A stretch of 64,000 nt of DNA from Dyella jiangningensis (GTDB taxonomy: Bacteria > Pseudomonadota > Gammaproteobacteria > Xanthomonadales > Rhodanobacteraceae). Location of the stretch: the NCBI GenBank assembly GCA_000632805.1, contig CP007444.1, forward strand, positions 124,001 through 188,000, given 5' to 3'. Made by a program: the position numbers and the translations under genes. Under the pieces are notes generated by a model that saw nothing but the letters and a program-made list of their open reading frames with translations, made no database searches and was not told the origin of the DNA. Each line of letters opens with the position of its first letter. Position 1 is the stretch's first letter. Shown one piece after another: positions 1-64,000 of this stretch.

Positions 1-211
1 CAACTCGCTCCCGGAGAGAGTTAATGGAGATCTGGGATGCTGGAAGCGGCGGCCCATCCAGTGGGGCCAGCGGCGGACGTAAAGCCCTGAGCAAGACAGA
101 AATTGTTACAGGCGAGGATGTTGCGCCGCAAGGCACGGTGCAGCATGCGGTCTCGTACGGGGCCGGCCCGCGCACGGGTTACCATGCGACTTTTCCGCAC
201 CCCGGATCGAC

Positions 212-1060
212 ATGACCGAGAACCAGCGCGACCTTGAGGCCGGTATCGAACTCGACCTGAACGGGCGACTGACCTACGGCGGCTACCTGCGGCTGGACCA
301 GCTGCTTACCGCGCAGCACCCCCTGAGCGACCCGCCGCATCACGACGAAATGCTTTTCATCGTGCAGCACCAGGTGGCCGAGCTGTGGATGAAGCTCATC
401 ATTCATGAGCTGAAGGCCGCCATTGCCAGCCTGCGCCGCGACGACCTCGACCCCTGCCTGAAGATCCTGGCGCGCGTGAAGCAAGTTCAGCGACAGCTGT
501 TCGAGCAGTGGGGCGTGCTGGAAACGCTGACGCCGTCGGAATACCTCGAATTTCGCGGCGTGCTCGGTTCCTCGTCGGGTTTCCAGTCGCTGCAGTACCG
601 CAAGATCGAATTCCTGCTCGGCAACAAGAACGCGCAGATGCTGCAGGTCTTTGCGTACGACGAGGCCGCGCAGGCCGATCTGCGTGCGGTGCTGGAAGCG
701 CCGAGCCTGTACGACGAATTCCTCATGTACCTCGCACGCCGCGGTCATGCGGTGCCGGCCGAATTGACCGACCGCGACTGGTCGCAGCCGTACAAGCGGC
801 ATGCGGATTTGCTTCCGGTGCTCAAGCGCATCTACGAGAACCGCGCGACGTATTGGCCCGAATACCACATGTGCGAGCAACTGGTGGATATGGAAGGCAG
901 TTTCCAGCTCTGGCGTTTCCGCCATATGAAAACCGTGGAACGGATCATCGGACACCGCCGCGGCACGGGTGGTTCCTCCGGCGTGGCTTTCCTCAAGAAG
1001 GCGCTGGACCTGGAGTTTTTCCCCGAATTGCTCGACGTGCGCACGGAGCTGGGCAGCTGA
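212..1060 (+). CDS. kynA: Tryptophan 2,3-dioxygenase
   Basis: Heme enzyme that opens the indole ring of L-tryptophan to N-formylkynurenine, first step of the kynurenine pathway, cytosolic. The 282-residue protein is close in length and sequence to the Xanthomonas enzyme. Visible landmarks: the [11 protein letters not shown] block, the FIVQHQ motif with H53 (equivalent to X. campestris H55) and FRHM with H238 (equivalent to the heme ligand H240), followed by the RGTGGSSGV substrate loop. The ATG at 212 has only a weak ribosome site but gives the family N-terminus. No other kynurenine genes lie in the window. It shares strand with the peptide transporters 93 bases downstream, which could supply peptide-borne tryptophan (inference). 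Confidence 0.95.
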
Positions 1061-1153
1061 GCTGTTCCTTTCGTTTCTCGGCGCGTCGGCGCCAACACCT
1101 GTGAATCATCACCCGGCCGGCGCGTTGCGACGGTCTGCTCTCAAGGGGCTTGC

Positions 1154-2662
1154 ATGAGCAACACCGCTGAAACCGCACCCGCGTCGGTGCCCGATTTCCC
1201 GCAGACGATGGGACATCCGCGTCCGCTGTGGATGCTGTTCATGACCGAGTTCTGGGAGCGCTTCGCGTTCTACAGCGTGAGCTGGGCGCTGGCGCTGTAC
1301 ATCGTGGCGCACTTCTTCAACGGCGACCCGGCCGGCGAGGCCTGGGCCAGCAAGATCTATGGCGCCTATACCGCGCTGATCTACGCAACCAGCATCTTCG
1401 GCGGCTACGTGGCCGACAAGGTCATCGGCTACCAGCGCTCGATCCTGATCGGCGCGCTGGTGATGGCGGCGGGTCTGTTCGTGGTGATGCTGCCGAGCAA
1501 GGAGATCTTCCTGTTCGGCCTGGCGATGGTCGTGGTCGGCAACGGCCTGTTCAAGCCGAACATTTCCTCGATGGTCGGCCAGCTTTACGGTCCGAAGGAC
1601 GAGCGCCGCGACCGCGGCTTCACACTGTTCTACATGGGCATCAATGGCGGCGCATTGCTGGCGCCGCTGCTCACCGGCTGGCTGGCAAGCCACTTCACCG
1701 ACACGCCGACGCAGGAGAACTACCGCATCGTGTTCGGCGCCGCCGGCGTGGGCATGGCGCTGAGCCTGTTCTGGTTCTGGTTCGGTCGCCGCGGCCTGAA
1801 GCACGTCGGCCGGCCCGCGCCCGACCAGGCGAACCGGATGCGCGTGGTGTGGGTGCTGGTGGCCGTGGCGGTCGCGGTGCCGCTGGTCTACCTGCTGCTG
1901 GCCTTCATCGGCGCGAACGGCCTGCAGTGGCTGCTGAGCCTGCTGTTCGTCGGCGTGGCCGCGATGTTGATTGTGGAGGCCATCCGCCACGACCGCGTGC
2001 AGCTGGAGCGGGTGATCGCGATGCTGATCATCTTCGCCTTCAACATCCTGTTCTGGATGATGTACTTCCAGCTCGGCACTTCGTTCAACTTCCTCGCGGC
2101 GAACATGGTCGACCGCGAGATGTTCGGCGGCTGGATGTTCCCGGTGGGCTGGTTCCAGTCGGTGAGCCCGGTGGCGATCATCGTGCTGGCGCCGGTGGTG
2201 ACGCAGGTGTGGGCGTTGCTGGCGCGTAGGCACAAGGAGCCGTCCATTCCGCGCAAGTTCGGCTTCGGCCTGGTGTTCAACGGCCTGGGCTTCACCGCAC
2301 TGATGTACGCGCTGACCTATTCGGTCGACAGCCGCGGCCTGATCCCGTTCTGGCCGCTGACCGCCTGCTACGTGCTGCAGACCATCGGCGAGCTGTGCCT
2401 GTCGCCGATCGGCTTGTCGATGGTGACCAAGCTGGCGCCGCCGCGACTGGTGGGCGTGGCGATGGGCGGCTGGTTCCTGTCGATGGCGGTGGGCGGCAAC
2501 CTGTCGGGCCTGCTGGCGGGCCAGATCAGCGGCGAGAGCGGCATGACCGCCGTTTCGGCGCTGGCCGGCTTCACCTTCAGCTTCTGGCTGCTCGCCGGTG
2601 CCGGCGTGCTGCTACTGCTGATTTCGCCGTTGATCAACCGCCTGATGCACGGCGTGCGTTGA
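1154..2662 (+). CDS. POT/PTR2-family proton-coupled oligopeptide transporter, copy 1
   Basis: Inner-membrane symporter for di- and tripeptides of the MFS superfamily (family knowledge). The 502 residues show about 12-14 hydrophobic segments, the proton-coupling ExxER motif at E32-x-x-E35-R36 followed by FAFY, and the second POT signature around GFTLFYMGINGGAL. The start ATG follows CAAGGGG. A full-length paralogue begins 156 bases downstream with the same residue numbering through the first 40 positions, so the pair is a tandem duplication. Substrate is not determinable here; the location between kynA and the tyrosine pathway suggests import of peptides used as amino acid source (inference). 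Confidence 0.9.
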   Translation: MSNTAETAPASVPDFPQTMGHPRPLWMLFMTEFWERFAFYSVSWALALYIVAHFFNGDPAGEAWASKIYGAYTALIYATSIFGGYVADKVIGYQRSILIGALVMAAGLFVVMLPSKEIFLFGLAMVVVGNGLFKPNISSMVGQLYGPKDERRDRGFTLFYMGINGGALLAPLLTGWLASHFTDTPTQENYRIVFGAAGVGMALSLFWFWFGRRGLKHVGRPAPDQANRMRVVWVLVAVAVAVPLVYLLLAFIGANGLQWLLSLLFVGVAAMLIVEAIRHDRVQLERVIAMLIIFAFNILFWMMYFQLGTSFNFLAANMVDREMFGGWMFPVGWFQSVSPVAIIVLAPVVTQVWALLARRHKEPSIPRKFGFGLVFNGLGFTALMYALTYSVDSRGLIPFWPLTACYVLQTIGELCLSPIGLSMVTKLAPPRLVGVAMGGWFLSMAVGGNLSGLLAGQISGESGMTAVSALAGFTFSFWLLAGAGVLLLLISPLINRLMHGVR

Positions 2663-2696
2663 AGGAGGAGCGCCACGGCCTGATTTCCGTGTCGCT

Positions 2697-2714
2697 TTTT
2701 ACGAATTCGTAAAA
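2697..2714. promoter_or_regulatory. Perfect 18-bp palindrome between the two transporter genes
   Basis: TTTTACGAATTCGTAAAA is an uninterrupted 18-bp palindrome 104 bases before the second transporter start. It lacks GC-rich stem and loop needed for a terminator, so it is better read as an operator for a homodimeric repressor such as a TetR-type protein (inference). No cognate regulator is identifiable in the window. Confidence 0.45.
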
Positions 2715-2818
2715 TGTTGCGGTGCATTTGACGGGCTCGGCTCAGGCCGGTTACATCTGCCCGTCCGCTTCAACCGGTCCGCACGCGACGTGCCGACCCG
2801 CACCCAACAGGGGAACGC

Positions 2819-4327
2819 ATGGCCTATCCCACCTCGACCGGCACGACGTCGGCGCCCGATTACCCGCAGACCATGGGCCATCCGCGTCCGTTGTGGATGC
2901 TGTTCATGACCGAGTTCTGGGAGCGCTTTGCCTTCTATGGCATGCGCTGGGCGCTCACGCTGTACATCGTGGCGGAGTTCTTCAACAACGATCCGTCGGG
3001 GCAGGGTTTCGCCAGCCGCACCTACGGCGCCTACCTGGCGCTCGTTTACGCAGCAGCGGTGTTCGGCGGCTACGTGGCGGACCGCATCATCGGCTACCAG
3101 CGCTCGATCCTGGTCGGTGCCATCGTGATGTCGGCCGGCCTGTTCCTGATCATGGTGCCGAACGAGCAGGTGTTCCTGCTGGGTCTGTCGACCGTCATCG
3201 TCGGCAACGGCCTGTTCAAGCCGAACATCTCCTCGATGGTGGGCCAGCTCTACGGCGTGGGCGACGCACGCCGCGACCGCGGCTTCACCCTGTTCTACAT
3301 GGGCATCAACGCCGGCGCGCTGGTGTCGCCGCTGGTCACCGGCTGGATGGCCAGCTACTTCACCGATACCCCGATGCAGCAGAACTACAAGCTGGTGTTC
3401 CTGGCCTCGGGCATCGGCATGCTGATCAGCCTGCTGTGGTTCTGGATCGGCCGCCGCCAGCTCAAGGGCGTGGGCCGGCCCACGCCCGAGCAGGCCAACC
3501 GCATGCGCGTGGTCTATGTGTTTATCGGCTGTGTGCTCGCCGTTCCTCTGGTGTATCTGGTGATGGCGAAGGCGGGCGCGGTGGTGCTGCAGTGGATGCT
3601 GACCGTGCTGTTCATCGGGCTCTCCCTGCTGCTGCTGGTCGAAGGCATCCGCGAAGGCAAGGTGCAGCGCAATCGCGTGATCGCGATGCTGATCATCTTC
3701 GTCTTCAACGTGTTGTTCTGGATGTTCTACGAGCAGGCCGGCAGCTCGTTCAACTTCCTCGCGCAGAACATCGTGGACCGCCAGATGTTTGGCGGCTGGG
3801 AATTCCCGGTCGGTTGGTTCCAGTCCGTCGCGCCGCTGTCGCTGGTGCTGCTGGCGCCGTTCGTATCGATCGCCTGGGGCTGGCTGGACAAGCGCCACAT
3901 GGAGCCGTCGATCCCGCGCAAGTTCGGCCTGGGCCTGCTCGGCAATGCGCTGGCCTTCGTGGTGCTGATGTATGCGCTCTCCAGCCTGGTCGACAGCCGC
4001 AACCTGATCCCGTTCTGGCCGCTGGTCGTGGTCTACGTGCTGCAGACGCTGGGCGAGCTGTGCCTGTCGCCGATCGGCCTGTCGATGGTGACCAAGCTGG
4101 CGCCGGTGCGCCTGGTCGGCTTCGCCATGGGCGGCTGGTTCCTCTCCACCGGCATCGGCAACAACCTCTCCGGCATCTTCGCCGGCCACGTCAGCGGCGA
4201 AACCGGCATGACCGTCGCCTCCGCCCTCAGCGGCTTCACCTTCAGCTTCTGGCTGCTGGCCGGCGCCGGCGCACTGCTGTTCCTGATCGCGCCGTTGATC
4301 AACCGACTGATGCACGGCGTGAAGTAA
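2819..4327 (+). CDS. POT/PTR2-family proton-coupled oligopeptide transporter, copy 2
   Basis: Second, intact 502-residue member of the tandem pair. It carries the same ExxER motif (E32, E35, R36) and POT signature GFTLFYMGINAGAL, and ends with the same INRLMHGV tail as copy 1. Ribosome site CAGGGGA precedes ATG 2819. Conservation at the DNA level is obvious in the first 100 codons and near the C-terminus, while the central loops (residues 220-290) have diverged, so the copies may differ in substrate or expression. A separate palindrome-containing promoter region lies between them, suggesting independent regulation. Function as peptide/H+ symporter is family inference. Confidence 0.9.
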   Translation: MAYPTSTGTTSAPDYPQTMGHPRPLWMLFMTEFWERFAFYGMRWALTLYIVAEFFNNDPSGQGFASRTYGAYLALVYAAAVFGGYVADRIIGYQRSILVGAIVMSAGLFLIMVPNEQVFLLGLSTVIVGNGLFKPNISSMVGQLYGVGDARRDRGFTLFYMGINAGALVSPLVTGWMASYFTDTPMQQNYKLVFLASGIGMLISLLWFWIGRRQLKGVGRPTPEQANRMRVVYVFIGCVLAVPLVYLVMAKAGAVVLQWMLTVLFIGLSLLLLVEGIREGKVQRNRVIAMLIIFVFNVLFWMFYEQAGSSFNFLAQNIVDRQMFGGWEFPVGWFQSVAPLSLVLLAPFVSIAWGWLDKRHMEPSIPRKFGLGLLGNALAFVVLMYALSSLVDSRNLIPFWPLVVVYVLQTLGELCLSPIGLSMVTKLAPVRLVGFAMGGWFLSTGIGNNLSGIFAGHVSGETGMTVASALSGFTFSFWLLAGAGALLFLIAPLINRLMHGVK

Positions 4328-4332
4328 CGACG

Positions 4333-4360
4333 CGGGAAGCGTGCATCCGGCCGCTTCCCG
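4333..4360. terminator. Hairpin between convergent transporter and marR genes
   Basis: CGGGAAGCG at 4333-4341 pairs with CGCTTCCCG at 4352-4360 (9-bp stem, 10-base loop) in the 37-base gap between converging genes. There is no clear T tract, so termination activity is uncertain. Confidence 0.4.
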
Positions 4361-4364
4361 ACGA

Positions 4365-4823
4365 TTACTTCGGCTCGATTGCCTGCAGCTTGTCCAGGAT
4401 GCGCACCAGCCAGGTGCGCTCCTCCTCATCCAGCTTGGAGAGGAGATTGCGCTCGTGCTCGCGAGCCATCGGCGCCACCACTTCGTGGATGGCCCAGCCC
4501 GCTTCGCTGAGGCCAAGCACCGAGCGTCGCTTGTCGTCGCCATGGGTGGCCCGGGTGACCCAGCCCGCCTCGACCAGCTTGGCCAACGCCCGGCTTACCG
4601 CCACCTTGTCCATCAGGGTGCGCTCGGCCACTTCACGGGCGGACAGGCCCTCGAAACGCGCTAGCACGGCCATGACGCGCCACTCCGTCATGCTGAGGTC
4701 GAAACGCCGCTGGTAATCGTCGGCGATGGCCTGGCTAACCGCGTTGGAAAGGATGGAGAGCCTGTAGGGCAGGAAGTGCTCCAGCTCCAGCGGGGCATGG
4801 TCGGGATGGCGTTCTTCGGACAC
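4365..4823 (-). CDS. MarR-family transcriptional regulator, likely controls hppD
   Basis: Winged-helix MarR protein. The core shows the fold: DLSMTEWRVMAVLARFEGLSAREVAE (helix-turn-helix start), DKVAVSRALAKLVEAGWV (recognition helix) and the wing with DDKRRSVLGLSEAG. I chose GTG at 4823 because AAGGAG (plus-strand 4834-4839) lies 10 bases upstream; an ATG at 4853 would add 10 residues but has no ribosome site and would place the operator inside the gene. The gene is divergent from hppD, and a near-perfect dyad sits between the hppD -35 and -10 elements. Repression of the tyrosine pathway, released by an aromatic ligand, is inferred from this layout. Confidence 0.85.
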   Translation of the reverse strand: MSEERHPDHAPLELEHFLPYRLSILSNAVSQAIADDYQRRFDLSMTEWRVMAVLARFEGLSAREVAERTLMDKVAVSRALAKLVEAGWVTRATHGDDKRRSVLGLSEAGWAIHEVVAPMAREHERNLLSKLDEEERTWLVRILDKLQAIEPK

Positions 4824-4837
4824 TGATGCGATGCTCC

Positions 4838-4866
4838 TTGCAACTGGTTTCATATGTAACTATAAC
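4838..4866 (+). promoter_or_regulatory. hppD sigma70-type promoter with MarR-like operator in the spacer
   Basis: TTGCAA (4838-4843) and TATAAC (4861-4866) are separated by exactly 17 bases. The dyad GTTTCATATGTAAC (4847-4860) fills the spacer; only one base pair breaks its symmetry. A dimeric MarR protein bound there would occlude RNA polymerase. The expected transcript starts about 4873, 60 bases before hppD. Confidence 0.65.
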
Positions 4867-4935
4867 GTCAGGATTATGAGGATGGTCGCACGCTTGGCGT
4901 AGGGCCATTGAGCATCGATCGATCAGGAGATTCCC

Positions 4936-6033
4936 ATGAGCGCGCAGCCCAATCTTGGCATGCAGGTCACTACCTTCGAAAACCCCATGGGCATCAACGG
5001 CTTCGAGTTCGTCGAGTTCGCCGCCCCGGCTGGTCGCGGGCAGGAGCTGCATGACCTGTTCAAGAGCATGGGTTTCAGCGCCGTGCTGAAGCACAAGAGC
5101 CGGGCTATCACGGTTTACCGCCAGGGTGGCGTGAACCTGTTGGTCAACGAGGATCCGAACTCCTTCGCCGCCGAATTCGCCAAGGCGCATGGTCCGTGCG
5201 CTGCGGGTTTCGCCATCCGCTTCCGCAAGCCGGCCGATGAAGTGCGCGCCACGGTGCTGGGCAACGGTGGCGAGGCGATGGACGCACTGGGCGAGTCCAC
5301 CAAGGCAATCAACGCACCGGTAGTGAAGGGCATCGGCGACTGCATGCTGTACCTGGTCGACCGCTACGGCGATCAGGGCGACATCTATGGCGACGACTAC
5401 GCGCCGATTCCCGGAGCCGACCAGCATCCGAAGGGTTTCGGCCTCACCTTCATCGACCATCTCACGCACAACCTCTACTTCGGCAACATGCAGAAGTGGT
5501 CCGATTACTACGAGCGCCTGTTCAATTTCCGCGAGATCCGCTACTTCGACATCAAGGGCGCCAAGACCGGCCTGGTATCCAAGGCGATGACCGCGCCCGA
5601 CGGCATCGTGCGCATCCCGCTCAACGAGTCCAGCGATCCGAAGTCGCAGATCAACGAGTACCTCGACGCCTACCACGGCGAAGGCATCCAGCACATCGCG
5701 CTCTTCACCGACAACATCTACGACACGGTGGAAGCGATGCGCGCGCAGGGCGTGGAATTCCTCGACACGCCGGACACGTATTTCGACGTGATCGACATGC
5801 GCATTCCGAACCATGGCGAAGACGTGCCGCGCCTGGCGAAGAACAAGATCCTGATCGACGCCGACCCGGAGACCAAGCAGCGCAAGCTGCTGCAGATCTT
5901 CACGCAGAACAACATCGGCCCGATCTTCTTCGAGATCATCCAGCGCAAGGGCAACGAAGGCTTCGGCGAAGGTAACTTCCAGGCGCTGTTCGAGTCGATC
6001 GAGCGCGACCAGATGAAGCGCGGCGTGTTGTAA
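4936..6033 (+). CDS. hppD: 4-hydroxyphenylpyruvate dioxygenase
   Basis: Converts 4-hydroxyphenylpyruvate to homogentisate, non-heme Fe(II) enzyme of the vicinal oxygen chelate fold, cytosolic. The 365 residues carry the three iron ligands in order: H175 (FIDHLTHN), H253 (GIQHIALFT) and E333 (IFFEIIQRKG), plus the C-terminal GNFQALFESIERDQ lock helix. ATG 4936 follows CAGGAG. Expression is probably set by the divergent MarR protein through the operator in the promoter spacer. The pathway continues with hmgA and fahA on the same strand, now separated by the inserted DUF559 cassette, and with maiA at 45 kb. Confidence 0.96.
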   Translation: MSAQPNLGMQVTTFENPMGINGFEFVEFAAPAGRGQELHDLFKSMGFSAVLKHKSRAITVYRQGGVNLLVNEDPNSFAAEFAKAHGPCAAGFAIRFRKPADEVRATVLGNGGEAMDALGESTKAINAPVVKGIGDCMLYLVDRYGDQGDIYGDDYAPIPGADQHPKGFGLTFIDHLTHNLYFGNMQKWSDYYERLFNFREIRYFDIKGAKTGLVSKAMTAPDGIVRIPLNESSDPKSQINEYLDAYHGEGIQHIALFTDNIYDTVEAMRAQGVEFLDTPDTYFDVIDMRIPNHGEDVPRLAKNKILIDADPETKQRKLLQIFTQNNIGPIFFEIIQRKGNEGFGEGNFQALFESIERDQMKRGVL

Positions 6034-6045
6034 ACGCTTTGCTTT

Positions 6046-6089
6046 AAAGCCCCTCTCCCATTGGGAGAGGGGTGGGGGAGAGGGTGCGG
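6046..6089. repeat. Left inverted copy of dispersed palindromic repeat flanking DUF559
   Basis: A 10-bp stem CCCCTCTCCC (6050-6059) / GGGAGAGGGG (6063-6072) with a 3-base loop, followed by a purine-rich tail GTGGGGGAGAGGGTGCGG. It begins 12 bases after the hppD stop and ends two bases before the DUF559 start. The same unit in reverse orientation closes the gene at 6445-6487, and related copies occur at 38935-39055 and 42876-42915. Confidence 0.85.
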
Positions 6090-6091
6090 AA

Positions 6092-6505
6092 ATGCGGAAA
6101 GGCAGGAAGCCACCGTTGCCAACAAAGACACGCGAGCGCGCTCGCGACTTGAGGCAGACAAGTACGGATGCCGAGCTTCGCCTATGGCAGCACCTGCGTG
6201 CTGGCCGGCTCAAGGGCTGGAAGTTCCGTCGGCAGCACCCTTTGCCTCCGTATGTGGCGGATTTCTACTGCGAGGCTGCCAAGCTGGTGATCGAACTCGA
6301 CGGTTCGCAGCATGGCGGAAGCGCAGACGCAGTCCGTAGCCGTTATCTTGAATCACTCGGCCTCACGGTTCTGCGTTACTGGGACAATGAGGTCATGCAG
6401 CAGACGCAGGCGGTGCTCGAAGCCATCCTTGGCGTCGTCGAATGCCGAACCCTCACCCCAACCCCTCTCCCGCCGGGAGAGGGGCTTCAAGGCGAAGAGC
6501 AATGA
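6092..6505 (+). CDS. DUF559 endonuclease-fold protein in a repeat-flanked cassette
   Basis: 137-residue protein with the DUF559 core: [21 protein letters not shown], then [19 protein letters not shown], then [12 protein letters not shown] and VLRYWDNEV. This family belongs to the restriction-endonuclease-like (Vsr-related) fold; the D in VADF and the E-x-D in IELDG fit the metal-binding core (family knowledge). Cellular role unknown. The start ATG abuts the left repeat and lacks a clear ribosome site. The last 20 residues, with PTPLPPGEG, are translated from the right repeat itself. The stop overlaps the hmgA start as ATGA, so hmgA translation may be coupled. It interrupts hppD-hmgA-fahA, which indicates insertion. 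Confidence 0.8.
6445..6487. repeat. Right inverted copy of the DUF559-flanking repeat
   Basis: Tail first, then stem CCCCTCTCCC (6462-6471), 3-base loop and GGGAGAGGGG (6475-6484): the mirror image of the left copy. Read on the minus strand it matches the left unit through stem, tail and the final TCGG, with few changes. It overlaps the DUF559 3' end and stops 15 bases before hmgA. Confidence 0.85.
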
Positions 6506-7803
6506 GCACGATGAAGGTTCACGCTTACCAATCCGGTTTCGCCAACGAATTCGCCACCGAGGCCCTGCCTGGCGTGCTGCCCGAAGGGCAGAATTCGCCG
6601 CAGCAGGTCGCGCACGGCCTTTATGCCGAGCAGTTGTCCGGCACCGCCTTCACGGCGCCGCGTCATAGCAATCGGCGCAGCTGGCTGTACCGCATCCGCC
6701 CGGCGGCGATGCATCACCCGTTCGAGGCAATGGCCGAAGGCCGCTTCCACAACCGCTTCAACGAAGTTCCGGCCAGCCCCAACCAGCTGCGCTGGGACCC
6801 GCTGCCGCTGCCGGCCGAACCCACCGACTTCCTCGATGGCATCGTCACCATGGCCGGCAACGGTGGTGCGTCCGAGCAGTCGGGCGTCGGCATCCACCTG
6901 TATGCGGCCAATCGCTCGATGCAGGGGCGCTTCTTCTACAACGCCGATGGCGAGCTGCTGATTGTCCCGCAGCAGGGGCGCCTGCGGCTGGCCACCGAGT
7001 TCGGCGTGATCGAGCTGGAGCCGCTGGAAGTGGCGGTGATTCCGCGAGGCGTGCGTTTCCGCGTGGAGTTGCTGGACGACACTGCGCGCGGCTACATCGC
7101 CGAGAACTTCGGCGCGCTGCTGCGCCTGCCGGACCTCGGCCCCATCGGCAGCAACGGCTTGGCGAACCCGCGTGATTTCCTCACGCCAGTGGCAGCCTAC
7201 GAAGATGTGGAAGGCAAGTTCGAACTGGTCGCCAAGTTCCAGGGCAACCTGTGGCGCGCGCAGATCGACCACTCACCGCTCGACGTCGTCGGCTGGCATG
7301 GCAACTACGCGCCGTACAAGTATGACCTGCGCCGCTTCAACACCATCGGTTCGATCAGCTACGACCATCCGGACCCGAGCATCTTCCTCGTGCTGCATTC
7401 GCCCAGCGATACCGCGGGCGTGAGCAACATGGATTTCGTGATCTTCCCGCCACGCTGGCTGGTGGCGCAGAACACGTTCCGCCCGCCGTGGTTCCACCGC
7501 AACATCGCCAGCGAGTTCATGGGCCTGATCACCGGCGCGTACGATGCGAAGGCCGAGGGCTTCGTGCCCGGTGGCGCGTCGCTGCACAATTGCATGAGCG
7601 GCCACGGACCGGATGCGGCCACCTACGAGAAGGCGTCGACCCGCAACCTGTCGCAGCCGGACGTGATCACCGGCACCATGGCCTTCATGTTCGAGACGCG
7701 CCGGGTGATCCATCCGACCCGACAGGCGCTGGAATCGAAGCAACTGCAGGGCAACTACTACGAATGCTGGCAGGGCATCCGCAAGCATTTCACCGGCAAG
7801 TAA
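6502..7803 (+). CDS. hmgA: Homogentisate 1,2-dioxygenase
   Basis: Opens homogentisate to 4-maleylacetoacetate using Fe(II). The 433-residue form starting [17 protein letters not shown] matches the family N-terminus; upstream in-frame codons are only repeat translation. Metal ligands H332, E338 ([10 protein letters not shown]) and H368 (SGHGPD) have the same spacing as human H335, E341, H371, and H289 matches the catalytic base H292. The start codon overlaps the DUF559 stop (ATGA), and the next ATG at 6511 is a possible alternative with GAAGAG upstream. The native leader has been replaced by the repeat cassette. Confidence 0.96.
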
Positions 7804-7869
7804 GCAGCACGCCACGAATCAACCAAGAATGAAACAGCTGCGGCACCAACGCAGTTCTCGGAGCAAAGC

Positions 7870-8856
7870 ATGAAACTGGGTTCCCTGAAGGAAGGCGGCC
7901 GCGACGGCACGCTGATCGTCGTCAGCCGCGACCTGACCAAGGCGGTGAAGGCCACCGGCATTGCCGCCACCTTGCAGGCTGCCCTGGATGACTGGTCGAA
8001 CGTGGCGCCGCGCCTGAATGCGCTCTCGGACGACCTCAATACCGGCAAGGCTGCCGATGCGTTCCCGCTGGATGTCACCGCGATGGCTTCGCCGTTGCCG
8101 CGCGCCTATGAATTCGTCGACGGCAGCGCCTACCTGCCGCACGTGGAGCGCGTGCGCCGTGCGCGCGGCGCCGAGGTGCCGGAATCCTTCTATTCCGATC
8201 CGCTGATGTACCAGGCCACCAGCGCCGGCTTCCTTGGCCCCCGCGACCCGGTCGTGGTGCCCAGCGAGGACTACGGCATCGACCTCGAGGCTGAAGTGGT
8301 GGTCGTCACCGACGACGTGCCGATGGCGGTGACGCCGGCTCAGGCGGCCGGCCACATCCAGCTGGTGGGCCTGGTCAACGACGTCTCGCTGCGCGGCCTG
8401 ATTCCCGCCGAGCTCGCCAAGGGCTTCGGTTTCCTGCAGTCCAAGCCGCGCTCCGCGCTGTCGCCGGTGTTCGTCACGCCGGACGAGCTGGGCGATGCCT
8501 GGCAGGACGAGAAGCTGCACCTGCCCATGCGCACCTGGCTCAACGGCCAGTGGTTCGGTGAAGCCGAGTGCGGCGTGGACATGCAGTTCAACTTCGCCCA
8601 GCTGGTGGCGCATGCCGCCAAGACCCGCCCGCTGACCGCCGGCACCATCGTGGGCTCGGGCACCATCGCCAATGAGGACACCGGCAAGGGCGCGTCCTGC
8701 CTGGCCGAGCAGCGCACGGTGGAAACCCTGCGCGACGGCAAGCCGAGCACGCCGTTCCTGAAGTTCGGCGACAGCCTGCGCATCGACGTGACCGATGCCA
8801 CCGGTGCCTCGATCTTCGGCTCGATCGAACAGGTGATTGCGCCGCAGAAGCGCTGA
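7870..8856 (+). CDS. fahA: Fumarylacetoacetase (FAH-family hydrolase)
   Basis: Last step of tyrosine degradation: splits 4-fumarylacetoacetate into fumarate and acetoacetate. The 328-residue protein belongs to the short bacterial FAH form. Visible are the VVVPSEDYGIDLEAEVVVVTDD block with acidic metal ligands, VGLVNDVSLRG, GFGFLQSKPRSALSPVFVTPDELG and the C-terminal SGTIANEDTGKGASCLAEQRTVE segment. ATG 7870 has GGAG seven bases upstream. It lies 66 bases after hmgA and probably shares its transcript. Substrate assignment rests on family similarity plus gene order. Confidence 0.9.
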   Translation: MKLGSLKEGGRDGTLIVVSRDLTKAVKATGIAATLQAALDDWSNVAPRLNALSDDLNTGKAADAFPLDVTAMASPLPRAYEFVDGSAYLPHVERVRRARGAEVPESFYSDPLMYQATSAGFLGPRDPVVVPSEDYGIDLEAEVVVVTDDVPMAVTPAQAAGHIQLVGLVNDVSLRGLIPAELAKGFGFLQSKPRSALSPVFVTPDELGDAWQDEKLHLPMRTWLNGQWFGEAECGVDMQFNFAQLVAHAAKTRPLTAGTIVGSGTIANEDTGKGASCLAEQRTVETLRDGKPSTPFLKFGDSLRIDVTDATGASIFGSIEQVIAPQKR

Positions 8857-8930
8857 GCGGCGAGGGTTCGGCCTGCGGCGCTTTACCACAGGGATTTGCG
8901 CCGAGAACCTACACCATTTGTCGCAGGGAA

Positions 8931-8944
8931 CTGACGGGCGTCAA
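8931..8944 (+). promoter_or_regulatory. FNR-type box before hemN
   Basis: CTGAC-GGGC-GTCAA, a 5-4-5 dyad matching the FNR/ANR consensus except for the first base. Its centre lies 42.5 bases before the hemN ATG, and a GATACT -10-like hexamer sits at 8967-8972, as expected for a class II site at -41.5. Confidence 0.65.
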
Positions 8945-8979
8945 TTGGGTACCGCAGGGGCGGTTTGATACTGCCGCCC

Positions 8980-10380
8980 ATGCGCACCGACACTATCGTT
9001 CCCGAATTCGACGCCAGCCTCATCGCCCGGTACGACGTTGCCGGCCCGCGCTATACCAGCTATCCGACGGCGCCCCAGTTCCACACCGGCTTCGATGAAG
9101 CCGCCCTCCGGGCGGCGGCGCAAGCCTCCAATGAAGACCTCGTGCCACGGCCGCTGTCGGTCTATGTGCACGTACCCTTCTGCTTCAGCCCTTGCTTCTA
9201 CTGCGGCTGCATGCGCGTCATCACGCGCGACATCACCAAGGCGGACCACTACCTGGATCTGCTGTTCCGCGAGATCGCCATGGTGGGTCCGATGTTCGAT
9301 CGCGACCGGCCGTTGAAACAGCTCCATTTCGGTGGCGGCACGCCAAACTACCTCGATCTGCCGCGCATGACGTCGGTGATCGAGACGCTGGAGCGCCATT
9401 TCGACTACCGGCGCCAGGGCGAACGCGAGTACGGCATCGAGATCGATCCTCGCTTCGCCGACGGCCGCTACATCACGGAGTTGGCCACGCTGGGCTTCAA
9501 TCGCATCTCGGTGGGCATCCAGGATTTCGACCCGGCCGTGCAGGAAGCCGTCAACCGCATCCAGAGCGTGGAGCAGACGCGCGAAGTGCTGGACGCGGCG
9601 CGTGCCTCGGGCTACGGCTCGGTAAGCGTTGATCTCATCTACGGGCTGCCCCGCCAGACCCTCGATGGTTTCGACCGCACGCTGGATGAAGTGCTTGGCC
9701 TCGCTCCCGATCGCATCGCCGTCTACGGCTACGCTCATCTTCCCAAGCTGTTCAAGGCGCAGCGGCAGATCGATGCGAACGAGCTGCCTGATCCAGCCAT
9801 GCGGCTGGCCCTGTTTGGCCGCGCGTTCAAGCGCCTTTGCGATGCGGGCTATGTCTACGTGGGCATGGACCACTTCGCCCGCGCCAACGACGAGCTGGTG
9901 CGCGCGCAGCGCAGCCGCACCTTGCAACGCAATTTCCAAGGCTATTCCACGCACGGCGATTGCGACATCATCGGCCTCGGCGTCAGCGCCATCAGCCGCA
10001 TCGGCGACAGCTACAGCCAGAGCGCGCGCGACCTCATCGGTTACGAAGCCGCGATCCAGGCAGGACGACTTCCCGTGGCGCGTGGTATCGCGTTGAGCGG
10101 TGACGACATCATCCGTCGCGCCGTGATCAGCGAGCTGATGTGCCATGGCGAGCTCGACATGTGCGGCTTCAGCGAGCTGCATCAGCTGGACTTCGCCGAT
10201 CGCTTCGATAGGGAGCTGGATCGACTGCGCGAGCAAGCGACCGATGGCCTGGTCGTAGTGGACGACACAACGATCCGCATCACCGCACGCGGCCGGCTGC
10301 TTCTGCGCAACATCGCGATGAACTTCGACGCATACCTCAACAACCCGGCAGAAACGTCCCGCTACTCGCGCACGATCTGA
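8980..10380 (+). CDS. hemN: Oxygen-independent coproporphyrinogen III dehydrogenase
   Basis: Radical SAM enzyme that oxidises coproporphyrinogen III to protoporphyrinogen IX without oxygen, cytosolic. From ATG 8980 the protein has 466 residues. The 4Fe-4S motif is C68-x3-C72-x2-C75 followed by G-C77, as in E. coli HemN (C62, C66, C69, C71). Further blocks: HFGGGTPN, GIEIDPR, RISVGIQDFD, VDLIYGLPRQT and YGYAHLPKLFK. A TTG at 8965 is in frame but unsupported. No ribosome site precedes the ATG and the FNR box geometry predicts a transcript starting at or next to it, so the mRNA may be leaderless. It pairs with fnr 28 bases downstream, a common arrangement. Confidence 0.93.
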   Translation: MRTDTIVPEFDASLIARYDVAGPRYTSYPTAPQFHTGFDEAALRAAAQASNEDLVPRPLSVYVHVPFCFSPCFYCGCMRVITRDITKADHYLDLLFREIAMVGPMFDRDRPLKQLHFGGGTPNYLDLPRMTSVIETLERHFDYRRQGEREYGIEIDPRFADGRYITELATLGFNRISVGIQDFDPAVQEAVNRIQSVEQTREVLDAARASGYGSVSVDLIYGLPRQTLDGFDRTLDEVLGLAPDRIAVYGYAHLPKLFKAQRQIDANELPDPAMRLALFGRAFKRLCDAGYVYVGMDHFARANDELVRAQRSRTLQRNFQGYSTHGDCDIIGLGVSAISRIGDSYSQSARDLIGYEAAIQAGRLPVARGIALSGDDIIRRAVISELMCHGELDMCGFSELHQLDFADRFDRELDRLREQATDGLVVVDDTTIRITARGRLLLRNIAMNFDAYLNNPAETSRYSRTI

Positions 10381-10408
10381 CGGATGCGACCCAGCTAGGG
10401 GGCTGAAC

Positions 10409-11170
10409 ATGCTTTCCGGGAAATCCATCGACTGCACGCTCCATCCGTGCAATCCCATCGCGGATGATGGTGACGAGGTCCACTTCTGCAGCACCTGTGC
10501 ATTCTCCGATGCCTGCCTCTCCGTTGGTTATGGCAAGCCGGAGCTTTCCGCACTCCACTGCCTCGTCGAGCACGTGGGTCCGTACCGCACAGGAGCACAT
10601 GTATTCCGCACGGGTGATCCGTTCCGAGCGATCTATGCGGTGCGTGCGGGCACGGTGAAGACCTGCGTGGTCGACAAGGACGGGCGCGAGCAGGTGCTTG
10701 GCTTTTACCTGCCTGGCGAAGTCATTGGGCTGAACGCGATTTATCCCGACCAGTTTCCGTGCGACGCCGTGGCGCTGGAAGCAGCCCAGTTCTGCCGCTT
10801 CTCTTTTCCCGCCATGAGCGCCCTGGCATCGCGCATGCCGGCCTTGCAGCAGCACCTGTTCCGCTTGCTGAGCAAGGAGCTGGGCACGGCAACGCTGCTT
10901 GCTGCGGACCACACGGCGGACGAACGGATGGCCGCGTTCCTGCTGGACCTGGGTGATCGCTATCGGGCGCGTGGTTTCTCCGGCACGCAGTTCCGGTTGA
11001 GCATGGCGCGCGGCGATATTGCGAATTACCTGCGCCTCGCCTCCGAAACGGTGAGCCGCGTGCTGGGTCGGTTTCGCAGTCAAAAGTTCATCGACATCAA
11101 TGGACGCTCCGTCACCTTGCTCGATCGAAAGGCGCTACGCGACATCGCCCACGACGAGTGTACGAATTGA
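10409..11170 (+). CDS. fnr: FNR/ANR-type oxygen-sensing regulator
   Basis: CRP/FNR-family activator with an oxygen-labile 4Fe-4S cluster. Cysteines C27, C30, C36 and C129 have exactly the E. coli FNR spacing (C20, C23, C29, C122). Domains: cysteine N-terminus, cyclic-nucleotide-like beta barrel (55-140), dimer helix (145-170) and HTH with recognition helix SETVSR. E213, S216 and R217 match FNR E209, S212, R213, so TTGAT/TTGAC half-sites are expected. At least nine such dyads occur between 8.9 and 32.7 kb, upstream of hemN, nirK, the porin, DUF2249, fabA, ubiU/dnrO, a small ORF, sirB2 and azurin. The intact cluster ligands argue against a DNR-type heme sensor. Confidence 0.92.
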   Translation: MLSGKSIDCTLHPCNPIADDGDEVHFCSTCAFSDACLSVGYGKPELSALHCLVEHVGPYRTGAHVFRTGDPFRAIYAVRAGTVKTCVVDKDGREQVLGFYLPGEVIGLNAIYPDQFPCDAVALEAAQFCRFSFPAMSALASRMPALQQHLFRLLSKELGTATLLAADHTADERMAAFLLDLGDRYRARGFSGTQFRLSMARGDIANYLRLASETVSRVLGRFRSQKFIDINGRSVTLLDRKALRDIAHDECTN

Positions 11171-11219
11171 AGGAAACGCCGTGGCAGGTTGACGCATTTA
11201 GCCATGTGCTTCGCCGTCT

Positions 11220-11233
11220 CTGACATCAGTCAA
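11220..11233 (+). promoter_or_regulatory. FNR-type box before nirK
   Basis: CTGAC-ATCA-GTCAA, same form as the hemN box. The centre is 11226.5; a TAGGCT hexamer at 11255-11260 gives a start near 11268, placing the box at -41.5. A ribosome site AAGGGAG precedes nirK. Confidence 0.7.
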
Positions 11234-11286
11234 GCGACGATTCATGGCGCTGCCTAGGCTTAAGTTGGGAATCAAGGGAGAAACCC

Positions 11287-12804
11287 ATGTCACGTCTGTT
11301 AGCCACTGTACTCATCGCCGCTGGCTTGCTGCCCGGGGCTGTACTCGCCGGCAAGGCGACAGGTACGGCGCCACTGGCCATCGTTGCAGCCGCCAGCCCG
11401 GCGCCGCTTGCGGCACCGGTCGATTTCGGCCCGCCGCAGGGCGAGCCCATCCACGCGGTGCTCGGCATTCCGCCGAATGTGCCGGAACCGATCCATCGCA
11501 ACTATCCGGCGAAGGTGATCGTCGATCTCGAAGTTATCGAGAAGGAAATGCCGATCTCCGAAGGTGTCACCTACACCTACTGGACGTTTGGCGGCACCGT
11601 GCCGGGCAGCTTCATCCGCGTGCGCCAGGGAGACACGGTGGAGTTCCATCTGAAGAACGCGCCCGACAACAAGATGCCTCACAATATCGACCTGCACGGT
11701 GTGACAGGTCCGGGTGGCGGCGCTGCGTCCAGCTTTACCGCGCCGGGCCACGAAAGCCAGTTCACGTTCAAGGCGCTCAACGCCGGTTTGTACGTCTACC
11801 ACTGCGCCACTGCACCGGTGGGCATGCATGTCGCCAATGGCATGTATGGCCTGATCCTGGTCGAGCCGCCGCAAGGTTTGCCCAAGGTGGATCACGAGTA
11901 CTACGTGATGCAGGGTGACTTCTACACCACCGGCAAATACCGCGAGAAGGGACACCAGCCGTTCGACATGGACAAGGCGATCGAAGAGCGTCCGACCTAT
12001 GTGCTGTTCAATGGTCGCGAAGGTTCGCTCACTGGCGATCACGCGTTGACGGCCAAGGTGGGCGAATCGGTTCGCCTGTTCGTCGGAAACGGCGGTCCGA
12101 ACCTGGTGTCGAGCTTCCACGTGATCGGCGAGATCTTCGACAAGGTCTACTACGAAGGCGGCACGCACGCGCAGGAAAACGTGCAGACCACGTTGATCCC
12201 CGCCGGTGGCGCAATGATGGCGGAGTTCCATGTCGATGTGCCGGGCAGCTACGTGCTGGTCGACCACTCGATCTTCCGTGCCTTCAACAAGGGCGCACTG
12301 GGCATCCTCAAGGTGGATGGGCCGGAGAACAAGGCGATCTATTCGGGCAAGGAAGTGGATTCGGTCTATCTGGGTGATCGCGCCAATCCCAACCTGCACG
12401 CCGTCGCCACCGCGGCCAAGGCCAATGCCAGCGGCACGCTGAGCAAGGACGACCAGATCGCCGCGGGCAAGCAGTTGTTTACCGGCACGTGCTCGGTCTG
12501 TCATCAGGCCAATGGCGAAGGCCTATCGGGCGTGTTCCCGCCGCTGGCCAAGTCGGACTACCTGGCTAAGCAGGACAAGGATCACCTGATCGGCATTCCG
12601 CTGCATGGCCTGACCGGCAAAGTCACGGTCAACGGCAAGGAATACGACTCGGTGATGCCGCCGATGAGCCAGCTGACCGATGACGAAGTGGCCAACATCC
12701 TCACCTACGTGCTGAACAGCTGGGGTAACCCGGGTGGACAGGTGAGCAAGGAAGAAGTGTCCAAGGTGCGCGCCACGCCGGCGCCGGCAGCCATGGGGCA
12801 CTGA
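11287..12804 (+). CDS. nirK: Copper nitrite reductase with C-terminal cytochrome c domain
   Basis: Periplasmic reduction of nitrite to nitric oxide in denitrification. Signal peptide at 1-21. Two cupredoxin domains (about 70-200 and 235-345): type 1 copper ligands H132, C173, H181, M186; type 2 ligands H137, H172, H327; catalytic D135 and H278. A linker then leads to a class I cytochrome c domain with C402-x-x-C405-H406 and a Met in VMPPM as likely sixth ligand. This three-domain form, as in Ralstonia pickettii, carries its own electron entry. It heads a nirK-nirV-sco run under an FNR box; azurin at 32 kb is a plausible donor. No nitric oxide reductase gene lies in the window. Confidence 0.95.
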
Positions 12805-12805
12805 G

Positions 12806-13567
12806 ATGAAACGGCTGGCCGTGATCCTTTCCGGCCTGCTGCTCGCCCTTCCGGCAGCGGCGGCAGACTATGTCGCCCTGCCGGGAGGCAGCTTTTCCAG
12901 CGTCCTTCCGGCGGATGGCAAGGTGGCGCCCGCCCGTATAGCGCCCTTCCATCTGCGCACCGAGCCGGTCACCAACGCCGAGTTCCTGGCCTTCACGCAG
13001 AAGCACCCGGAGTGGCGCCGTGATCGCGTGCCGGCCTTGTTTGCCGACGCTGGATATCTTTCCCATTGGGCTGGCGACAACACGCTCGGCGCTGCGATAT
13101 CACCTACTCAACCGGTCACGCGCGTCAGTTGGTTTGCGGCGGAAGCCTATTGCGAGAGCGAGCACGCACGCCTTCCCACCTGGTATGAGTGGGAATACGC
13201 AGCCGCCGCCGACAGCGAGCGTGCCGATGCACGCAACGATCCTGCGTGGCGTGAGCGTGTGCTGATCTGGTACAGCCGCCCGTCGAATGCGCCGCTGCCC
13301 GAGGTCGGCGGGGCTGCCGACATCCACGGCGTGCGCGACCTCAATGGGGTAGTGTGGGAATGGGTGGACGACTTCAATGCGCTGCTGGTGGGCAGCGATA
13401 GCCGCGACCAGGATGGCGCGGACAAATTCAAGTTCTGCGGGGCCGGTGCGCTCACTATGCAGGAGAAGGAAAACTACGCCACGCTGATGCGTGTGGCCAT
13501 GTTGTCCTCGCTCAAGGCATCCAACACCACCACGAATCTTGGCTTTCGTTGTGCACGGCCTGACTGA
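12806..13567 (+). CDS. nirV: NirV-like formylglycine-generating-enzyme-family protein
   Basis: Begins one base after the nirK stop codon. Signal peptide MKRLAVILSGLLLALPAAAA predicts export. The rest is an FGE-sulfatase (SUMF1-like) domain: FHLRTEPVTNAEFLAFT, QPVTRVSWFAAEAYCESEHARLPTWYEWEYAA, LNGVVWEWVDDF and the closing TNLGFRCA. Proteins of this type directly downstream of nirK are called NirV; they are thought to assist NirK, but the biochemical role is not settled. The active-site cysteine pair of true formylglycine enzymes is not evident, so it should not be called a sulfatase modifier. Confidence 0.8.
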   Translation: MKRLAVILSGLLLALPAAAADYVALPGGSFSSVLPADGKVAPARIAPFHLRTEPVTNAEFLAFTQKHPEWRRDRVPALFADAGYLSHWAGDNTLGAAISPTQPVTRVSWFAAEAYCESEHARLPTWYEWEYAAAADSERADARNDPAWRERVLIWYSRPSNAPLPEVGGAADIHGVRDLNGVVWEWVDDFNALLVGSDSRDQDGADKFKFCGAGALTMQEKENYATLMRVAMLSSLKASNTTTNLGFRCARPD

Positions 13568-13576
13568 GGAATGATC

Positions 13577-14140
13577 ATGAAGCGGTTGCTCGTGTTGCTA
13601 TGCCTTCTCCTCTTCACTGCCGCACATGCAGAGACACCGTTGCCAAGGGATTCGATCTATCAGCTGGATGTAAAGCTGACCGACCAAAGCGGCAAGACAT
13701 GGCCCCTGGCGTCGCGTCGCGGCCACGTGCAGTTGGTGTCGATGTTCTACTCCTCGTGCACGATGGTGTGCCCGATGATCGTGGATACGTTGAAGCTGAC
13801 CCAGAAGGCGGTGGACGAGCCCGATCGTGAACGATTGGATCTTCTGCTGATCAGTTTCGACCCCGCGCGCGACAGCGTATCGGTACTTCGTCAATACGCC
13901 GAGCGACGCAAGCTGGATGCCCCGCAATGGACGCTGGCTCGCTCCGAGCCGGCTCCCACTCGTCAGTTGGCAGCATTGCTTGGCGTCCAATACCGGCCCC
14001 TGCCGGATGGCGACTTCAATCACTCCAGCGAACTTCTCTTGCTGGATGAAGAAGGCCGCATCGTGGCCCGCTCTGCCATTATCGGACGCCTCGATCCCGA
14101 ATTTTTACAGGCTGTGAAGAAGACGCTTCGTACGCCGTAG
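13577..14140 (+). CDS. SCO1/SenC-family copper chaperone
   Basis: Thioredoxin-fold exported or membrane-anchored protein that delivers copper to respiratory centres (family knowledge). From ATG 13577 the protein has 187 residues with an N-terminal hydrophobic segment, the copper motif C61-TMV-C65-P and the distal His in DFNHSSE. I preferred ATG 13577 over 13571 because GAGGA lies seven bases upstream. Third gene of the nirK transcript; supplying copper to NirK or to an oxidase is the likely job (inference). Confidence 0.88.
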   Translation: MKRLLVLLCLLLFTAAHAETPLPRDSIYQLDVKLTDQSGKTWPLASRRGHVQLVSMFYSSCTMVCPMIVDTLKLTQKAVDEPDRERLDLLLISFDPARDSVSVLRQYAERRKLDAPQWTLARSEPAPTRQLAALLGVQYRPLPDGDFNHSSELLLLDEEGRIVARSAIIGRLDPEFLQAVKKTLRTP

Positions 14141-14244
14141 CTTTGTTGTTGCGAGACGTACGGACCACCACCTTGAGTTGATGTGTGGTGAATGGGGCGT
14201 ACTCGCTCGTGTATGCGCACCGATCTTCGCGTTCGTCGTGTGAT

Positions 14245-14270
14245 GCATGCAGCGCGATCGCGTTGCATGC
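14245..14270. repeat. 26-base near-perfect palindrome
   Basis: Arms GCATGCA and TGCATGC enclose CGCGATCGCG; only one G/T position breaks symmetry. No T tract follows, so it is not an ordinary terminator. It could be an operator, or a stem at the 3' end of the nirK transcript. Confidence 0.6.
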
Positions 14271-14389
14271 GTGGACACCATGCAAAACGGGATGCGGAAA
14301 TCGCCTTCATCATTCGGGAAGCAAGTCTTTCGCAAGCACCTGCCATCGGCGTGGCGCGTTGTCACAGTAACTCTTCATGCGCCAATGGC

Positions 14390-14403
14390 TTGACGGTGGT
14401 CAG
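14390..14403 (+). promoter_or_regulatory. FNR-type box before the porin gene
   Basis: TTGAC-GGTG-GTCAG, 69 bases before the porin start. TAACTT at 14431-14436 is a possible -10, which would place the box slightly further up than the usual -41.5. Confidence 0.6.
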
Positions 14404-14471
14404 GCCGAATCGTCGCCTACCTGTCGAGACTAACTTCACTCAATGGGGAGTAGATCGACAGGAGTAGTTAG

Positions 14472-15704
14472 ATGAAAAGGGCATGCCATCGTCGTTCTTT
14501 GGCAGCATGTGGTTTGGCCATGCTTGGATTTTCCTTCGCAGCGAACGCCCAGTCAGGCACGGATGCATCACCGCCGCTGCAAATGGAATGGAATGCGCGC
14601 CTTCGTCACGAGCAAGTGGACGATGATGCGTTTCACCGTGACGCGCAGGCGGATACCTTGCGTCTTCGGCTGGGATTGCGGGCCAATTTCGGTAGCGGCT
14701 GGAGTGGCTTCATCGAAGGCGCTGGTGTGGCGAGCGCCAACGATCATTACAACAGCGGTGCGAACGGTCAGACGCAGTACCCGGGCATCACTGATCCGCA
14801 TGGCACCGAACTTAACCAGGCCTGGCTTGCATGGCAGGGCAGCGACTTCGGCGCAAAGGTCGGCCGACAGGAAATCGTGCTCGACAACCAACGCTGGGTC
14901 GGCAACGTGGCTTGGCGCCAGTTCGAGCAAACCTTCGATGCCGTCGCCTTGCAATGGAAGCCAGTTGCGGATTGGACCCTGCGCTACGACTGGCTCGACC
15001 GCGTGAATCGCGTGGCAGGACCGGATGCGCTCAATCCCCTGGCTCGCAAGCGCCTGCTCAATACCCACCTGTTCAATGCCGCGGGGGTGCACGGCAACCA
15101 ACAGGTGTCGGGTTACGCGTATCTGCACAAGGACAAGGATGTCGCTACCGCCTCCACTGCGACCTATGGCGCGCGTTGGGTTGGCAAGCCCTCGCCCGAC
15201 GGTGGGTTCGGCTGGGCGCTCGAAGGCGCGCGTCAGTACGACTACGCCAACAATCCGCAGAACTTCAGCCATAGTTACTGGTTGATGGAGCCGTCATGGA
15301 CGCAGTGGGGTGTTACCGGCAAGCTCGCCTGGGAACATCTCGGCGGCGATGGTCATACCGCCTTGCAGACGCCATTGGCCACCCTGCATGCCTTCAACGG
15401 CTGGGACGACCAGTTCACCGTGACGCCGGTGAACGGCCTCGAAGACTACTATGTGTCCCTCAACGGCAATCTCGGCAAGCAGGGTTGGGCGAGCAAGCTC
15501 GGCTGGGTCGTGGCCTACCACGACTATCACGCCGACAAGGGCAGCACCCATTACGGCGACGAATGGAACGCATCGCTCTCGTTCCCGCTTGTGCCAGGCT
15601 TGACCGGACTGGTGAAGGTGGCCAGTTATCGTGCGGACCACTACGCACGCGATGACACCAAGGTCTGGCTGCAGCTGGAATGGCAAGGCAAGCAGCCACT
15701 GTGA
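14472..15704 (+). CDS. Alginate-export-type outer-membrane beta-barrel porin
   Basis: 410-residue protein with a signal peptide ending FAANAQ and alternating amphipathic strands to a C-terminal aromatic segment (VWLQLEWQG), typical of an 18-stranded barrel. Motifs such as ELNQAWLAWQGSDFGAKVGRQEIVLDNQRWVG match the alginate-export (AlgE-like) family used for many anion channels. Its place between the nir genes and DUF2249/NnrS-like genes, behind an FNR box, suggests anion (nitrite or nitrate) passage during anaerobic growth; that is inference. Ribosome site AGGAG at 14461-14465. Confidence 0.75.
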   Translation: MKRACHRRSLAACGLAMLGFSFAANAQSGTDASPPLQMEWNARLRHEQVDDDAFHRDAQADTLRLRLGLRANFGSGWSGFIEGAGVASANDHYNSGANGQTQYPGITDPHGTELNQAWLAWQGSDFGAKVGRQEIVLDNQRWVGNVAWRQFEQTFDAVALQWKPVADWTLRYDWLDRVNRVAGPDALNPLARKRLLNTHLFNAAGVHGNQQVSGYAYLHKDKDVATASTATYGARWVGKPSPDGGFGWALEGARQYDYANNPQNFSHSYWLMEPSWTQWGVTGKLAWEHLGGDGHTALQTPLATLHAFNGWDDQFTVTPVNGLEDYYVSLNGNLGKQGWASKLGWVVAYHDYHADKGSTHYGDEWNASLSFPLVPGLTGLVKVASYRADHYARDDTKVWLQLEWQGKQPL

Positions 15705-15745
15705 TGACTCGATAGTCACTGCGCCAGGACGACCACATCGGTGCG

Positions 15746-15759
15746 CTGACTCAGGTCAG
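15746..15759 (+). promoter_or_regulatory. FNR-type box before DUF2249
   Basis: CTGAC-TCAG-GTCAG, extended to 8-bp arms GCGCTGAC/GTCAGCGC (15743-15762). Its centre is exactly 41.5 bases before the ATG at 15794. Confidence 0.65.
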
Positions 15760-15793
15760 CGCATCGATGCACCACATTCGATGAAATGGCCGC

Positions 15794-16099
15794 ATGACTA
15801 CCTCAACTCATACGTGCCTCTGTCGAGATTCAGGCAAGCCGTCTGCTGTGACATCGCTCGATCTTCGTTCCCTGCAGCCACCGGAACCCATGCAGCAGGC
15901 ATTGGCGGCTGCCGAATGGTTGTCAGAAGGCGACGTGCTGGAGGTACTGACCCCGCTGATGCCCATGCCGTTGTTGTCCGCTCTGGCTGAGCGCGGGTTC
16001 CAGGCACAAGCGACGACGCTTCCCGAAGGCGGTGCCAAAGTGATCATTCGTTGTCTTGCGCGCGGAGCTTCGGTCAATCATGGCCCGGCTGGCGCTTGA
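15794..16099 (+). CDS. DUF2249-domain protein
   Basis: 101-residue cytosolic protein. The DUF2249 core LDLRSLQPPEPMQQALAAAEWL...GDVLEVLTPLMPMPLLSALAERGF is clear; this family recurs in nitrate/nitrite and NO-related clusters, biochemical role unknown. ATG 15794 coincides with the transcription start predicted from the FNR box, so the message may be leaderless; GTG 15848 just before LDLRS is an alternative start. It overlaps the next gene by 20 bases, pointing to translational coupling. Confidence 0.75.
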   Translation: MTTSTHTCLCRDSGKPSAVTSLDLRSLQPPEPMQQALAAAEWLSEGDVLEVLTPLMPMPLLSALAERGFQAQATTLPEGGAKVIIRCLARGASVNHGPAGA

Positions 16100-17345
16100 C
16101 CAGGCGCCGGTAGTCTCGCTTCCTCGTCGGTTTCTGTACTCCATGCCGATCTGGGGTGTGTTGGCGGGTTTGCTGCTGTTGATCGACGGCGACAGCCTGC
16201 TGAGGTCACGTTGGCATCCCGGCACATTGGCCTTGGTGCATACCTTCACCCTGGGTGTGCTTGGCAATGCGATGTTCGGCAGCCTGCTGCAGTTCCTGCC
16301 TGCCGCCGCCGGTGTTCCGCTCCGCGTGGGCCGGCTGGGCACCTTGATGCACATCGCATTGAACGCAGGCGTGCTGTTGCTGGTGGGTGGCTTCTATTTC
16401 GGGTCGACCGTGTTGCTGACGCTTGCAGGGTTGCTGTTGCCGCTGGCTTTTCTTGTCCTGGTCGGCATGACCTTTCCCGCCGTGTGCCGAGCGGCGGGCC
16501 AGCGGTTGCTGCGTGCGGGTATCGGCGGCTCTCTCCTATTCGGATTGATTGCAGCTCTGCTTGGCGGCGCCTTGGCGTTGTGTGGCGGCGGTCGGTTGGC
16601 GTTGGTGGCGCCGCCCTGGGTGGATGTCCACGCCTCGCTCGGTGTGCTTGGCTGGGTGATATTGCTGCTGGCCAGCGTAGGGCGCGTGGTCATGCCCATG
16701 TTCCAGGGAACCGGCACGACCTCGGCGAAGTGGCACGCGGTTTGGCTCGGCTGCCTCGTCGTGCTGTTGACGCTTGCGTCGATGTGGCGGTTGAGGGGCA
16801 CCGGTGAGATGGGTTTGCGAGTGATGCTGGCATTCTCCGGCTTGTCGTTCGCGCTCACGGTGGCATGGCTGCAGAGGCGCACGTCGGCCGCGCGTCGCGG
16901 TCCGCTGTGGTGGAGCTGGAGAGCCGGTACCCTCGCGCTGATTGCCTCGGCCGTGGCAGTGCTCTGGCAAAGCCGCGAGCCATTGCTTGCCGCTGCGCTC
17001 GCACTGGGTATCGCGTTGCCCTTGCTGGTGGTCGGCATGGCGCTGGAAATCGTGGCCTTCCTCGGTTGGATCGAGCTGCACCGGCGTATCGGTCGGGGTG
17101 TGCAACTGCCTGGTGTGCAGCGGTTGATGCCGGCACGCGAACGTGGCGCGGCAATCATGGTTCTTGCGAGCGCTGGCGCGGCCGTCGTGCTGGCAACCGT
17201 ACATCCGGATGCCTGGCTCGCCCGAGCGGCCGGGTTGCTTCAGTGCATGGCTTGGGGAGGCGTGGCCACCGTCTTCCTTGGTACGCGCCGGCGTGTACAT
17301 CGGTTCTTGCGTGATCAAGTGAAGTCGGGATGTGAACATGCCTAA
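16080..17345 (+). CDS. NnrS-like polytopic membrane protein
   Basis: 421 residues with roughly 12 hydrophobic segments and conserved-looking histidines in helices (HPGTLALVHTFTLGVLGNAMFG; VDVHASLGVLGW; VMPMF). Gene context (DUF2249, DGC, NirK, FNR boxes) and the helix-histidine layout recall NnrS, a heme-copper membrane protein of nitrosative stress, but similarity is too low by eye to be firm. Start ATG 16080 has GGAG upstream and lies inside the DUF2249 gene; an upstream TTG at 16056 is less likely. It ends overlapping the DGC gene by eight bases, so four genes form one coupled run. Confidence 0.6.
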   Translation: MARLALDQAPVVSLPRRFLYSMPIWGVLAGLLLLIDGDSLLRSRWHPGTLALVHTFTLGVLGNAMFGSLLQFLPAAAGVPLRVGRLGTLMHIALNAGVLLLVGGFYFGSTVLLTLAGLLLPLAFLVLVGMTFPAVCRAAGQRLLRAGIGGSLLFGLIAALLGGALALCGGGRLALVAPPWVDVHASLGVLGWVILLLASVGRVVMPMFQGTGTTSAKWHAVWLGCLVVLLTLASMWRLRGTGEMGLRVMLAFSGLSFALTVAWLQRRTSAARRGPLWWSWRAGTLALIASAVAVLWQSREPLLAAALALGIALPLLVVGMALEIVAFLGWIELHRRIGRGVQLPGVQRLMPARERGAAIMVLASAGAAVVLATVHPDAWLARAAGLLQCMAWGGVATVFLGTRRRVHRFLRDQVKSGCEHA

Positions 17346-17739
17346 AGGAACGCTCGTCTATGCCTGCTCGGGATGCTCGAGCGCGGCCCAAATGGCCAAT
17401 CACTTCGCGTTGCGCCTCGATCGTGAGGGCGTGGCGGAAATGTCCTGCATCGCCGGCGTGGGCGGTGGCGTGCCCGGGCTGGTGCGCACGGCGCAAAGCG
17501 GGCGTCGGATACTCGCGCTCGATGGATGCGAGATGCGTTGCGTCGCCGCCTGCCTGGCAAGAGCCGGCGTGATCGCCGATACGCACCTTGTACTGTCCGA
17601 CCATGGCGTGAAGAAACGCCAACATGCGGACTTCGAGCCGGATGAGGCGAGGCGCGTGTACGTCGACGCCGTGTTGCCCGCCGTGCACGCACTGGCCGCT
17701 GTCGACGAGGAGCAACGCCATGTTGTCACTTCCGCATGA
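17338..17739 (+). CDS. DGC-domain putative zinc-binding protein
   Basis: 133-residue soluble protein with YACSGCSSAAQMA at the N-terminus, then ILALDGCEMRCVAAC: the paired cysteine motifs and DGC triad define the DGC (putative metal-binding) family. Members often neighbour denitrification and selenium or redox genes; function unknown. Start ATG 17338 chosen over GTG 17332 because it gives the family N-terminus. Overlaps the membrane protein gene by eight bases and the chorismate mutase-UbiT gene by 20 bases. Confidence 0.75.
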   Translation: MPKGTLVYACSGCSSAAQMANHFALRLDREGVAEMSCIAGVGGGVPGLVRTAQSGRRILALDGCEMRCVAACLARAGVIADTHLVLSDHGVKKRQHADFEPDEARRVYVDAVLPAVHALAAVDEEQRHVVTSA

Positions 17740-18592
17740 ACGCTGGTTCCTGGATCGTGTGCGCGGCGCCATCGACGGTGTCGATGACGGACTGATCCTG
17801 CTTCTGGCGGCGCGGCGGCGTCTTGTGCGCATCGTGGCATGGTTGAAGATGCGCACTGGCACGACGGGGCGCGATCCCCGTCGTGAGCAACGCGTGCATG
17901 CGCGTGCGCAGACGCTTGCTTCCCGCGTGGGTGTGCCAGATACCACAGCGCGCACATTGGTCGACCTCGCCATTGACGACGCCTGCATGCAGCAAGGCAT
18001 CGTTGATGACGTTCATTGTCTTGATATTGGTCAGGGCAGGGTGAGGATGAGCGGGTCGATGATCCCCCGCATGCCGATCTCCCTTGCTCCCTCCACGCTG
18101 GCGCCGCACGTGCTGCGCTGGATGCCGCCGCCGCGTCGCGTGGCACCGCTGGTTCGCGCCATCCCCCGCCGATGGCAGGATGCCCTGCTGGAAAAGGCGA
18201 TGAGCCGCGTGCTGGCCGTGCCGCTCCGCGATGGTTCACTCGATTTCATGCAGGGGCGTCGCCTCGGCATCGAAGTCAGCGATCTCGGTCTTCGTTGGGT
18301 GCTGACCTGGGCGGACGGATACCTGCGCGTGATCACCGATGAACCCGAAGCCAGCGTGCGCGGCAGTGCTACGGATCTGCTCCTGCTGGCGGGTCGACTG
18401 GAAGACGCCGATACGCTGTTCTTCCAACGCGCGCTCGTCCTCACCGGCGATACCGAGCTTGGACTGACGGCGCGCAATCTGCTTGAGCGACTGCCCTGGG
18501 AAGACGTCCCGCTAGGGCTGCGTGTCGCGCTTCATCGTGGTGCGGTCTTTGCCCGCATGGCGCGAGAAGCGCATCGCGAGCGATCTGACTGA
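17720..18592 (+). CDS. ubiT: Fusion of AroQ-type chorismate mutase and UbiT (SCP2) domain
   Basis: 290 residues in one uninterrupted frame. Residues 1-95 are an AroQ chorismate mutase: R15, R32, K43, D52, R55, E56 and Q92 match E. coli R11, R28, K39, D48, R51, E52, Q88 with a constant +4 offset, so the site looks competent (S84 is replaced by A88). Residues about 120-290 are an SCP2-like lipid-binding domain of the UbiT type (IPRRWQDALLEKAMSRVL; LGIEVSDLGLRWVLTW; LLLLAGRLEDADTLFFQRALVLTGDTELGLTARNLLE). UbiT acts with UbiU and UbiV in oxygen-independent ubiquinone synthesis. GTGAGG followed by ATG 18047 or 18059 could allow internal initiation of UbiT alone. Confidence 0.82.
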   Translation: MLSLPHERWFLDRVRGAIDGVDDGLILLLAARRRLVRIVAWLKMRTGTTGRDPRREQRVHARAQTLASRVGVPDTTARTLVDLAIDDACMQQGIVDDVHCLDIGQGRVRMSGSMIPRMPISLAPSTLAPHVLRWMPPPRRVAPLVRAIPRRWQDALLEKAMSRVLAVPLRDGSLDFMQGRRLGIEVSDLGLRWVLTWADGYLRVITDEPEASVRGSATDLLLLAGRLEDADTLFFQRALVLTGDTELGLTARNLLERLPWEDVPLGLRVALHRGAVFARMAREAHRERSD

Positions 18593-18628
18593 TCGTATTG
18601 ACGCAACCCCGCCTTGCGTCGCGCCCCC

Positions 18629-18642
18629 TTGATCCGCGTCAG
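18629..18642 (+). promoter_or_regulatory. FNR-type box before fabA
   Basis: TTGAT-CCGC-GTCAG in the 106-base gap after ubiT, centre 63 bases before the fabA ATG. A CAGACT hexamer at 18665-18670 is at -10 distance for a class II promoter. Confidence 0.6.
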
Positions 18643-18698
18643 GGCCGGGTGGGAAGAGCTTCCGCAGACTCGCCATTCCCTCCTTTTGCGGACATGAC

Positions 18699-19214
18699 AT
18701 GACACGCGCCTCCTCGTTTGATCGCGAGCAGCTCCTCGCCTGCGCCCGCGGCGAACTGTTCGGCCCCGGCAATGCGCGCCTGCCATCGCCGCCCATGCTG
18801 ATGTTCGACCGCATCACGCACGTGGACGAGCATGACGGCGCCTTCGGCAAAGGGTCGCTTCGGGCCGAGCTGGATATCAGCCCGAACCTTTGGTTCTTCG
18901 ACTGTCACTTCGATGGCGATCCGGTGATGCCCGGCTGCCTGGGGCTGGATGCCTTGTGGCAGCTCAGCGGCTTCTTCCTGCCGTGGCTAGGGCTGCAAGG
19001 ACGCGGACGCGCGCTTGGCGTCGGGCAAGTGAAGTTCACCGGGCAGGTGCTGCCCAGCGCCCAGCTGCTGAGTTACCAGGTGGATATCAGTCGCGTGATC
19101 AAGGGCCGCATGAACGTGGTGGTCGCCAACGGTACTGTCCACGTCGATGGACGCCAGATCTACGTGGCCACCGACATGCGCGTGGGCCTGTTCCAGTCGA
19201 CGGAGGGTTTCTGA
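18699..19214 (+). CDS. fabA: 3-hydroxydecanoyl-ACP dehydratase/isomerase
   Basis: Introduces the cis double bond of unsaturated fatty acids without oxygen, type II fatty acid synthesis, cytosol. 171 residues, one less than E. coli FabA; catalytic H70 ([16 protein letters not shown]) and D84 fall at the same numbers. Family blocks [21 protein letters not shown] and [12 protein letters not shown] are present. The stop overlaps the fabB start by one base. Placement behind an FNR box, inside a microaerobic block, suggests an anaerobically induced fabAB, possibly a second copy (inference). Confidence 0.95.
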
Positions 19215-20422
19215 TGCGCCGCGTCGTCGTTACCGGCATGGGCATCGTGTCCTGCCTTGGTCATGCTTCCGAGGCGGTGACGCAGGCGTTGCAGGACCTC
19301 AAGAGCGGCATCTGCGCGATGCCCGAGTACGCGGCCAAGGGGCTGCGCAGTCACGTCGCCGGCATGCCGAAGATCGACTTGGATACCCTGGTCGATCGCC
19401 GTCTGCGTCGCTTCATGGGTGACGCTGCGGCCTATGCGTACCTTGCCATGCGTTCGGCGATCGAGGACGCGGGCCTCGCGCTCGAGCAGATACGGCATCC
19501 GCGCATCGGAGTGATCGCCGGTTCGGGCGGCGGTTCGGCGCAATGGCAGATAGAGACGGCCGACCTGCTGCGAGAAAAAGGCGTGCGCCGTGTAGGTCCG
19601 TGCATGGTGCCGAAGACCATGTGTTCCACGGTGTCGGCTACCTTGGCGACGGCGTTTGGCATCCTGGGTCTGAGCTATTCGATCGCCGCGGCGTGCGCCA
19701 CATCGGCACATTGCATCGGTGCAGCGGCCGACCTGATCCGTCACGGCGCGCAGGACATCGTCTTTGCCGGCGGCGGCGAAGAAGTGCATTGGGGCATGAC
19801 CGCGCAGTTCGACGCGATGGGTGCACTGTCCTCCCAATACAACGCGACGCCCGAATCTGCCTCGAAGCCGTATGACGCTTCGCGCGATGGTTTTGTCATC
19901 GGTGGCGGTGGCGGCATGCTGGTGCTGGAAGACTACGAACACGCACGCAGGCGCGGAGCAACCATCCACGCGGAACTGGTCGGATATGGCGTGACCTCCG
20001 ATGGCGCGGACATGGTGGCGCCTTCAGGTGAAGGTGCCGTCCGCTGCATGCGCCAGGCCATGGGCAGCTGCGAGGGGCCTATCGATTACCTCAATACGCA
20101 TGGCACCGCCACGCCGCTAGGGGACATCGTCGAGCTCACGGCAGTGCGCGAAGCCTTCGGCCAGGACGTGCCGCCACTGTCGTCCACCAAGGCGCTGACG
20201 GGGCATGCACTCGGCGCGGCCAGCGTGCATGAGGCTATCTTCAGCTTGCTGATGCTCAAGGGCGGCTTCATGGCGGGCTCTGCCCACATCGATCAACTTG
20301 ATGAGCGAGCGGAAGGTTTTCCGATACTGCGAGAGACACGCGATGCGGCCTTGCGCACCGTGATGTCCAACAGCTTCGGTTTCGGTGGTACCAATGCGAG
20401 CCTGGTGTTCGCGAAGGTTTGA
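19214..20422 (+). CDS. fabB: 3-oxoacyl-ACP synthase I
   Basis: Elongates cis-3-decenoyl-ACP and other acyl-ACPs, partner of FabA. 402 residues; Cys-His-His triad with C161 in [10 protein letters not shown], His in [11 protein letters not shown] and His in [11 protein letters not shown], plus C-terminal [11 protein letters not shown]. Starts on the last base of fabA (TGATG), so the two are translationally coupled. A strong intrinsic terminator follows 14 bases after the stop. Confidence 0.95.
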
Positions 20423-20435
20423 GCGAAGCAAGTCG

Positions 20436-20466
20436 AAGAAGGAGCCCTGCGGGGCTCCTTCTTTTG
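20436..20466 (+). terminator. Intrinsic terminator after fabB
   Basis: GAAGGAGCCC (20438-20447) pairs with GGGCTCCTTC (20452-20461), four-base loop, then TTTT. Confidence 0.85.
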
Positions 20467-20550
20467 CGGCATCAGTTGTATCGCGTGCATCCCTGGTGGA
20501 AGGAATCTACGGCGGGATCGACGCGTCACCTATTTGTTGGCTGCCGACAC

Positions 20551-21429
20551 TCAAGGCAGATCGACGGGCCGCATACCCGCCGTGCCGTGCCAATAGCCAT
20601 TGCGCGCACCGATGCGCGGAGGCGGCGTGATCGAGCGGCGCGCCAGGTCGAAGTGCGCCACGATCTCATCCATGCCTTCCGCTTGTGGATACAGGCGAAG
20701 CACGTCCACACCGAGTGCACGCAAGGTAGGCAGTTCGGGGCCCAGATCGGTGATTTCCTCGCCCTGGATCTGGATGCCATTGATGCGCAGGAACGGACGG
20801 CCCTCGCGCGTGGCCAGTGGGAGGCCATCGGGATAGTCGATGCAGCGGAAGCCGCATTGGTCCTTGGCCACATCCAACGCACGCGCCGTGAAGCAGCGCG
20901 CGGAATAGGACAGCGGCAGTCGGCCGAAACCGATGACTTCGACTTCAGGCACGTCACCGCCGTCTTCCAGCAACGCGCTGCGCAGTTCGTCGAGCAGCAC
21001 GGCCCCTTGCTCGACACCCGGCACCCAGCGCCGCAATCCGTCCTCCATGAGCATGGCGAGCGCGCGGTGGTTGTACACGTTGAGCGTGGGACCCGCGACG
21101 AACGGCACGCCGCGCGCGCGGCACAACTGGACGGCGGAGAGATCATTCGCCTCGATCCAGCCCTGGCCCTGCTCGATGAGGCGTTGCAGCGCGCCCAGTT
21201 CTGACTCGGCTTCGATCAGCGCAAGCGACGACAGCACGACTTGCTTGCCGCTTTCCGCGAGCTCGTGGGCCAGCATGATCCAGTCCAGCGTGCGCAATTC
21301 ACGGCGCTTGCTGCATATCGTCTCGCCCAGGTAGATGATGTCGACTGGCCACTTGGCGGCTTCACGATAGAACGCAAACGTACGTTCGCGTGGCCAGAAG
21401 TATTGCAGCGGGCCGAGACTGAGTTTCAT
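20551..21429 (-). CDS. ubiV: UbiV, U32-family subunit of the O2-independent ubiquinone hydroxylase
   Basis: U32 peptidase-like protein that, with UbiU, hydroxylates ubiquinone precursors using prephenate as oxygen donor rather than O2 (established for E. coli). From ATG 21429 the protein has 292 residues. Cysteines C39, C179, C192 and C196 match E. coli UbiV 4Fe-4S ligands (C39, C180, C193, C197). Upstream in-frame codons to 21495 overlap ubiU and were not used. It starts 13 bases after ubiU ends. Prephenate could be made by the chorismate mutase domain fused to UbiT nearby (inference). Confidence 0.92.
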   Translation of the reverse strand: MKLSLGPLQYFWPRERTFAFYREAAKWPVDIIYLGETICSKRRELRTLDWIMLAHELAESGKQVVLSSLALIEAESELGALQRLIEQGQGWIEANDLSAVQLCRARGVPFVAGPTLNVYNHRALAMLMEDGLRRWVPGVEQGAVLLDELRSALLEDGGDVPEVEVIGFGRLPLSYSARCFTARALDVAKDQCGFRCIDYPDGLPLATREGRPFLRINGIQIQGEEITDLGPELPTLRALGVDVLRLYPQAEGMDEIVAHFDLARRSITPPPRIGARNGYWHGTAGMRPVDLP

Positions 21430-21442
21430 GGCGTGCATCGCG

Positions 21443-22441
21443 TCAGTGCCAATGGCGGTGATAGGGGCCGAGCGTGGTCTGATGACCTTCCGCATGCCTG
21501 GAAAGCGCGGACTGCCATTCCGCGCGCGTCTGCCAGCGCTCGGGTGCGGCGCGATAGCGATCCAGCGCTTCGCGCCAGGTGCGTGTCACCGAGGCCACGT
21601 AGGCGACGCCACGCTGGCGGCCCTCGATCTTCAGTGCGACCACACCAGCGCTTGCCAGGCGCGGCAGCAATTCGAGCGTGTTGAGGCTGGTGGGCTCTTC
21701 GAGCGCATGGAAGGTCTCGTTGCCCACGGCATAGCGGCCCTTGCATACGGTGGGGTAGCCCGCGGGCTCGGAGGGGTCGAAGCGGTCGATCAGCACGCGA
21801 TTGAGCCGGACGCTGCGTCCGCCATCGTCGTGCTCTTCCCAGCGCACGAAGCTCGCCGGCGAGCAGACGCCATGACGATTCGGCGAAGCGCCGGTGACAT
21901 AGCTGGAGAGTTGGCAACGTCCCTCCACCATGATGCAGAGGCTGCCGAAGGCGAACACTTCCAGCGGCACGGGTGCCTGCTCGCACAGGCGTTCTACCTG
22001 CTGCACCGACAGCACGCGGGGCAGCACGGCGCGGCTGATGCCGAAGCGCTCGTACATGTAGCGAAGCGCGGGAGCAGTGGTGGCCGAGCCCTGTACCGAC
22101 AGGTGCCGGGCGAGCTTGGCATGGTGTCGCGCGGCATAGTCGAGTACGGCCATCTCGGCGGCAATGATGGCGTCGCATCCTAGCGATGCCGCCTTGTCCA
22201 CCGCCGCGTACCAGTGCGACACGCGCGCACTGTCCGGATAGGTGTTGAGCGCGAGGTAGACCTTGCGCTGGCGCGTCTGCGCATAGGCGATGCCTTGCCG
22301 CAGTTCCTCGTCGTTGAAGTTGAGGCCGGGAAAGGCCCGTGCGTTGGTCTGGTCGCGCAAGCCGACGTAGACCGCATCCGCGCCGGCATCCACCGCCGCT
22401 TTCAGGGCCGGCAGGTTGCCGGCGGGACAGACCAGTTGCAT
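21443..22441 (-). CDS. ubiU: UbiU, U32-family subunit of the O2-independent ubiquinone hydroxylase
   Basis: Partner of UbiV. 332 residues from ATG 22441, preceded by GAGG on the coding strand; the frame opens further upstream but MQLVCPAGNLPALKAAVDAGADAVYVG is the family start. 4Fe-4S cysteines C169, C176, C193 and C233 match E. coli UbiU C169, C176, C193, C232. The FNR-type dyad at 22501-22514 is centred midway (66 bases) between this start and the divergent dnrO-like start, so one site may serve both. Confidence 0.93.
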   Translation of the reverse strand: MQLVCPAGNLPALKAAVDAGADAVYVGLRDQTNARAFPGLNFNDEELRQGIAYAQTRQRKVYLALNTYPDSARVSHWYAAVDKAASLGCDAIIAAEMAVLDYAARHHAKLARHLSVQGSATTAPALRYMYERFGISRAVLPRVLSVQQVERLCEQAPVPLEVFAFGSLCIMVEGRCQLSSYVTGASPNRHGVCSPASFVRWEEHDDGGRSVRLNRVLIDRFDPSEPAGYPTVCKGRYAVGNETFHALEEPTSLNTLELLPRLASAGVVALKIEGRQRGVAYVASVTRTWREALDRYRAAPERWQTRAEWQSALSRHAEGHQTTLGPYHRHWH

Positions 22442-22500
22442 GCAGACCTCGACACCCAGAACGTCGGGCTGCATCCTGATTGTCGCGGGGTAGGGCGTCG

Positions 22501-22514
22501 CTGACATGCGTCAG
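22501..22514. promoter_or_regulatory. FNR-type box shared by ubiUV and the dnrO-like gene
   Basis: CTGAC-ATGC-GTCAG. For the plus-strand gene a TATGCT -10 hexamer lies at 22537-22542, giving a start near 22549 and the box at -41.5. The minus-strand -10 is weak. Confidence 0.7.
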
Positions 22515-22572
22515 GGGAGATGCCGATACCCGGACCTATGCTCGACTTCACTACGAAACAGGAGTCACCCGC

Positions 22573-23061
22573 ATGTTCAAATCGCGAATGGCGCTGTTGC
22601 TGTGCAGCGCGCTGGCGCTTGCCGGTCCGGTATGCGCCTCCCCACAGCATGACCACGCGGCGCACGCCGCCTTCGACGGCAAGCAGGTGCCGGTGCCCTC
22701 ACCGCGCTGGGTGGCCGACGAGCCGTTGCGCGACGGCATGGGGCGCATCCACCAGTCGCTCAATGAACTTCGTCACCACGAGATGGGCCATATGAGCGAT
22801 GCGATGGCGCAGGATCGCGCCGGCCTGATCCTGGATGCCGGCGCCTACATCTTCGCCCACTGCAAACTCCAGCCTCAGCAGGATGCGGTGCTGCACAGCA
22901 TGCTGGTGCCACTGCTGTCGGCGGCACAGAAGCTCAAGGACCAGCCGCAGGACGTGGCCGAAGTGGCCGCCATGCGCAAGGCGGTGGCCGCCTATACGCG
23001 TTACTTCGATGCCCCGGCCTGGACGGCGGATGCTCCCGCGGAACACGCGCACCACGAGTAG
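22573..23061 (+). CDS. DnrO-like exported protein
   Basis: 162 residues; signal peptide ending ALAGPVCAS, then a His-rich N-terminus (QHDHAAHAAF) and C-terminus (EHAHHE), with HQSLNELRHHEMGHM in the middle. Small exported proteins of this layout near FNR/DNR regulons are annotated DnrO; the function is unknown, and the His/Met content suggests metal binding (inference). ATG 22573 has AGGAG ten bases upstream. Convergent with the copper TonB receptor gene across a shared hairpin. Confidence 0.6.
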   Translation: MFKSRMALLLCSALALAGPVCASPQHDHAAHAAFDGKQVPVPSPRWVADEPLRDGMGRIHQSLNELRHHEMGHMSDAMAQDRAGLILDAGAYIFAHCKLQPQQDAVLHSMLVPLLSAAQKLKDQPQDVAEVAAMRKAVAAYTRYFDAPAWTADAPAEHAHHE

Positions 23062-23068
23062 CAAGGTC

Positions 23069-23096
23069 ACGGAGGACGGCGTGCGCCGTCCTCCGT
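23069..23096. terminator. Hairpin between convergent dnrO-like and TonB receptor genes
   Basis: ACGGAGGACGGC (23069-23080) pairs over 12 bp with GCCGTCCTCCGT (23085-23096), four-base loop. T content after the stem is modest on both strands. Confidence 0.65.
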
Positions 23097-23102
23097 TGCG
23101 AC

Positions 23103-25211
23103 TCAGTACTTCACATCCAGTTTCAGCCAGAACGTGCGACCCGGTTCGTTCACCCGCACCGTGTTGACGTAACCCACCAGGCCCGCACTCGCCGCGTTGA
23201 CGTGCTCGGCGTAGGTCTTGTCGAACAGGTTGTCGATGCCGGCGCTCAAGGTCGTTGCGCGGTCGATGCGATAGCCGCCATTGAGCGAGAACACGCCGAA
23301 GCCGGCGCTGGGCCCCAGGTCCTGCCCGACGATATTGCCTTCACCCACGGCGACGCGGTTTTGCGCAGCCGCTACGCGCCAGAGGCCACCGATCGACCAC
23401 ACGCCGGTGTCGTAGGTGAGGCCGAAGCGCGCTTCCAGCGGTGGCATCTGCGGCAAGGGACGATGCTCCGTGCGGTTCTCGCCCCACGTCCAGGCCAGGG
23501 TCGCATCGGCCTTCCATCGATCGGCGAGGCTGTAGACCAGGCCTGCCTCGGCACCCGCGATGCGCGCATCGATATTGCTGGCCTTGCTGGCGCTCGTGCC
23601 CGAACCGTAATCCATCAGGATGAAATCGTTGGCCACGCCCGCGTAACCGGAGACCCAGGCCTTGAGCTTGCTGTCGTGGTACTGCAGGCCGATATCGAGC
23701 TGGGTGGTCTTTTCCGGCTGGAGTTGCTCGAAGCTGGTGAGTGTCTTGTTGGCGTGGCCGCCGAACAGCTCCCAGTAATCAGGGAAGCGTTCCACGTGGC
23801 CGATGCCCACGTAGAAAGTGGCGGGCGTCGCCGCCAAGTCGCGTTCGTAGCGGATGAATCCCGAGGAAAGTGTCTGCGATCGGCTGGCGTCGACGGTATG
23901 GCCGATGGAGGCCATGCTGCCCATGTTGATCATGCCGCCCATGCCGGGCATCGAGGTGTTGTCGGGAAGGTCGTAACCGCGCGTCTGCGCACGATCGATG
24001 CGTGCGCCGGCGATCCATCGTTCGCGTTCGGCGAAGTTCCAGTTGAGCTCGCCGAACGCACCGAGCATGTCCATGCGCGCATCACGCACACGCGGCTGGG
24101 TGCGATAGTCCGGAAGCATGCCTCCCGCAGGGCCACCCATGCGGCTGGTGTGTACGCTGGAGGAACCGTCGATGCCTGCCTGCAGTTTCCAGGCTTCCGT
24201 CCAGTCGAACGTGACGACCACGCGACCGCCGACGGTCTTGCGATCCACGTCGCTGGCCATGGCCGTGGGCATCATGCTCGATGGATCGGGATGGCGCAGC
24301 GTGTAGTTGTCCATCACGTGGTCGGTGTAGTTGTAGTAGAGCTGGGCCTCGATATGGCTGAACACGGCGTCGGGCCGATCGTGCTCGATCTTCAGGCCCA
24401 CGCTTTCGCGCAGGAACTGTGCGCCGTCCATGCCGCTGAACGCGTAGGCCGCCTGGCCATCGCCCTTGCCCGCGGAAAGCTCTACGCGCGTATTGTCGTC
24501 CGGCGTCCAGCCCACGGCGGCATCGGCATTCCAGCGGTCCCAGGAGGAGTGCACGCGGTTGCCGTCGCCGTCTTCGTAATCCTGGGCGTGCGTGTGGTTC
24601 GCACTGACGTTCATATAGACGTCCGGCGTACCGGCGCGCACATCGATCATCTGATCGTTGCGGCCTGCCGAGCCGCCGAGCAGGCTGCCCTCAAGCGACG
24701 CATCCGTCTTGGTGTAGCGCTTGAAGTCGCGCTCGAACAACACGGTGCCTGCGGAATTGCCCGGCCCATACAGAACGGTCTGTGGACCCTTGATCACCGT
24801 GACGCGGTCGTACAGTTGCGGCGAGATATAAGCCGTGGGCGGATCCATGCGCGACGGACAGCCGCCACCGATCTGCCCACCATCGACCAGCAGGTTAAGG
24901 CGCGAGCCGGCCATGCCGCGCAGCATCGGATCACCGTTGCTGCCGCCTTTGCGGATGGTCGAGAAGCCAGGAATGCTCTTGAGGAAATCCGCACCATCGC
25001 TGGCGGGTACGGGCTGGCGTGGCGCCTTGGGGTCGGTCACCACGGTTAGTGGGCTTTCCTGCATGGGAGCCGTGACCACGATCGCCGGAAAGGTCAGTAC
25101 CCCATCCGTGGCCAACGAGGGTGATGCCGCGGTATACAAGGCAAGCGTGATCAGGCAGCAAAGCGGACGCGCCTTGATGGGCGCGTTCTGCCGAGGAAGA
25201 TGTTCAAACAT
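23103..25211 (-). CDS. TonB-dependent copper receptor (OprC/NosA type)
   Basis: Outer-membrane gated channel for copper. 702 residues: signal segment ending SPSLA, plug domain about 55-170 with PMLRGMAGSRLNLLVDGG, GGCPSRMDPPTAYISPQLYD and VTVIKGPQTVLYGPG (hallmark of the copper-receptor subfamily), then a 22-stranded barrel to the terminal aromatic strand. Extracellular loops are Met-rich (residues in SSMMPTAMAS and SMPGMGGMINMGSM), fitting copper binding. Likely feeds NirK, azurin and oxidases. Transcribed with the DUF2946 gene 70 bases upstream. Confidence 0.88.
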   Translation of the reverse strand: MFEHLPRQNAPIKARPLCCLITLALYTAASPSLATDGVLTFPAIVVTAPMQESPLTVVTDPKAPRQPVPASDGADFLKSIPGFSTIRKGGSNGDPMLRGMAGSRLNLLVDGGQIGGGCPSRMDPPTAYISPQLYDRVTVIKGPQTVLYGPGNSAGTVLFERDFKRYTKTDASLEGSLLGGSAGRNDQMIDVRAGTPDVYMNVSANHTHAQDYEDGDGNRVHSSWDRWNADAAVGWTPDDNTRVELSAGKGDGQAAYAFSGMDGAQFLRESVGLKIEHDRPDAVFSHIEAQLYYNYTDHVMDNYTLRHPDPSSMMPTAMASDVDRKTVGGRVVVTFDWTEAWKLQAGIDGSSSVHTSRMGGPAGGMLPDYRTQPRVRDARMDMLGAFGELNWNFAERERWIAGARIDRAQTRGYDLPDNTSMPGMGGMINMGSMASIGHTVDASRSQTLSSGFIRYERDLAATPATFYVGIGHVERFPDYWELFGGHANKTLTSFEQLQPEKTTQLDIGLQYHDSKLKAWVSGYAGVANDFILMDYGSGTSASKASNIDARIAGAEAGLVYSLADRWKADATLAWTWGENRTEHRPLPQMPPLEARFGLTYDTGVWSIGGLWRVAAAQNRVAVGEGNIVGQDLGPSAGFGVFSLNGGYRIDRATTLSAGIDNLFDKTYAEHVNAASAGLVGYVNTVRVNEPGRTFWLKLDVKY

Positions 25212-25281
25212 GGAGGTTTTCCGTTTTCGCAGGCAACAGGACGCCTGGCGGCCATGAGCCGCGAGAGCGACGCGATGGGTT

Positions 25282-25641
25282 TCAACGCTGCGGAAAAACG
25301 GGAGGGCCGCGTGGTGCGGCGGCCAGTACGGAAGGTTCCGCGCTCAGCGATGCACGGTAGGCAACGGGCAAGCCTGCCGGGGGCGGGTGGCCGGTTGCCG
25401 GCAATGAGGTCGCCAGCAGCACCGGGTGGTGGCTGAGCAGGCCGCAGTAGCCGCACTTCTCCATCGAGGATGGATGCGGTGCGAGAGGAGGCGCATGGTC
25501 GCGGGGACCATCGCAGTCCATCGCCATCGCGGGCGTGTCGGCGACGGCGACGGTTTGCGAGATCACCGGCGCCACGATGGCAAGCCACATGGCCGTGATG
25601 GCCAGCCAGGCTATCCAGCGTGGTGTTCGCGGGCGTATCAC
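25282..25641 (-). CDS. DUF2946 small membrane/exported protein
   Basis: 119 residues starting at GTG 25641 with AGGGA upstream on the coding strand. An N-terminal hydrophobic segment (WIAWLAITAMWLAIVAPVIS) precedes MAMDCDG and the CGYCGLLSHHP motif characteristic of DUF2946, a family regularly encoded beside copper receptors. Role unknown; the Met/Cys/His residues suggest copper handling (inference). The C-terminal 40 residues are Pro/Ala rich. Confidence 0.75.
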   Translation of the reverse strand: MIRPRTPRWIAWLAITAMWLAIVAPVISQTVAVADTPAMAMDCDGPRDHAPPLAPHPSSMEKCGYCGLLSHHPVLLATSLPATGHPPPAGLPVAYRASLSAEPSVLAAAPRGPPVFPQR

Positions 25642-25752
25642 TCAAGTCCCTGTAGGGTGTCGCAACCTTGCGTAGCGAATGCATCATCCCATGCGCGCGA
25701 TCACCGCATATGTGGCATGCCGTCGCGGCGTAGGGCGTTCGATGGCGGGTGT

Positions 25753-25766
25753 CTGATGGATGTCAG
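25753..25766. promoter_or_regulatory. FNR-type box before the 104-residue ORF
   Basis: CTGAT-GGAT-GTCAG, centre 63 bases before the start at 25823; a CAGGAT hexamer at 25789-25794 is at -10 distance. It is also 112 bases upstream of the divergent DUF2946 start. Confidence 0.55.
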
Positions 25767-25822
25767 TGAGCGCAGGCGCCGCGTGGCACAGGATGGCGCA
25801 TCGGCAATGAGGAGCCCACGCA

Positions 25823-26137
25823 ATGATCGACTATATCCAAGCCTGGCAATGCATCGGTTGCGGCAAGATCGAGGCGCCCCAGCCCTGCATCGGCGTATGC
25901 CGGGACCGCAAGATCCTCATGGTGGGCAAGGACGATTACGAACGCGCACAAGGCGAGATTGATGCGTTGCGCGCCCAGCTGGCGAAGGCGCACGCAATGC
26001 TGCAGCGCTTCGGTTTGGCCAAGCCCCATGAGGGACAGTGGGAGCGTTCGTGGGTGGCCCTTCAGGAACAATTGCGCGAGGCACTGGCCGTGCTTGAAGT
26101 GCCCGAGGAAGCACCACCCACTGATGAGCGGCGCTAG
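25823..26137 (+). CDS. Small cysteine-motif protein, unknown function
   Basis: 104 residues. The N-terminus has four cysteines ([23 protein letters not shown]) arranged C-x2-C and C-x4-C, like a zinc ribbon or iron-sulfur knuckle. The rest (residues 40-100) is an amphipathic helix with heptad-like Leu/Ala repeats ([17 protein letters not shown]), a probable coiled coil. I do not recognise the family. It follows an FNR-type box and ends overlapping the convergent ubiD gene by four bases. ATG 25823 has AGGAG 14 bases upstream. Confidence 0.65.
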
Positions 26138-27627
26138 ATGACGACGTCCCGTGTCGACGTCGTGGTGCGCAGCGCCGACCACAGGGCATCGACGCGACGT
26201 TCCACGGCATCGTCGGGCACGATCGGTCGGCTCCACGTGCGCGTGCTCTCCGCCGGCCACTTGTTGGTGGCGTCGAGGCCGAGCTTCGAGCCGATGCCAG
26301 CCACGGGGCTGGCGAAGTCGAGATAGTCGATCGGCGTGTTCTCCACCAGCATCGCGTCGCGCGCGGGATCGACGCGCGTGGCGATGGCCCACAGCACTTG
26401 CGACCAGTCGCGCACGTCGATGTCCTCGTCCGTGACGATCACGAACTTGGTGTAGGTGAACTGTCGAAGGTACGACCACACGCCCATCATCACGCGCCTG
26501 GCGTGACCAGCGTACTGCTTGCGGATACTCACCACCGCAATGCGATACGAACAGGCCTCCGGCGGCAGGTAGAAATCGACGATCTCGGGAAATACCTTCT
26601 GCAGGATCGGTACGAACACGTCGTTCAATGCCATCGCCATCACCGACGGTTCGTCATGCGGCGCGCGACCCATGTAGCTGCCGTGGTAGATCGCATCGCG
26701 CCGCAGGTGCATGCGCTCGATGGTGAATACCGGGAAGTGATCCTGCGCGTTGTAATAGCCCGTGTGATCGCCGAAGGGGCCCTCCAGCGCGGTATCCCGC
26801 GGATGGATGAAGCCCTCCAGCAGGATCTCGGCACCGGCCGGTGCATCGAGATCGGTGAGCTTGCTATGCCATGTGCGGGTGCGCTGGCCGCGCAGCAGAC
26901 CGGCAAATTCGTATTCGGAGAGCGTATCGGGCACCGGCGCCACCGCGGCCAGCATGGTCGCCGGGTCGGCACCGATGGCCACCAGTACCGGGAACGGCCG
27001 CTCGGGATGGACTGCCTGCCAATCCGCGAAATCAAGCGCGCCGCCGCGATGCGGCAGCCAACGCATGATGACGCGATTGGCGCCAATCACCTGCTGGCGA
27101 TAGACCGCTACGTTCTGGCGCACCTGGCGCGTTCCGCGCGTAATGACCAGACCGAAAGTGATCAGCTTGCCTGCGTCGCCAGGCCAGCATTGCTGGATGG
27201 GCAGGCGCGAGAGGTCGATATCCGGGCCGCGCAGGGTTTCGTACTGGAAGGCGGCTTCGGTCGTGCGCCGTGGTGCCACGTGTGCGAGCTGCGCCAGTTC
27301 CGGCCAGGTGGCCAACGCCTGGCGCAGGCTGGATGGCCAGCGCGGCTCCTTGATCGAGGCCAGCAGGCGACCCAGTTCGCGCAGCGAGGCGAGCGGCCGT
27401 CCGGCGAGCGACAGCTCGATGCGGCGGCGATGCCCGAACAGATTGCCGAGCAGCGCATGACGCGCGTCGCATGGCTGCTCCATCAGCAGCGCGGGACCTT
27501 GCTCGCGCAGCGCCCGCAGGCTGAGCGCGGTGGATTCCAGGTGGGGATCGACGGGTGCGCTGACGCGCAGGAGTTGTCGTTCGCGTTCGAGCTGGTCGAG
27601 GAAGCTGCGGAGGTCGTGGTGACTCAT
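26134..27627 (-). CDS. ubiD: UbiD-family 4-hydroxy-3-polyprenylbenzoate decarboxylase
   Basis: Prenylated-FMN-dependent decarboxylase of ubiquinone synthesis. 497 residues, about the length of E. coli UbiD. Family blocks: [58 protein letters not shown] (carrying the catalytic Glu and Asp of the E-R-D network), [28 protein letters not shown]-like segment near residue 370 and [10 protein letters not shown]-like segment. Last gene of a four-gene minus-strand operon; its start overlaps the tyrA-like stop by four bases. Substrate is inferred from context with ubiU/V/T. Confidence 0.9.
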
Positions 27628-28397
27628 GAGGGCGGTTCGGTCATGTCCGGAATCGATAGCGCGGCGCCTTCCAGCTCCGACAGGCGCCTATGAATGGCGC
27701 CGAGATGCGCGATCAGGGCGGCGCGCGCTTCGGCGGCATAAGGGTTTTCGCGCTGGATGGCGGCGAACAGATGGCCGGCGTCGCCGCGCACGGCTGCCAG
27801 CATGTTGGCGAGGCCGAGGAAGGAGGGTGGCGCCATCGACAGGTCCTCGCCGATGCCCATGTCCACCAGCGCCTTGGCGATGAAGAACGCCAACGCGTGG
27901 GTTTGGGCCATCGCGCGATCGTGGTTGGCGGCATCGCGTTCGATCACTTCGCAGCCGAGTGATTCGAGCAGCACTCGCGTACGGATGGCGGCGTCGGGAT
28001 GCAGCGTGCTGGCGCAAAGCACCGTGCGCAAGGGACGTTCGTTGCGCGCCAGGCTGAGTGGCCCGAACAGCGGATGCGTGCCGGCGTGGGCAATGTTCAC
28101 GCCCAGCAACTCGTCCATCAGGCGGCAGGGCTGCTGCTTCACGCTACCTACGTCGATGACCGTCTGCCCGTCGCGGAGCAGCGGCTTGAGTTCGTACAGC
28201 ACGCCTTCCATCGCGGGGACGGGCACGGCCAGCACGATCCACTCCGCGCCATGCACGGCTTCCGCCATGGATGCACGTTGCCGTGCTGCGGGAACGGTGG
28301 CCTGCGGATCGAACACGACCACCGTGTGTCCCGCATCATGCAGAAGATCGGCGAACGCCTGGCCGAAGCGGCCGTAGCCGAGCAGGGCGATGGTCAT
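27624..28397 (-). CDS. Prephenate dehydrogenase-family protein (TyrA-like)
   Basis: 257 residues from ATG 28397, giving the family start [19 protein letters not shown] with a Rossmann GxGxxG. Further blocks: [39 protein letters not shown] and the C-terminal dimer helices with [20 protein letters not shown]. This is the single-domain form with no mutase or ACT domain. It would oxidise prephenate to 4-hydroxyphenylpyruvate, a tyrosine precursor and the substrate of HppD. It overlaps ubiD by four bases and follows the decarboxylase gene by 34 bases. Confidence 0.8.
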
Positions 28398-28431
28398 GTG
28401 GCGGGCCTCGTGCGCTTGGACAAGGCCGCTA

Positions 28432-30363
28432 CTATGCCGCGTCCGCACGCGTCAGCGCGTGTATCTGGGAACCCAGGAATTCGAAGTAGCGCTCGATGTA
28501 GTTGCTGCCGTTCTGCGCATCGAGCAGGTAGGGATTCATCAGGGTGTGGCGCAGGATCATCAGTCGGTCCGACTCCTGTCCCAGCGCCAGGGTGCTGGCG
28601 TCGAGACCAAGCGCGGCGAGAATGCGCGCCGTATCGAACGCACCCAGCCGCTCGGGTTGCAGGCTGGTCATCGATCCGAAGAACTCTTTCATCTGCAGCG
28701 GGCGTGACGGGTCGCAGCGGAGGGTGCCGTACAGTTGCTGCACAAAGGCATTAGCGTGCGCCACGCCTGTGTTACCCCATGGATTGATGGCGAGGCAGAC
28801 CAGATTGCTGTCCGGCTCGAACGGCACCATGACATGGGCACGCCCGATCATGTCGGCGGCGAACTTTTGCGCGGCGGCGTAGAACGCTTCGGCGGCGTGG
28901 ATGGTCGCGCCCGTGAGGCGCCCGAAATGCGCGTGCTCCAGCGGCATGACCTGGTGCGCGACATACGCTGCTGCCGCTGAAGCGCCAGGTTTGGAACCTT
29001 CCGGGATGAACTGGCCCAGGCTGCGGTAGCGTGTCATGTAATCGGTGGGCGCATGGCCGTTGAACACGTAGTCGGCCTGTTCCGTGAGGAGGGCCATGGC
29101 GCGATGGTCGCGACACACGAAGGCGCCGGTGCCGTAGGGTAGGTAGCCGAGCTTGTGCGGATCGACGGTGACCGAATCCGTACCGCCAAGGGCGGCAAAG
29201 GCTTCGTGTACGTTGCGGGAAGGGAACTGCACGAAGTCGGCAGCGACTTCGCCGCGGGCGCGTAGCGAACCATCGGCGTTGCGAAACAGCGTGGCGAGAT
29301 AGCCACCCCAGGCAGCATCGACATGCACGGCGAAATCGATACCCTGCTTGCGCGACTGTTCCCGGGCGGCCAGCACGTCGTGGATTGGATCAATGGTGCC
29401 GTATTCGGTGCTGCCAAGCACGGCCACGCACATCAACACGGGTTGTCGCGCCTGCGCACATTGATCGAGTGCGACATGAAGCGCATCGGCGTCCAGACGC
29501 ATGCCCTTGGTCGGCAGCAACCTGAGCTGGTCGCGCCCCAGACCCAGCAGCTTCAGCCCTTTGCTCCAGGAGTAATGCGCGGTGATCGGTGCCATCACGA
29601 GTGGTGGCTGCAACTGCGGATGCGTCGCGAAGAACGCAGGCAGGCCCCGTTGCTCGACGCGCTCGGCCTCGACGCGTGCCTGCCATTCCCGCGCCACGTC
29701 CGCGCATTGCGATCCGAGCCAGCTTTGCCATGTTTCCAACAACGCGATGGCCTCATCCTGGCGCAGGTTGAACGCGTGCCAATCGTCATCGGGAAGACTG
29801 ATATCCGGCACGCGCGCCGCGCGCAGCGCCACGGGAAACGACTTCAACGCGAGCGCGAGCCGGAGCGCCTGGTAGTTCGCCAGCGTGCCGCCCGACGTGA
29901 GATGGCCAAAGGCACATTCAGGACGTGAAGAATCGCTGGGGTACCCGAGCATGCGCGCCAGCTGCAGGCCGACTTTCACCTCCAGCTCCACCGTGACCGG
30001 TGCCGCGTCTTCGCATACGTTGTTGGGGTTGTAGGGCAGGGTGAGCATGTGCGCGGCCAGCCCTGGCAGCAGCAGGTCGGATGCCATGTGCCCGATATAG
30101 CGCGGGCTATGGAAGGGCACCGATTTCTTAAGCGACGCGGAGAGCAGATGCAACTCGCGCCGCATGCGCGCCTCGAATGCCAGGTAATCAGGATGATGAG
30201 CTGCGGCGGTGGCAATGGCCGGCGGGTCTTCGGGGTGGAAATTGCGACGCCAGTAAACGTGGTCGCGCAGGAACTCCACCATCAGCTTTTCCAGCAGGGT
30301 GTCATTCTCGCCGTAAGGCCCGAGAAAGCAGGCGTCCAGCACGTGATCGTGTGAGAAGGTCAT
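28432..30363 (-). CDS. PLP-dependent group II decarboxylase, tyrosine-decarboxylase-like
   Basis: 643 residues, near the size of bacterial L-tyrosine decarboxylases. Fold-type I landmarks: ECAFGHLTSGGTLANYQALRLAL, ITAHYSWSKGLKLLGLG, VHVDAAWGGYLA and the PLP lysine K404 in SVTVDPHKLGYLPYG. The motifs TAHYSWSK and DPHKLGY resemble Enterococcus TyrDC more than glutamate decarboxylases. Substrate therefore probably an aromatic amino acid, not proven. Second gene of the sirB2-decarboxylase-tyrA-ubiD operon, starting three bases after sirB2. Confidence 0.75.
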   Translation of the reverse strand: MTFSHDHVLDACFLGPYGENDTLLEKLMVEFLRDHVYWRRNFHPEDPPAIATAAAHHPDYLAFEARMRRELHLLSASLKKSVPFHSPRYIGHMASDLLLPGLAAHMLTLPYNPNNVCEDAAPVTVELEVKVGLQLARMLGYPSDSSRPECAFGHLTSGGTLANYQALRLALALKSFPVALRAARVPDISLPDDDWHAFNLRQDEAIALLETWQSWLGSQCADVAREWQARVEAERVEQRGLPAFFATHPQLQPPLVMAPITAHYSWSKGLKLLGLGRDQLRLLPTKGMRLDADALHVALDQCAQARQPVLMCVAVLGSTEYGTIDPIHDVLAAREQSRKQGIDFAVHVDAAWGGYLATLFRNADGSLRARGEVAADFVQFPSRNVHEAFAALGGTDSVTVDPHKLGYLPYGTGAFVCRDHRAMALLTEQADYVFNGHAPTDYMTRYRSLGQFIPEGSKPGASAAAAYVAHQVMPLEHAHFGRLTGATIHAAEAFYAAAQKFAADMIGRAHVMVPFEPDSNLVCLAINPWGNTGVAHANAFVQQLYGTLRCDPSRPLQMKEFFGSMTSLQPERLGAFDTARILAALGLDASTLALGQESDRLMILRHTLMNPYLLDAQNGSNYIERYFEFLGSQIHALTRADAA

Positions 30364-30366
30364 GGG

Positions 30367-30771
30367 TCAGGCAAACCAGAGATAGAGCCAACCCAGCGGA
30401 TGGTGGGCCCGGGCGATGCCGATGATGGTGATATAGGTCAGCATGGCGGCTACATAACTGAAGCGGCGCACGGCAGATGAACCGCAACGGCGCATGGCCA
30501 GTACACCTAATGCGACGTACGCCGCGACCAGCAGCAGTTTGGTGGTCAGCCAGCCGTTGGCGAACGTGCCAGGCGGCAGGATGGTGAGCAGCATCATCGC
30601 AGCGGTGAGTAGCGTGGTGTCGATGGCGTAGCTGAGCCATCGCAAGGGTGGCGCGTAAGCGAGGCTTTCCCGGCCGGCCTGCACCAACAAGCCACGCAGC
30701 GCGAACAGCGAGCCACTGGCGGCGATGCATGCGATGTGCACCCCTTTGATCTGTGCGCACCACTCAAGCAT
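30367..30771 (-). CDS. SirB2-family membrane protein
   Basis: 134 residues with four hydrophobic helices; the pattern KGVHIACIAASGSLFALRGLL...WLSYAIDTTLLTAAMMLLTIL...WLTTKLLLVAAYVALGVLAMRR fits the SirB2 (invasion gene expression up-regulator, DUF) family, whose function is unknown. First gene of a tightly packed minus-strand operon. An FNR-like dyad lies 156 bases upstream. Confidence 0.75.
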   Translation of the reverse strand: MLEWCAQIKGVHIACIAASGSLFALRGLLVQAGRESLAYAPPLRWLSYAIDTTLLTAAMMLLTILPPGTFANGWLTTKLLLVAAYVALGVLAMRRCGSSAVRRFSYVAAMLTYITIIGIARAHHPLGWLYLWFA

Positions 30772-31099
30772 GGTCTTTGGATATTGAATGCCGCGAAAGC
30801 AAAGAGGCGATGAGATCAGCCGATCGACGCCCGGGTTTCCATGGACTGGAGAGCATCTTCAGCGCTCGGAACGCATCCGCCTGGTGGACGTCGCGGATAT
30901 GGTCTCGATGGCCGGGGCCGCTGGCGATGACGCGAGTCAAGCGAGCTTGAACAGGGTGATGTCGTGACGCCGCGCGTCGTTTGGCCATCCAAATCCATGC
31001 GTCGACGGGTCCCTTCGCGGCATGTCTTGGCCCCCTTCAGGGTGTTTCGGAGGCCGGTGGTGGCTGCACGCCTGCATTGCGTCGAGGCAATCCGGGCAT
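30772..31099. other. Gap of 328 bases between sirB2 and the broken CopD-like gene
   Basis: Only small mutually overlapping ORFs on both strands (for example 30753-30950 plus, 30764-30988 minus) without ribosome sites or recognisable domains. It contains the FNR-like dyad at 30927-30940. It may include decayed sequence related to the pseudogene that follows. Confidence 0.5.
30927..30940. promoter_or_regulatory. FNR-like dyad upstream of sirB2
   Basis: ATGAC-GCGA-GTCAA. Four of five bases in the left half and all of the right half match the local FNR motif. Could act on the minus-strand sirB2 operon or formerly on the CopD-like gene. Confidence 0.45.
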
Positions 31100-31527
31100 G
31101 TGTGGTATCCCTTTCTTCTGCTGCTGCACCTTTCCTGCACCATCGCGTTTTTCGGGCCGTCGTGTTCGAGGTCGTGATCCTGGACTCGCTCCAGCGCACC
31201 TTCGATCGGGCCACGATGGAACGCGTCGAAGCGGCGGTGATGGAACGCGTCCCGCCGCGTGATGCCGTGGGTCGTAGGAATGCTTTATGCGAGCGGCATC
31301 GCGATGTTCACCGTGCGCTGCGCCGGGCTGAACTGCCTGCAGACCCATTGAGGGTGGCTGCTGTTGGCCAAGGTGACCCTTGCACTGGCGGTACTGGTAG
31401 TTTTTGTCCGTGCGGTGAGGACGAGGGGCGGTGGGTCGACCCTTGCGGCTTCCGGAATACCCGCCATCTCGTGCTGGTGCTCATGGCGGGCATCGTCTTT
31501 CTGGCCAAGGCCATGTTCTACTTGTAG
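31100..31527 (+). pseudogene. Frameshifted CopD-like copper-resistance membrane protein
   Basis: Stitching three frames restores a single membrane protein: WYPFLLLLHLSCTIAFFG, then (+shift after 31160) AVVFEVVILDSLQRTFDRA, then (shift near 31256) VMPWVVGMLYASGIAMF and HWGWLLLAKVTLALAVLVVFV interrupted by an in-frame TGA at about 31352, then (shift near 31430) [21 protein letters not shown] and stop. At least three frameshifts and one stop are needed. The helix pattern and closing FLAKAMFYL are those of CopD-related proteins. An apparent 187-residue ORF here is a chance read-through. Neighbouring genes are intact, so decay is real rather than poor sequence. Confidence 0.65.
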
Positions 31528-31550
31528 GCCCTGTCCAACGAGGTATCCCC

Positions 31551-32051
31551 ATGTCCCAGGTAACGCTCAAGGGCCAGCCGGTCCAGGTCGACGGTCATTT
31601 TCCCGCCAAGGGCGAACACGCACCGGCGTTCTCGCTGGTCGGCAAGGATCTTGCCGACGTGGCGCTGGCCAGCTTTGCCGGCAAGCGCAAGGTGCTCAAC
31701 ATCTTTCCGAGCATCGACACGCCCACCTGCGCCACCTCGGTGCGCCGCTTCAACGAGAAGGCCAGCCAGCTCGAGAACGCTGTCGTGCTCTGCATTTCCG
31801 CCGACCTGCCGTTCGCGCAAGCGCGCTTCTGTGGCGCGGAAGGCTTGAGCAACGTGGTGACGCTGTCCACGCTGCGCGGCCACGACTTCCTCAAGAACTA
31901 TGGCGTGGCGATCGCCTCGGGCCCGTTGGCGGGCCTGGCCGCGCGTGCCGTCGTGGTGCTCGATGCCAATGACCAGGTCGTCCACAGCGAGATGGTGTCG
32001 GAGATCGCCCACGAGCCGGACTACGACTCGGCGTTGGCTGCGCTGGGCTAA
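31551..32051 (+). CDS. tpx: Thiol peroxidase, atypical 2-Cys peroxiredoxin
   Basis: Thioredoxin-dependent reduction of H2O2 and lipid hydroperoxides. 166 residues; peroxidatic C60 in [13 protein letters not shown] and resolving C94 in [12 protein letters not shown] correspond to E. coli C61 and C95. Ends ALAALG. GAGG lies seven bases before ATG 31551. Single-gene unit closed by a terminator. Confidence 0.95.
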
Positions 32052-32066
32052 GTTCGGCAACACATC

Positions 32067-32105
32067 CACAAAAAAAGGCCGGACACGTTCCGGCCTTTTT
32101 TGTGC
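32067..32105. terminator. Bidirectional terminator after tpx
   Basis: A-run plus GGCCGGA (32077-32083) and TCCGGCC plus T-run (32089-32101) form a long stem, with an A tract on one side and a T tract on the other. Confidence 0.85.
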
Positions 32106-32120
32106 CGGGTCCTCCGGCAT

Positions 32121-32150
32121 AAAAAAGCAGCCAGCCGAAGGTGGCTGCTT
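32121..32150 (-). terminator. Terminator of azurin gene
   Basis: AAGCAGCCA (32125-32133) pairs with TGGCTGCTT (32142-32150); on the minus strand the stem is followed by six T. Confidence 0.8.
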
Positions 32151-32176
32151 CCCCGGCCCACCGGGACTCATGCTTG

Positions 32177-32626
32177 CTATTTGCCCAGCGCCAGCGTTCC
32201 CTTCATCAGGGCGGCATGGCCCGGGAAGGTGCAGAAGTAGGCGTAGGTTTCGCCGGCCTTGAGCTTGGCGACCGGCACGGTCACGGTGTCGGATTCGCCG
32301 CCGCCCACCAGCTTGGTGTGCGCAATGACGCGAGCGTCATCAGCCTTGACATAGTTCTGGTCGGCACCTGCCTTCATGCCGTCGGCGATGATGCCGGCCT
32401 CGTCAGTCGAATGGCCCAGTACCCAGTTATGGCCCATCGAGGCCTTGGGCAGCTTGCCCGTGTGCTTGAGCGTGACGGTGAACTGCTTGCAGGTCTTGGG
32501 CACTTCGATGCTCTTCTGGTTGAACTGCATCGCATCGTTGCCCTCGATGGTGGTGCTGCAGTCGGCCGCCCACAGCGGTGCAGCGAACAGGCCGAGCAGA
32601 GCGAGGGCAAAGGTCTTGCGAATCAT
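32177..32626 (-). CDS. azu: Azurin
   Basis: Periplasmic blue-copper electron carrier. Signal peptide of 20 residues (ending APLWA), mature part very close to Pseudomonas azurin. Type 1 ligands: His in SMGHNWVLG, Cys and His in FCTFPGH and Met in ALMKGTL; the disulfide cysteines are in ADCSTT and KTCKQF. GGAG precedes ATG 32626. Upstream lies an FNR box at -41.5 with a CATTAT -10, so it is probably co-induced with NirK, for which it is a plausible donor. Confidence 0.96.
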
Positions 32627-32665
32627 GGGGACATCTCCGTCATTAAAGTCAGAAAAGGCGCGACG

Positions 32666-32708
32666 ATAATGATTCGCGATTGATCCGCCCGGCGTTGATC
32701 TGCATCAG
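32666..32708 (-). promoter_or_regulatory. FNR-dependent class II promoter of azurin
   Basis: Box TTGAT-CTGC-ATCAG at 32695-32708, minus-strand -10 CATTAT at 32666-32671; predicted start near 32660, so the box centre is at -41.5. Confidence 0.7.
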
Positions 32709-32763
32709 ATCGATGCGTGTACCGCCCGCATAGCGACATTGCACCGCATGCGTTTGCGGAAAC

Positions 32764-32794
32764 AAAAAAAGGGCCGGATGAACCGGCCCTTTTT
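32764..32794 (-). terminator. Terminator of gap
   Basis: AAAAAGGGCCGG (32766-32777) and CCGGCCCTTTTT (32783-32794) give a 12-bp stem with a five-base loop and T tract on the minus strand; it could also work on the plus strand. Confidence 0.85.
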
Positions 32795-32814
32795 CCTGTT
32801 GCCTACTGCGGGAC

Positions 32815-33828
32815 TTATTTGGCCGCCATCAGCGCGACGGTCATGTCGAGCATGCGGTTGGAGAAGCCCCACTCGTTGTCGTACCACGACAGTACCTTCA
32901 CCAGCGTGCCTTCCATGACGCGGGTCTGGGTCGCGTCGTAGGTGGAGGAGGCCGGGTTGTGGTTGAAGTCGATCGACACCAGCGGCTGGGTATTGACGGC
33001 CAGGATGCCCTTGAGCGGGCCATTGGCGGCTTCGCTGATGACCTGGTCGATCTCTTCCTTGGTGGTCGGACGGGCGGCGTCGAAGGTGAGGTCGACGACC
33101 GACACGTTGATGGTCGGCACGCGCATGGCGAAGCCGTCCAGCTTGCCGTTGAGTTCCGGCAGCACCAGGCCCACCGCGGCGGCGGCGCCGGTCTTGGTCG
33201 GGATCTGGCTCATCGTGGCCGAACGGGCGCGGCGCAGGTCGGAGTGGTAGACGTCCGTCAGCACCTGGTCGTTGGTGTAGGCGTGGATGGTCGTCATCAG
33301 GCCGCGCTGGATGCCGATCTTCTCATGCAGCACCTTGGCTAGCGGAGCCAGGCAGTTGGTGGTGCACGAGGCGTTGGAGATCACTTCCAGCTTGGAGGTG
33401 AGCTTGTCGGTGTTGACGCCGATGACGAAGGTGCCGTCCACGTCCTTGTCGCCAGGCGCGGAGATGATCACCTTCTTGGCGCCGGCGGCGATGTGCGCGC
33501 TGGCCTTGGCCTTGGAGGTGAACAGGCCGGTGCACTCGAGCACCACGTCCACGCCCAGGGCGCCCCAGGGCAGCTTGGACGGGTCGCGCTCGGCGCATAC
33601 CTTGATGCGGTCGCCGTTGACGATCAGATCGCCGCCGTCCACCGACACGGTACCCGGGAACTTGCCGTGCGCGGTGTCGTACTGGGTCAGGTGCGCGTTG
33701 GTCTCGGCGTTGCCGAGGTCGTTGATCGCAACGATCTGGATCTCGTTGGTGCGACCGGCTTCGTACAGTGCGCGCAGAATGTTGCGGCCGATGCGACCGT
33801 AACCGTTGATGGCGACCTTGATGGCCAT
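32815..33828 (-). CDS. gap: Glyceraldehyde-3-phosphate dehydrogenase
   Basis: Glycolytic NAD-dependent enzyme, 337 residues. NAD fold start [21 protein letters not shown], catalytic Cys and signature [18 protein letters not shown], His of [10 protein letters not shown], and closing [14 protein letters not shown]. Start ATG 33828. Transcribed opposite to OsmC, and part of a glycolysis-rich stretch with pyk, aldolase, tkt and pgk. Confidence 0.97.
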
Positions 33829-34018
33829 GTGACAGCGTCCTCCGGAGTGAGGTGACGGAATTGGCGGCTGTGGGACCGCCGTAAAACCGTCATTTTAGCT
33901 TGAACGGGCTCTCCGGCCCATCCACCGCCCTGCGGCATGGCTGGGGCTGTTCAGCGGACGCCGGAAGCGCTTGAATCGACTTTTCTTTCGGGCGCACGCG
34001 CCCCAGCAGGAGATTGGC

Positions 34019-34489
34019 ATGAGCGAGACGGGACAGACTTTCGGCATCACCCTGGAGCAGGTCGAGAACTTCGAATTCCGGGTGCGCTTCGACGACACGG
34101 CGATCCCGGATCTGATCGTGGACGAGGGGGCGCCCCTGGGCGGCGATGCCGGGCCCAATCCCTCGCGCCTGCTTGCCGTCGCCGTGGCCAACTGCCTCGC
34201 CGCGAGCCTGTTGTTTGCCCTGCGCAAGTACAAGAACACGCCGGGCAAGATGGGCGCGAAGGCCCGGCTGACCCTGGAGCGCAACGAGCATGGCCGTCTG
34301 CGCATCGCGCATATCGGCGTGGACCTGCAACTCGCGGAGAAGGCCGAGGTGCTCGACTACCTTGATCGCGTGCTGGCGCAGTTCGAGGACTTCTGCATCG
34401 TGACCCAGAGTGTCCGTCAGGGCATCAAGGTGGATGTCAGCGTCCTGGACGGGGAAGGCAACCGATTGTCGGTGCCGGGCGAAAGCTGA
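34019..34489 (+). CDS. OsmC-family protein
   Basis: 156-residue member of the OsmC/Ohr superfamily: PLGGDAGPNPSRLLAVAVANCLAASLLFALRKYK carries the second-motif cysteine after AVAN; the first redox Cys expected in Ohr is not obvious, so peroxidase function is uncertain. FEDFCIVTQSVRQGI provides the conserved C-terminal cysteine region. ATG 34019 follows CAGGAG. Monocistronic, divergent from gap. Confidence 0.8.
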   Translation: MSETGQTFGITLEQVENFEFRVRFDDTAIPDLIVDEGAPLGGDAGPNPSRLLAVAVANCLAASLLFALRKYKNTPGKMGAKARLTLERNEHGRLRIAHIGVDLQLAEKAEVLDYLDRVLAQFEDFCIVTQSVRQGIKVDVSVLDGEGNRLSVPGES

Positions 34490-34562
34490 GAACCGGCCGG
34501 CGCGGAGCTGTCATGGGGCTGTGGCAGACTTTCTGTTTTCCCTGACACATTCGAACGTATCC

Positions 34563-35372
34563 ATGTCCTTTCCGCGCCTTACTGCCGCCCTTGCACTCGC
34601 CTGTGTCGTCCTGACGCCCGCCGCACACGCCTGGGGCCAGCTTGGCCACAGCATCGTGGCCGATCTTGCCCAGCGCCATCTGAGCCCTACGGCGGAAGTC
34701 GAGGTGGAGCGACTGCTGGCACCCGAAAACACCAAGTCGCTGGCGGATATCGCCAGCTGGCCGGACGAGATCCGCAACGATCCCGGCAAGGACGCGCTGT
34801 GGAAGCAGACGCGTGCCCTGCACTACGTCGACTTCACCCACGGCGACTGCAACTACACGCCGCCGCGTGATTGCGAGGGCGGCCAGTGCGTGGTCGCCGG
34901 CATCGACCACTACGTGCAGATCCTCGCCGACAAATCGCAGCCCGACGCCACGCGCCTGGAGGCCTTGAAGTTCGTGGTCCACTTCATTGGCGACGAACAC
35001 CAGCCGCTGCATGGCGGCTCGCGCGATGACAAGGGCGGCAACGCCTACCAGGTCCAGTTCCAGGACAAGGGCACCAACCTGCACAGCGTGTGGGACTCGG
35101 GCCTGCTCAAGACGCGCGGCCTCGACTACAAGGCCTACGCCGACGAACTGGAATCGCGCGGCACGGTGACCTTGCCCAAGCCCATCGCCCCGTTCGACAA
35201 CGCCTACGCCCAATGGGCGGAAGAGTCCTGCCAGATCTCGCGCGACATCTATCCCGACAGTCACAAGCTCAACCAGACCTATGTGGACAAGGAACTGCCC
35301 GTGGCGGAACTGCGTCTGCGCGAAGCGGGACGTCGGCTGGCGGAAGTGTTGAACCTCGCGCTGGCGCGGTGA
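34563..35372 (+). CDS. S1/P1-type secreted nuclease
   Basis: Zinc-dependent endonuclease for single-stranded nucleic acids, exported. 269 residues; signal peptide cleaves after AHA, leaving W24 as mature N-terminus, the invariant Trp zinc ligand of this family. Other ligands visible: His in GQLGH, D in IASWPDEIR, HYVDF, FVVHFIGDEHQPLH and GGNAYQV...NLHSVWDSGL. ATG 34563 is the only start giving a signal peptide. A strong terminator follows 26 bases after the stop. Confidence 0.92.
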   Translation: MSFPRLTAALALACVVLTPAAHAWGQLGHSIVADLAQRHLSPTAEVEVERLLAPENTKSLADIASWPDEIRNDPGKDALWKQTRALHYVDFTHGDCNYTPPRDCEGGQCVVAGIDHYVQILADKSQPDATRLEALKFVVHFIGDEHQPLHGGSRDDKGGNAYQVQFQDKGTNLHSVWDSGLLKTRGLDYKAYADELESRGTVTLPKPIAPFDNAYAQWAEESCQISRDIYPDSHKLNQTYVDKELPVAELRLREAGRRLAEVLNLALAR

Positions 35373-35398
35373 CGCTTGTTCGTCTTCGCGCTCCCATG

Positions 35399-35425
35399 GG
35401 CCCGCCAATGCGCGGGCCTTTTTTT
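35399..35425 (+). terminator. Terminator after the nuclease gene
   Basis: GGCCCGC (35399-35405) pairs with GCGGGCC (35412-35418), followed by seven T. Confidence 0.85.
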
Positions 35426-35769
35426 GATCAAAACTTCAGCAGTTCCGGAAAGAATTGCTGCGATGCAAAATCATTCGTGCGGATGCTTCGCGCACACGCA
35501 AGCGGGCCCGGGCGCTCCTGCCGGCACGCCGATGCCGTGGCTTCAGAGTGGCCTCGCATTTTGCGTGCCATGACACCAGTATTTAGCCATCCGAATGCCA
35601 GTGAAGCAGACCAGTGTCGTGAGCTGGGTGCATTCTTGGCTGTCTTTGCGTAATACCACTGGTCGCGGCTGGTCCGCATGCCACAAGCAGTCCACTTGCA
35701 TACCGTGGGTGGCAAGAAAAAAGCCTGTGCAAACCCTCTGGCAGATCGATCCAATTCTGCTAGCGTTGA
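35426..35769. other. 344-base gap before pyk
   Basis: No gene, repeat or clear promoter recognised. Composition is less GC-rich than the flanking genes. Small ORFs on the plus strand lack ribosome sites. It presumably holds the pyk promoter. Confidence 0.5.
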
Positions 35770-37245
35770 ATGATGACTACTGAATCTACGCTGCGTCGCA
35801 CAAAGATTGTTGCCACCCTCGGTCCCGCGACCGACGCGCCTGGCATGCTCGAAAAAATCATCGCCGAAGGCGTCGATGTGGTTCGTCTGAACCTCTCGCA
35901 CGGCCAGCCCGACGACCACCGCGCGCGCGCCGTCGCCGTGCGCGATGCCGCCGCCAAGCTCGGTCGCGAGGTCGGTGTGCTGGCGGACCTTCAGGGCCCC
36001 AAGATCCGCGTCGAGCGGTTTGCGCATGGTCCGGTGGAGCTTCGTGTGGGCGATAGCTTCGTGCTGGATTGCAGCCCCGGTGCGCCGCTCGGCGACGCCA
36101 CCCGCGTCGGCGTGAGCTACTACGACTTGCCGAAGGACGTGTCCGCGGGCGACGTGCTGTTGCTGGACGATGGCCTGGTCGCGCTGACCGTCGAATCCGT
36201 CGTGGGTGCGGAAATCCGCTGCCGCGTGCTGATCGGCGGCAAGCTGTCCGACCGCAAGGGCCTCAACCGCCAGGGTGGTGGCCTTTCCGTGTCCGCGCTG
36301 TCGGACAAGGACAAGGCCGACATCAAGCTCGCCGCCGAGATCGGCTGCGACTTCCTCGCCGTCTCTTTCGTGCGTTCGGCCGCCGACATGAACGAAGCGC
36401 GCCGCCTGCTGGAAGAAGCCGGCGGCAAGGCGTCGCTGGTGGCGAAGATCGAACGTGCCGATGCGATTCCCGTGCTGGGCGAGATCATCGACGCGTCCGA
36501 CGTGGTGATGGTCGCCCGCGGCGACCTGGGCGTGGAAATCGGCGATGCCGAGTTGCCGGGCCTGCAGAAGAAGATCATCCGCGAGTCGGTGCAGCGCAAT
36601 CGCGCCGTGATCACCGCCACGCAGATGCTGCAGTCGATGGTGCGCTCGCCGATCCCGACCCGCGCCGAAGTGATGGACGTGGCCAACGCCGTGATCGACG
36701 GCACCGACGCCGTGATGCTGTCCGAGGAATCGGCAGCGGGCGCGCATCCGGACAAGGCCGTGGCCGCGCTGCGTCGCATCTGCCTTGGCGCCGAACGCCA
36801 GTTCGAGCCGAAGGAAGATCCGGCCACGCAGGGTCATCATCTGGATCGCACCGACCAGGCCATCGCGCTGGCTGCGATGGTGCTGGCCAGCCAGCTCGGT
36901 GTGCGAGCGATCGTGGCGTTGACCGAGTCCGGTGCCACCGCGCAGTGGCTGTCGCGCTATCGCAGCGCGGTGCCGATCTACGCGCTGTCGCCGTTCGACG
37001 ACGCGCGCCGCCGCATGTCGATCCTGCGCGACGTACAGGCCGTGAAGTTCACCCACATCTCGCAGACCCCGGCCGGCTCCGCACGCGACGCGGTGCGCCA
37101 GCTGTTCGCCGAGGGCAAGCTGACCGAAGGCGATCGCGTGGTGCTCACGCACGGCGACCACATCGGCCAGGGTGGCGGCACCAACACGCTCAAGTTGCTG
37201 TCGGTGGGTGCCGAGGGCGTGGTGGAGTGTTTGCGCGACCTGTAA
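35770..37245 (+). CDS. pyk: Pyruvate kinase
   Basis: Converts phosphoenolpyruvate and ADP to pyruvate and ATP. 491 residues: RRTKIVATLGPAT start, VVRLNLSHG, LADLQGPKIR, active-site SLVAKIERADAI (Lys of the signature; the usual second E-N is R-A here), MVARGDLGVEIG, VITATQMLQSM, DAVMLSEESAAG and a C-terminal allosteric domain to residue 491. ATG 35770 and 35773 are both possible; neither has a strong ribosome site. Confidence 0.95.
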   Translation: MMTTESTLRRTKIVATLGPATDAPGMLEKIIAEGVDVVRLNLSHGQPDDHRARAVAVRDAAAKLGREVGVLADLQGPKIRVERFAHGPVELRVGDSFVLDCSPGAPLGDATRVGVSYYDLPKDVSAGDVLLLDDGLVALTVESVVGAEIRCRVLIGGKLSDRKGLNRQGGGLSVSALSDKDKADIKLAAEIGCDFLAVSFVRSAADMNEARRLLEEAGGKASLVAKIERADAIPVLGEIIDASDVVMVARGDLGVEIGDAELPGLQKKIIRESVQRNRAVITATQMLQSMVRSPIPTRAEVMDVANAVIDGTDAVMLSEESAAGAHPDKAVAALRRICLGAERQFEPKEDPATQGHHLDRTDQAIALAAMVLASQLGVRAIVALTESGATAQWLSRYRSAVPIYALSPFDDARRRMSILRDVQAVKFTHISQTPAGSARDAVRQLFAEGKLTEGDRVVLTHGDHIGQGGGTNTLKLLSVGAEGVVECLRDL

Positions 37246-37328
37246 GCATGGCATCGACGTCGGCCTGTCTGCCTTGGGGCTAGAATCCAGGCCGACGTCC
37301 CAACCCATCCATGCGCAGGAGGTTTTCC

Positions 37329-37778
37329 ATGAACATGAAGTCGCGTCGCCGTGTCCAGGCGATTTCGCTGGCCCTTGCCATGGGCATGGCCGCACCGTTG
37401 CTTGCCCAATCGCAGGCGCGCATGGTCGCCCCGGATCGCATCCAGTCGTACTGGATCATGCTCAACACGAAGGTGGATGCCGACGTTCCCAACAGCGGCT
37501 CCAACATGGACAAGCCCGGTTGCGTGGCGGTGACCTACATGATCGGTTCTGACGGGATTCCGCAGAACGTCAATGTGGCCAAGGTCGTGCCGCAGAGCGA
37601 TCTCGGCGCGGTGGCCAAGAGCGTGGCGGGCAACTTCCGTTATGGGCCGTCGCTGAGCAACAAGACGCACGAGCCGGTCAATACGTACTTCATCGTGCCG
37701 TTCAACCTGCCGGCGGATGCTGCGCAGCGGCAATCCATCGTCAACGCGTGCAAGCTGCCGGGCTACGACCAGGCCTGA
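37329..37778 (+). CDS. Exported protein with TonB-C-like domain
   Basis: 149 residues with signal peptide (to LLAQSQA) and a single alpha/beta domain resembling the TonB C-terminal fold: CVAVTYMIGSDGIPQNVNVAKVVPQSDLGAVAKSVAGNFRYGPSL...NTYFIVPFNL. It has no membrane anchor or proline-rich span, so it is not a TonB energy transducer. Role unknown. AGGAGG lies six bases before ATG 37329. Located between pyk and aldolase. Confidence 0.7.
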   Translation: MNMKSRRRVQAISLALAMGMAAPLLAQSQARMVAPDRIQSYWIMLNTKVDADVPNSGSNMDKPGCVAVTYMIGSDGIPQNVNVAKVVPQSDLGAVAKSVAGNFRYGPSLSNKTHEPVNTYFIVPFNLPADAAQRQSIVNACKLPGYDQA

Positions 37779-37920
37779 GTCTTGCCGCCATGGCCGTTCA
37801 GGGGCGCTCAGGGCCCCCCATGGCCAGATGCCATATACTTGCGGGCCTTTAAGCCTAGCCGCCCCTTCCAGGGCGGCTTCCACCTTGTGCGGCCCACACC
37901 GCCTAAGTACCGGAGTTGTC

Positions 37921-38928
37921 ATGAGCATCGAAGATCTCGAAAGCGTTGCCCTCGCTATGGTTGCGCCCGGCAAGGGCATCATCGCCATCGACGAGTCGAC
38001 CAACACCATCAAGAAGCGTTTCGAGGCCGTCGGCATCGACAACACCGAAGAGAATCGTCGTGCTTACCGCGAGCTGCTGCTCACCACGCCGGGCCTCAAC
38101 GAGCACATCTCCGGCGCCATCCTGTATGACGAAACCATCCGCCAGTCGACCAAGGACGGCGTGCCGTTCACGACGCTGATGAAGAAGAACGGCATCATCC
38201 CGGGCATCAAGGTCGACAAGGGCCCGGTGCCGCTGGCCGGCTTCCCGGGCGACGTGGTGACCGAAGGCCTCGACGGCCTGCGCGAGCGCCTGCAGGAATA
38301 CGTGAAGCTGGGCGCCCAGTTCGCCAAGTGGCGCGCCGTGATCAACATCTCCGAAGACAACCCGTCCTCGACCGCCATCGAGGCGAACTGCCATGCGCTG
38401 GCCCGCTACGCCGCGCTGTGCCAGGAAGCCGGCTTGGTGCCGATGGTCGAGCCGGAAGTGATCATGGACGGCGATCACAGCATCGAAGTCAGCTACGAAG
38501 TGCACGAAGCCGTGCTGCGCAGCCTGTTCAATGCGCTGTACGAGCAGAACGTGATGCTGGAAGGCACCATCCTGAAGGTCAGCATGGTCATCCCGGGCAA
38601 GGATGCGGACGAGCAGGCCGAGGTCGAGGAAGTCGCCGAAGCCACCGTGCGCGTGCTCAAGACCACCGTGCCGGCCACGCTGCCGGGCATCGTGTTCCTC
38701 TCGGGCGGCCAGACCGACGAGCAGTCCACCGCTCACCTCAATGCGATGAACCGCATGGGCCCGCACCCGTGGCCGCTGTCGTTCTCCTACGGCCGCGCCA
38801 TGCAGCAGGCCGCGCTGAAGCTGTGGGCCAAGGACATGAAGGCCAACTACGCCGATGCGCAGAAGACCGTCTACGCCCGCGCGAAGGACAACGGCCTCGC
38901 CGCGCTGGGTCAGTGGAGCGGCAAGTAA
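37921..38928 (+). CDS. fda: Fructose-bisphosphate aldolase, class I
   Basis: 335-residue Schiff-base aldolase: GKGIIAIDESTNTIKKRFEAVGI start, KVDKGPVPLAGF, ISEDNPSSTAIEANCHALARYAALCQEAGLVPMVEPEV and LEGTILKVSMVIPGKDAD with the Schiff-base Lys in ILKVSM, then GIVFLSGGQTDEQ. This is the eukaryote-like type I family seen in xanthomonads. CCGGAG precedes ATG 37921 by six bases. Followed directly by a repeat pair and a bidirectional terminator. Confidence 0.93.
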   Translation: MSIEDLESVALAMVAPGKGIIAIDESTNTIKKRFEAVGIDNTEENRRAYRELLLTTPGLNEHISGAILYDETIRQSTKDGVPFTTLMKKNGIIPGIKVDKGPVPLAGFPGDVVTEGLDGLRERLQEYVKLGAQFAKWRAVINISEDNPSSTAIEANCHALARYAALCQEAGLVPMVEPEVIMDGDHSIEVSYEVHEAVLRSLFNALYEQNVMLEGTILKVSMVIPGKDADEQAEVEEVAEATVRVLKTTVPATLPGIVFLSGGQTDEQSTAHLNAMNRMGPHPWPLSFSYGRAMQQAALKLWAKDMKANYADAQKTVYARAKDNGLAALGQWSGK

Positions 38929-38934
38929 GCCGAT

Positions 38935-39055
38935 AAAGCCCCTCTCCCCGCGGGAGAGGGGTGGGGGTGAGGGTGCGGTCTTGCCGCCACCTTGGCGATT
39001 GCGCTCCGCCCGTACCCTCATCCACCTGCGGCACCTTCTCCCGGAGGGAGAAGGG
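38935..39055. repeat. Inverted pair of the DUF559-type repeat without a gene
   Basis: Unit one (38935-38978): stem CCCCTCTCCC (38939-38948)/GGGAGAGGGG (38952-38961) plus tail GTGAGGGTGCGG, nearly identical to the left DUF559 repeat. Unit two (39012-39055), reversed and diverged: tail ACCCTCA then CCTTCTCCC (39034-39042)/GGGAGAAGG (39046-39054). Only 33 bases lie between them. The architecture equals the DUF559 cassette minus the gene. Confidence 0.75.
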
Positions 39056-39092
39056 TTGAGCTGATCGGCGTTGCGCTTCCCTTGTAGCAAAG

Positions 39093-39123
39093 AAAAACGG
39101 GCACCTCGCGGCGCCCGTTTTTT
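39093..39123. terminator. Bidirectional terminator between aldolase and first Ax21 gene
   Basis: AAAAACGGGC (39093-39102) pairs with GCCCGTTTTT (39113-39122); A/T tracts on both sides serve both convergent genes. Confidence 0.8.
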
Positions 39124-39144
39124 GTTGCCCTGTTCCAAGACCGA

Positions 39145-39747
39145 TCAGAAGCGGTATTCCGCACTGACGGTGTACAGGTTGGTCGGCAGGTGGATGTTCT
39201 TGTCGCTGTCGCTGGCCTGGTAGTAGTCGTAGTTCAGGCCCACGCTCCACTGCGGGGTGATGTTGTAGCCCACGCCTGCACCGGCGTAGTAGTTGGTGCT
39301 GTTGAAGCGCACCGACTGCGGGTTGAACTTGTCGTTGGTCAGGCCTTCACCCTTGGCGAAGAAGGCACCGCCACGTACTTCGCCGTACCACTTCGGGCTG
39401 AAGCTGTAGCGCAGGTCCAGACCGGCCGTAGCACCCTGCAGCTTCGACTTGGCGTCGCCGCCGTAGTTCTGCGTGTACAGGCCACGCGCATCGGCACGGC
39501 CCAGGTAGACGTAGCCTGCTTCGACGCCGAGCGACAACTCGGGGTTGAGCGCGAAACGGTAACCACCCTTCACGCCACCGGCGAAATCGCCGTTGTCATA
39601 AGGGCCCTTCTTGATCTGACCATAGCCGGCGTTGGCGCCGACGTACCAGCCCTGCTGGGCGTTCTGACCGGCGTCCTGTGCAAAGGCGGCCGGAACAGCC
39701 ACCAGACCGGCGGCGGCGAAAGCAAGGGCAAGCATGGTGTTCTTCAT
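39145..39747 (-). CDS. Ax21-family outer-membrane beta-barrel protein, copy 1
   Basis: 200 residues: signal peptide to AAFAQ, then an eight-stranded OmpA-like barrel (GWYVGANAGYGQIKKG...GGVKGGYRF...SLGVEAGYVYLG...GLDLRYSFSPKWYGEVRGGAFF...YYAGAGVGYNITPQWSVGLNYDYYQ) ending in YRF. Xanthomonas Ax21 homologues are outer-membrane vesicle proteins; a signalling role is disputed. A paralogue lies 233 bases upstream. Both share a CTTAAT direct-repeat site about 140 bases before the start. GGAG precedes the ATG. Confidence 0.8.
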   Translation of the reverse strand: MKNTMLALAFAAAGLVAVPAAFAQDAGQNAQQGWYVGANAGYGQIKKGPYDNGDFAGGVKGGYRFALNPELSLGVEAGYVYLGRADARGLYTQNYGGDAKSKLQGATAGLDLRYSFSPKWYGEVRGGAFFAKGEGLTNDKFNPQSVRFNSTNYYAGAGVGYNITPQWSVGLNYDYYQASDSDKNIHLPTNLYTVSAEYRF

Positions 39748-39884
39748 GGGGGTACTCCTCTTCGTCTTATTGGGCCAGTCCGCGGCGCCGGGGGTTCGGT
39801 CGTTCGCGGCTGGGCACCTCGTGCCGACGGTGCTGACCCTTAGATAGGGCGCCCCTGAGGAGTTTCAATACTGGTTAGTACATA

Positions 39885-39901
39885 ATTAAGAGGGCATTAA
39901 G
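39885..39901 (-). promoter_or_regulatory. CTTAAT-N5-CTTAAT direct repeat before Ax21 copy 1
   Basis: Minus strand: two CTTAAT hexamers with an 11-base period, 138 bases before the start codon. The same arrangement precedes copy 2. Such one-turn direct repeats are typical for OmpR/PhoP-type response regulators (family knowledge); the regulator is unknown. Confidence 0.55.
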
Positions 39902-39931
39902 GTTGAGGCCGCTTCCAGGCGACCCCCACAT

Positions 39932-39958
39932 AAAAAACGGGCGCCCAAGGGGCGCCCG
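39932..39958 (-). terminator. Terminator of Ax21 copy 2
   Basis: CGGGCGCCC (39938-39946) and GGGCGCCCG (39950-39958), three-base loop, six T on the minus strand. Confidence 0.85.
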
Positions 39959-39980
39959 CGTGTTTTTCGCAACAGGTTGA

Positions 39981-40619
39981 TCAGAAGCGATATTCAGCCG
40001 TAACCGAGGCGGTGTCGGTAGACAGGTCCACGCCCTGCTTCTTGGCGTCAAAGTAGTCGTAGCTTACGCCAAGGCTGAAGTGCTGGTTGAAGTCGTAGCC
40101 CACACCGGCGCCGCCGTACCAGCTGACGTCATCGAGGTGATGACGGTTGATCGAGTTGTTGTCGTAGCCATGGCCCTTCCAGCCATAGATGCCGGCGCGG
40201 CCGCTGACGTACAGGCCGTCCCACACGTTGATCTTGCCGTTCACGCCGGCGGTCCAGCCGCGAAGGTCGTTCTTCTCGTTGGTCTGGTTGACGGGCTGGC
40301 TGTTGAAGATGTTCTTCAGCTTGTAATTGCCCTGGTCGTTGTAGCCGACCTCAACGCCCAGACCCATGTCCTGGCCCACTTTCCAGCGGTAGCCGCCGTT
40401 GATGCCGTAGGTGGTCGGATGGTCGTTATAGGGGCCGTTGGCGACATGACCCTCGCCCACGCTGCCGTTGATGAACCAGTTGCCGCTGCCCACCGGCTGG
40501 TAGGGCTGGTAGTTGCCGTTGGCGGCCGTGCTGGTGGACGAGCTGGTGTCCTGGGCGAACGCGGGAGCGGCGATGAAGCCGGTCGTAGCAATGGCAATGG
40601 CGAGTAGCGTCTTCTTCAT
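39981..40619 (-). CDS. Ax21-family outer-membrane beta-barrel protein, copy 2
   Basis: 212 residues from ATG 40619 (in-frame codons up to 40730 give no signal peptide and were rejected). Signal peptide ends APAFAQ, followed by a Ser/Thr-rich spacer and a barrel closely parallel to copy 1: NWFINGSVGEGHVANGPY, GINGGYRWKVGQDMGLGVEVGYNDQG, YVSGRAGIYGWKGHG, WYGGAGVGYDFNQHFSLGVSYDYFDAKKQG and terminal AEYRF. GGAG precedes the start. Divergence from copy 1 is high, so duplication is old. Confidence 0.8.
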   Translation of the reverse strand: MKKTLLAIAIATTGFIAAPAFAQDTSSSTSTAANGNYQPYQPVGSGNWFINGSVGEGHVANGPYNDHPTTYGINGGYRWKVGQDMGLGVEVGYNDQGNYKLKNIFNSQPVNQTNEKNDLRGWTAGVNGKINVWDGLYVSGRAGIYGWKGHGYDNNSINRHHLDDVSWYGGAGVGYDFNQHFSLGVSYDYFDAKKQGVDLSTDTASVTAEYRF

Positions 40620-40766
40620 GGGAGTACTCCATATGATCTTTTTAGGATCGATCCCTGAAAGATCTGCGGGCCGGGGGAAAGGCTGATCGCAGTCACACCC
40701 GATCCGTGGGTGCCAGGGGATTAGAGCCATGGGAGCCTGAAGGGTTTCCGTATCCCTTACCCAAAA

Positions 40767-40783
40767 ATTAAGGACAAATTAAG
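40767..40783 (-). promoter_or_regulatory. CTTAAT-N5-CTTAAT direct repeat before Ax21 copy 2
   Basis: Minus-strand hexamers at 40778-40783 and 40767-40772, 11-base period, 148 bases before the start; same spacing and nearly same distance as in copy 1. Confidence 0.55.
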
Positions 40784-40863
40784 GTCTTGGGCGTGGGACA
40801 GGGGCCTGGCAATCGGCGACAATGGGCGTTTTTAGCCGCCATCGCCCCCGGAGAACCCTCTCA

Positions 40864-42867
40864 ATGACCACCCGCCGCGAACTCGCCAATGCCGTGCGCG
40901 CCCTCGCCATGGACGCCGTGCAACAGGCCAACTCCGGCCACCCAGGCATGCCCATGGGCATGGCGGACATCGCCGAGGTGCTCTGGAACGACTTCCTCCA
41001 GCACAACCCGACCAACCCCAAGTGGTTCAACCGCGACCGTTTCGTGCTCTCCAACGGCCACGGCTCGATGCTCCAATACGCGCTGCTGCACCTGACCGGC
41101 TACGACCTGCCGATGGACCAGCTCAAGCGCTTCCGCCAGCTGCACTCCAAGACCGCCGGCCATCCGGAGGCCAGCGAAACCCCAGGCGTGGAAACCACTA
41201 CCGGCCCCTTGGGCCAGGGTCTCGCCAATGCGGTGGGCTTCGCGCTGGCGGAAAAGGTGCTGGCCGACCACTTCAACCGTCCGGGCCATGAGATCGTCAA
41301 CCACCACACTTATGTGTTCCTGGGCGACGGCTGCCTGATGGAAGGCATCTCGCACGAAGTCGCTTCGCTGGCTGGCACCTGGAAGCTGGGCAAGCTGGTC
41401 GCGGTGTATGACGACAACGGCATCTCCATCGACGGCGAGGTGCACGGCTGGTTCACCGACAACACGCCGGAGCGTTTCGAGGCCTATGGCTGGAACGTGA
41501 TCCGCGGCGTCGACGGCCACAACCCCGACGCCATCAAGCAGGCGATCACCGCTGCCACGTCGCAGAGCGAGAAGCCGACCCTGATCTGCGCCCGCACGAT
41601 CATCGGCTTCGGTTCGCCGAACAAGCAGGGCAAGGAAGAGAGCCACGGCGCGGCGCTGGGCAAGGACGAAGTCGCCAAGACGCGCGACGCGCTGGACTGG
41701 CGTTACGGCCCGTTCGAGATTCCGGCCGAGATCTACGCCGGCTGGGACCACAAGAAGGCGGGCGCCGCGCGCGAGCAGGCCTGGCACGACGCGGTGGCCA
41801 AGTACTCCGCAGCGTTCCCGGAACTCGCTGCCGAGTTCAATCGCCGTGTCTCCGGTGAGCTGCCGTCTGACTGGGCCGAGAAGTCGCAGGCCTTCGTCGA
41901 CAAGCTGCAGGCGGACGGCGTGGACGTGGCCTCGCGCAAGGCTTCGCAGATGAGCATCGAAGCGTTCGCGCCGCTGCTGCCGGAACTGATCGGCGGTTCG
42001 GCCGACCTTGCCGGTTCCAACCTCACCAAGTGGAAGGGCAGCGTCGACGCCGGCAACGGCCATGACGCCAAGGGCAACTACGTGTACTACGGTGTGCGCG
42101 AGTTCGGCATGAGCGCGATCGCCAACGGCCTGGCGCTGCACGGCGGCTTCATCCCGTACGACGCCACCTTCCTGGTGTTCTCCGACTACGCCCGCAACGC
42201 AGTGCGCATGAGCGCGCTGATCCCGGCGCACGCCATCCACGTCTACACCCACGACTCGATCGGCCTGGGCGAGGACGGCCCGACCCACCAGCCGGTGGAG
42301 CACCTTGCCTCGCTGCGCTACATCCCGAACAACCAGGTATGGCGTCCGTGCGATGCGGTGGAATCGGCGATGTCCTGGAAGCTCGCCATCGAGCGCAAGG
42401 GCAACCCGGCGTGCCTGGTGTTCTCGCGCCAGAACCTCAAGCCGCAGCAGCGCAGCGCGCAGCAGGTGGCCGACATCGCGCGTGGCGCCTACGTGCTGTC
42501 CGATCCGCAGGACACCAAGTTCAAGGCCATCCTGATCGCCACCGGTTCGGAAGTGGAACTGGCGATGGAGGCGGCCCGCACGCTGGCACAGCAGAACGTG
42601 CCGGTGCGCGTGGTGTCGATGCCGTGCACGGAAGTGTTCGACGCCCAGCCGCTCGAATACCGCGAAGCCATCCTGCCGGGCTGGTGCCGCGCGCGCGTGG
42701 CGGTGGAAGCGGCCACGTCCGACTTCTGGCGCAAGTACGTGGGCCTGGACGGCGACGTGATCGGCATGACCACCTTCGGCGCCTCCGCGCCGGCGCCGCA
42801 GCTGTTCGAGCACTTCGGTTTCACTGTGGCCCACGTGGTGGATGCAGTGAAGCGCGTGATTGGCTGA
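40864..42867 (+). CDS. tkt: Transketolase
   Basis: Thiamine diphosphate enzyme of the pentose phosphate pathway, 667 residues. [38 protein letters not shown] start, [14 protein letters not shown], the ThDP motif [19 protein letters not shown]...[13 protein letters not shown], and the C-terminal Pyr domain with [43 protein letters not shown] and [27 protein letters not shown] 40864 chosen by family N-terminus. Repeats and a terminator follow. Confidence 0.96.
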
Positions 42868-42875
42868 TGGCTCTG

Positions 42876-42915
42876 AACCCTCTCCCCTTCGGGGAGAGGG
42901 TAGGGTGAGGGGCGG
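42876..42915. repeat. Diverged copy of the DUF559-type palindromic repeat
   Basis: ACCCTCTCCCC, three-base loop, GGGGAGAGGGT (42877-42901), then tail AGGGTGAGGGGCGGG, nine bases after the tkt stop. Same layout as the units at 6046 and 38935. Confidence 0.7.
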
Positions 42916-42934
42916 GTGCTCGCCTCAGGCCCAC

Positions 42935-42966
42935 AAAAACGCCGCGATCATCGCGGCGTTTTTTTT
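42935..42966 (+). terminator. Terminator after tkt
   Basis: AACGCCGCGA (42938-42947) pairs with TCGCGGCGTT (42951-42960), three-base loop, followed by T8. Confidence 0.88.
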
Positions 42967-42976
42967 CGAGCTTTTA

Positions 42977-43059
42977 TGTGGGAGCGCACCCTGTGCGCGA
43001 CAAGCCTACCGAGTGCAGACACCGAGGCTCTGCGGTCGCGCACAGGGTGCGCTCCCACA
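42977..43059. repeat. REPIN-like inverted pair of 25-bp REP units
   Basis: The arm at 42977-43001 (TGTGGGAGCGCACC...) is the exact reverse complement of 43035-43059; 33 bases lie between. The unit resembles GTGGGAG-type REP sequences of Pseudomonas and xanthomonads, which move with RAYT transposases (family knowledge). No RAYT gene is in the window. Confidence 0.85.
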
Positions 43060-43072
43060 AGACAGCGGCCCG

Positions 43073-43705
43073 CTACGCGGCTAACAACTCCGCCAGGTGA
43101 TCCGGATCGCGGGCCAACGCATGCGCCCCGGCCTTCTCCAACTCCTCACGGCTGCCAAAACCCCACAGCACACCGAGGCCACGCACGCGATTGGCCACCG
43201 CGCCATCGATATCGAAATGACGATCGCCAATCATCGCCGTCTCTTCCGGCTTCGCACCGAAATCCTCGAGCGCGGCCCTGATCATCGTCGCTTTCTCGCT
43301 ATGCGCGCTCGACGGGTCTGGGCCATATAGACGGCTGAAGGCCTTGCCAAACGGCAGGTGCTCGATGATCGGCCACGCATGCCGCTCCGGTTTGCTGGTG
43401 ACTACGGCGAGCATGTGGCCAGCGGCCTGCAGGCGTTCGATCATCGTGTCGATGCCGGGATACACCGTGTGCTCCTGCCAACCGATGGCGTGGAAGCGTT
43501 CGTGGTAGTAATCCACAGCGAGTTCGATGCGGTCGTGATCATGATCCAGCAGCGGCGCAAAGCTGTGGCGCAGCGGCGGGCCGATCCAATGACGCATTTC
43601 GGCAGGGTGTTCCACGCCCAGCTGCGTCAGCGCATGGCGGACGCAGCCCAGGATGCCGATTTCCGAATCGATCAGCGTGCCGTCAAGGTCGAACAGACAG
43701 AGCAT
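43073..43705 (-). CDS. HAD-superfamily phosphatase (phosphoglycolate phosphatase-like)
   Basis: 210 residues. HAD motifs: DLDGTLIDSE (nucleophile and acid Asp), VVTSKPE (motif II), K in SEKATMIRAAL and IGDRHFDIDGAVAN (motif IV). The cap sits after motif I (subclass I). Resembles PGP/Gph and PpaX-type enzymes; substrate not determinable. Its start overlaps the pgk stop by one base on the same strand, so it is co-translated with pgk. Confidence 0.82.
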   Translation of the reverse strand: MLCLFDLDGTLIDSEIGILGCVRHALTQLGVEHPAEMRHWIGPPLRHSFAPLLDHDHDRIELAVDYYHERFHAIGWQEHTVYPGIDTMIERLQAAGHMLAVVTSKPERHAWPIIEHLPFGKAFSRLYGPDPSSAHSEKATMIRAALEDFGAKPEETAMIGDRHFDIDGAVANRVRGLGVLWGFGSREELEKAGAHALARDPDHLAELLAA

Positions 43706-44868
43706 TACTTGCCTGCGCGTGCCTTGAGGGCCGCCACGGCCGGGAGTTCCTTGCCTTCGAGGAATTCGAGGAAGGCGCCACCGCCGGTGGAGATGTAGGA
43801 CACGTCATCGGCGATGCCGTACTTGTCCACGGCCGCCAGCGTGTCGCCACCACCGGCGATGGAGAAAGCCGGCGACGCGGCGACCGCGCGGGCCAGCGTC
43901 TCGGTGCCATGGCCGAAGGCGTCGAACTCGAACACGCCGACCGGGCCGTTCCATACCACGGTGCCGGCCTTGGCGATCATCTCGGCGTAGCGGCGGGCTG
44001 TCTCGGGGCCGATGTCGAGGATCATCTCGCCATCCTTCACCTGGTCGACCGGCTTCACCGTGGACGGGGCGTGCGCGGAGAATTCCGGCGCCACCACCAC
44101 GTCGACTGGAATCGGCACGTCGGCATTGCGGCGCTTGGCGTCGGCGATGACCTTCTTGGCAGCCGGGAGGAGGTCCGGCTCGTACAGCGAATTGCCGACC
44201 GAATAACCCATCGCGGCGATGAAGGTGTTCGCGATACCACCGCCGACAATCAGCTGGTCGACCTTGCCGATCAGGTTTTCCAGCAGCGTGAGCTTGGTGG
44301 ACACCTTGGAGCCCGCAACGATGGCCAGCAGCGGATGCGCCGGATGCTCCAGCGCCTTGCCCAGCGCGTCCAGCTCGGCTGAGAGCAGTGGACCGGCGGC
44401 GGCGATCGGGGCGAACTTGATCACGCCATGGGTGGAGGCCTGCGCACGGTGCGCGGTACCAAAGGCGTCCATCACGAAGATGTCGCACAGCGCCGCGTAC
44501 TTCTTCGACAGCGCCTCGTCGTCCTTGCCTTCGCCGACGTTCATGCGGCAGTTCTCCAGAACCACCACTTCACCGTCGGCCACCTCGACGCCGCCGAGAT
44601 AGTCGGCAATCAGGCGCACCGGCTGGCCCAGTTTGTCGCTGAGCCACTTGGCGACCGGCGCCAGCGAAGACTCGGCGTCGAACTGGCCTTCCTTCGGACG
44701 GCCCAGGTGCGACAGCACCATCACCTTGGCGCCGGCGTCGCGGGCGGCCTTGACGGTGGGCAGGGCGGCGTCCAGGCGCTGGGTGGAAGTGATGTGGCCG
44801 TTCTCGATCGGCACGTTCAGGTCTTCGCGGATCAGCACGCGCTTGCCGCGCAGATCAAGATCGCTCAT
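43705..44868 (-). CDS. pgk: Phosphoglycerate kinase
   Basis: 387-residue glycolytic kinase. [24 protein letters not shown] start, [42 protein letters not shown], the hinge [16 protein letters not shown], and ADP loop [26 protein letters not shown] 44868 preferred over GTG 44883. Followed by the HAD gene in an overlapping pair. Confidence 0.96.
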
Positions 44869-45018
44869 GCGGGTAACGGACACGGCGGAACTCCCTTGGC
44901 TTGGATTCGTATGGGCGCCGGCAGGCGCGAATCGCGTATTCTCCCGCCCGCTCCCCGGCTATGCAAACCACGCGGCAGGTATCCTAGGCGGCGGGTATTT
45001 CCCTTCGAGGACACAGGC

Positions 45019-45681
45019 ATGGGCCAGGATCGGGTGTTGTATGGCTATTGGCGCTCCAGCGCGGCGTATCGGGTGCGCATTGCGCTGAACCTGAAAGGTC
45101 TCGCGTACGAGTCGCACGCCGTGCACCTGGTCAACAATGGCGGGGAACAGCACGCGCCCGACTACCAGGCGCTCAATCCTCAGGAGCTGGTGCCTTGCCT
45201 CGTCGATGAAGGGCGGGTGCTTACCCAGTCCATGGCTATCGTCGAGTATCTCGATGAAACGCATCCCACGCCGCCTTTGCTGCCTACGGACCCCGCCGGG
45301 CGTGCCCGCGTGCGGGCGTTGGCGCAGGTGGTTGGTTGCGACGTGCATCCGCTGGGCAACCTGCGGGTGCTGCAGTACCTCGCGAACGGCATGGGTCTGG
45401 ATGAGTCCGCCAAGGGCATGTGGTCGCGTCACTGGATTGGCGAAGGACTGCGTGCGCTGGAAGCGATGTTGTCCGGCCACGTGGCGACGGGGCGCTTCTG
45501 CCACGGCGATGCGCCGACACTGGCCGACATCTGCCTGGTGCCCCAGCTCTACAACGCCATTCGCTGGAAATTGTCGTTGGACGATTACCCGACCATCCAG
45601 CGCATCTACGACGCCTGTGAGTCGTTGGAAGCCTTTCAACGCGCAGCACCCGAAGCGCAACCCGACGCGCCGGCGACGTAA
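45019..45681 (+). CDS. maiA: Maleylacetoacetate isomerase (zeta-class GST)
   Basis: Glutathione-dependent isomerisation of 4-maleylacetoacetate to fumarylacetoacetate, between HmgA and FahA. 220 residues with the zeta signature YWRSSAAYRVRIALNLKGL, thioredoxin-like domain to 85 (NPQELVPCLVDEG; LTQSMAIVEYLDE) and helical domain with FCHGDAPTLADICLVPQLYNAIRWKL. Starts at ATG 45019; the frame is open far upstream only as antisense of pgk. Physically separated by 37 kb from the rest of the tyrosine pathway. Only five bases separate it from the next gene. Confidence 0.88.
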   Translation: MGQDRVLYGYWRSSAAYRVRIALNLKGLAYESHAVHLVNNGGEQHAPDYQALNPQELVPCLVDEGRVLTQSMAIVEYLDETHPTPPLLPTDPAGRARVRALAQVVGCDVHPLGNLRVLQYLANGMGLDESAKGMWSRHWIGEGLRALEAMLSGHVATGRFCHGDAPTLADICLVPQLYNAIRWKLSLDDYPTIQRIYDACESLEAFQRAAPEAQPDAPAT

Positions 45682-45686
45682 GCCGC

Positions 45687-46070
45687 ATGGCAAGCGTCTG
45701 CGCAAACCTCTGGCGCTGGCAGCGCGGAAGGCAGGGCAGCGGTTACGACAAGCTGCTGCTCGCCGGCACGCTGTGGCCGTTGCCATGCGACTGTTACCTG
45801 CTGCGATTCCCGACGGGTGCCTCGGTGCCACCGCATACCGACCGCGTGTCGCTAGGCAGGCACTACCGGCTGAACATCATCCTGCGTGCGCCTCGCCGGG
45901 GAGGCGAGTTCGTCTGCGCGCGTCCCATCCATGCCGGACGACGCATCAAGCTGTTCCGGCCGGATGTGGAAGAGCACAGCGTCACGATGATCCAAGAAGG
46001 CACCCGCTGGGTGCTGAGCATCGGCTGGGTACTGGGCGTGCGGGGCGCTGCGACGCGCCCCGCGGCCTGA
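45687..46070 (+). CDS. Small 2OG-Fe(II) oxygenase-like protein
   Basis: 127 residues. A short double-stranded beta-helix with H-x-D (PPHTDRV), a distal His (VEEHSVTMI) and Arg (GTRWVLSIGWVL) in the order and spacing of Fe(II)/2-oxoglutarate oxygenases. Much shorter than typical members, so it may be a minimal form; substrate unknown. Five bases after maiA, likely same transcript, and convergent with pilU three bases away. Confidence 0.6.
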   Translation: MASVCANLWRWQRGRQGSGYDKLLLAGTLWPLPCDCYLLRFPTGASVPPHTDRVSLGRHYRLNIILRAPRRGGEFVCARPIHAGRRIKLFRPDVEEHSVTMIQEGTRWVLSIGWVLGVRGAATRPAA

Positions 46071-46073
46071 GGC

Positions 46074-47189
46074 TCAGAAGCCGAGTCCGTAGGGATCGTT
46101 GCCGACCAGCTCGGCGCTTTCCGAATTGCCGCTTTCGGACAGGCGGATCTTGAGTGCCAGGCCGTCGCGCGAGTCGGCCTTGTTGAGCGCCTCGTCGAGC
46201 TCGATGCGGCCTTCCTTGTACAGGCGATACAGCGACTGGTCGAAGGTCTGCATGCCTTCCTGCAGGCTGCGGTCCATCGCTTCCTTCACGTCGTGCACCT
46301 GGCCGCGGCGGATCATGTCGCGGATCAGCGGCGTGTTGAGCAGCACTTCCACTGCCGGCAGGCGGCGACCGTCCTTGCCGATCACCAGGCGCTGGCTGAT
46401 CACCGCGCGCAGGTTGAGCGCGAGGTTCATCAATACGTTCTTGTGCGCCGATTCCGGGAAGAAGTTGAGGATGCGCTCCAGCGTCTGGTCGGCGTTGTTC
46501 GAGTGCAGCGTCGCCAGGCAGAGGTGACCGGTTTCGGAGAACGCGATGGCCGCTTCCATGGTGTCGGTGTCGCGGATCTCGCCGATCATGATCACGTCCG
46601 GCGCCTCGCGCATCGCGTTTCGCAGGGCTTCGTGATAGCTGTGCGTGTCCAGGCCGACTTCGCGCTGGTTCACGATCGACTTCTTGTGGCGATGCAGGTA
46701 TTCGATCGGGTCCTCGATGGTGAGGATGTGACCCGAAGAGTTCTGGTTGCGATGGTCGATCATCGCGGCCAGCGTGGTCGACTTGCCCGAACCCGTGGCG
46801 CCCACGACCAGGATCAACCCGCGCGGCTCCATGATGAGTTCGCGGAAAATGGTGGGCAGCTGCAGCTGGTCGATGCTGGGGATTTCGCTCTTGATCGCGC
46901 GGATCACCATGCCCACTTCGCCGCGCTGCTTGAACACGTTGATGCGGAAACGGCCGGCTTCCTTCACCGCCAGCGCCATGTTCAATTCCAGGTCGCGCTC
47001 GAACTGCGGTACCTGGCCTTCGTCCATCAGCGAATAGGCGATCTTCTTGACCATGCCGCTCGGCAGACCGGTATTGCCCAGCGGGTAAAGCTTGCCCTCG
47101 ACCTTGATGTTCACAGGGGCGCCCGTCGTCAGGAACATATCCGACGCGCCCTTGTCAACCATTAGCTTGAGGAAGTAACCGATGTCCAC
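46074..47189 (-). CDS. pilU: Type IV pilus retraction ATPase PilU
   Basis: 371-residue hexameric ATPase that assists PilT in pilus retraction. Walker A GATGSGKST (130-138), Asp box DPIEYLHRHKKSIVNQREVG, Walker B DVIMIGEIRD and His box ATLHSNNADQTLERI. N-terminus MDIGYFLKLMVDKGASDMFLT and length match PilU rather than PilT. Start is GTG 47189 with AGGGG upstream on the coding strand. No pilT adjacent within the window. Confidence 0.92.
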   Translation of the reverse strand: MDIGYFLKLMVDKGASDMFLTTGAPVNIKVEGKLYPLGNTGLPSGMVKKIAYSLMDEGQVPQFERDLELNMALAVKEAGRFRINVFKQRGEVGMVIRAIKSEIPSIDQLQLPTIFRELIMEPRGLILVVGATGSGKSTTLAAMIDHRNQNSSGHILTIEDPIEYLHRHKKSIVNQREVGLDTHSYHEALRNAMREAPDVIMIGEIRDTDTMEAAIAFSETGHLCLATLHSNNADQTLERILNFFPESAHKNVLMNLALNLRAVISQRLVIGKDGRRLPAVEVLLNTPLIRDMIRRGQVHDVKEAMDRSLQEGMQTFDQSLYRLYKEGRIELDEALNKADSRDGLALKIRLSESGNSESAELVGNDPYGLGF

Positions 47190-47272
47190 TCGAATCCCCT
47201 AATTTCGTGCGCATTGCTAAAGTCGATTATGCCCGCCCACAATACGCTGCGACACTCCGAGAGGACTGAGTG

Positions 47273-47863
47273 ATGGTGCACATCTTTTCCCCGCTGTCTG
47301 GGCGCCCGAAAAGCGTCCGTACGGCGGTTTCGACCCTGACGTTGGCCATGACGCTGGCGCTTTCCGGCTGCGCGAGCGTGCCGCCACCGGACGGGGCCAT
47401 GAATCAGGCGCAGGTCCAACTGCAGGCGGCACGCGATGCCGACGCGGCCGATTACGCGCCGGTCGACCTGGGCTTCGCCCAGAACAAGTTCCAGCAGGCC
47501 CAGAACGCCATGGCCAGCCGCAAGTACGACGACGCGGCCACCCTGGCGGACGAAGCCCGCGCGGACGCCGAACTGGCGCGTGCCAAGGCGCGCCTGGCCG
47601 CCGCCCGGGCGCAGATCCAGAGCAAGACCACGGCCAATCGCCAGCTGCGCGAGCAGATCGAGCAATCGCTTTCCGATCAGCAACAGCAGGACCAGTCGCA
47701 GAATGCCGGCCTGCCGGCGCAGCAGCAGACGCAGGACATGCCGGCGCCGCCGAGCTCCTCGCTGACCGAACCCATGCCGGAGGGCCAGGGCTTCCAGACG
47801 CTGCCGCAAAACCCCCAGCCAGTGCCCCCGGTGAATCGTGACGACCAGGGAGGTCACCTATGA
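47273..47863 (+). CDS. DUF4398-domain lipoprotein
   Basis: 196 residues. Lipobox LALSGC-AS at about residue 32 after a hydrophobic segment. The mature part starts with alanine-rich helices (AQVQLQAARDADAADYAPVDLGFAQNKFQQAQNAMASRKYDDAATLADEARADAELARAKARLAAARAQ shape, DUF4398), then a Gln/Pro-rich C-terminus. Function unknown; likely envelope-associated coiled coil. ATG 47273 has GAGGA seven bases upstream. Overlaps the next gene by four bases (ATGA). Confidence 0.8.
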   Translation: MVHIFSPLSGRPKSVRTAVSTLTLAMTLALSGCASVPPPDGAMNQAQVQLQAARDADAADYAPVDLGFAQNKFQQAQNAMASRKYDDAATLADEARADAELARAKARLAAARAQIQSKTTANRQLREQIEQSLSDQQQQDQSQNAGLPAQQQTQDMPAPPSSSLTEPMPEGQGFQTLPQNPQPVPPVNRDDQGGHL

Positions 47864-48483
47864 AATCCTTGACGCTCCGACTTTCCGCCGTGCTCCTGGC
47901 GCTGGCCGCCACCGGCGTGGCCCAGGCCGCCAAGGAAGACATGGACGTTGCCCGCCTGACCAACAGCCTGGATCAGCTGTCCGGCGATCCCAGCCTCGGG
48001 TCCTACGCCCAGGCCGAGCAGGCGCGTGCCCGTGATGCCGTGAACCAGCTGGCCCAGGCCCGCTCGCGCGACCGCGCCCACGCCCTTTACCTGGCCGAGC
48101 GTCGCGTGGATCTCGCCCGGGCGACGGCGCAGCTGCAGGATGCACAGCAGCAGATCAATCGCCTCGACCGTGAGCACGACCAGATCCAGCTCGACGGCAG
48201 CCGGCGTGAAGCCGAGCAGGCCCGTCGCGAGCTGGAGCGCCAACGCCTGCAGTACCAGATGGCCCAGGAGGAGTCGGCCCGCCAGCTCGCCGCCGGCGCG
48301 GAAGCGACCGCCCAGGCCCAGGCCCAGGCCGACCAGGCCAAGAAGCTGGCGGCGGCCCAGGCCCGCGTGGCCAATGCCGCCAAGAAACAGGCCGATTTGG
48401 CCGCTCAGGCCGCCAAGCTGATGCGCTCGCAGATGCAGCAGGGCGACAGCGGTTCCTCGGACAACAAGAACCAGGGCAAATAA
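47860..48483 (+). CDS. Periplasmic DUF4398-like coiled-coil protein
   Basis: 207 residues, signal peptide to AQA, then almost wholly helical and rich in Ala, Gln, Arg and Glu with heptad pattern (RRVDLARATAQLQDAQQQINRLDREHDQ; a later AQAQAQADQAKKLAAAQARVANAAKK run). Related in composition to its upstream neighbour, with which it is translationally coupled. In other genomes such pairs precede OmpA-family genes; none follows here. Function unknown. Terminator 28 bases downstream. Confidence 0.75.
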   Translation: MKSLTLRLSAVLLALAATGVAQAAKEDMDVARLTNSLDQLSGDPSLGSYAQAEQARARDAVNQLAQARSRDRAHALYLAERRVDLARATAQLQDAQQQINRLDREHDQIQLDGSRREAEQARRELERQRLQYQMAQEESARQLAAGAEATAQAQAQADQAKKLAAAQARVANAAKKQADLAAQAAKLMRSQMQQGDSGSSDNKNQGK

Positions 48484-48510
48484 GCCAGGGTGTTGCACCG
48501 GGCGCTGTAG

Positions 48511-48547
48511 AAGGCCGGACGGGTATCACCCGCCGGCCTTTTCTTTT
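48511..48547 (+). terminator. Terminator after the DUF4398 pair
   Basis: AAGGCCGG (48511-48518) pairs with CCGGCCTT (48533-48540) with an inner CGGG/CCCG extension, followed by TTCTTTT. Confidence 0.82.
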
Positions 48548-48898
48548 CCGGCATGAAACACGCCCTGGTGCGAGCGGGCGGTGAGCTTCGTTCAAGAATC
48601 GGCAAGCGGGCGTTGGGTTCCCGCAAAAGACTGTTCTGGCAGCTTTTTTTTCGGAGCAGGCTGCGTCATCCGGTGCCGAATATCACGCTTGCATGACCTC
48701 TTGGCCGGGAGTAGGGTCAAGTTCCCAGGGGGCATCTTCGCGCCCTGGGTCACCGACCTGAATCATGCACTCATCCTTCCCCTCCAAACGTTCTCCATGG
48801 ACCGGTCAAACGGCATGGATCGCGGGTGTGTGCGTGGATTCCTCGTCAGCGGGCGCCACTCCCAGGTGCCTGCCGTTCTCTCCAGAGGAGGTTGCATC
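48548..48898. other. 351-base gap before the YdcH-like gene
   Basis: No gene recognised. Contains a T8 run near 48642 and a hairpin CCCAGGG (48724-48730)/CCCTGGG (48743-48749). The length and the hairpin allow a structured leader or a small RNA, but there is no direct support. Confidence 0.4.
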
Positions 48899-49126
48899 AT
48901 GTTTGAAAACCAGCAGCGTGATGATGTCGAAGCTTTGATGAAGGCCGACGCGGAGTTCCGTCGGCTGTACCAGCACCATCGGGAGCTCGACAGCAAGGTG
49001 CACGACGCCGAAATCGGCGTTCTTCCCATCGACGACATGACGTTGTCGGGCATGAAGAAGGAGAAGCTCCACGCCAAGGAGCGACTCCAGCGCATGTGGG
49101 ATACCCGAGCGCACCGCATCAACTGA
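48899..49126 (+). CDS. YdcH-family (DUF465) small protein
   Basis: 75 residues; LMKADAEFRRLYQHHRELDSKVHDAE...MKKEKLHAKERLQRM is the DUF465/YdcH pattern, a small two-helix cytosolic protein of unknown function. ATG 48899 is preceded by a strong AGAGGAGG ribosome site. Monocistronic, followed by a long hairpin. Confidence 0.8.
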   Translation: MFENQQRDDVEALMKADAEFRRLYQHHRELDSKVHDAEIGVLPIDDMTLSGMKKEKLHAKERLQRMWDTRAHRIN

Positions 49127-49149
49127 ACCTGCGAGGGTTTCGCATGAAA

Positions 49150-49193
49150 GCGGCCCCGGAAGCCTCCCGCAAGGGAACGGTTTCCGGGGCCGC
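49150..49193 (+). terminator. Hairpin after the YdcH-like gene
   Basis: GCGGCCCCGGAA (49150-49161) pairs over 12 bp with TTCCGGGGCCGC (49182-49193); 20-base loop, followed by AGTGTTT. Confidence 0.65.
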
Positions 49194-49291
49194 AGTGTTT
49201 CCGGGGAAAGTTGGGGGTCATGGTGGCTCGGTTATGATCGGCCCCCTGTCGGCCGCCCTGTGGCAGTCGACCCTTCATCCAAGGAGCTTCC

Positions 49292-50662
49292 ATGACGGTC
49301 CACCAGAGTGTCCTCGAACTGATCGGACGTACCCCGATGGTACGCGCGCAGCGCCTGGACGTCGGACCGTGTGAGCTCTTCCTCAAGCTGGAAAGCGCCA
49401 ACCCCGGCGGCTCGGTGAAGGACCGCATCGGCCTGTCGATGATCGAGGGCGCCGAGAGGGCAGGGAAGATTCGCCCGGGCGACACGCTGGTGGAGGGCAC
49501 CGCCGGCAATACCGGACTCGGCCTTGCGCTCGTCGCGCAGCAGAAGGGCTATCGCCTCATCCTGGTGGTTCCCGACAAGATGAGCCGCGAAAAGATCTTC
49601 AACCTCAAGGCCATGGGCGCCGAGGTCGTGCTCACGCGCTCTGACGTGGCGAAGGGACATCCTGAGTACTACCAGGACATGGCCGAGCGCATTGCGCGCG
49701 AAACGCCGGGCGCGTACTTCATCAACCAGTTCGGCAATCCGGACAATCCGGCGGCGCATATCGCCACGACCGGCCCGGAAATCCTTGAGCAATTGGACGG
49801 CCGTGTCGACGCCATCGTCGTGGGCTGTGGCTCGTCCGGCACGCTGAGCGGCTTGTCCAAGTTCTTTGCTGAGCGTTCGCCAAATACGGAGTTCATCCTG
49901 GCCGATCCGGTCGGCTCCATTCTCGCTCAGTACATCAACGAGGGGACACTCTCGACCAAGTCGGCCAGCTGGATGGTGGAAGGCATCGGCGAAGATTTCC
50001 TTCCCACCATCAGCGACTTCACCCGCGTGAAGAAGGCCTATGCGATTCCCGACAAGGAGAGCTTCCTGGTGGCGCGAGAGCTGTTGGCGAAAGAGGGCAT
50101 CCTCGGTGGTTCGTCCACCGGCACGCTGCTGGCCGCCGCACTGCGCTACTGCCGCGAGCAGACCACGCCCAAGCGCGTGGTGACGCTGGTGTGCGATACG
50201 GGCAACAAGTACTTGTCGAAGATGTACAACGACTACTGGATGCTCGACAACGGCTTCCTCGAGCGTGAGCAACACGGCGACCTGCGTGACCTGCTGCTGC
50301 GCCCCTTCGCGCAGCGCGACACCGTCGTGGTCGGCCCGAACGAACTGCTCATGACGGCCTATACGCGCATGAAGCTCTACGACGTGTCGCAGCTGCCGGT
50401 GATGGACGGCAACCGACTGGTCGGCATCCTCGACGAGTCGGACGTGCTGATGCATGTGCATGCGGATGAGGCGAAGTTCCGCGATGCCGTGTCCACGGCC
50501 ATGATCACCAACCTGCAGATGCTGGACGTGCGCTCCCCGATCGAGTCGCTGCTGCCGGTATTCGACCGCGGCCACGTGGCCATCGTAGTCGATGGCGACC
50601 AGTTCCTTGGCCTCATCACCCGTATCGATCTGCTGAACTACCTACGACGCAAGGTGCATTGA
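49292..50662 (+). CDS. cbs: Cystathionine beta-synthase
   Basis: Condenses serine and homocysteine to cystathionine. 456 residues: PLP domain with Lys K43 (NPGGSVKDRIG), AGNTGLGLALVAQQKGY, GCGSSGTLSG and GGSSTGTLLAAAL, then a C-terminal pair of CBS domains (about 335-456: MTAYTRMKLYDVSQLPVMDGNRLVGILDESDVL; LLPVFDRGHVAIVVDGDQFLGLITRIDLLNYL). This tail separates it from cysteine synthase. ATG 49292 follows AAGGAG. No cystathionine lyase gene is adjacent. Confidence 0.92.
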   Translation: MTVHQSVLELIGRTPMVRAQRLDVGPCELFLKLESANPGGSVKDRIGLSMIEGAERAGKIRPGDTLVEGTAGNTGLGLALVAQQKGYRLILVVPDKMSREKIFNLKAMGAEVVLTRSDVAKGHPEYYQDMAERIARETPGAYFINQFGNPDNPAAHIATTGPEILEQLDGRVDAIVVGCGSSGTLSGLSKFFAERSPNTEFILADPVGSILAQYINEGTLSTKSASWMVEGIGEDFLPTISDFTRVKKAYAIPDKESFLVARELLAKEGILGGSSTGTLLAAALRYCREQTTPKRVVTLVCDTGNKYLSKMYNDYWMLDNGFLEREQHGDLRDLLLRPFAQRDTVVVGPNELLMTAYTRMKLYDVSQLPVMDGNRLVGILDESDVLMHVHADEAKFRDAVSTAMITNLQMLDVRSPIESLLPVFDRGHVAIVVDGDQFLGLITRIDLLNYLRRKVH

Positions 50663-50796
50663 TCGACGGCGACGGGTGCGCCCACGATGGCGTATCGCAT
50701 CGTCGGTTTGTCACCATGAAAGTTTGTTGAAATCGCGCGCGTCCAAAGTCGCTGCCTGCGATGGGATATCGCGCCCTTTCTAAGGAGTCATTGCAT

Positions 50797-52626
50797 ATGT
50801 GTGGAATCGTTGCCGCCGCCGCCCAACGTGACGTGGCGCCGCTGCTTATCGTGGGACTCAAGGCGCTGGAATACCGTGGCTATGACTCCGCCGGACTGGC
50901 CGTGCTCGACCGCGGGGAAATCCACCGCGTACGCGCCAAGGGCAAGGTGCGCGAGATGGAGTCGCTCTATCTGGCCGACCCGTTCCCCGGTAGCACCGGC
51001 ATCGCGCATACGCGCTGGGCAACGCACGGCGTGCCGAACGAAGCGAACGCGCATCCGCACATGGCCGGCAGCGTGGCCCTGGTCCACAACGGCATCATCG
51101 AAAACTACGCGACCCTGCGCGCCGACCTGCAGGCGCGCGGCCACGTCTTCACCTCGGAAACCGACACCGAGGTGATGGCGGCGCTGATCAACGAGCATGT
51201 GGAGGCCGGTCTCGGCTTGCGCGAAGCCGTGCTTGCGACGGTACGCGAGCTGGAAGGCGCCTATGCGATCGCCGTGATCAGCAGCAAGGAGCCCGGTCGC
51301 GTGGTCGGGGCTCGCCATGGTGCGCCGCTGCTCGTGGGCGTGGGCATTGGCGAGCACTTCCTCGGATCGGATGCGCAAGCGCTCATCCAGGTCACCAACA
51401 AGATCATCTATCTCGATGAGGACGACGTCGCTGACATTACGCGCGACAGCGTGGCGATCTACACGCTCGACGGTGAGCGCGTCGAGCGCGCGGTGAACGA
51501 AAGCGAGCTTTCCGCGGACGCCGTGGAACGCGGCGAGTTCCGCCACTACATGCAGAAGGAAATCTTCGAGCAGCCCAACGCCGTGGCGGCAACGCTCGAA
51601 GCGCGCATCGGGCCGCACGGCGTGTTGCCGGCGATCTTCGGCGTGGATGGCGACGACATGCTTTCCAAGGTGCGCGGCGTGCACATCATCGCCTGTGGCA
51701 CCAGCTATCACGCCGGCCTCGTGGCCAAGTACTGGCTCGAGGAACACGCACGTTTGCCGGTGAGCGTGGAAGTCGCGAGCGAGTACCGCTATCGCGAAGC
51801 CGTCGTGCCCGATGGCACGCTGTTTGTCGCCATCTCCCAGTCCGGCGAAACGGCGGACACCCTGGCCGCTATGCGCGAATCACGCCGTCGCGGTTACCTG
51901 GGCACGCTGGCCATCTGCAACGTGCCCGAGTCTTCCGTGGTGCGCGAAGCCGACCTCAAGCTGATGACGCGCGCCGGTCCGGAAATCGGCGTGGCCTCCA
52001 CCAAGGCCTTCACCACCCAGCTCGCCGCACTGGCGCTGTTTACGTTGCACCTGGCGCAGCAGCGCGGCCTCGATCGCGCACGCTATATCGACCTGTGCAC
52101 CCAACTGCAGCATATGCCGCGCGCCATCGAGAACGCGCTCAAGCTTGAGCCCCAGGTCATCGAACTGGCCGAGCACCTCATCCATCGCCAGCATGCGTTG
52201 TTCCTTGGTCGCGGCGTGCAGTACCCGGTGGCGCTGGAAGGTTCACTCAAGCTCAAGGAAATCTCCTACATCCACGCCGAGGCCTATCCCGCCGGTGAAC
52301 TCAAGCACGGCCCGCTGGCGCTGGTCGACGAGAACATGCCCGTCATCGCCGTGGCGCCCAACGGCCCGCTGCTCGACAAGCTGAAGTCCAACCTCCAGGA
52401 AGTGCGTGCCCGCGGTGGTGAACTGCTGGTCTTTGCCGACGGCGAAGCCAGCCTCGAAGGCAACGGCACCCGCGGCGTCACCCTGCGCATCAACGGCGGC
52501 GGCGACTTCATCGCTCCCGCAGTCTTCACCATCCCCCTCCAGCTGCTGGCCTACCACGTCGCCGTACTGCGCGGCACCGACGTTGACCAGCCGCGTAATC
52601 TGGCGAAGTCGGTGACGGTGGAATAA
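50797..52626 (+). CDS. glmS: Glucosamine-fructose-6-phosphate aminotransferase
   Basis: Makes glucosamine-6-phosphate from fructose-6-phosphate and glutamine. 609 residues; Cys nucleophile right after the start (MCGIVAAAA), glutaminase domain to about 240, then two SIS domains (ACGTSYHAGL; SQSGETADTLAAM; STKAFTTQLAAL) and C-terminal PRNLAKSVTVE, the conserved tail whose codons are the target of TnsD-type proteins. ATG 50797 chosen by family start, with AAGGAG upstream. A genomic island begins 27 bases after the stop. Confidence 0.96.
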   Translation: MCGIVAAAAQRDVAPLLIVGLKALEYRGYDSAGLAVLDRGEIHRVRAKGKVREMESLYLADPFPGSTGIAHTRWATHGVPNEANAHPHMAGSVALVHNGIIENYATLRADLQARGHVFTSETDTEVMAALINEHVEAGLGLREAVLATVRELEGAYAIAVISSKEPGRVVGARHGAPLLVGVGIGEHFLGSDAQALIQVTNKIIYLDEDDVADITRDSVAIYTLDGERVERAVNESELSADAVERGEFRHYMQKEIFEQPNAVAATLEARIGPHGVLPAIFGVDGDDMLSKVRGVHIIACGTSYHAGLVAKYWLEEHARLPVSVEVASEYRYREAVVPDGTLFVAISQSGETADTLAAMRESRRRGYLGTLAICNVPESSVVREADLKLMTRAGPEIGVASTKAFTTQLAALALFTLHLAQQRGLDRARYIDLCTQLQHMPRAIENALKLEPQVIELAEHLIHRQHALFLGRGVQYPVALEGSLKLKEISYIHAEAYPAGELKHGPLALVDENMPVIAVAPNGPLLDKLKSNLQEVRARGGELLVFADGEASLEGNGTRGVTLRINGGGDFIAPAVFTIPLQLLAYHVAVLRGTDVDQPRNLAKSVTVE

Positions 52627-52652
52627 GCGTTCGAGGTGATGGCCCGGCATGG

Positions 52653-52739
52653 TGTGACCTAATAGAAATCCCAACTGCGTAATAGAGATTCCAACTCGAC
52701 TACCAGTTTGGGTAGGTCCCCAAGAATAGAAATTCCAAC
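52653..52739. mobile_element. Probable Tn7-like transposon end at attTn7
   Basis: TGTGACCT at 52653 opens a segment with three copies of a 15-bp repeat, AATAGAAATTCCAAC: 52661-52675 and 52681-52695 (one mismatch each) and 52725-52739 (exact). A terminal TGT plus several spaced transposase sites is the layout of Tn7-type ends, and these repeats even resemble Tn7 TnsB sites (AATAGA...AAACT). The preceding pentamer CATGG lies 22-26 bases after the glmS stop, where Tn7 duplicates its target. The other end and transposase genes were not found. An IS21-type end is the main alternative. Confidence 0.6.
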
Positions 52740-53181
52740 AGCATGTACCCCGCGAGGCGTAAAGCACCTCTCTTGACCCGGGTAGTGGCTACTGTGGGGC
52801 GAGGCTGGGGGGCTGAGTATATGGCCCCCTGTTTCTGGTCCGGCGTTGCCTTGAGCAGCATTTGCAAGAATTTGGGATTGAAGCAGTTCGCGCCACCAAA
52901 TGCTGTATCAGCCCCTTTCTGGCGAATCGCGCTCGAAATGGACAGGCCCGACGCCGCTTTAATCGGCCCTGGTCTCAAGGCTAAATCTGGGTGCTCACGA
53001 CCGCTTGATTCTCGTCGCCGGTGAAACGCTCGTCCGCGAGCGCTCCGCTATTACCGGCTCCCAATGGGTGCGGCAGTTTCCAGAGCCTTCCCACCCTCTA
53101 CGCCCCTCAATTGGAGAGGGCGGGATTACTGGCCAATCTGTAAGATTTGTCGCTTCAGGAAATAAGAGCTGACGTCTTCCC
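52740..53181. other. 442-base gap between the transposon-like end and hsdM
   Basis: No supported gene. Base composition is lower in GC and codon-like periodicity is absent. It contains scattered short inverted repeats (for example CGCTCG...CGAGCG around 53028-53044) and must include the hsd promoter. Confidence 0.5.
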
Positions 53182-55584
53182 ATGGCCATCAAGAAATCCG
53201 AGCTTTACTCCTCCCTTTGGGCCTCCTGCGACCTGCTGCGCGGTGGGATGGATGCCAGCCAGTACAAGGACTATGTGCTGGTTCTGCTGTTCATCAAGTA
53301 CGTCAGCGACAAGTACGCCGGGCAGCCCTACGCGCCCATCACCATCCCCGAAGGGGCTAGCTTCGCGGACATGGTGGCGCTGAAAGGCAAATCGGATATC
53401 GGCGACCAGATCAACAAAAAGATCACTGGCCCGCTGGCGGCGGCCAACCGGCTGTCCGACATGCCGGACTTCAACAAGACTGAGTTGCTGGGTTCAGGCA
53501 AGGAGATGGTGGATCGCCTGACCGACCTAATTGCCGTGTTCGAGAAACCGGAGTTGGATTTCTCCAGCAACCGGGCGGAAGGCGACGACATTCTGGGCGA
53601 CGCCTACGAATACCTGATGCGCCACTTCGCCAGTGAAAGTGGAAAGAGCAAAGGTCAGTTCTACACCCCCGCCGAAGTCAGTCGCATCATGGCCCAGATC
53701 ATTGGGATCGGCGACGGGCATGCCAATAACAACACCACGGTGTACGACCCGACCTGCGGCTCCGGCTCCTTGTTGCTGAAAGTGGGTGATGTGGCCAACA
53801 CCAGAGTCACCCTGTACGGACAGGAAAAGGATGCAGCCACCAGCGGCTTGGCGCGCATGAACATGATCCTGCACGACAATCCCACGGCGTTGATTGTCCA
53901 GGGCAATACGTTGGCCGACCCCAAGTTCAAGGAAGGCGAAACGCTCAAGACCTTCGACTTCGTGGTGGCCAATCCGCCGTTCTCCGACAAGCGCTGGATC
54001 ACGGGCCTCGATCCGGCTAATGATCCCTACGGGCGCTTCGATACCTTTGGCATCCCGCCTGGGAAGCAAGGCGATTACGCCTACCTGCTGCACATCGTCC
54101 GTAGCCTGAAAAGCACCGGCAAGGGCGCATGCATTCTCCCCCATGGCGTGTTGTTTCGCGGGAATGCCGAGGCAGAGATTCGTAGAAACCTGGTTCGCCA
54201 CGGCTACATTAAAGGAATCATTGGGCTGCCGGCCAACTTGTTCTACGGCACCGGCATCCCGGCCTGCATCATCGTCATCGACAAAGAAAACGCCCAAGCA
54301 CGCAAGGGCATCTTCATGGTCGATGCCAGCGGTGGCTTTACAAAGGATGGTCCCAAAAACCGCCTGCGCGAGCAGGATATCCACCGCATCGTCGATGTAT
54401 TCAACCGCCAGGACGGAAGCCACCCGCGCTATGCGCGCATGGTGAGCATTGCAGAGATAGAAAAGAACGACTTTAACCTCAACCTGCCGCGCTACATCGA
54501 CAGCTCTCAGGCGGAAGACCTGCAAGACATCGAAGGCCACCTAAAGGGCGGGATCCCGATCGCGGACGTGCATGCCCTCGGCGCTTATTGGGCTGTCTGT
54601 CCACAGCTGGAAACGGCCTTGTTCAAGCCCAATCGCCCGGGTTACGTTGATCTGGCCGTGTACAAGGCCGCTATCAAGGCCAGCATCTACCAGCACCCGC
54701 AGTTCGCTGGCTTCATCAAGGACATGGGTACGCATTTCGATGCCTGGAAAGTGCCGGCGGCGGAGAAGCTGAAGGCGCTGAAACCGGGCTTCCACCCCAA
54801 GCAGTTGATCGTGGAATTGGCCGATGGCCTGTTGAAGCACTACGAAGACAAGCCGCTGATCGACGCCTACGACGTGTACCAGCACTTGATGGACTACTGG
54901 GCTGAGTCTATGCAGGACGATGCCTATCTGTTGGCGACCGACGGTTGGGTGGCCAAAACCTATCGAGTAATCGAAAAAGACAAGAAGGGTAAGGAAAAGG
55001 ACAAGGGCTGGACTTGCGACCTGCTGCCCAAGCCGTTGATCGTCGCCCGATACTTTGCCCTCGAGCAGAAGGCCATTGATGAAGCCGGTGCTGCTCAGGA
55101 AGCCGCCAGCAGTACGCTGACAGAGCTGGAAGAAGAGCACGGCGGTGAAGATGCCGTGTTCGCCGGCTTCGACAAGATCAACGCAGCAGCTGTGAAGGAT
55201 CGCATCAAGGAAATCGGCAAGGACAAGGACGCGGCAGAGGAGCTGGCAGTACTTAAGCAATGGTTAACCGTTGCCGAGGGCCAAGCGACCTTGAAGAAAC
55301 AACTAAAAGCGTTGGAAGCGGACCTGGATGCCAAGGTGCTGGCGCAGTACCCCAAGCTAACTGAGGGCGAGATTAAGTCATTGCTAGTGGACGACAAGTG
55401 GCTGGCGCGGCTGGAGGCCGATGTGCAGAGCGAAATGGAGCGTGTATCGCAAACCCTCACCAGCCGCGTGCGCGAGCTCGCGAGGCGTTATGAAGCGCCG
55501 CTTCCGGTGTTGATGGACGATTTGGCCGCGCTGTCGGCGAAGGTAGACGAACACTTGCGCTCGATGGGGGGGGCATGGAACTGA
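53182..55584 (+). CDS. hsdM: Type I restriction-modification methyltransferase subunit
   Basis: N6-adenine methyltransferase subunit. 800 residues: N-terminal HsdM domain (LYSSLWASCDLLRGGMDASQYKDYVLVLLFIKYVSDKY), SAM motif DPTCGSGSLLL (from D189) and catalytic NPPF (264-267), GQFYTP region near 160. Unusually long; residues beyond about 520 form an extra helical C-terminal region with coiled-coil stretches. Its last codons pass through a G8 tract and overlap hsdS by ten bases. Likely acquired with the island after glmS. Confidence 0.93.
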   Translation: MAIKKSELYSSLWASCDLLRGGMDASQYKDYVLVLLFIKYVSDKYAGQPYAPITIPEGASFADMVALKGKSDIGDQINKKITGPLAAANRLSDMPDFNKTELLGSGKEMVDRLTDLIAVFEKPELDFSSNRAEGDDILGDAYEYLMRHFASESGKSKGQFYTPAEVSRIMAQIIGIGDGHANNNTTVYDPTCGSGSLLLKVGDVANTRVTLYGQEKDAATSGLARMNMILHDNPTALIVQGNTLADPKFKEGETLKTFDFVVANPPFSDKRWITGLDPANDPYGRFDTFGIPPGKQGDYAYLLHIVRSLKSTGKGACILPHGVLFRGNAEAEIRRNLVRHGYIKGIIGLPANLFYGTGIPACIIVIDKENAQARKGIFMVDASGGFTKDGPKNRLREQDIHRIVDVFNRQDGSHPRYARMVSIAEIEKNDFNLNLPRYIDSSQAEDLQDIEGHLKGGIPIADVHALGAYWAVCPQLETALFKPNRPGYVDLAVYKAAIKASIYQHPQFAGFIKDMGTHFDAWKVPAAEKLKALKPGFHPKQLIVELADGLLKHYEDKPLIDAYDVYQHLMDYWAESMQDDAYLLATDGWVAKTYRVIEKDKKGKEKDKGWTCDLLPKPLIVARYFALEQKAIDEAGAAQEAASSTLTELEEEHGGEDAVFAGFDKINAAAVKDRIKEIGKDKDAAEELAVLKQWLTVAEGQATLKKQLKALEADLDAKVLAQYPKLTEGEIKSLLVDDKWLARLEADVQSEMERVSQTLTSRVRELARRYEAPLPVLMDDLAALSAKVDEHLRSMGGAWN
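55566..55573 (+). repeat. G8 homopolymer at the hsdM/hsdS junction
   Basis: Eight consecutive G three codons before the hsdM stop. One extra G would change the frame so that hsdM runs past its stop into the hsdS start codon in frame, giving a single HsdM-HsdS chain. Such tracts are classic sites of slipped-strand variation. Confidence 0.7.
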
Positions 55585-56759
55585 GATCGGGGTACAAGAA
55601 GACCGACGCGGGCGTCATACCGGAGGATTGGGAGACTGAGAGCATCTTGGGCATTACACGCCAGATCATGGACTTCCGTGGACGTACACCTAAGAAGCTT
55701 GGTATGGAATGGGGTGGCGGTGAAATTCCAGCGTTGTCCGCAAAAAATGTGAAGATGGGCTTTGTAGATTTTGACGAAGAGTGCTACCTCGGCTCCGAAG
55801 CTCTCTACAACAAGTGGATGACGCATGGCGATGTCGCCAAAGACGACATCCTGTTTACGACCGAGGCACCACTTGGCAACGTAGCGCTTGTCCCCGATGG
55901 CAGGAAATACATCCTAAGCCAGCGCACGGTCCTGTTTAAGGTTGACGAAAACAAGACCACTAGTGGCTATTTGTTCCAACAGCTTGCTTCTGACCATTTC
56001 CAGAAATTGCTGAGCGACAATTCAAGCGGTTCTACCGCAAAGGGAATTCAACGCAAAAAGCTGGAGCAGCTAGTTGTAGCGAAGCCACCGCTTTCGGAGC
56101 AACGAGTTATCTCGGAGGCCTTGAGCGATATGGATGCCCTACTGTCTGGCCTGAACAAGCTCATCGCCAAGAAGCGCGACCTCAAACAAGCCGCCATGCA
56201 ACAACTGCTCACCGGCCAGACTCGGTTGCCAGGGTTTGGTGGGAAGTGGGAGGTGAAGCGGTTGGCTGACGTGCTCACGATTCGACACGGGAAAGATCAA
56301 AAGGCTGTGGCGTCGTCAAGCGGCCAATATCCGATCCTTGCCACTGGGGGCCAGATTGGATGGGCTGCGCAGTGGCTTTACAACAGACCCAGCGTGTTGA
56401 TTGGTCGCAAGGGTACGATTGACCGTCCACAGTACATGGAGACGCCCTTCTGGACGGTGGACACTCTTTTCTACTCAGAACTGAAGGACGACAACTGCGC
56501 CAAGTTCTTTTATTACCGCTTCTGTCTGATTGATTGGATGCAATACAACGAGGCGTCTGGCGTTCCAAGCCTCAACGCTCGAACGATTGAGGCCGTTGAG
56601 TTCGCCTGCCCAGAAGCTCAAGAGCAAATCGTTATTGCACGCGTGTTGTCCGACATGGACGTCGAGCTCGCCGCATTGGAGGCGCAGCGTGAAAAAACTC
56701 GACTGCTCAAGCAAGGCATGATGCAAGAACTTCTGACAGGTAAAACACGACTGGTGTAA
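55575..56759 (+). CDS. hsdS: Type I restriction-modification specificity subunit
   Basis: Recognises the bipartite DNA target. 394 residues with two target recognition domains (about 15-165 and 220-360), each followed by a helical spacer; the two spacers are related (DLKQAAMQQLLTGQTRLPGF at 200 and LLKQGMMQELLTGKTRLV at the end), as usual for HsdS pseudo-symmetry. Conserved PLSEQRVISEALSDMD and EAQEQIVIARVLSDMD close each half. Starts inside the end of hsdM. Target sequence cannot be predicted from this. Confidence 0.92.
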   Translation: MELRSGYKKTDAGVIPEDWETESILGITRQIMDFRGRTPKKLGMEWGGGEIPALSAKNVKMGFVDFDEECYLGSEALYNKWMTHGDVAKDDILFTTEAPLGNVALVPDGRKYILSQRTVLFKVDENKTTSGYLFQQLASDHFQKLLSDNSSGSTAKGIQRKKLEQLVVAKPPLSEQRVISEALSDMDALLSGLNKLIAKKRDLKQAAMQQLLTGQTRLPGFGGKWEVKRLADVLTIRHGKDQKAVASSSGQYPILATGGQIGWAAQWLYNRPSVLIGRKGTIDRPQYMETPFWTVDTLFYSELKDDNCAKFFYYRFCLIDWMQYNEASGVPSLNARTIEAVEFACPEAQEQIVIARVLSDMDVELAALEAQREKTRLLKQGMMQELLTGKTRLV

Positions 56760-56769
56760 GGGGACACCC

Positions 56770-59367
56770 ATGACGGAACTTCATCAAGGCGTAAAGGAAT
56801 GGCTGCATACCCAGAAGGATTGGTTGCAGCAGGCGGCGGAACTGCTTCTAACCAAGGGAGCTCTTGAGGATCAAGACTTCGCGGCCTTGACTGAGTATGT
56901 GAAAACCGCTGAGGGCCAAGCCGTCACCAGTACCCGTGCCTTTGCCGGACTCATGGCTGGCGCGGCCCAAGCAGGCGAAGTCCGCCTGAAGTCTGTCGGC
57001 GAAATTACTGGCATCGACAATCTTGGACCCAGCAATCCGCTCGACTTTGGGGTCGGCAACCTCTGCGTCATCTACGGAAACAATGGATCGGGCAAGTCCG
57101 GTTACAGCCGCCTGATTAAGAAAGCGGCGGGCAAACCGTCTGCCAAAGATCTCAAGCAGAATGTATTCCAGCCGGTGCTGGCGCAAGATCAGCGCAAGGC
57201 CAAGATTGTCTATGCCGAAGGCGGTGTAGAGCACACATCGCATTGGGTGGCCAACGATGCGGGAATCCCCGCATTGCAGGCTGTAGACATTTTCGACACG
57301 GATTTGGCCAATACCTACCTGACCCAGAGCAACACGGCGACGTACACGCCGCCACTGGTGTCCTTGTTCGAGCAGCTCGTTTTTGTGGCCTCAAAGGTCA
57401 AGGAAAGACTGCAGGCTCAACAAGATGCTTTGGTTAGCGCAAAACCTGCGATGCCTCCGGAATATCTGGCAACAGCGGCAGGGGGACAATATAACGGCCT
57501 TCGCCACAATACCCCCGTAGCTGAAATCCGGAGAATCAGCACTTGGACAGAGGCTGAGGAACAGGATCTCGCCAATGTTGCCGAACGTCTCGCGGCAGCT
57601 GACCCTGCAGCACTGGCGCGTCAAAAGCGCGCAATCAAGGCGCAGATTGAACAGGTGGCCAGCAAGATCAAGGAAGTCGCTCCCGGATACAGCGCCGAAG
57701 CATTGAATGACGTCCGAGCCAAAAGGCAGAGTGCACAGGACAAGCGAAAAATTGCCCAGGAAGCAGCGCGGGTTCAATCCGCCAAGCTTGATGGTGTGGG
57801 TACGGCAACCTGGAAGGCTCTATGGGAGGCTGCGAGAGCCTACTCACAAACGCCCTATCCTCAGCAAGATTTTCCGGTGGTTGACGATGCAGCGCGCTGC
57901 GTGTTGTGCCATCAGGATTTGGCGAAAGAAGCCAAACAACGATTGAAAGACTTCGAGAAATTCGTCCAGGGGGACGTTGAACAAGCTGCAAACATGGCCG
58001 AAACCGCCTTGGCGAATGCCATGGCGCAGTTTGTCGCCGGCCTCAGCGAGGCAGTTGTAGTCCAAAACTGTCAATCGGCAGGCTTGGATGACGAAGCACT
58101 GATTGAAGACATCAAGACGTTTTGGCGAGATATTGCTGCTTCTCGCGCCGCCATGGTGGCGGGTGAGCTTGTCGAAGTCGCCATGACTGTTGCTTCTCCA
58201 CACGGAGTCCTGGCATCCCTTGAGCTGCGGGCTAATGCACTGGAAGAGCAGGCAAAGCAGCATGACCAAGATGCTAATGGATTCAATCGCGCGGAGGCCA
58301 CGCAGAAGAAAGCCAACCTTGAAGCGAAGAAATGGACGTCGCAGCAGGCGGTAGCCATAGCGGCTGAACTGACACTTTTGAAGCAGCGCGAGCAATACGA
58401 ATCCTGGAAGAGATTGCTCAGCACCGGTCCCATCACCGCCAAGGGTTCAGATGTTGCGGAAAAAGCCATCACGGATGCCTACGTAGCCCGGTTCAACAGC
58501 GAACTTGGGGCGCTGAAGGCCAAAAGGATCAAGGTCAAGCTGGTCAAGCTCAGAGCTGAACGCGGTAAGGCGCTTCATGGTCTTCAGTTGGAAGGTTCGG
58601 CCGATGGAAGTGCCAAGCCAGATCAGATATTGAGTGAAGGCGAGCGACGCATCATCAGCTTGGCAGCGTTCTTGGCCGACGTTGCAGAAAAGCCTCATGC
58701 CTCAACATTCATCTTTGACGACCCGATTTCGTCGCTGGATCAGGATTTTGAGCACGCTGTGGCCGAGAGGTTGGTTCAACTGGCAAAGACGCGCCAGGTA
58801 CTCGTGTTTACCCATCGCCTCTCGTTGTATGGGTTGCTTGAGGATGCAGGAAAGAAGATGGGTGATGAGTGGAAGAAGACCCACTACGAACAAAGATGCA
58901 TTGAGACGTTCTCAAACGTAGCGGGGATGCCGGTCGCTCAGCCCATTTGGGCATCCAAGACCGAGCCCGCAAACAACACACTGTTGTCTAGGCTTGCCAC
59001 CGCCAAGAAGGCCGGCGAAGAAAATGGTGGCGAGGCATACAGGGCACTGGCGCAGGGAATCTGCAGTGACTTCCGAAAGTTGCTTGAGCGAACCGTTGAG
59101 TCTGACCTTCTTAACGAGATTGTGCTCCGTCAGCGTAGGGGAATTCAGACTGACGGGCGTTTGTCCAAGCTGAGTGTGATTACACCAGAGGACTTGAAGT
59201 ACATCGACGCGCTAATGACAAAGTTCTCGGGCTTCGAGCACAGCCAGTCGCCAGAGAATCCCATCCAAATTCCTGAGGAGCCTGACTTACGGAAGGATCT
59301 TGAGGGGCTCCGGGATTGGCGCAAGGGATTCAAGGATCGGCAAGCACCTGGGATAGCCAATGTCTGA
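56770..59367 (+). CDS. RloC/PrrC-like ABC-ATPase, putative anticodon nuclease
   Basis: 865-residue SMC-like ATPase lying between hsdS and hsdR. Walker A GNNGSGKS (103-110), a long helical middle (about 260-580) with a C377-x2-C380 zinc-hook-like motif, ABC signature LSEGE (621-625) and Walker B FIFDD (650-651 Asp pair). The C-terminal 200 residues hold R769-x3-E773 and H824, which may correspond to the R/E/H triad of PrrC-type tRNA nucleases (inference; spacing to the His is longer than in PrrC). The order hsdM-hsdS-X-hsdR equals E. coli prrABCD, and the hook favours RloC. Predicted role: tRNA cleavage when phage disables restriction. It overlaps hsdR by eight bases. Confidence 0.78.
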   Translation: MTELHQGVKEWLHTQKDWLQQAAELLLTKGALEDQDFAALTEYVKTAEGQAVTSTRAFAGLMAGAAQAGEVRLKSVGEITGIDNLGPSNPLDFGVGNLCVIYGNNGSGKSGYSRLIKKAAGKPSAKDLKQNVFQPVLAQDQRKAKIVYAEGGVEHTSHWVANDAGIPALQAVDIFDTDLANTYLTQSNTATYTPPLVSLFEQLVFVASKVKERLQAQQDALVSAKPAMPPEYLATAAGGQYNGLRHNTPVAEIRRISTWTEAEEQDLANVAERLAAADPAALARQKRAIKAQIEQVASKIKEVAPGYSAEALNDVRAKRQSAQDKRKIAQEAARVQSAKLDGVGTATWKALWEAARAYSQTPYPQQDFPVVDDAARCVLCHQDLAKEAKQRLKDFEKFVQGDVEQAANMAETALANAMAQFVAGLSEAVVVQNCQSAGLDDEALIEDIKTFWRDIAASRAAMVAGELVEVAMTVASPHGVLASLELRANALEEQAKQHDQDANGFNRAEATQKKANLEAKKWTSQQAVAIAAELTLLKQREQYESWKRLLSTGPITAKGSDVAEKAITDAYVARFNSELGALKAKRIKVKLVKLRAERGKALHGLQLEGSADGSAKPDQILSEGERRIISLAAFLADVAEKPHASTFIFDDPISSLDQDFEHAVAERLVQLAKTRQVLVFTHRLSLYGLLEDAGKKMGDEWKKTHYEQRCIETFSNVAGMPVAQPIWASKTEPANNTLLSRLATAKKAGEENGGEAYRALAQGICSDFRKLLERTVESDLLNEIVLRQRRGIQTDGRLSKLSVITPEDLKYIDALMTKFSGFEHSQSPENPIQIPEEPDLRKDLEGLRDWRKGFKDRQAPGIANV

Positions 59368-62300
59368 CCAAATCGGCAAGCCCGAACGGAACACGCAGCA
59401 TCGTGTCATCAGGTTGTTCAAAGAGCAGCTTGGTTATACCTATCTTGGCGACTGGAGCGACCGCGATGGGAATAGCAATATCGAAGAAGCGCTGCTTTCG
59501 TCCTACCTGGCGGAAGCGGGTTATAGCTCAGCTCAAATCAGTCAGACCATCTATAAGCTCAAAACTGAGGCAGGCAACCCGCAACGCAATCTCTACGATA
59601 ACAACGAAGCCGTCTATCAGTTACTTCGCTTCGGTGTGCCGGTAAAGGTAGAAGATGACAAGGTAAATCAGACCGTCCACCTGATCGACTGGAAGCATCC
59701 GGCCAACAACCAGTTCGCCATCGCCGAAGAGGTCACGCTCAAGGGTGGAAACGAGCGTCGTCCTGACATCGTGCTGTACCTCAACGGCATCGCCATTGGT
59801 GTGCTAGAACTGAAAAGCAGTCGCGTGAGCATAGGTGACGGCATCCGCCAAAACCTGTCCAACCAGCTGCCCGAGTTCAATGCATGGTTCTTCAGTACGG
59901 TGCAGTTCGTGTTCGCTGGCAATGACGCTGAGGGGTTGCAATACGGCACCATTGGTACGGAAGCAAAATATTTCCTCCAATGGAAGGAAGACGAGGCTGA
60001 CAACAGCGGTTACAAGCTGGACAAATACCTGCTGAAGATGTGCACGAAGTCACGAATCATCGAGCTGATGCACAACTTCGTCTTGTTCGATGGTGGGGTA
60101 AAGAAGCTGCCTCGGGTCCACCAGTATTTCGGCATCAAGGCTGCGCAGGATCATGCGCGCAAGCGCCAGGGCGGAATCATCTGGCACACGCAGGGTGCAG
60201 GAAAAAGCCTCCTGATGGTACTGCTGGCCAAGTGGATTCTGGAGAACAACCCGAACGCACGTGTAGCCATTATCACCGACCGTGACGAGTTGGATGACCA
60301 GATCAAGAAGGTCTTTGAAAGCGCGGGGGAAACGATCTACCGCACCAGTAGCGGGCGCGACTTGATGACCCAGTTGGGGCAACCCGCGCCGCGTCTGTTG
60401 TGCTCACTCATCCATAAGTTCGGGGCTGGCAAAGGCCTGGAGGATGGTGATTTCGACACCTTCATCAAGGAGCTGGAGAGCCAGCCCGCGAAGACCGTGG
60501 GTGAGCTGTTCGTTTTCGTCGATGAGTGCCATCGCACCCAGGGCGGCAGGCTGAACCGCGTAATGAAGGTCATGATGCCCAATGCGGTGCTGATCGGCTT
60601 CACGGGCACGCCTTTGCTGAAGAAAGATGTGGCGAGCAGCCTGGAGGTATTCGGTGGCTACATACACACCTACAAGTTCAGCGAAGCCGTCGAAGATAGT
60701 GTGGTGCTCGATTTGGTGTACGAGGCCCGTGACATTGACCAGAAGCTCGGCTCGCAGGAAAAGATTGATGCGTGGTTTGAAGCCAAGACCAAAGGCTTGA
60801 ATCAGTGGCAAAAGAACGAGCTGAAGAAGCAATGGGGCACGATGCAGAACGTGCTCAGCTCGCGCTCGCGCATGGAACAGGTGGTCGCAGACATCATCTT
60901 CGACTTTGAGACGAAGCCCCGCCTGTCTAGTGAGCGGGGCAACGCCATGTTGGTGGCGGGTAGCATTTACGAAGCCTGCAAGTACTTCGCCCTGTTTCAG
61001 AAAACCCCATTCAAGGGCAAGTGCGCCATCGTTACGTCCTACAACCCTCAGGCCAAAGATGTGACGCTGGAGGAGTCCGGGGCCAACACCGAAACCGACA
61101 AGCAGTTCATCTACAACACCTATACCGAACTGCTGAAGGATGTGGCTGCCAAGCCAGGTAAGACGAAGGCTGAAACCTACGAGGACGACGCCAAAGCCAA
61201 GTTCATCAAGCAGCCGGCAAACATGAAGCTGCTGATCGTGGTGGACAAGCTGCTTACCGGTTTTGACGCTCCAGCCTGTTCTTACCTCTATATCGACAAA
61301 TCCATGCAAGACCACGGCTTGTTTCAGGCCATCTGCCGCACCAACCGGCTGGATGGCAGCGATAAAGATTTTGGCTACATCGTGGACTACAAGGACTTGT
61401 TCAAGAAGGTGGAGAACGCCATCGCCGTGTATTCCGCCGAGCTGGATCACAGCGCTGGCGGTGCGGCCCCGGAAGTGCTGTTGGAAAGCCGGGTGAAGAA
61501 AGGAAAGGAGCGACTGGACGCGGCGCTAGAAGCCTTGGCACTGCTGATGGAAAAAGTGGAACCACCCAAGGGCGAGCTGGAGCACATCCACTATTTTTGT
61601 GGTAACACCGAGAATGCCGATGACCTGAAGGCGCATGAGCCACAGCGCGTTGCCTTCTATACGGGGTTGGTGAACCTATTGCGCGCCTACGGCAGCATTG
61701 CTGACGAACTGGATGTGGCTGGTTACGATTCCGCGCGGCAGCCCGCCATCAAGGCAAAGCTCGAGGAGTACGTGAAGTTGCGCGAGGTCATCCGCCTCGC
61801 TAGTGGCGAAACGCTCGACCTCAAGCCCTATGAGCCGGACATGCGCCACCTGATTGATACCTACATTCAGGCCAGCGAACCGCGCAAGATCTCCGACTTT
61901 GAGAACGTAGGTCTTCTGGACCTGATCGTGAAGTCCGGCATTGCTGATGCAATCGCAGAGAAGCTCGGCCAGATGAAGGACAGGGAGTCGGTGGCAGAGA
62001 CGATCGAGAACAACGTCCGCAGCAAGATCGTCAAAGACCACCTGACCGACCCAGCGTACTTCGCCAAGATGTCGGCGTTGCTGGATGAACTCATCAAGAA
62101 GCGCAGGGAGAAGGCCATCGCTTATGAGGAATACCTCAAGCAAATGGAAGAGCTGGCAGCCAGGGTGAGTAGTGGGAGGGGCGCCGATATCCCGGCGACG
62201 CTGGACTCTACCGGCAAGCGCGCACTGTTCAACAACTTGAAGGGTTTCAATGGCGCATCCGCAGAAGACGCCGAAGCGTTGGCGCTGGAACTGGATGCGG

Positions 62301-62443
62301 CGATCAAGCGAGTTCGTCCGGATAGCTGGCGCGGCGTGTTACCCAGGGAGAACGTCATCAAGCAAGCGCTGTACGCCATCCTGAAGAACGCGGCCGAGGT
62401 CGAGCGCCTCTTTCCCATCATCGTGGCACAGGCGGAGTATTGA
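59360..62443 (+). CDS. hsdR: Type I restriction endonuclease subunit
   Basis: ATP-dependent translocase and nuclease, 1027 residues. Nuclease core with D136 (RPDIVL) and E150-L-K152 (GVLELKSS); helicase motif I HTQGAGKS (276-283), motif II DECH (388-391), motif III FTGTP, motif VI QAICRTNR. C-terminal helical region contacts HsdM (family knowledge). Overlaps the upstream ATPase gene by eight bases, so all four genes are coupled. The nuclease residues look intact. Confidence 0.94.
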   Translation: MSDQIGKPERNTQHRVIRLFKEQLGYTYLGDWSDRDGNSNIEEALLSSYLAEAGYSSAQISQTIYKLKTEAGNPQRNLYDNNEAVYQLLRFGVPVKVEDDKVNQTVHLIDWKHPANNQFAIAEEVTLKGGNERRPDIVLYLNGIAIGVLELKSSRVSIGDGIRQNLSNQLPEFNAWFFSTVQFVFAGNDAEGLQYGTIGTEAKYFLQWKEDEADNSGYKLDKYLLKMCTKSRIIELMHNFVLFDGGVKKLPRVHQYFGIKAAQDHARKRQGGIIWHTQGAGKSLLMVLLAKWILENNPNARVAIITDRDELDDQIKKVFESAGETIYRTSSGRDLMTQLGQPAPRLLCSLIHKFGAGKGLEDGDFDTFIKELESQPAKTVGELFVFVDECHRTQGGRLNRVMKVMMPNAVLIGFTGTPLLKKDVASSLEVFGGYIHTYKFSEAVEDSVVLDLVYEARDIDQKLGSQEKIDAWFEAKTKGLNQWQKNELKKQWGTMQNVLSSRSRMEQVVADIIFDFETKPRLSSERGNAMLVAGSIYEACKYFALFQKTPFKGKCAIVTSYNPQAKDVTLEESGANTETDKQFIYNTYTELLKDVAAKPGKTKAETYEDDAKAKFIKQPANMKLLIVVDKLLTGFDAPACSYLYIDKSMQDHGLFQAICRTNRLDGSDKDFGYIVDYKDLFKKVENAIAVYSAELDHSAGGAAPEVLLESRVKKGKERLDAALEALALLMEKVEPPKGELEHIHYFCGNTENADDLKAHEPQRVAFYTGLVNLLRAYGSIADELDVAGYDSARQPAIKAKLEEYVKLREVIRLASGETLDLKPYEPDMRHLIDTYIQASEPRKISDFENVGLLDLIVKSGIADAIAEKLGQMKDRESVAETIENNVRSKIVKDHLTDPAYFAKMSALLDELIKKRREKAIAYEEYLKQMEELAARVSSGRGADIPATLDSTGKRALFNNLKGFNGASAEDAEALALELDAAIKRVRPDSWRGVLPRENVIKQALYAILKNAAEVERLFPIIVAQAEY

Positions 62444-62445
62444 GC

Positions 62446-63168
62446 GTGCAGGTACGTGATGGCATCGAGCTGGGTGAACTGCACGCCGATGTGGTGCGCA
62501 AAGACATCAAGCACGTACACCTGAGTGTGTATCCGCCAGACGGCCGGGTGCGGATTTCCGCACCGCTGAATATGGCGTTGGACACCATCCGTATCTATGC
62601 CATTGCCAAGCTAGGTTGGATCAAGAGCCAGCAACGTAAGCTTCGTTCACAAGAGCGGGAAACGGTCCGCGACTACTGGGACAAAGAGAGTCACTACGTC
62701 TGGGGCAAACGCTATCTACTGCGTAATGTGCAGGTCGATGCCGCGCCCACGGTGAAGTTGAAGCACTCCACGCTTGAGCTGCATACGCGGCCCGGCAGTG
62801 ATGCCGCCAAGCGCCACGAGCTGTTGGAGGCGTGGTATCGAGAGCAAATCAGGGCGGTCGTTCCTGCCCTGCTCGAGAAATGGGCGCCGCTGCTAGGTGT
62901 CACCCCCAAGCGTTTCCACGTCCAGCGCATGAAAACCAAATGGGGTAGCTGCAACCCCGCCTCCGGACATATCCGCCTGAACACGGATCTCGCGCGGAAA
63001 CCCTCGGTCTGCCTTGAGTACATTGTCGTACACGAGCTGATGCACCTGATTGAGCCAACCCACAACGCGCGGTTCCAGTCGCTTATGGATGACGCCATGC
63101 CGCACTGGCGCCAGATTAAGCACGAGCTAAACCAACTGCCCGTACGGCACGAGGATTGGGAATATTAA
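62446..63168 (+). CDS. YgjP-type (DUF45, M48-like) metallopeptidase
   Basis: 240 residues starting at GTG 62446 (GGCGGAG eight bases upstream; a TTG at 62440 is possible). Zinc motif HELMH (196-200) followed by LIEPTHNARF with the third ligand His 206, and KTKWGSCNPASGHIRLNTDL, all hallmarks of YgjP/WLM-like metallopeptidases. Such genes are often the last cistron of type I restriction operons; the role there is unknown. It starts three bases after the hsdR stop. Confidence 0.85.
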   Translation: MQVRDGIELGELHADVVRKDIKHVHLSVYPPDGRVRISAPLNMALDTIRIYAIAKLGWIKSQQRKLRSQERETVRDYWDKESHYVWGKRYLLRNVQVDAAPTVKLKHSTLELHTRPGSDAAKRHELLEAWYREQIRAVVPALLEKWAPLLGVTPKRFHVQRMKTKWGSCNPASGHIRLNTDLARKPSVCLEYIVVHELMHLIEPTHNARFQSLMDDAMPHWRQIKHELNQLPVRHEDWEY

Positions 63169-63290
63169 GCCGGGCACGCATGCCTGCGGGCTTGTTTGTA
63201 TCGCGGCGGATGACCAAATAGTCCGCTAAGTCATTGTGCCAGGGGCACATTTTTGAGCCCCATGCGTTACTAGTAAACGCAACGGAATCA

Positions 63291-63629
63291 ATGACTTACT
63301 TGACGTTCCATCCTGGTCCGGGTAGGGTCTGCGCAGGCACCGGATGGGACGCACTAAGCGTGACTGACCGTGACGTAGATGAAGAATCCCCGACGGCTCG
63401 CTGGCTTCTCCGCGAGCACGGACCGATTCTGTCGGCCGCCGTGGCGGCGAAGGTTTTGGGATTCAAGAGTACTGACGCGCTTCGTCAGGCCCGGCTTCGC
63501 CAAAAGCTGCCCGTCCCGATGTTCACAATCGAAGGACGGCGCGGATGGTTTGCCTCCACCGCCGTGGTGGCCGCGTGGATAGAGCAAACAGTCGTCATTC
63601 CAGCTGATGAGTCTCGCCAACATGGCTAG
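63291..63629 (+). CDS. Small DNA-binding HTH-like protein
   Basis: 112 residues from ATG 63291 (the frame is open to 63234). The C-terminal half, WLLREHGPILSAAVAAKVLGFKSTDALRQARLRQKLPVPMFTIEGRRGWFASTAVVAAWIEQ, has the shape of an AlpA/MerR-like winged helix-turn-helix (SAAVAAKVLGFKSTDALRQA as HTH). The N-terminus is not recognisable. Proteins of this kind are common accessory genes of mobile elements; function unknown. Downstream neighbour not in the window. Confidence 0.6.
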   Translation: MTYLTFHPGPGRVCAGTGWDALSVTDRDVDEESPTARWLLREHGPILSAAVAAKVLGFKSTDALRQARLRQKLPVPMFTIEGRRGWFASTAVVAAWIEQTVVIPADESRQHG

Positions 63630-64000
63630 GGCAGAGCATTTCTCGCCTACACCATGCCCGTTAGGCTGCGATCTGACGTTGCCATTGAATCAGGCGGCCA
63701 AGCTACCTGGAAACCAGGTGGCGCTTATCCATACATGGACCACCCCAATACTGCAGCGAGCTCGGAGTCGTCCTAAGTCGTAGCGGATCCGTAGAGCATT
63801 CCACCCTAATCCAGGAGGTGATGTCGAACGCTGCTCAGCAACTTCATCCGGAAAAGGAAAAGCCGCCCTGTGGCGGGGCGGCTTTCCAGCGTGACTTGAA
63901 GACTCAAGTTTGAGCGCTTGAGTGGCAGTCTGATCCTGCCCACCCTTCGAGTCAAGCCTCCGGCCACCCCAAAAGAAATGCCGCGTCTGCGCGGCACGGG
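63630..64000. other. Terminal 371 bases with a terminator-like hairpin
   Basis: No firm gene. A 30-codon ORF (63821-63913) has AGGAGG only two bases before its ATG and reads through a hairpin, AAAGCCGCCC (63859-63868)/GGGCGGCTTT (63876-63885); it is probably not translated. The right end of the island is not visible. Confidence 0.45.

Follow-up and report, generated by a model that had tools for sequence, protein, structure and literature searches.

In a stretch of Dyella jiangningensis DNA, a DUF559 gene lies enclosed by two inverted repeat units, and the question that this arrangement raises is whether gene and repeats belong together and, if they do, in what capacity. We analysed the 64,000-nucleotide stretch that contains the locus (the window), together with its source genome and larger samples of genomes. 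The neighbouring genes are taken here to be hppD and hmgA, as named in the initial annotation.

A DUF559 gene framed by inverted repeat units

Direct reading of positions 6050-6484 bore out the description of a DUF559 gene placed between two inverted hairpin-plus-tail units (Table 1). In each unit a C/T arm, a 3-nt loop and an A/G arm are followed by a G-rich tail that faces the gene, and AAAG or GAAG precedes the window units (seen in an unsystematic check of few units for a GTAG/CGTC foot tag). The ORF continues across the right-hand unit, so that the C-terminus of the protein is encoded by the repeat.

Table 1. Coordinates of the DUF559 gene and of the repeat units in the window
Feature	Position	Strand	Parts	Basis
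Left repeat unit	6050..6084	+	hairpin CCCCTCTCCC-ATT-GGGAGAGGGG, 6050-6072; G-rich tail 6074-6084, toward gene	read from sequence; pattern match vs shuffles
DUF559 ORF, 137 aa	6092..6505	+		ORF list; Pfam; structure model
Right repeat unit, inverted	6450..6484	-	tail 6450-6459, hairpin 6462-6484; overlaps 3' end of DUF559 ORF	read from sequence; pattern match
Gene-less pair, left unit	38939..38973	+	hairpin 38939-38961, tail 38963-38973	
Gene-less pair, right unit, other subtype (GAGAAGG arm)	39015..39054	-	tail 39015-39023, hairpin 39034-39054	by eye
Single unit	42878..42912	+	hairpin 42878-42900, tail 42903-42912	

The initial annotation had also proposed an empty sister of this arrangement at 38935-39055 and a single diverged unit at 42876-42915. 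There is indeed an inverted gene-less pair at the former place, but it is not an exact empty copy: its left unit has the type seen at the DUF559 locus and its right unit, CCTTCTCCC-GGA-GGGAGAAGG with tail CCCTCATCC, is of another subtype, which makes 38939-39054 a mixed inverted pair. The single unit is likewise present, but rather than being diverged it has a complete hairpin and tail, hardly changed. Directly after it, at 42980-43056, stands another inverted repeat of different sequence, whose 22-bp arms each occur once in the window and which we take to be, possibly, a RAYT-type REP.

The pattern CTCTCCCN{1,14}GGGAGAG has four matches in the 64-kb window, against a mean of 0.01 and a largest value of 1 in 100 dinucleotide shuffles, and CCCTCTCCCN{2,12}GGGAGAGGG yields 77 copies in the source genome, against 0 for the reversed control. 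Away from the DUF559 gene, 50 gene-less pairs and 81 singles are dispersed; orientation is readable in 31 of these pairs, and 26 are inverted (15 inward, 11 outward). Four PF04480 matches were found in the source genome, two of which are one locus present twice (C1:130125, in the window, and C1:5182129), with no difference in the 3315 bp that were compared. The assembly is a single contig with a contamination estimate of 8.39%, so that this may be an assembly duplication. The third match, adjoined by a gene that we presume to be lysA, has repeats beside it, and the fourth is weak (E 5.8e-10), with no repeat in the flanks inspected.

PF04480 covers residues 12-116 of the window ORF (about 6125-6439; Pfam, E 1.1e-37). 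The structure model (mean pLDDT 84.9) matches NGO0050 (3hrl, E 5e-10) and the catalytic domain of the homing endonuclease I-Bth0305I (3r3p, E 2e-4), the latter being found by hmmsearch as well (E 0.0014); AbaSI, PvuRts1I and Vsr (1vsr, E 0.09) match less well. These matches agree with the earlier reading of the enclosed protein as Vsr-like and not a Y1 transposase. All 53 sequences compared share E28, D57, E68, D70 and H74, and we infer that these acidic and histidine residues are catalytic. On the profile and the model, DUF559 is a probable DNA-cutting enzyme with a Vsr/homing-endonuclease-like fold. YcjD has been used as a known PD-(D/E)XK member whose profile found Vsr (Kosinski et al. 2005, PMC1189080), and Caulobacter VsrA, which holds a DUF559 domain, triggers SOS induction in a methyltransferase mutant, short-patch repair being its proposed role (PMC12907096); in the portions of text available, both papers fit a DNA-cutting enzyme and neither concerns action on repeats.

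Repeats and DUF559 genes in other genomes

Since framing at one locus could be particular to it, what matters is how DUF559 domains are placed elsewhere. Of 140 DUF559 domains, 89 have a hairpin within 300 bp on each side and 127 on at least one side. The other ORFs of these loci, without the direct neighbours of DUF559, served as the control; of 1441, 6 have hairpins on both sides and 108 on at least one. Some of the 13 domains that have no hairpin by this strict rule score in the inverted-repeat test described below. Per kb, 3.52 hairpins occur next to DUF559, 41 times as many as in the rest of these loci (0.085). The outcome that would have spoken against the initial annotation, namely DUF559 homologues usually lacking flanking repeats, thus did not occur. 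Chance enclosure of small genes by the repeats is ruled out, since only 6 of the 1441 other ORFs, and 3 of the 426 of at most 600 bp, have hairpins on both sides.

A de novo inverted-repeat score, which compares the two 300-bp flanks of DUF559, reached at least 16 at 37 of 60 loci; of 3600 positions drawn at random from these loci, 23 did so. The 60 loci had been chosen by hand from among the best-scoring places listed for a 398-genome phylum sample, roughly one for each genus. For named genome-contig loci, 77 of 80 being usable, the corresponding figures are 66 of 77 and 18 of 3080. Positive loci include Chloroflexi, Nitrospira, Binatia and Desulfarculus records; a Dadabacteria record and one deltaproteobacterial record scored below 16. 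In an enlarged set of 239 DUF559 domains, to which 60 hand-picked regions of multi-copy genomes and 32 own-family loci had been added, 155 have hairpins on both sides and 213 on either side. One locus (L315; G029:C3:275315-278118) has three DUF559 domain matches in 2.8 kb, none with a typed hairpin adjoining.

Repeat number tracks the presence of DUF559 in both samples, as the initial annotation had suggested checking, and repeats are not equally abundant where the gene is missing. Among 168 genomes of the family that are at least 90% complete, the median is 55 repeats with DUF559 (n=103) and 1 without (n=65), and in within-genus pairs of this sample the genome with DUF559 has more repeats in 204 cases and the genome without it in 31. 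In the phylum sample of 398 genomes the medians are 17 (n=110) and 0 (n=288); at least 10 repeats occur in 71 of the 110 genomes with DUF559 and in 12 of the 288 without a good match, and zero repeats of the searched pattern in 8 of 110 and 199 of 288, respectively. Presence was called at E <= 1e-10, a cut-off chosen after the lists had been inspected, and p values here and below ignore phylogeny except in the within-genus and within-genome contrasts, where pairs are non-independent. Fifteen of 79 family genomes without DUF559 have at least 10 repeats. The 12 genomes of the phylum sample with at least 10 repeats and no PF04480 match at E <= 1e-10 are G250, G394, G494, G214, G245, G285, G336, G347, G356, G456, G479 and G563. 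They may have lost the gene recently, be incompletely assembled or have a different partner.

Y1_Tnp is present in 128 of 197 family genomes and has no effect on repeat number there: in a regression that includes genus as a factor and omits genus g11, its coefficient is 0.12 (se 0.19) compared with 1.58 (se 0.20) for DUF559, and with g11 kept the repeat medians are 14.5 with and 29.5 without Y1_Tnp (p 0.13). On copy number, then, a RAYT as the driver of these repeats is ruled out.

The type of repeat also follows the DUF559 lineage. When the arms were sorted by script into four types, left and right type agreed for 127 of 148 copies typed on both sides. One genome can hold DUF559 copies with different repeat types, and within the 18 genomes that have several typed copies and more than one type, left and right agreed in 34 of 42 cases, compared with 20.5 expected (0 of 5000 shuffles as high). 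The closest DUF559 in another genome shared the type in 139 of 183 cases (81.7 expected). After removal of shared-flank pairs the count was 128 of 183 (81.6 expected; largest of 2000 shuffles, 111), and in the 13 mixed-type genomes, again with shared-flank pairs removed, 28 of 36 were of the same type (18.1 expected; 10 of 5000 shuffles).

Dispersed type-2 repeats follow the same rule, with exceptions. In 41 typed family genomes, in which not every DUF559 copy was included, the median number of dispersed type-2 repeats is 34 in the 19 with a GGAGG-type DUF559 and 1 in the 22 without (p 1e-5). Of 118 genomes with DUF559, 38 have at least 5 type-2 repeats, as does 1 of 79 without the gene. G039, in which only GGAGG-type copies were typed, has 57 type-2 and 5 type-1 repeats, and G034 has 24 and 1. 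The exceptions are G066 and G163, with 54 and 36 type-2 repeats and no typed GGAGG copy, and G014, which has a GGAGG copy and zero type-2 repeats; for type 1 the converse test gives a weak result (median 73, n=33, vs 30.5, n=8; p 0.054). Since type matching persists without shared gene context and in dispersed type-2 copies, linkage alone is weakened as its explanation. Taken as sequence comparisons, these results make it very probable that DUF559 is coupled with this repeat class.

Triplex-type repeats, ycjD and change at single loci

In units beside DUF559 the tail is a mirror image of the purine arm, with A or T allowed at A, and such mirror pairing is the rule for purine-motif triplexes. 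Tails fit their own arm better than foreign arms (0.855 vs 0.729, p 2e-28), and the outward flanks, as a control, fit both alike (0.527 own, 0.526 foreign). The third strand thus co-varies with the purine arm as arms differ, which at the sequence level is the pairing feature of an intrastrand triplex, and the units could fold back as an intrastrand purine-motif triplex. The tail of the nearest unit points toward DUF559 in 152 cases and away in 18, 44 being without a clear tail and 2 tied. Comparison of 5' and 3' units revealed no clear consistent difference in linker.

The initial annotation wrote of an undescribed repeat-propagating system, but repeats of the same layout have been published as TM_ECO. 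According to the available part of Holder et al. (2015, PMC4666352), this motif consists of a C-rich stem, a loop, a G-rich stem, a short loop and a second G-rich stem (strict pattern CCCTCNCCCN3-6GGGNGAGGGN3GGGNGAGGG), is present in 3610 copies in 262 proteobacterial genomes and in 23 copies in MG1655, five inverted pairs among them, and forms a triplex in vitro, a stable triplex in vivo being without support by DMS footprint; no mobility gene for the motifs was found in that study. The window units share with TM_ECO, earlier called PIT elements, the stem-loop-stem-tail order and the dispersed, intergenic, often paired and inverted occurrence. They differ in missing the strict pattern, in that the second loop, as we read it, has 2 or 4 nt rather than 3; other genomes studied here use other arm types, and TM_ECO was described without a protein partner.

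A DUF559 gene is nevertheless next to one of the described motifs. In E. coli K-12 the DUF559 gene is ycjD (1,351,407-1,351,760), and unit no. 9 of Holder et al. (1,351,204-1,351,239) sits between fabI and ycjD; the other side of the gene is without a unit. This adjacency goes unremarked in the available text of PMC4666352, where the terms DUF, ycjD, fabI, sapF and Vsr have no match. The E. coli units inspected, those beside ycjD included, satisfy the strict TM_ECO pattern. A close match to ycjD is present in 3365 of 5426 E. coli genomes; in three strains the match ends after fabI, and a TetR regulator and RND efflux genes adjoin. The eef operon and ycjD are described as alternatives at the fabI-side site (PMC12817139, available in part). 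Among 60 E. coli records spread down a ranking, which represent few independent lineages, motif places have a median, taken by hand, of 19 (range 12-27) in the 37 with ycjD, the ycjD place being counted once, and of 4 (range 1-18) in the 23 without it. Five E. coli type A units (K-12, L336-L339, L141) are each preceded by GTC in an unsystematic foot-tag check, and three K-12 unit pairs have a similar inner spacer; the E. coli element may therefore exceed the published 37-nt motif.

Single loci record how units and genes change. Between hrpB and mrcB, K-12 has an inverted pair (85 bp), two other E. coli strains retain one hairpin, with the left or the right loop, respectively, and three strains, including IHE3034, have no unit and are 102 bp shorter, the boundary not being clean. 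Of 14 other species of the same family, presumably Enterobacteriaceae, that have both flanking genes, 12 have no unit and two have one (by reading). These allele differences indicate that units come and go, and gain would be the simplest direction here. In L345, L347, L348 and L352 the hrpB-mrcB gap contains what we take to be a classic enterobacterial REP sequence; with REP-like sequence there in species that have no triplex motif at this place, one intergenic site would host different repeat families.

Across 20 congeners, the lysA-side locus carries 16 full-length DUF559 copies with repeats and 4 shortened ones. Median dN/dS among the 16, two of which contain a stop and from which the 4 decayed copies were omitted, is 0.13 (119 of 120 pairs usable), which at the level of sequence shows purifying selection on the gene at this locus. 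At hppD-hmgA, the gene with both units is present in 6 of 20 congeners. A shrunken remnant is left in one and part of a single hairpin in another, and the other 12 carry a different stretch there. The initial annotation had held that a gene ancestral at this locus would count against it, and this applies in part: with the gene in six congeners and remnants in two more, it was probably inherited within a subclade and does not look freshly inserted. No clean insertion was seen among the 20 congeners, and none with a target duplication at hppD-hmgA or at E. coli hrpB-mrcB.

DUF559 as a probable partner of the repeats, and the alternatives

We consider it likely that DUF559 acts on the repeats as their nuclease and, with almost the same confidence, that it is a trans-acting nuclease partner of REP-like repeats, a counterpart of REPIN/RAYT built from unrelated parts; that it actively propagates the repeats is an even call. 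The gene-bearing version would be an inverted pair that encloses the gene, with gene-less pairs and singles as its relatives. The DUF559 protein would recognise its own type of unit, perhaps when this is folded at replication forks, and nick or cut it, whereupon repair or copying of the cut DNA would seed new units; once the gene is lost, the repeats would decay. Cutting and copying of units by DUF559 are what we infer from the coupling, and the same correlations could mean maintenance rather than propagation.

Maintenance would make DUF559 a Vsr-like repair nuclease for hairpin or triplex barriers or mismatches, with repeats that arise otherwise and are tolerated. It suits the Vsr-like fold and, as far as the available text goes, the SOS response and proposed short-patch repair of VsrA (PMC12907096), and it accounts for the copy-number coupling; however, it does not readily explain the place of the gene between repeats, nor why each DUF559 copy has one repeat type on both sides and along the tree, and we think it unlikely. 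A still less probable reading has another mover, a RAYT or replication slippage, with DUF559 as a passenger caught between units. Deletion from hairpin to hairpin does occur without the gene, as in the single-hairpin alleles of E. coli hrpB-mrcB, but Y1_Tnp presence does not predict repeat number, other ORFs are seldom caught on both sides, and repeat types match.

That DUF559 is a defence or modification-dependent nuclease, its repeats being regulatory or self-protecting ends, is highly improbable: the weaker structure matches to AbaSI and PvuRts1I, which are 5hmC-specific, point that way, but the best PADLOC match of the protein is DpdF, at E 0.0031 over 32 residues, and the repeats are dispersed far from the gene. 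Plasmid carriage, too, is rare, with homologues in 44 of 72,556 plasmid records. Hardly credible at all is the view of the hairpins as ordinary terminators or mRNA-stability elements that stand beside DUF559 incidentally; the window hairpins are close to gene ends, yet against this stand the density beside DUF559, the conserved inward third strand and, in an earlier study cited in PMC4666352 (available in part), no promoter or terminator activity of the motifs.

Among known systems, the parallel to REPIN/RAYT drawn in the initial annotation extends to layout, to the matching of cognates and to the coupling of copy numbers, but not to the class of enzyme. Framing by inverted palindromic repeats, dispersed gene-less inverted pairs and singles, a repeat type that follows the enzyme lineage, with exceptions, and a mostly chromosomal location are shared. 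Unlike a RAYT, which is a Y1 (HuH) tyrosine transposase, the DUF559 enzyme is a Vsr-like endonuclease, and its repeats have a triplex-type third strand and a number to which Y1_Tnp genes show no link. I-Bth0305I, an EDxHD homing endonuclease and thus a selfish-DNA nuclease, has the closest named enzyme fold after 3hrl; it is intron-borne and site-specific, whereas DUF559 is flanked by dispersed palindromes, with no intron. Vsr and VsrA have a related fold, VsrA through its DUF559 domain; short-patch repair is a role proposed for VsrA. MITEs and their autonomous transposons likewise combine one gene-bearing copy with many gene-less derivatives that have the same ends; DUF559 differs in having no transposase fold, and no target-site duplication was seen. 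The literature covered (titles and the starts of abstracts, with most subscription journals outside it) contained no paper joining DUF559 with dispersed repeats. We rate the pairing as new, the triplex-type repeats themselves being known (PMC4666352), and as new in kind because the enzyme that defines REPIN/RAYT is absent, yet the system would work like REPIN/RAYT.

The DUF559-repeat pairing offers a protein partner for a common bacterial repeat class of puzzling origin, and a testable function for DUF559, the family to which YcjD of E. coli K-12 belongs. The pairing may also have to do with the differences in triplex-motif number between E. coli strains. Chances are about equal, for and against, that this is a second independent bacterial repeat-propagating system, widespread in Pseudomonadota and present in some other phyla, in which DUF559/YcjD recognises its own type of unit, cuts it and drives its copying to new intergenic sites without a transposase, the repeats, including those of E. 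coli, being selfish or domesticated DNA. If true, partnerships of repeat and nuclease like REPIN/RAYT would have arisen repeatedly, in this instance from an unrelated enzyme and perhaps with a triple-stranded signal.
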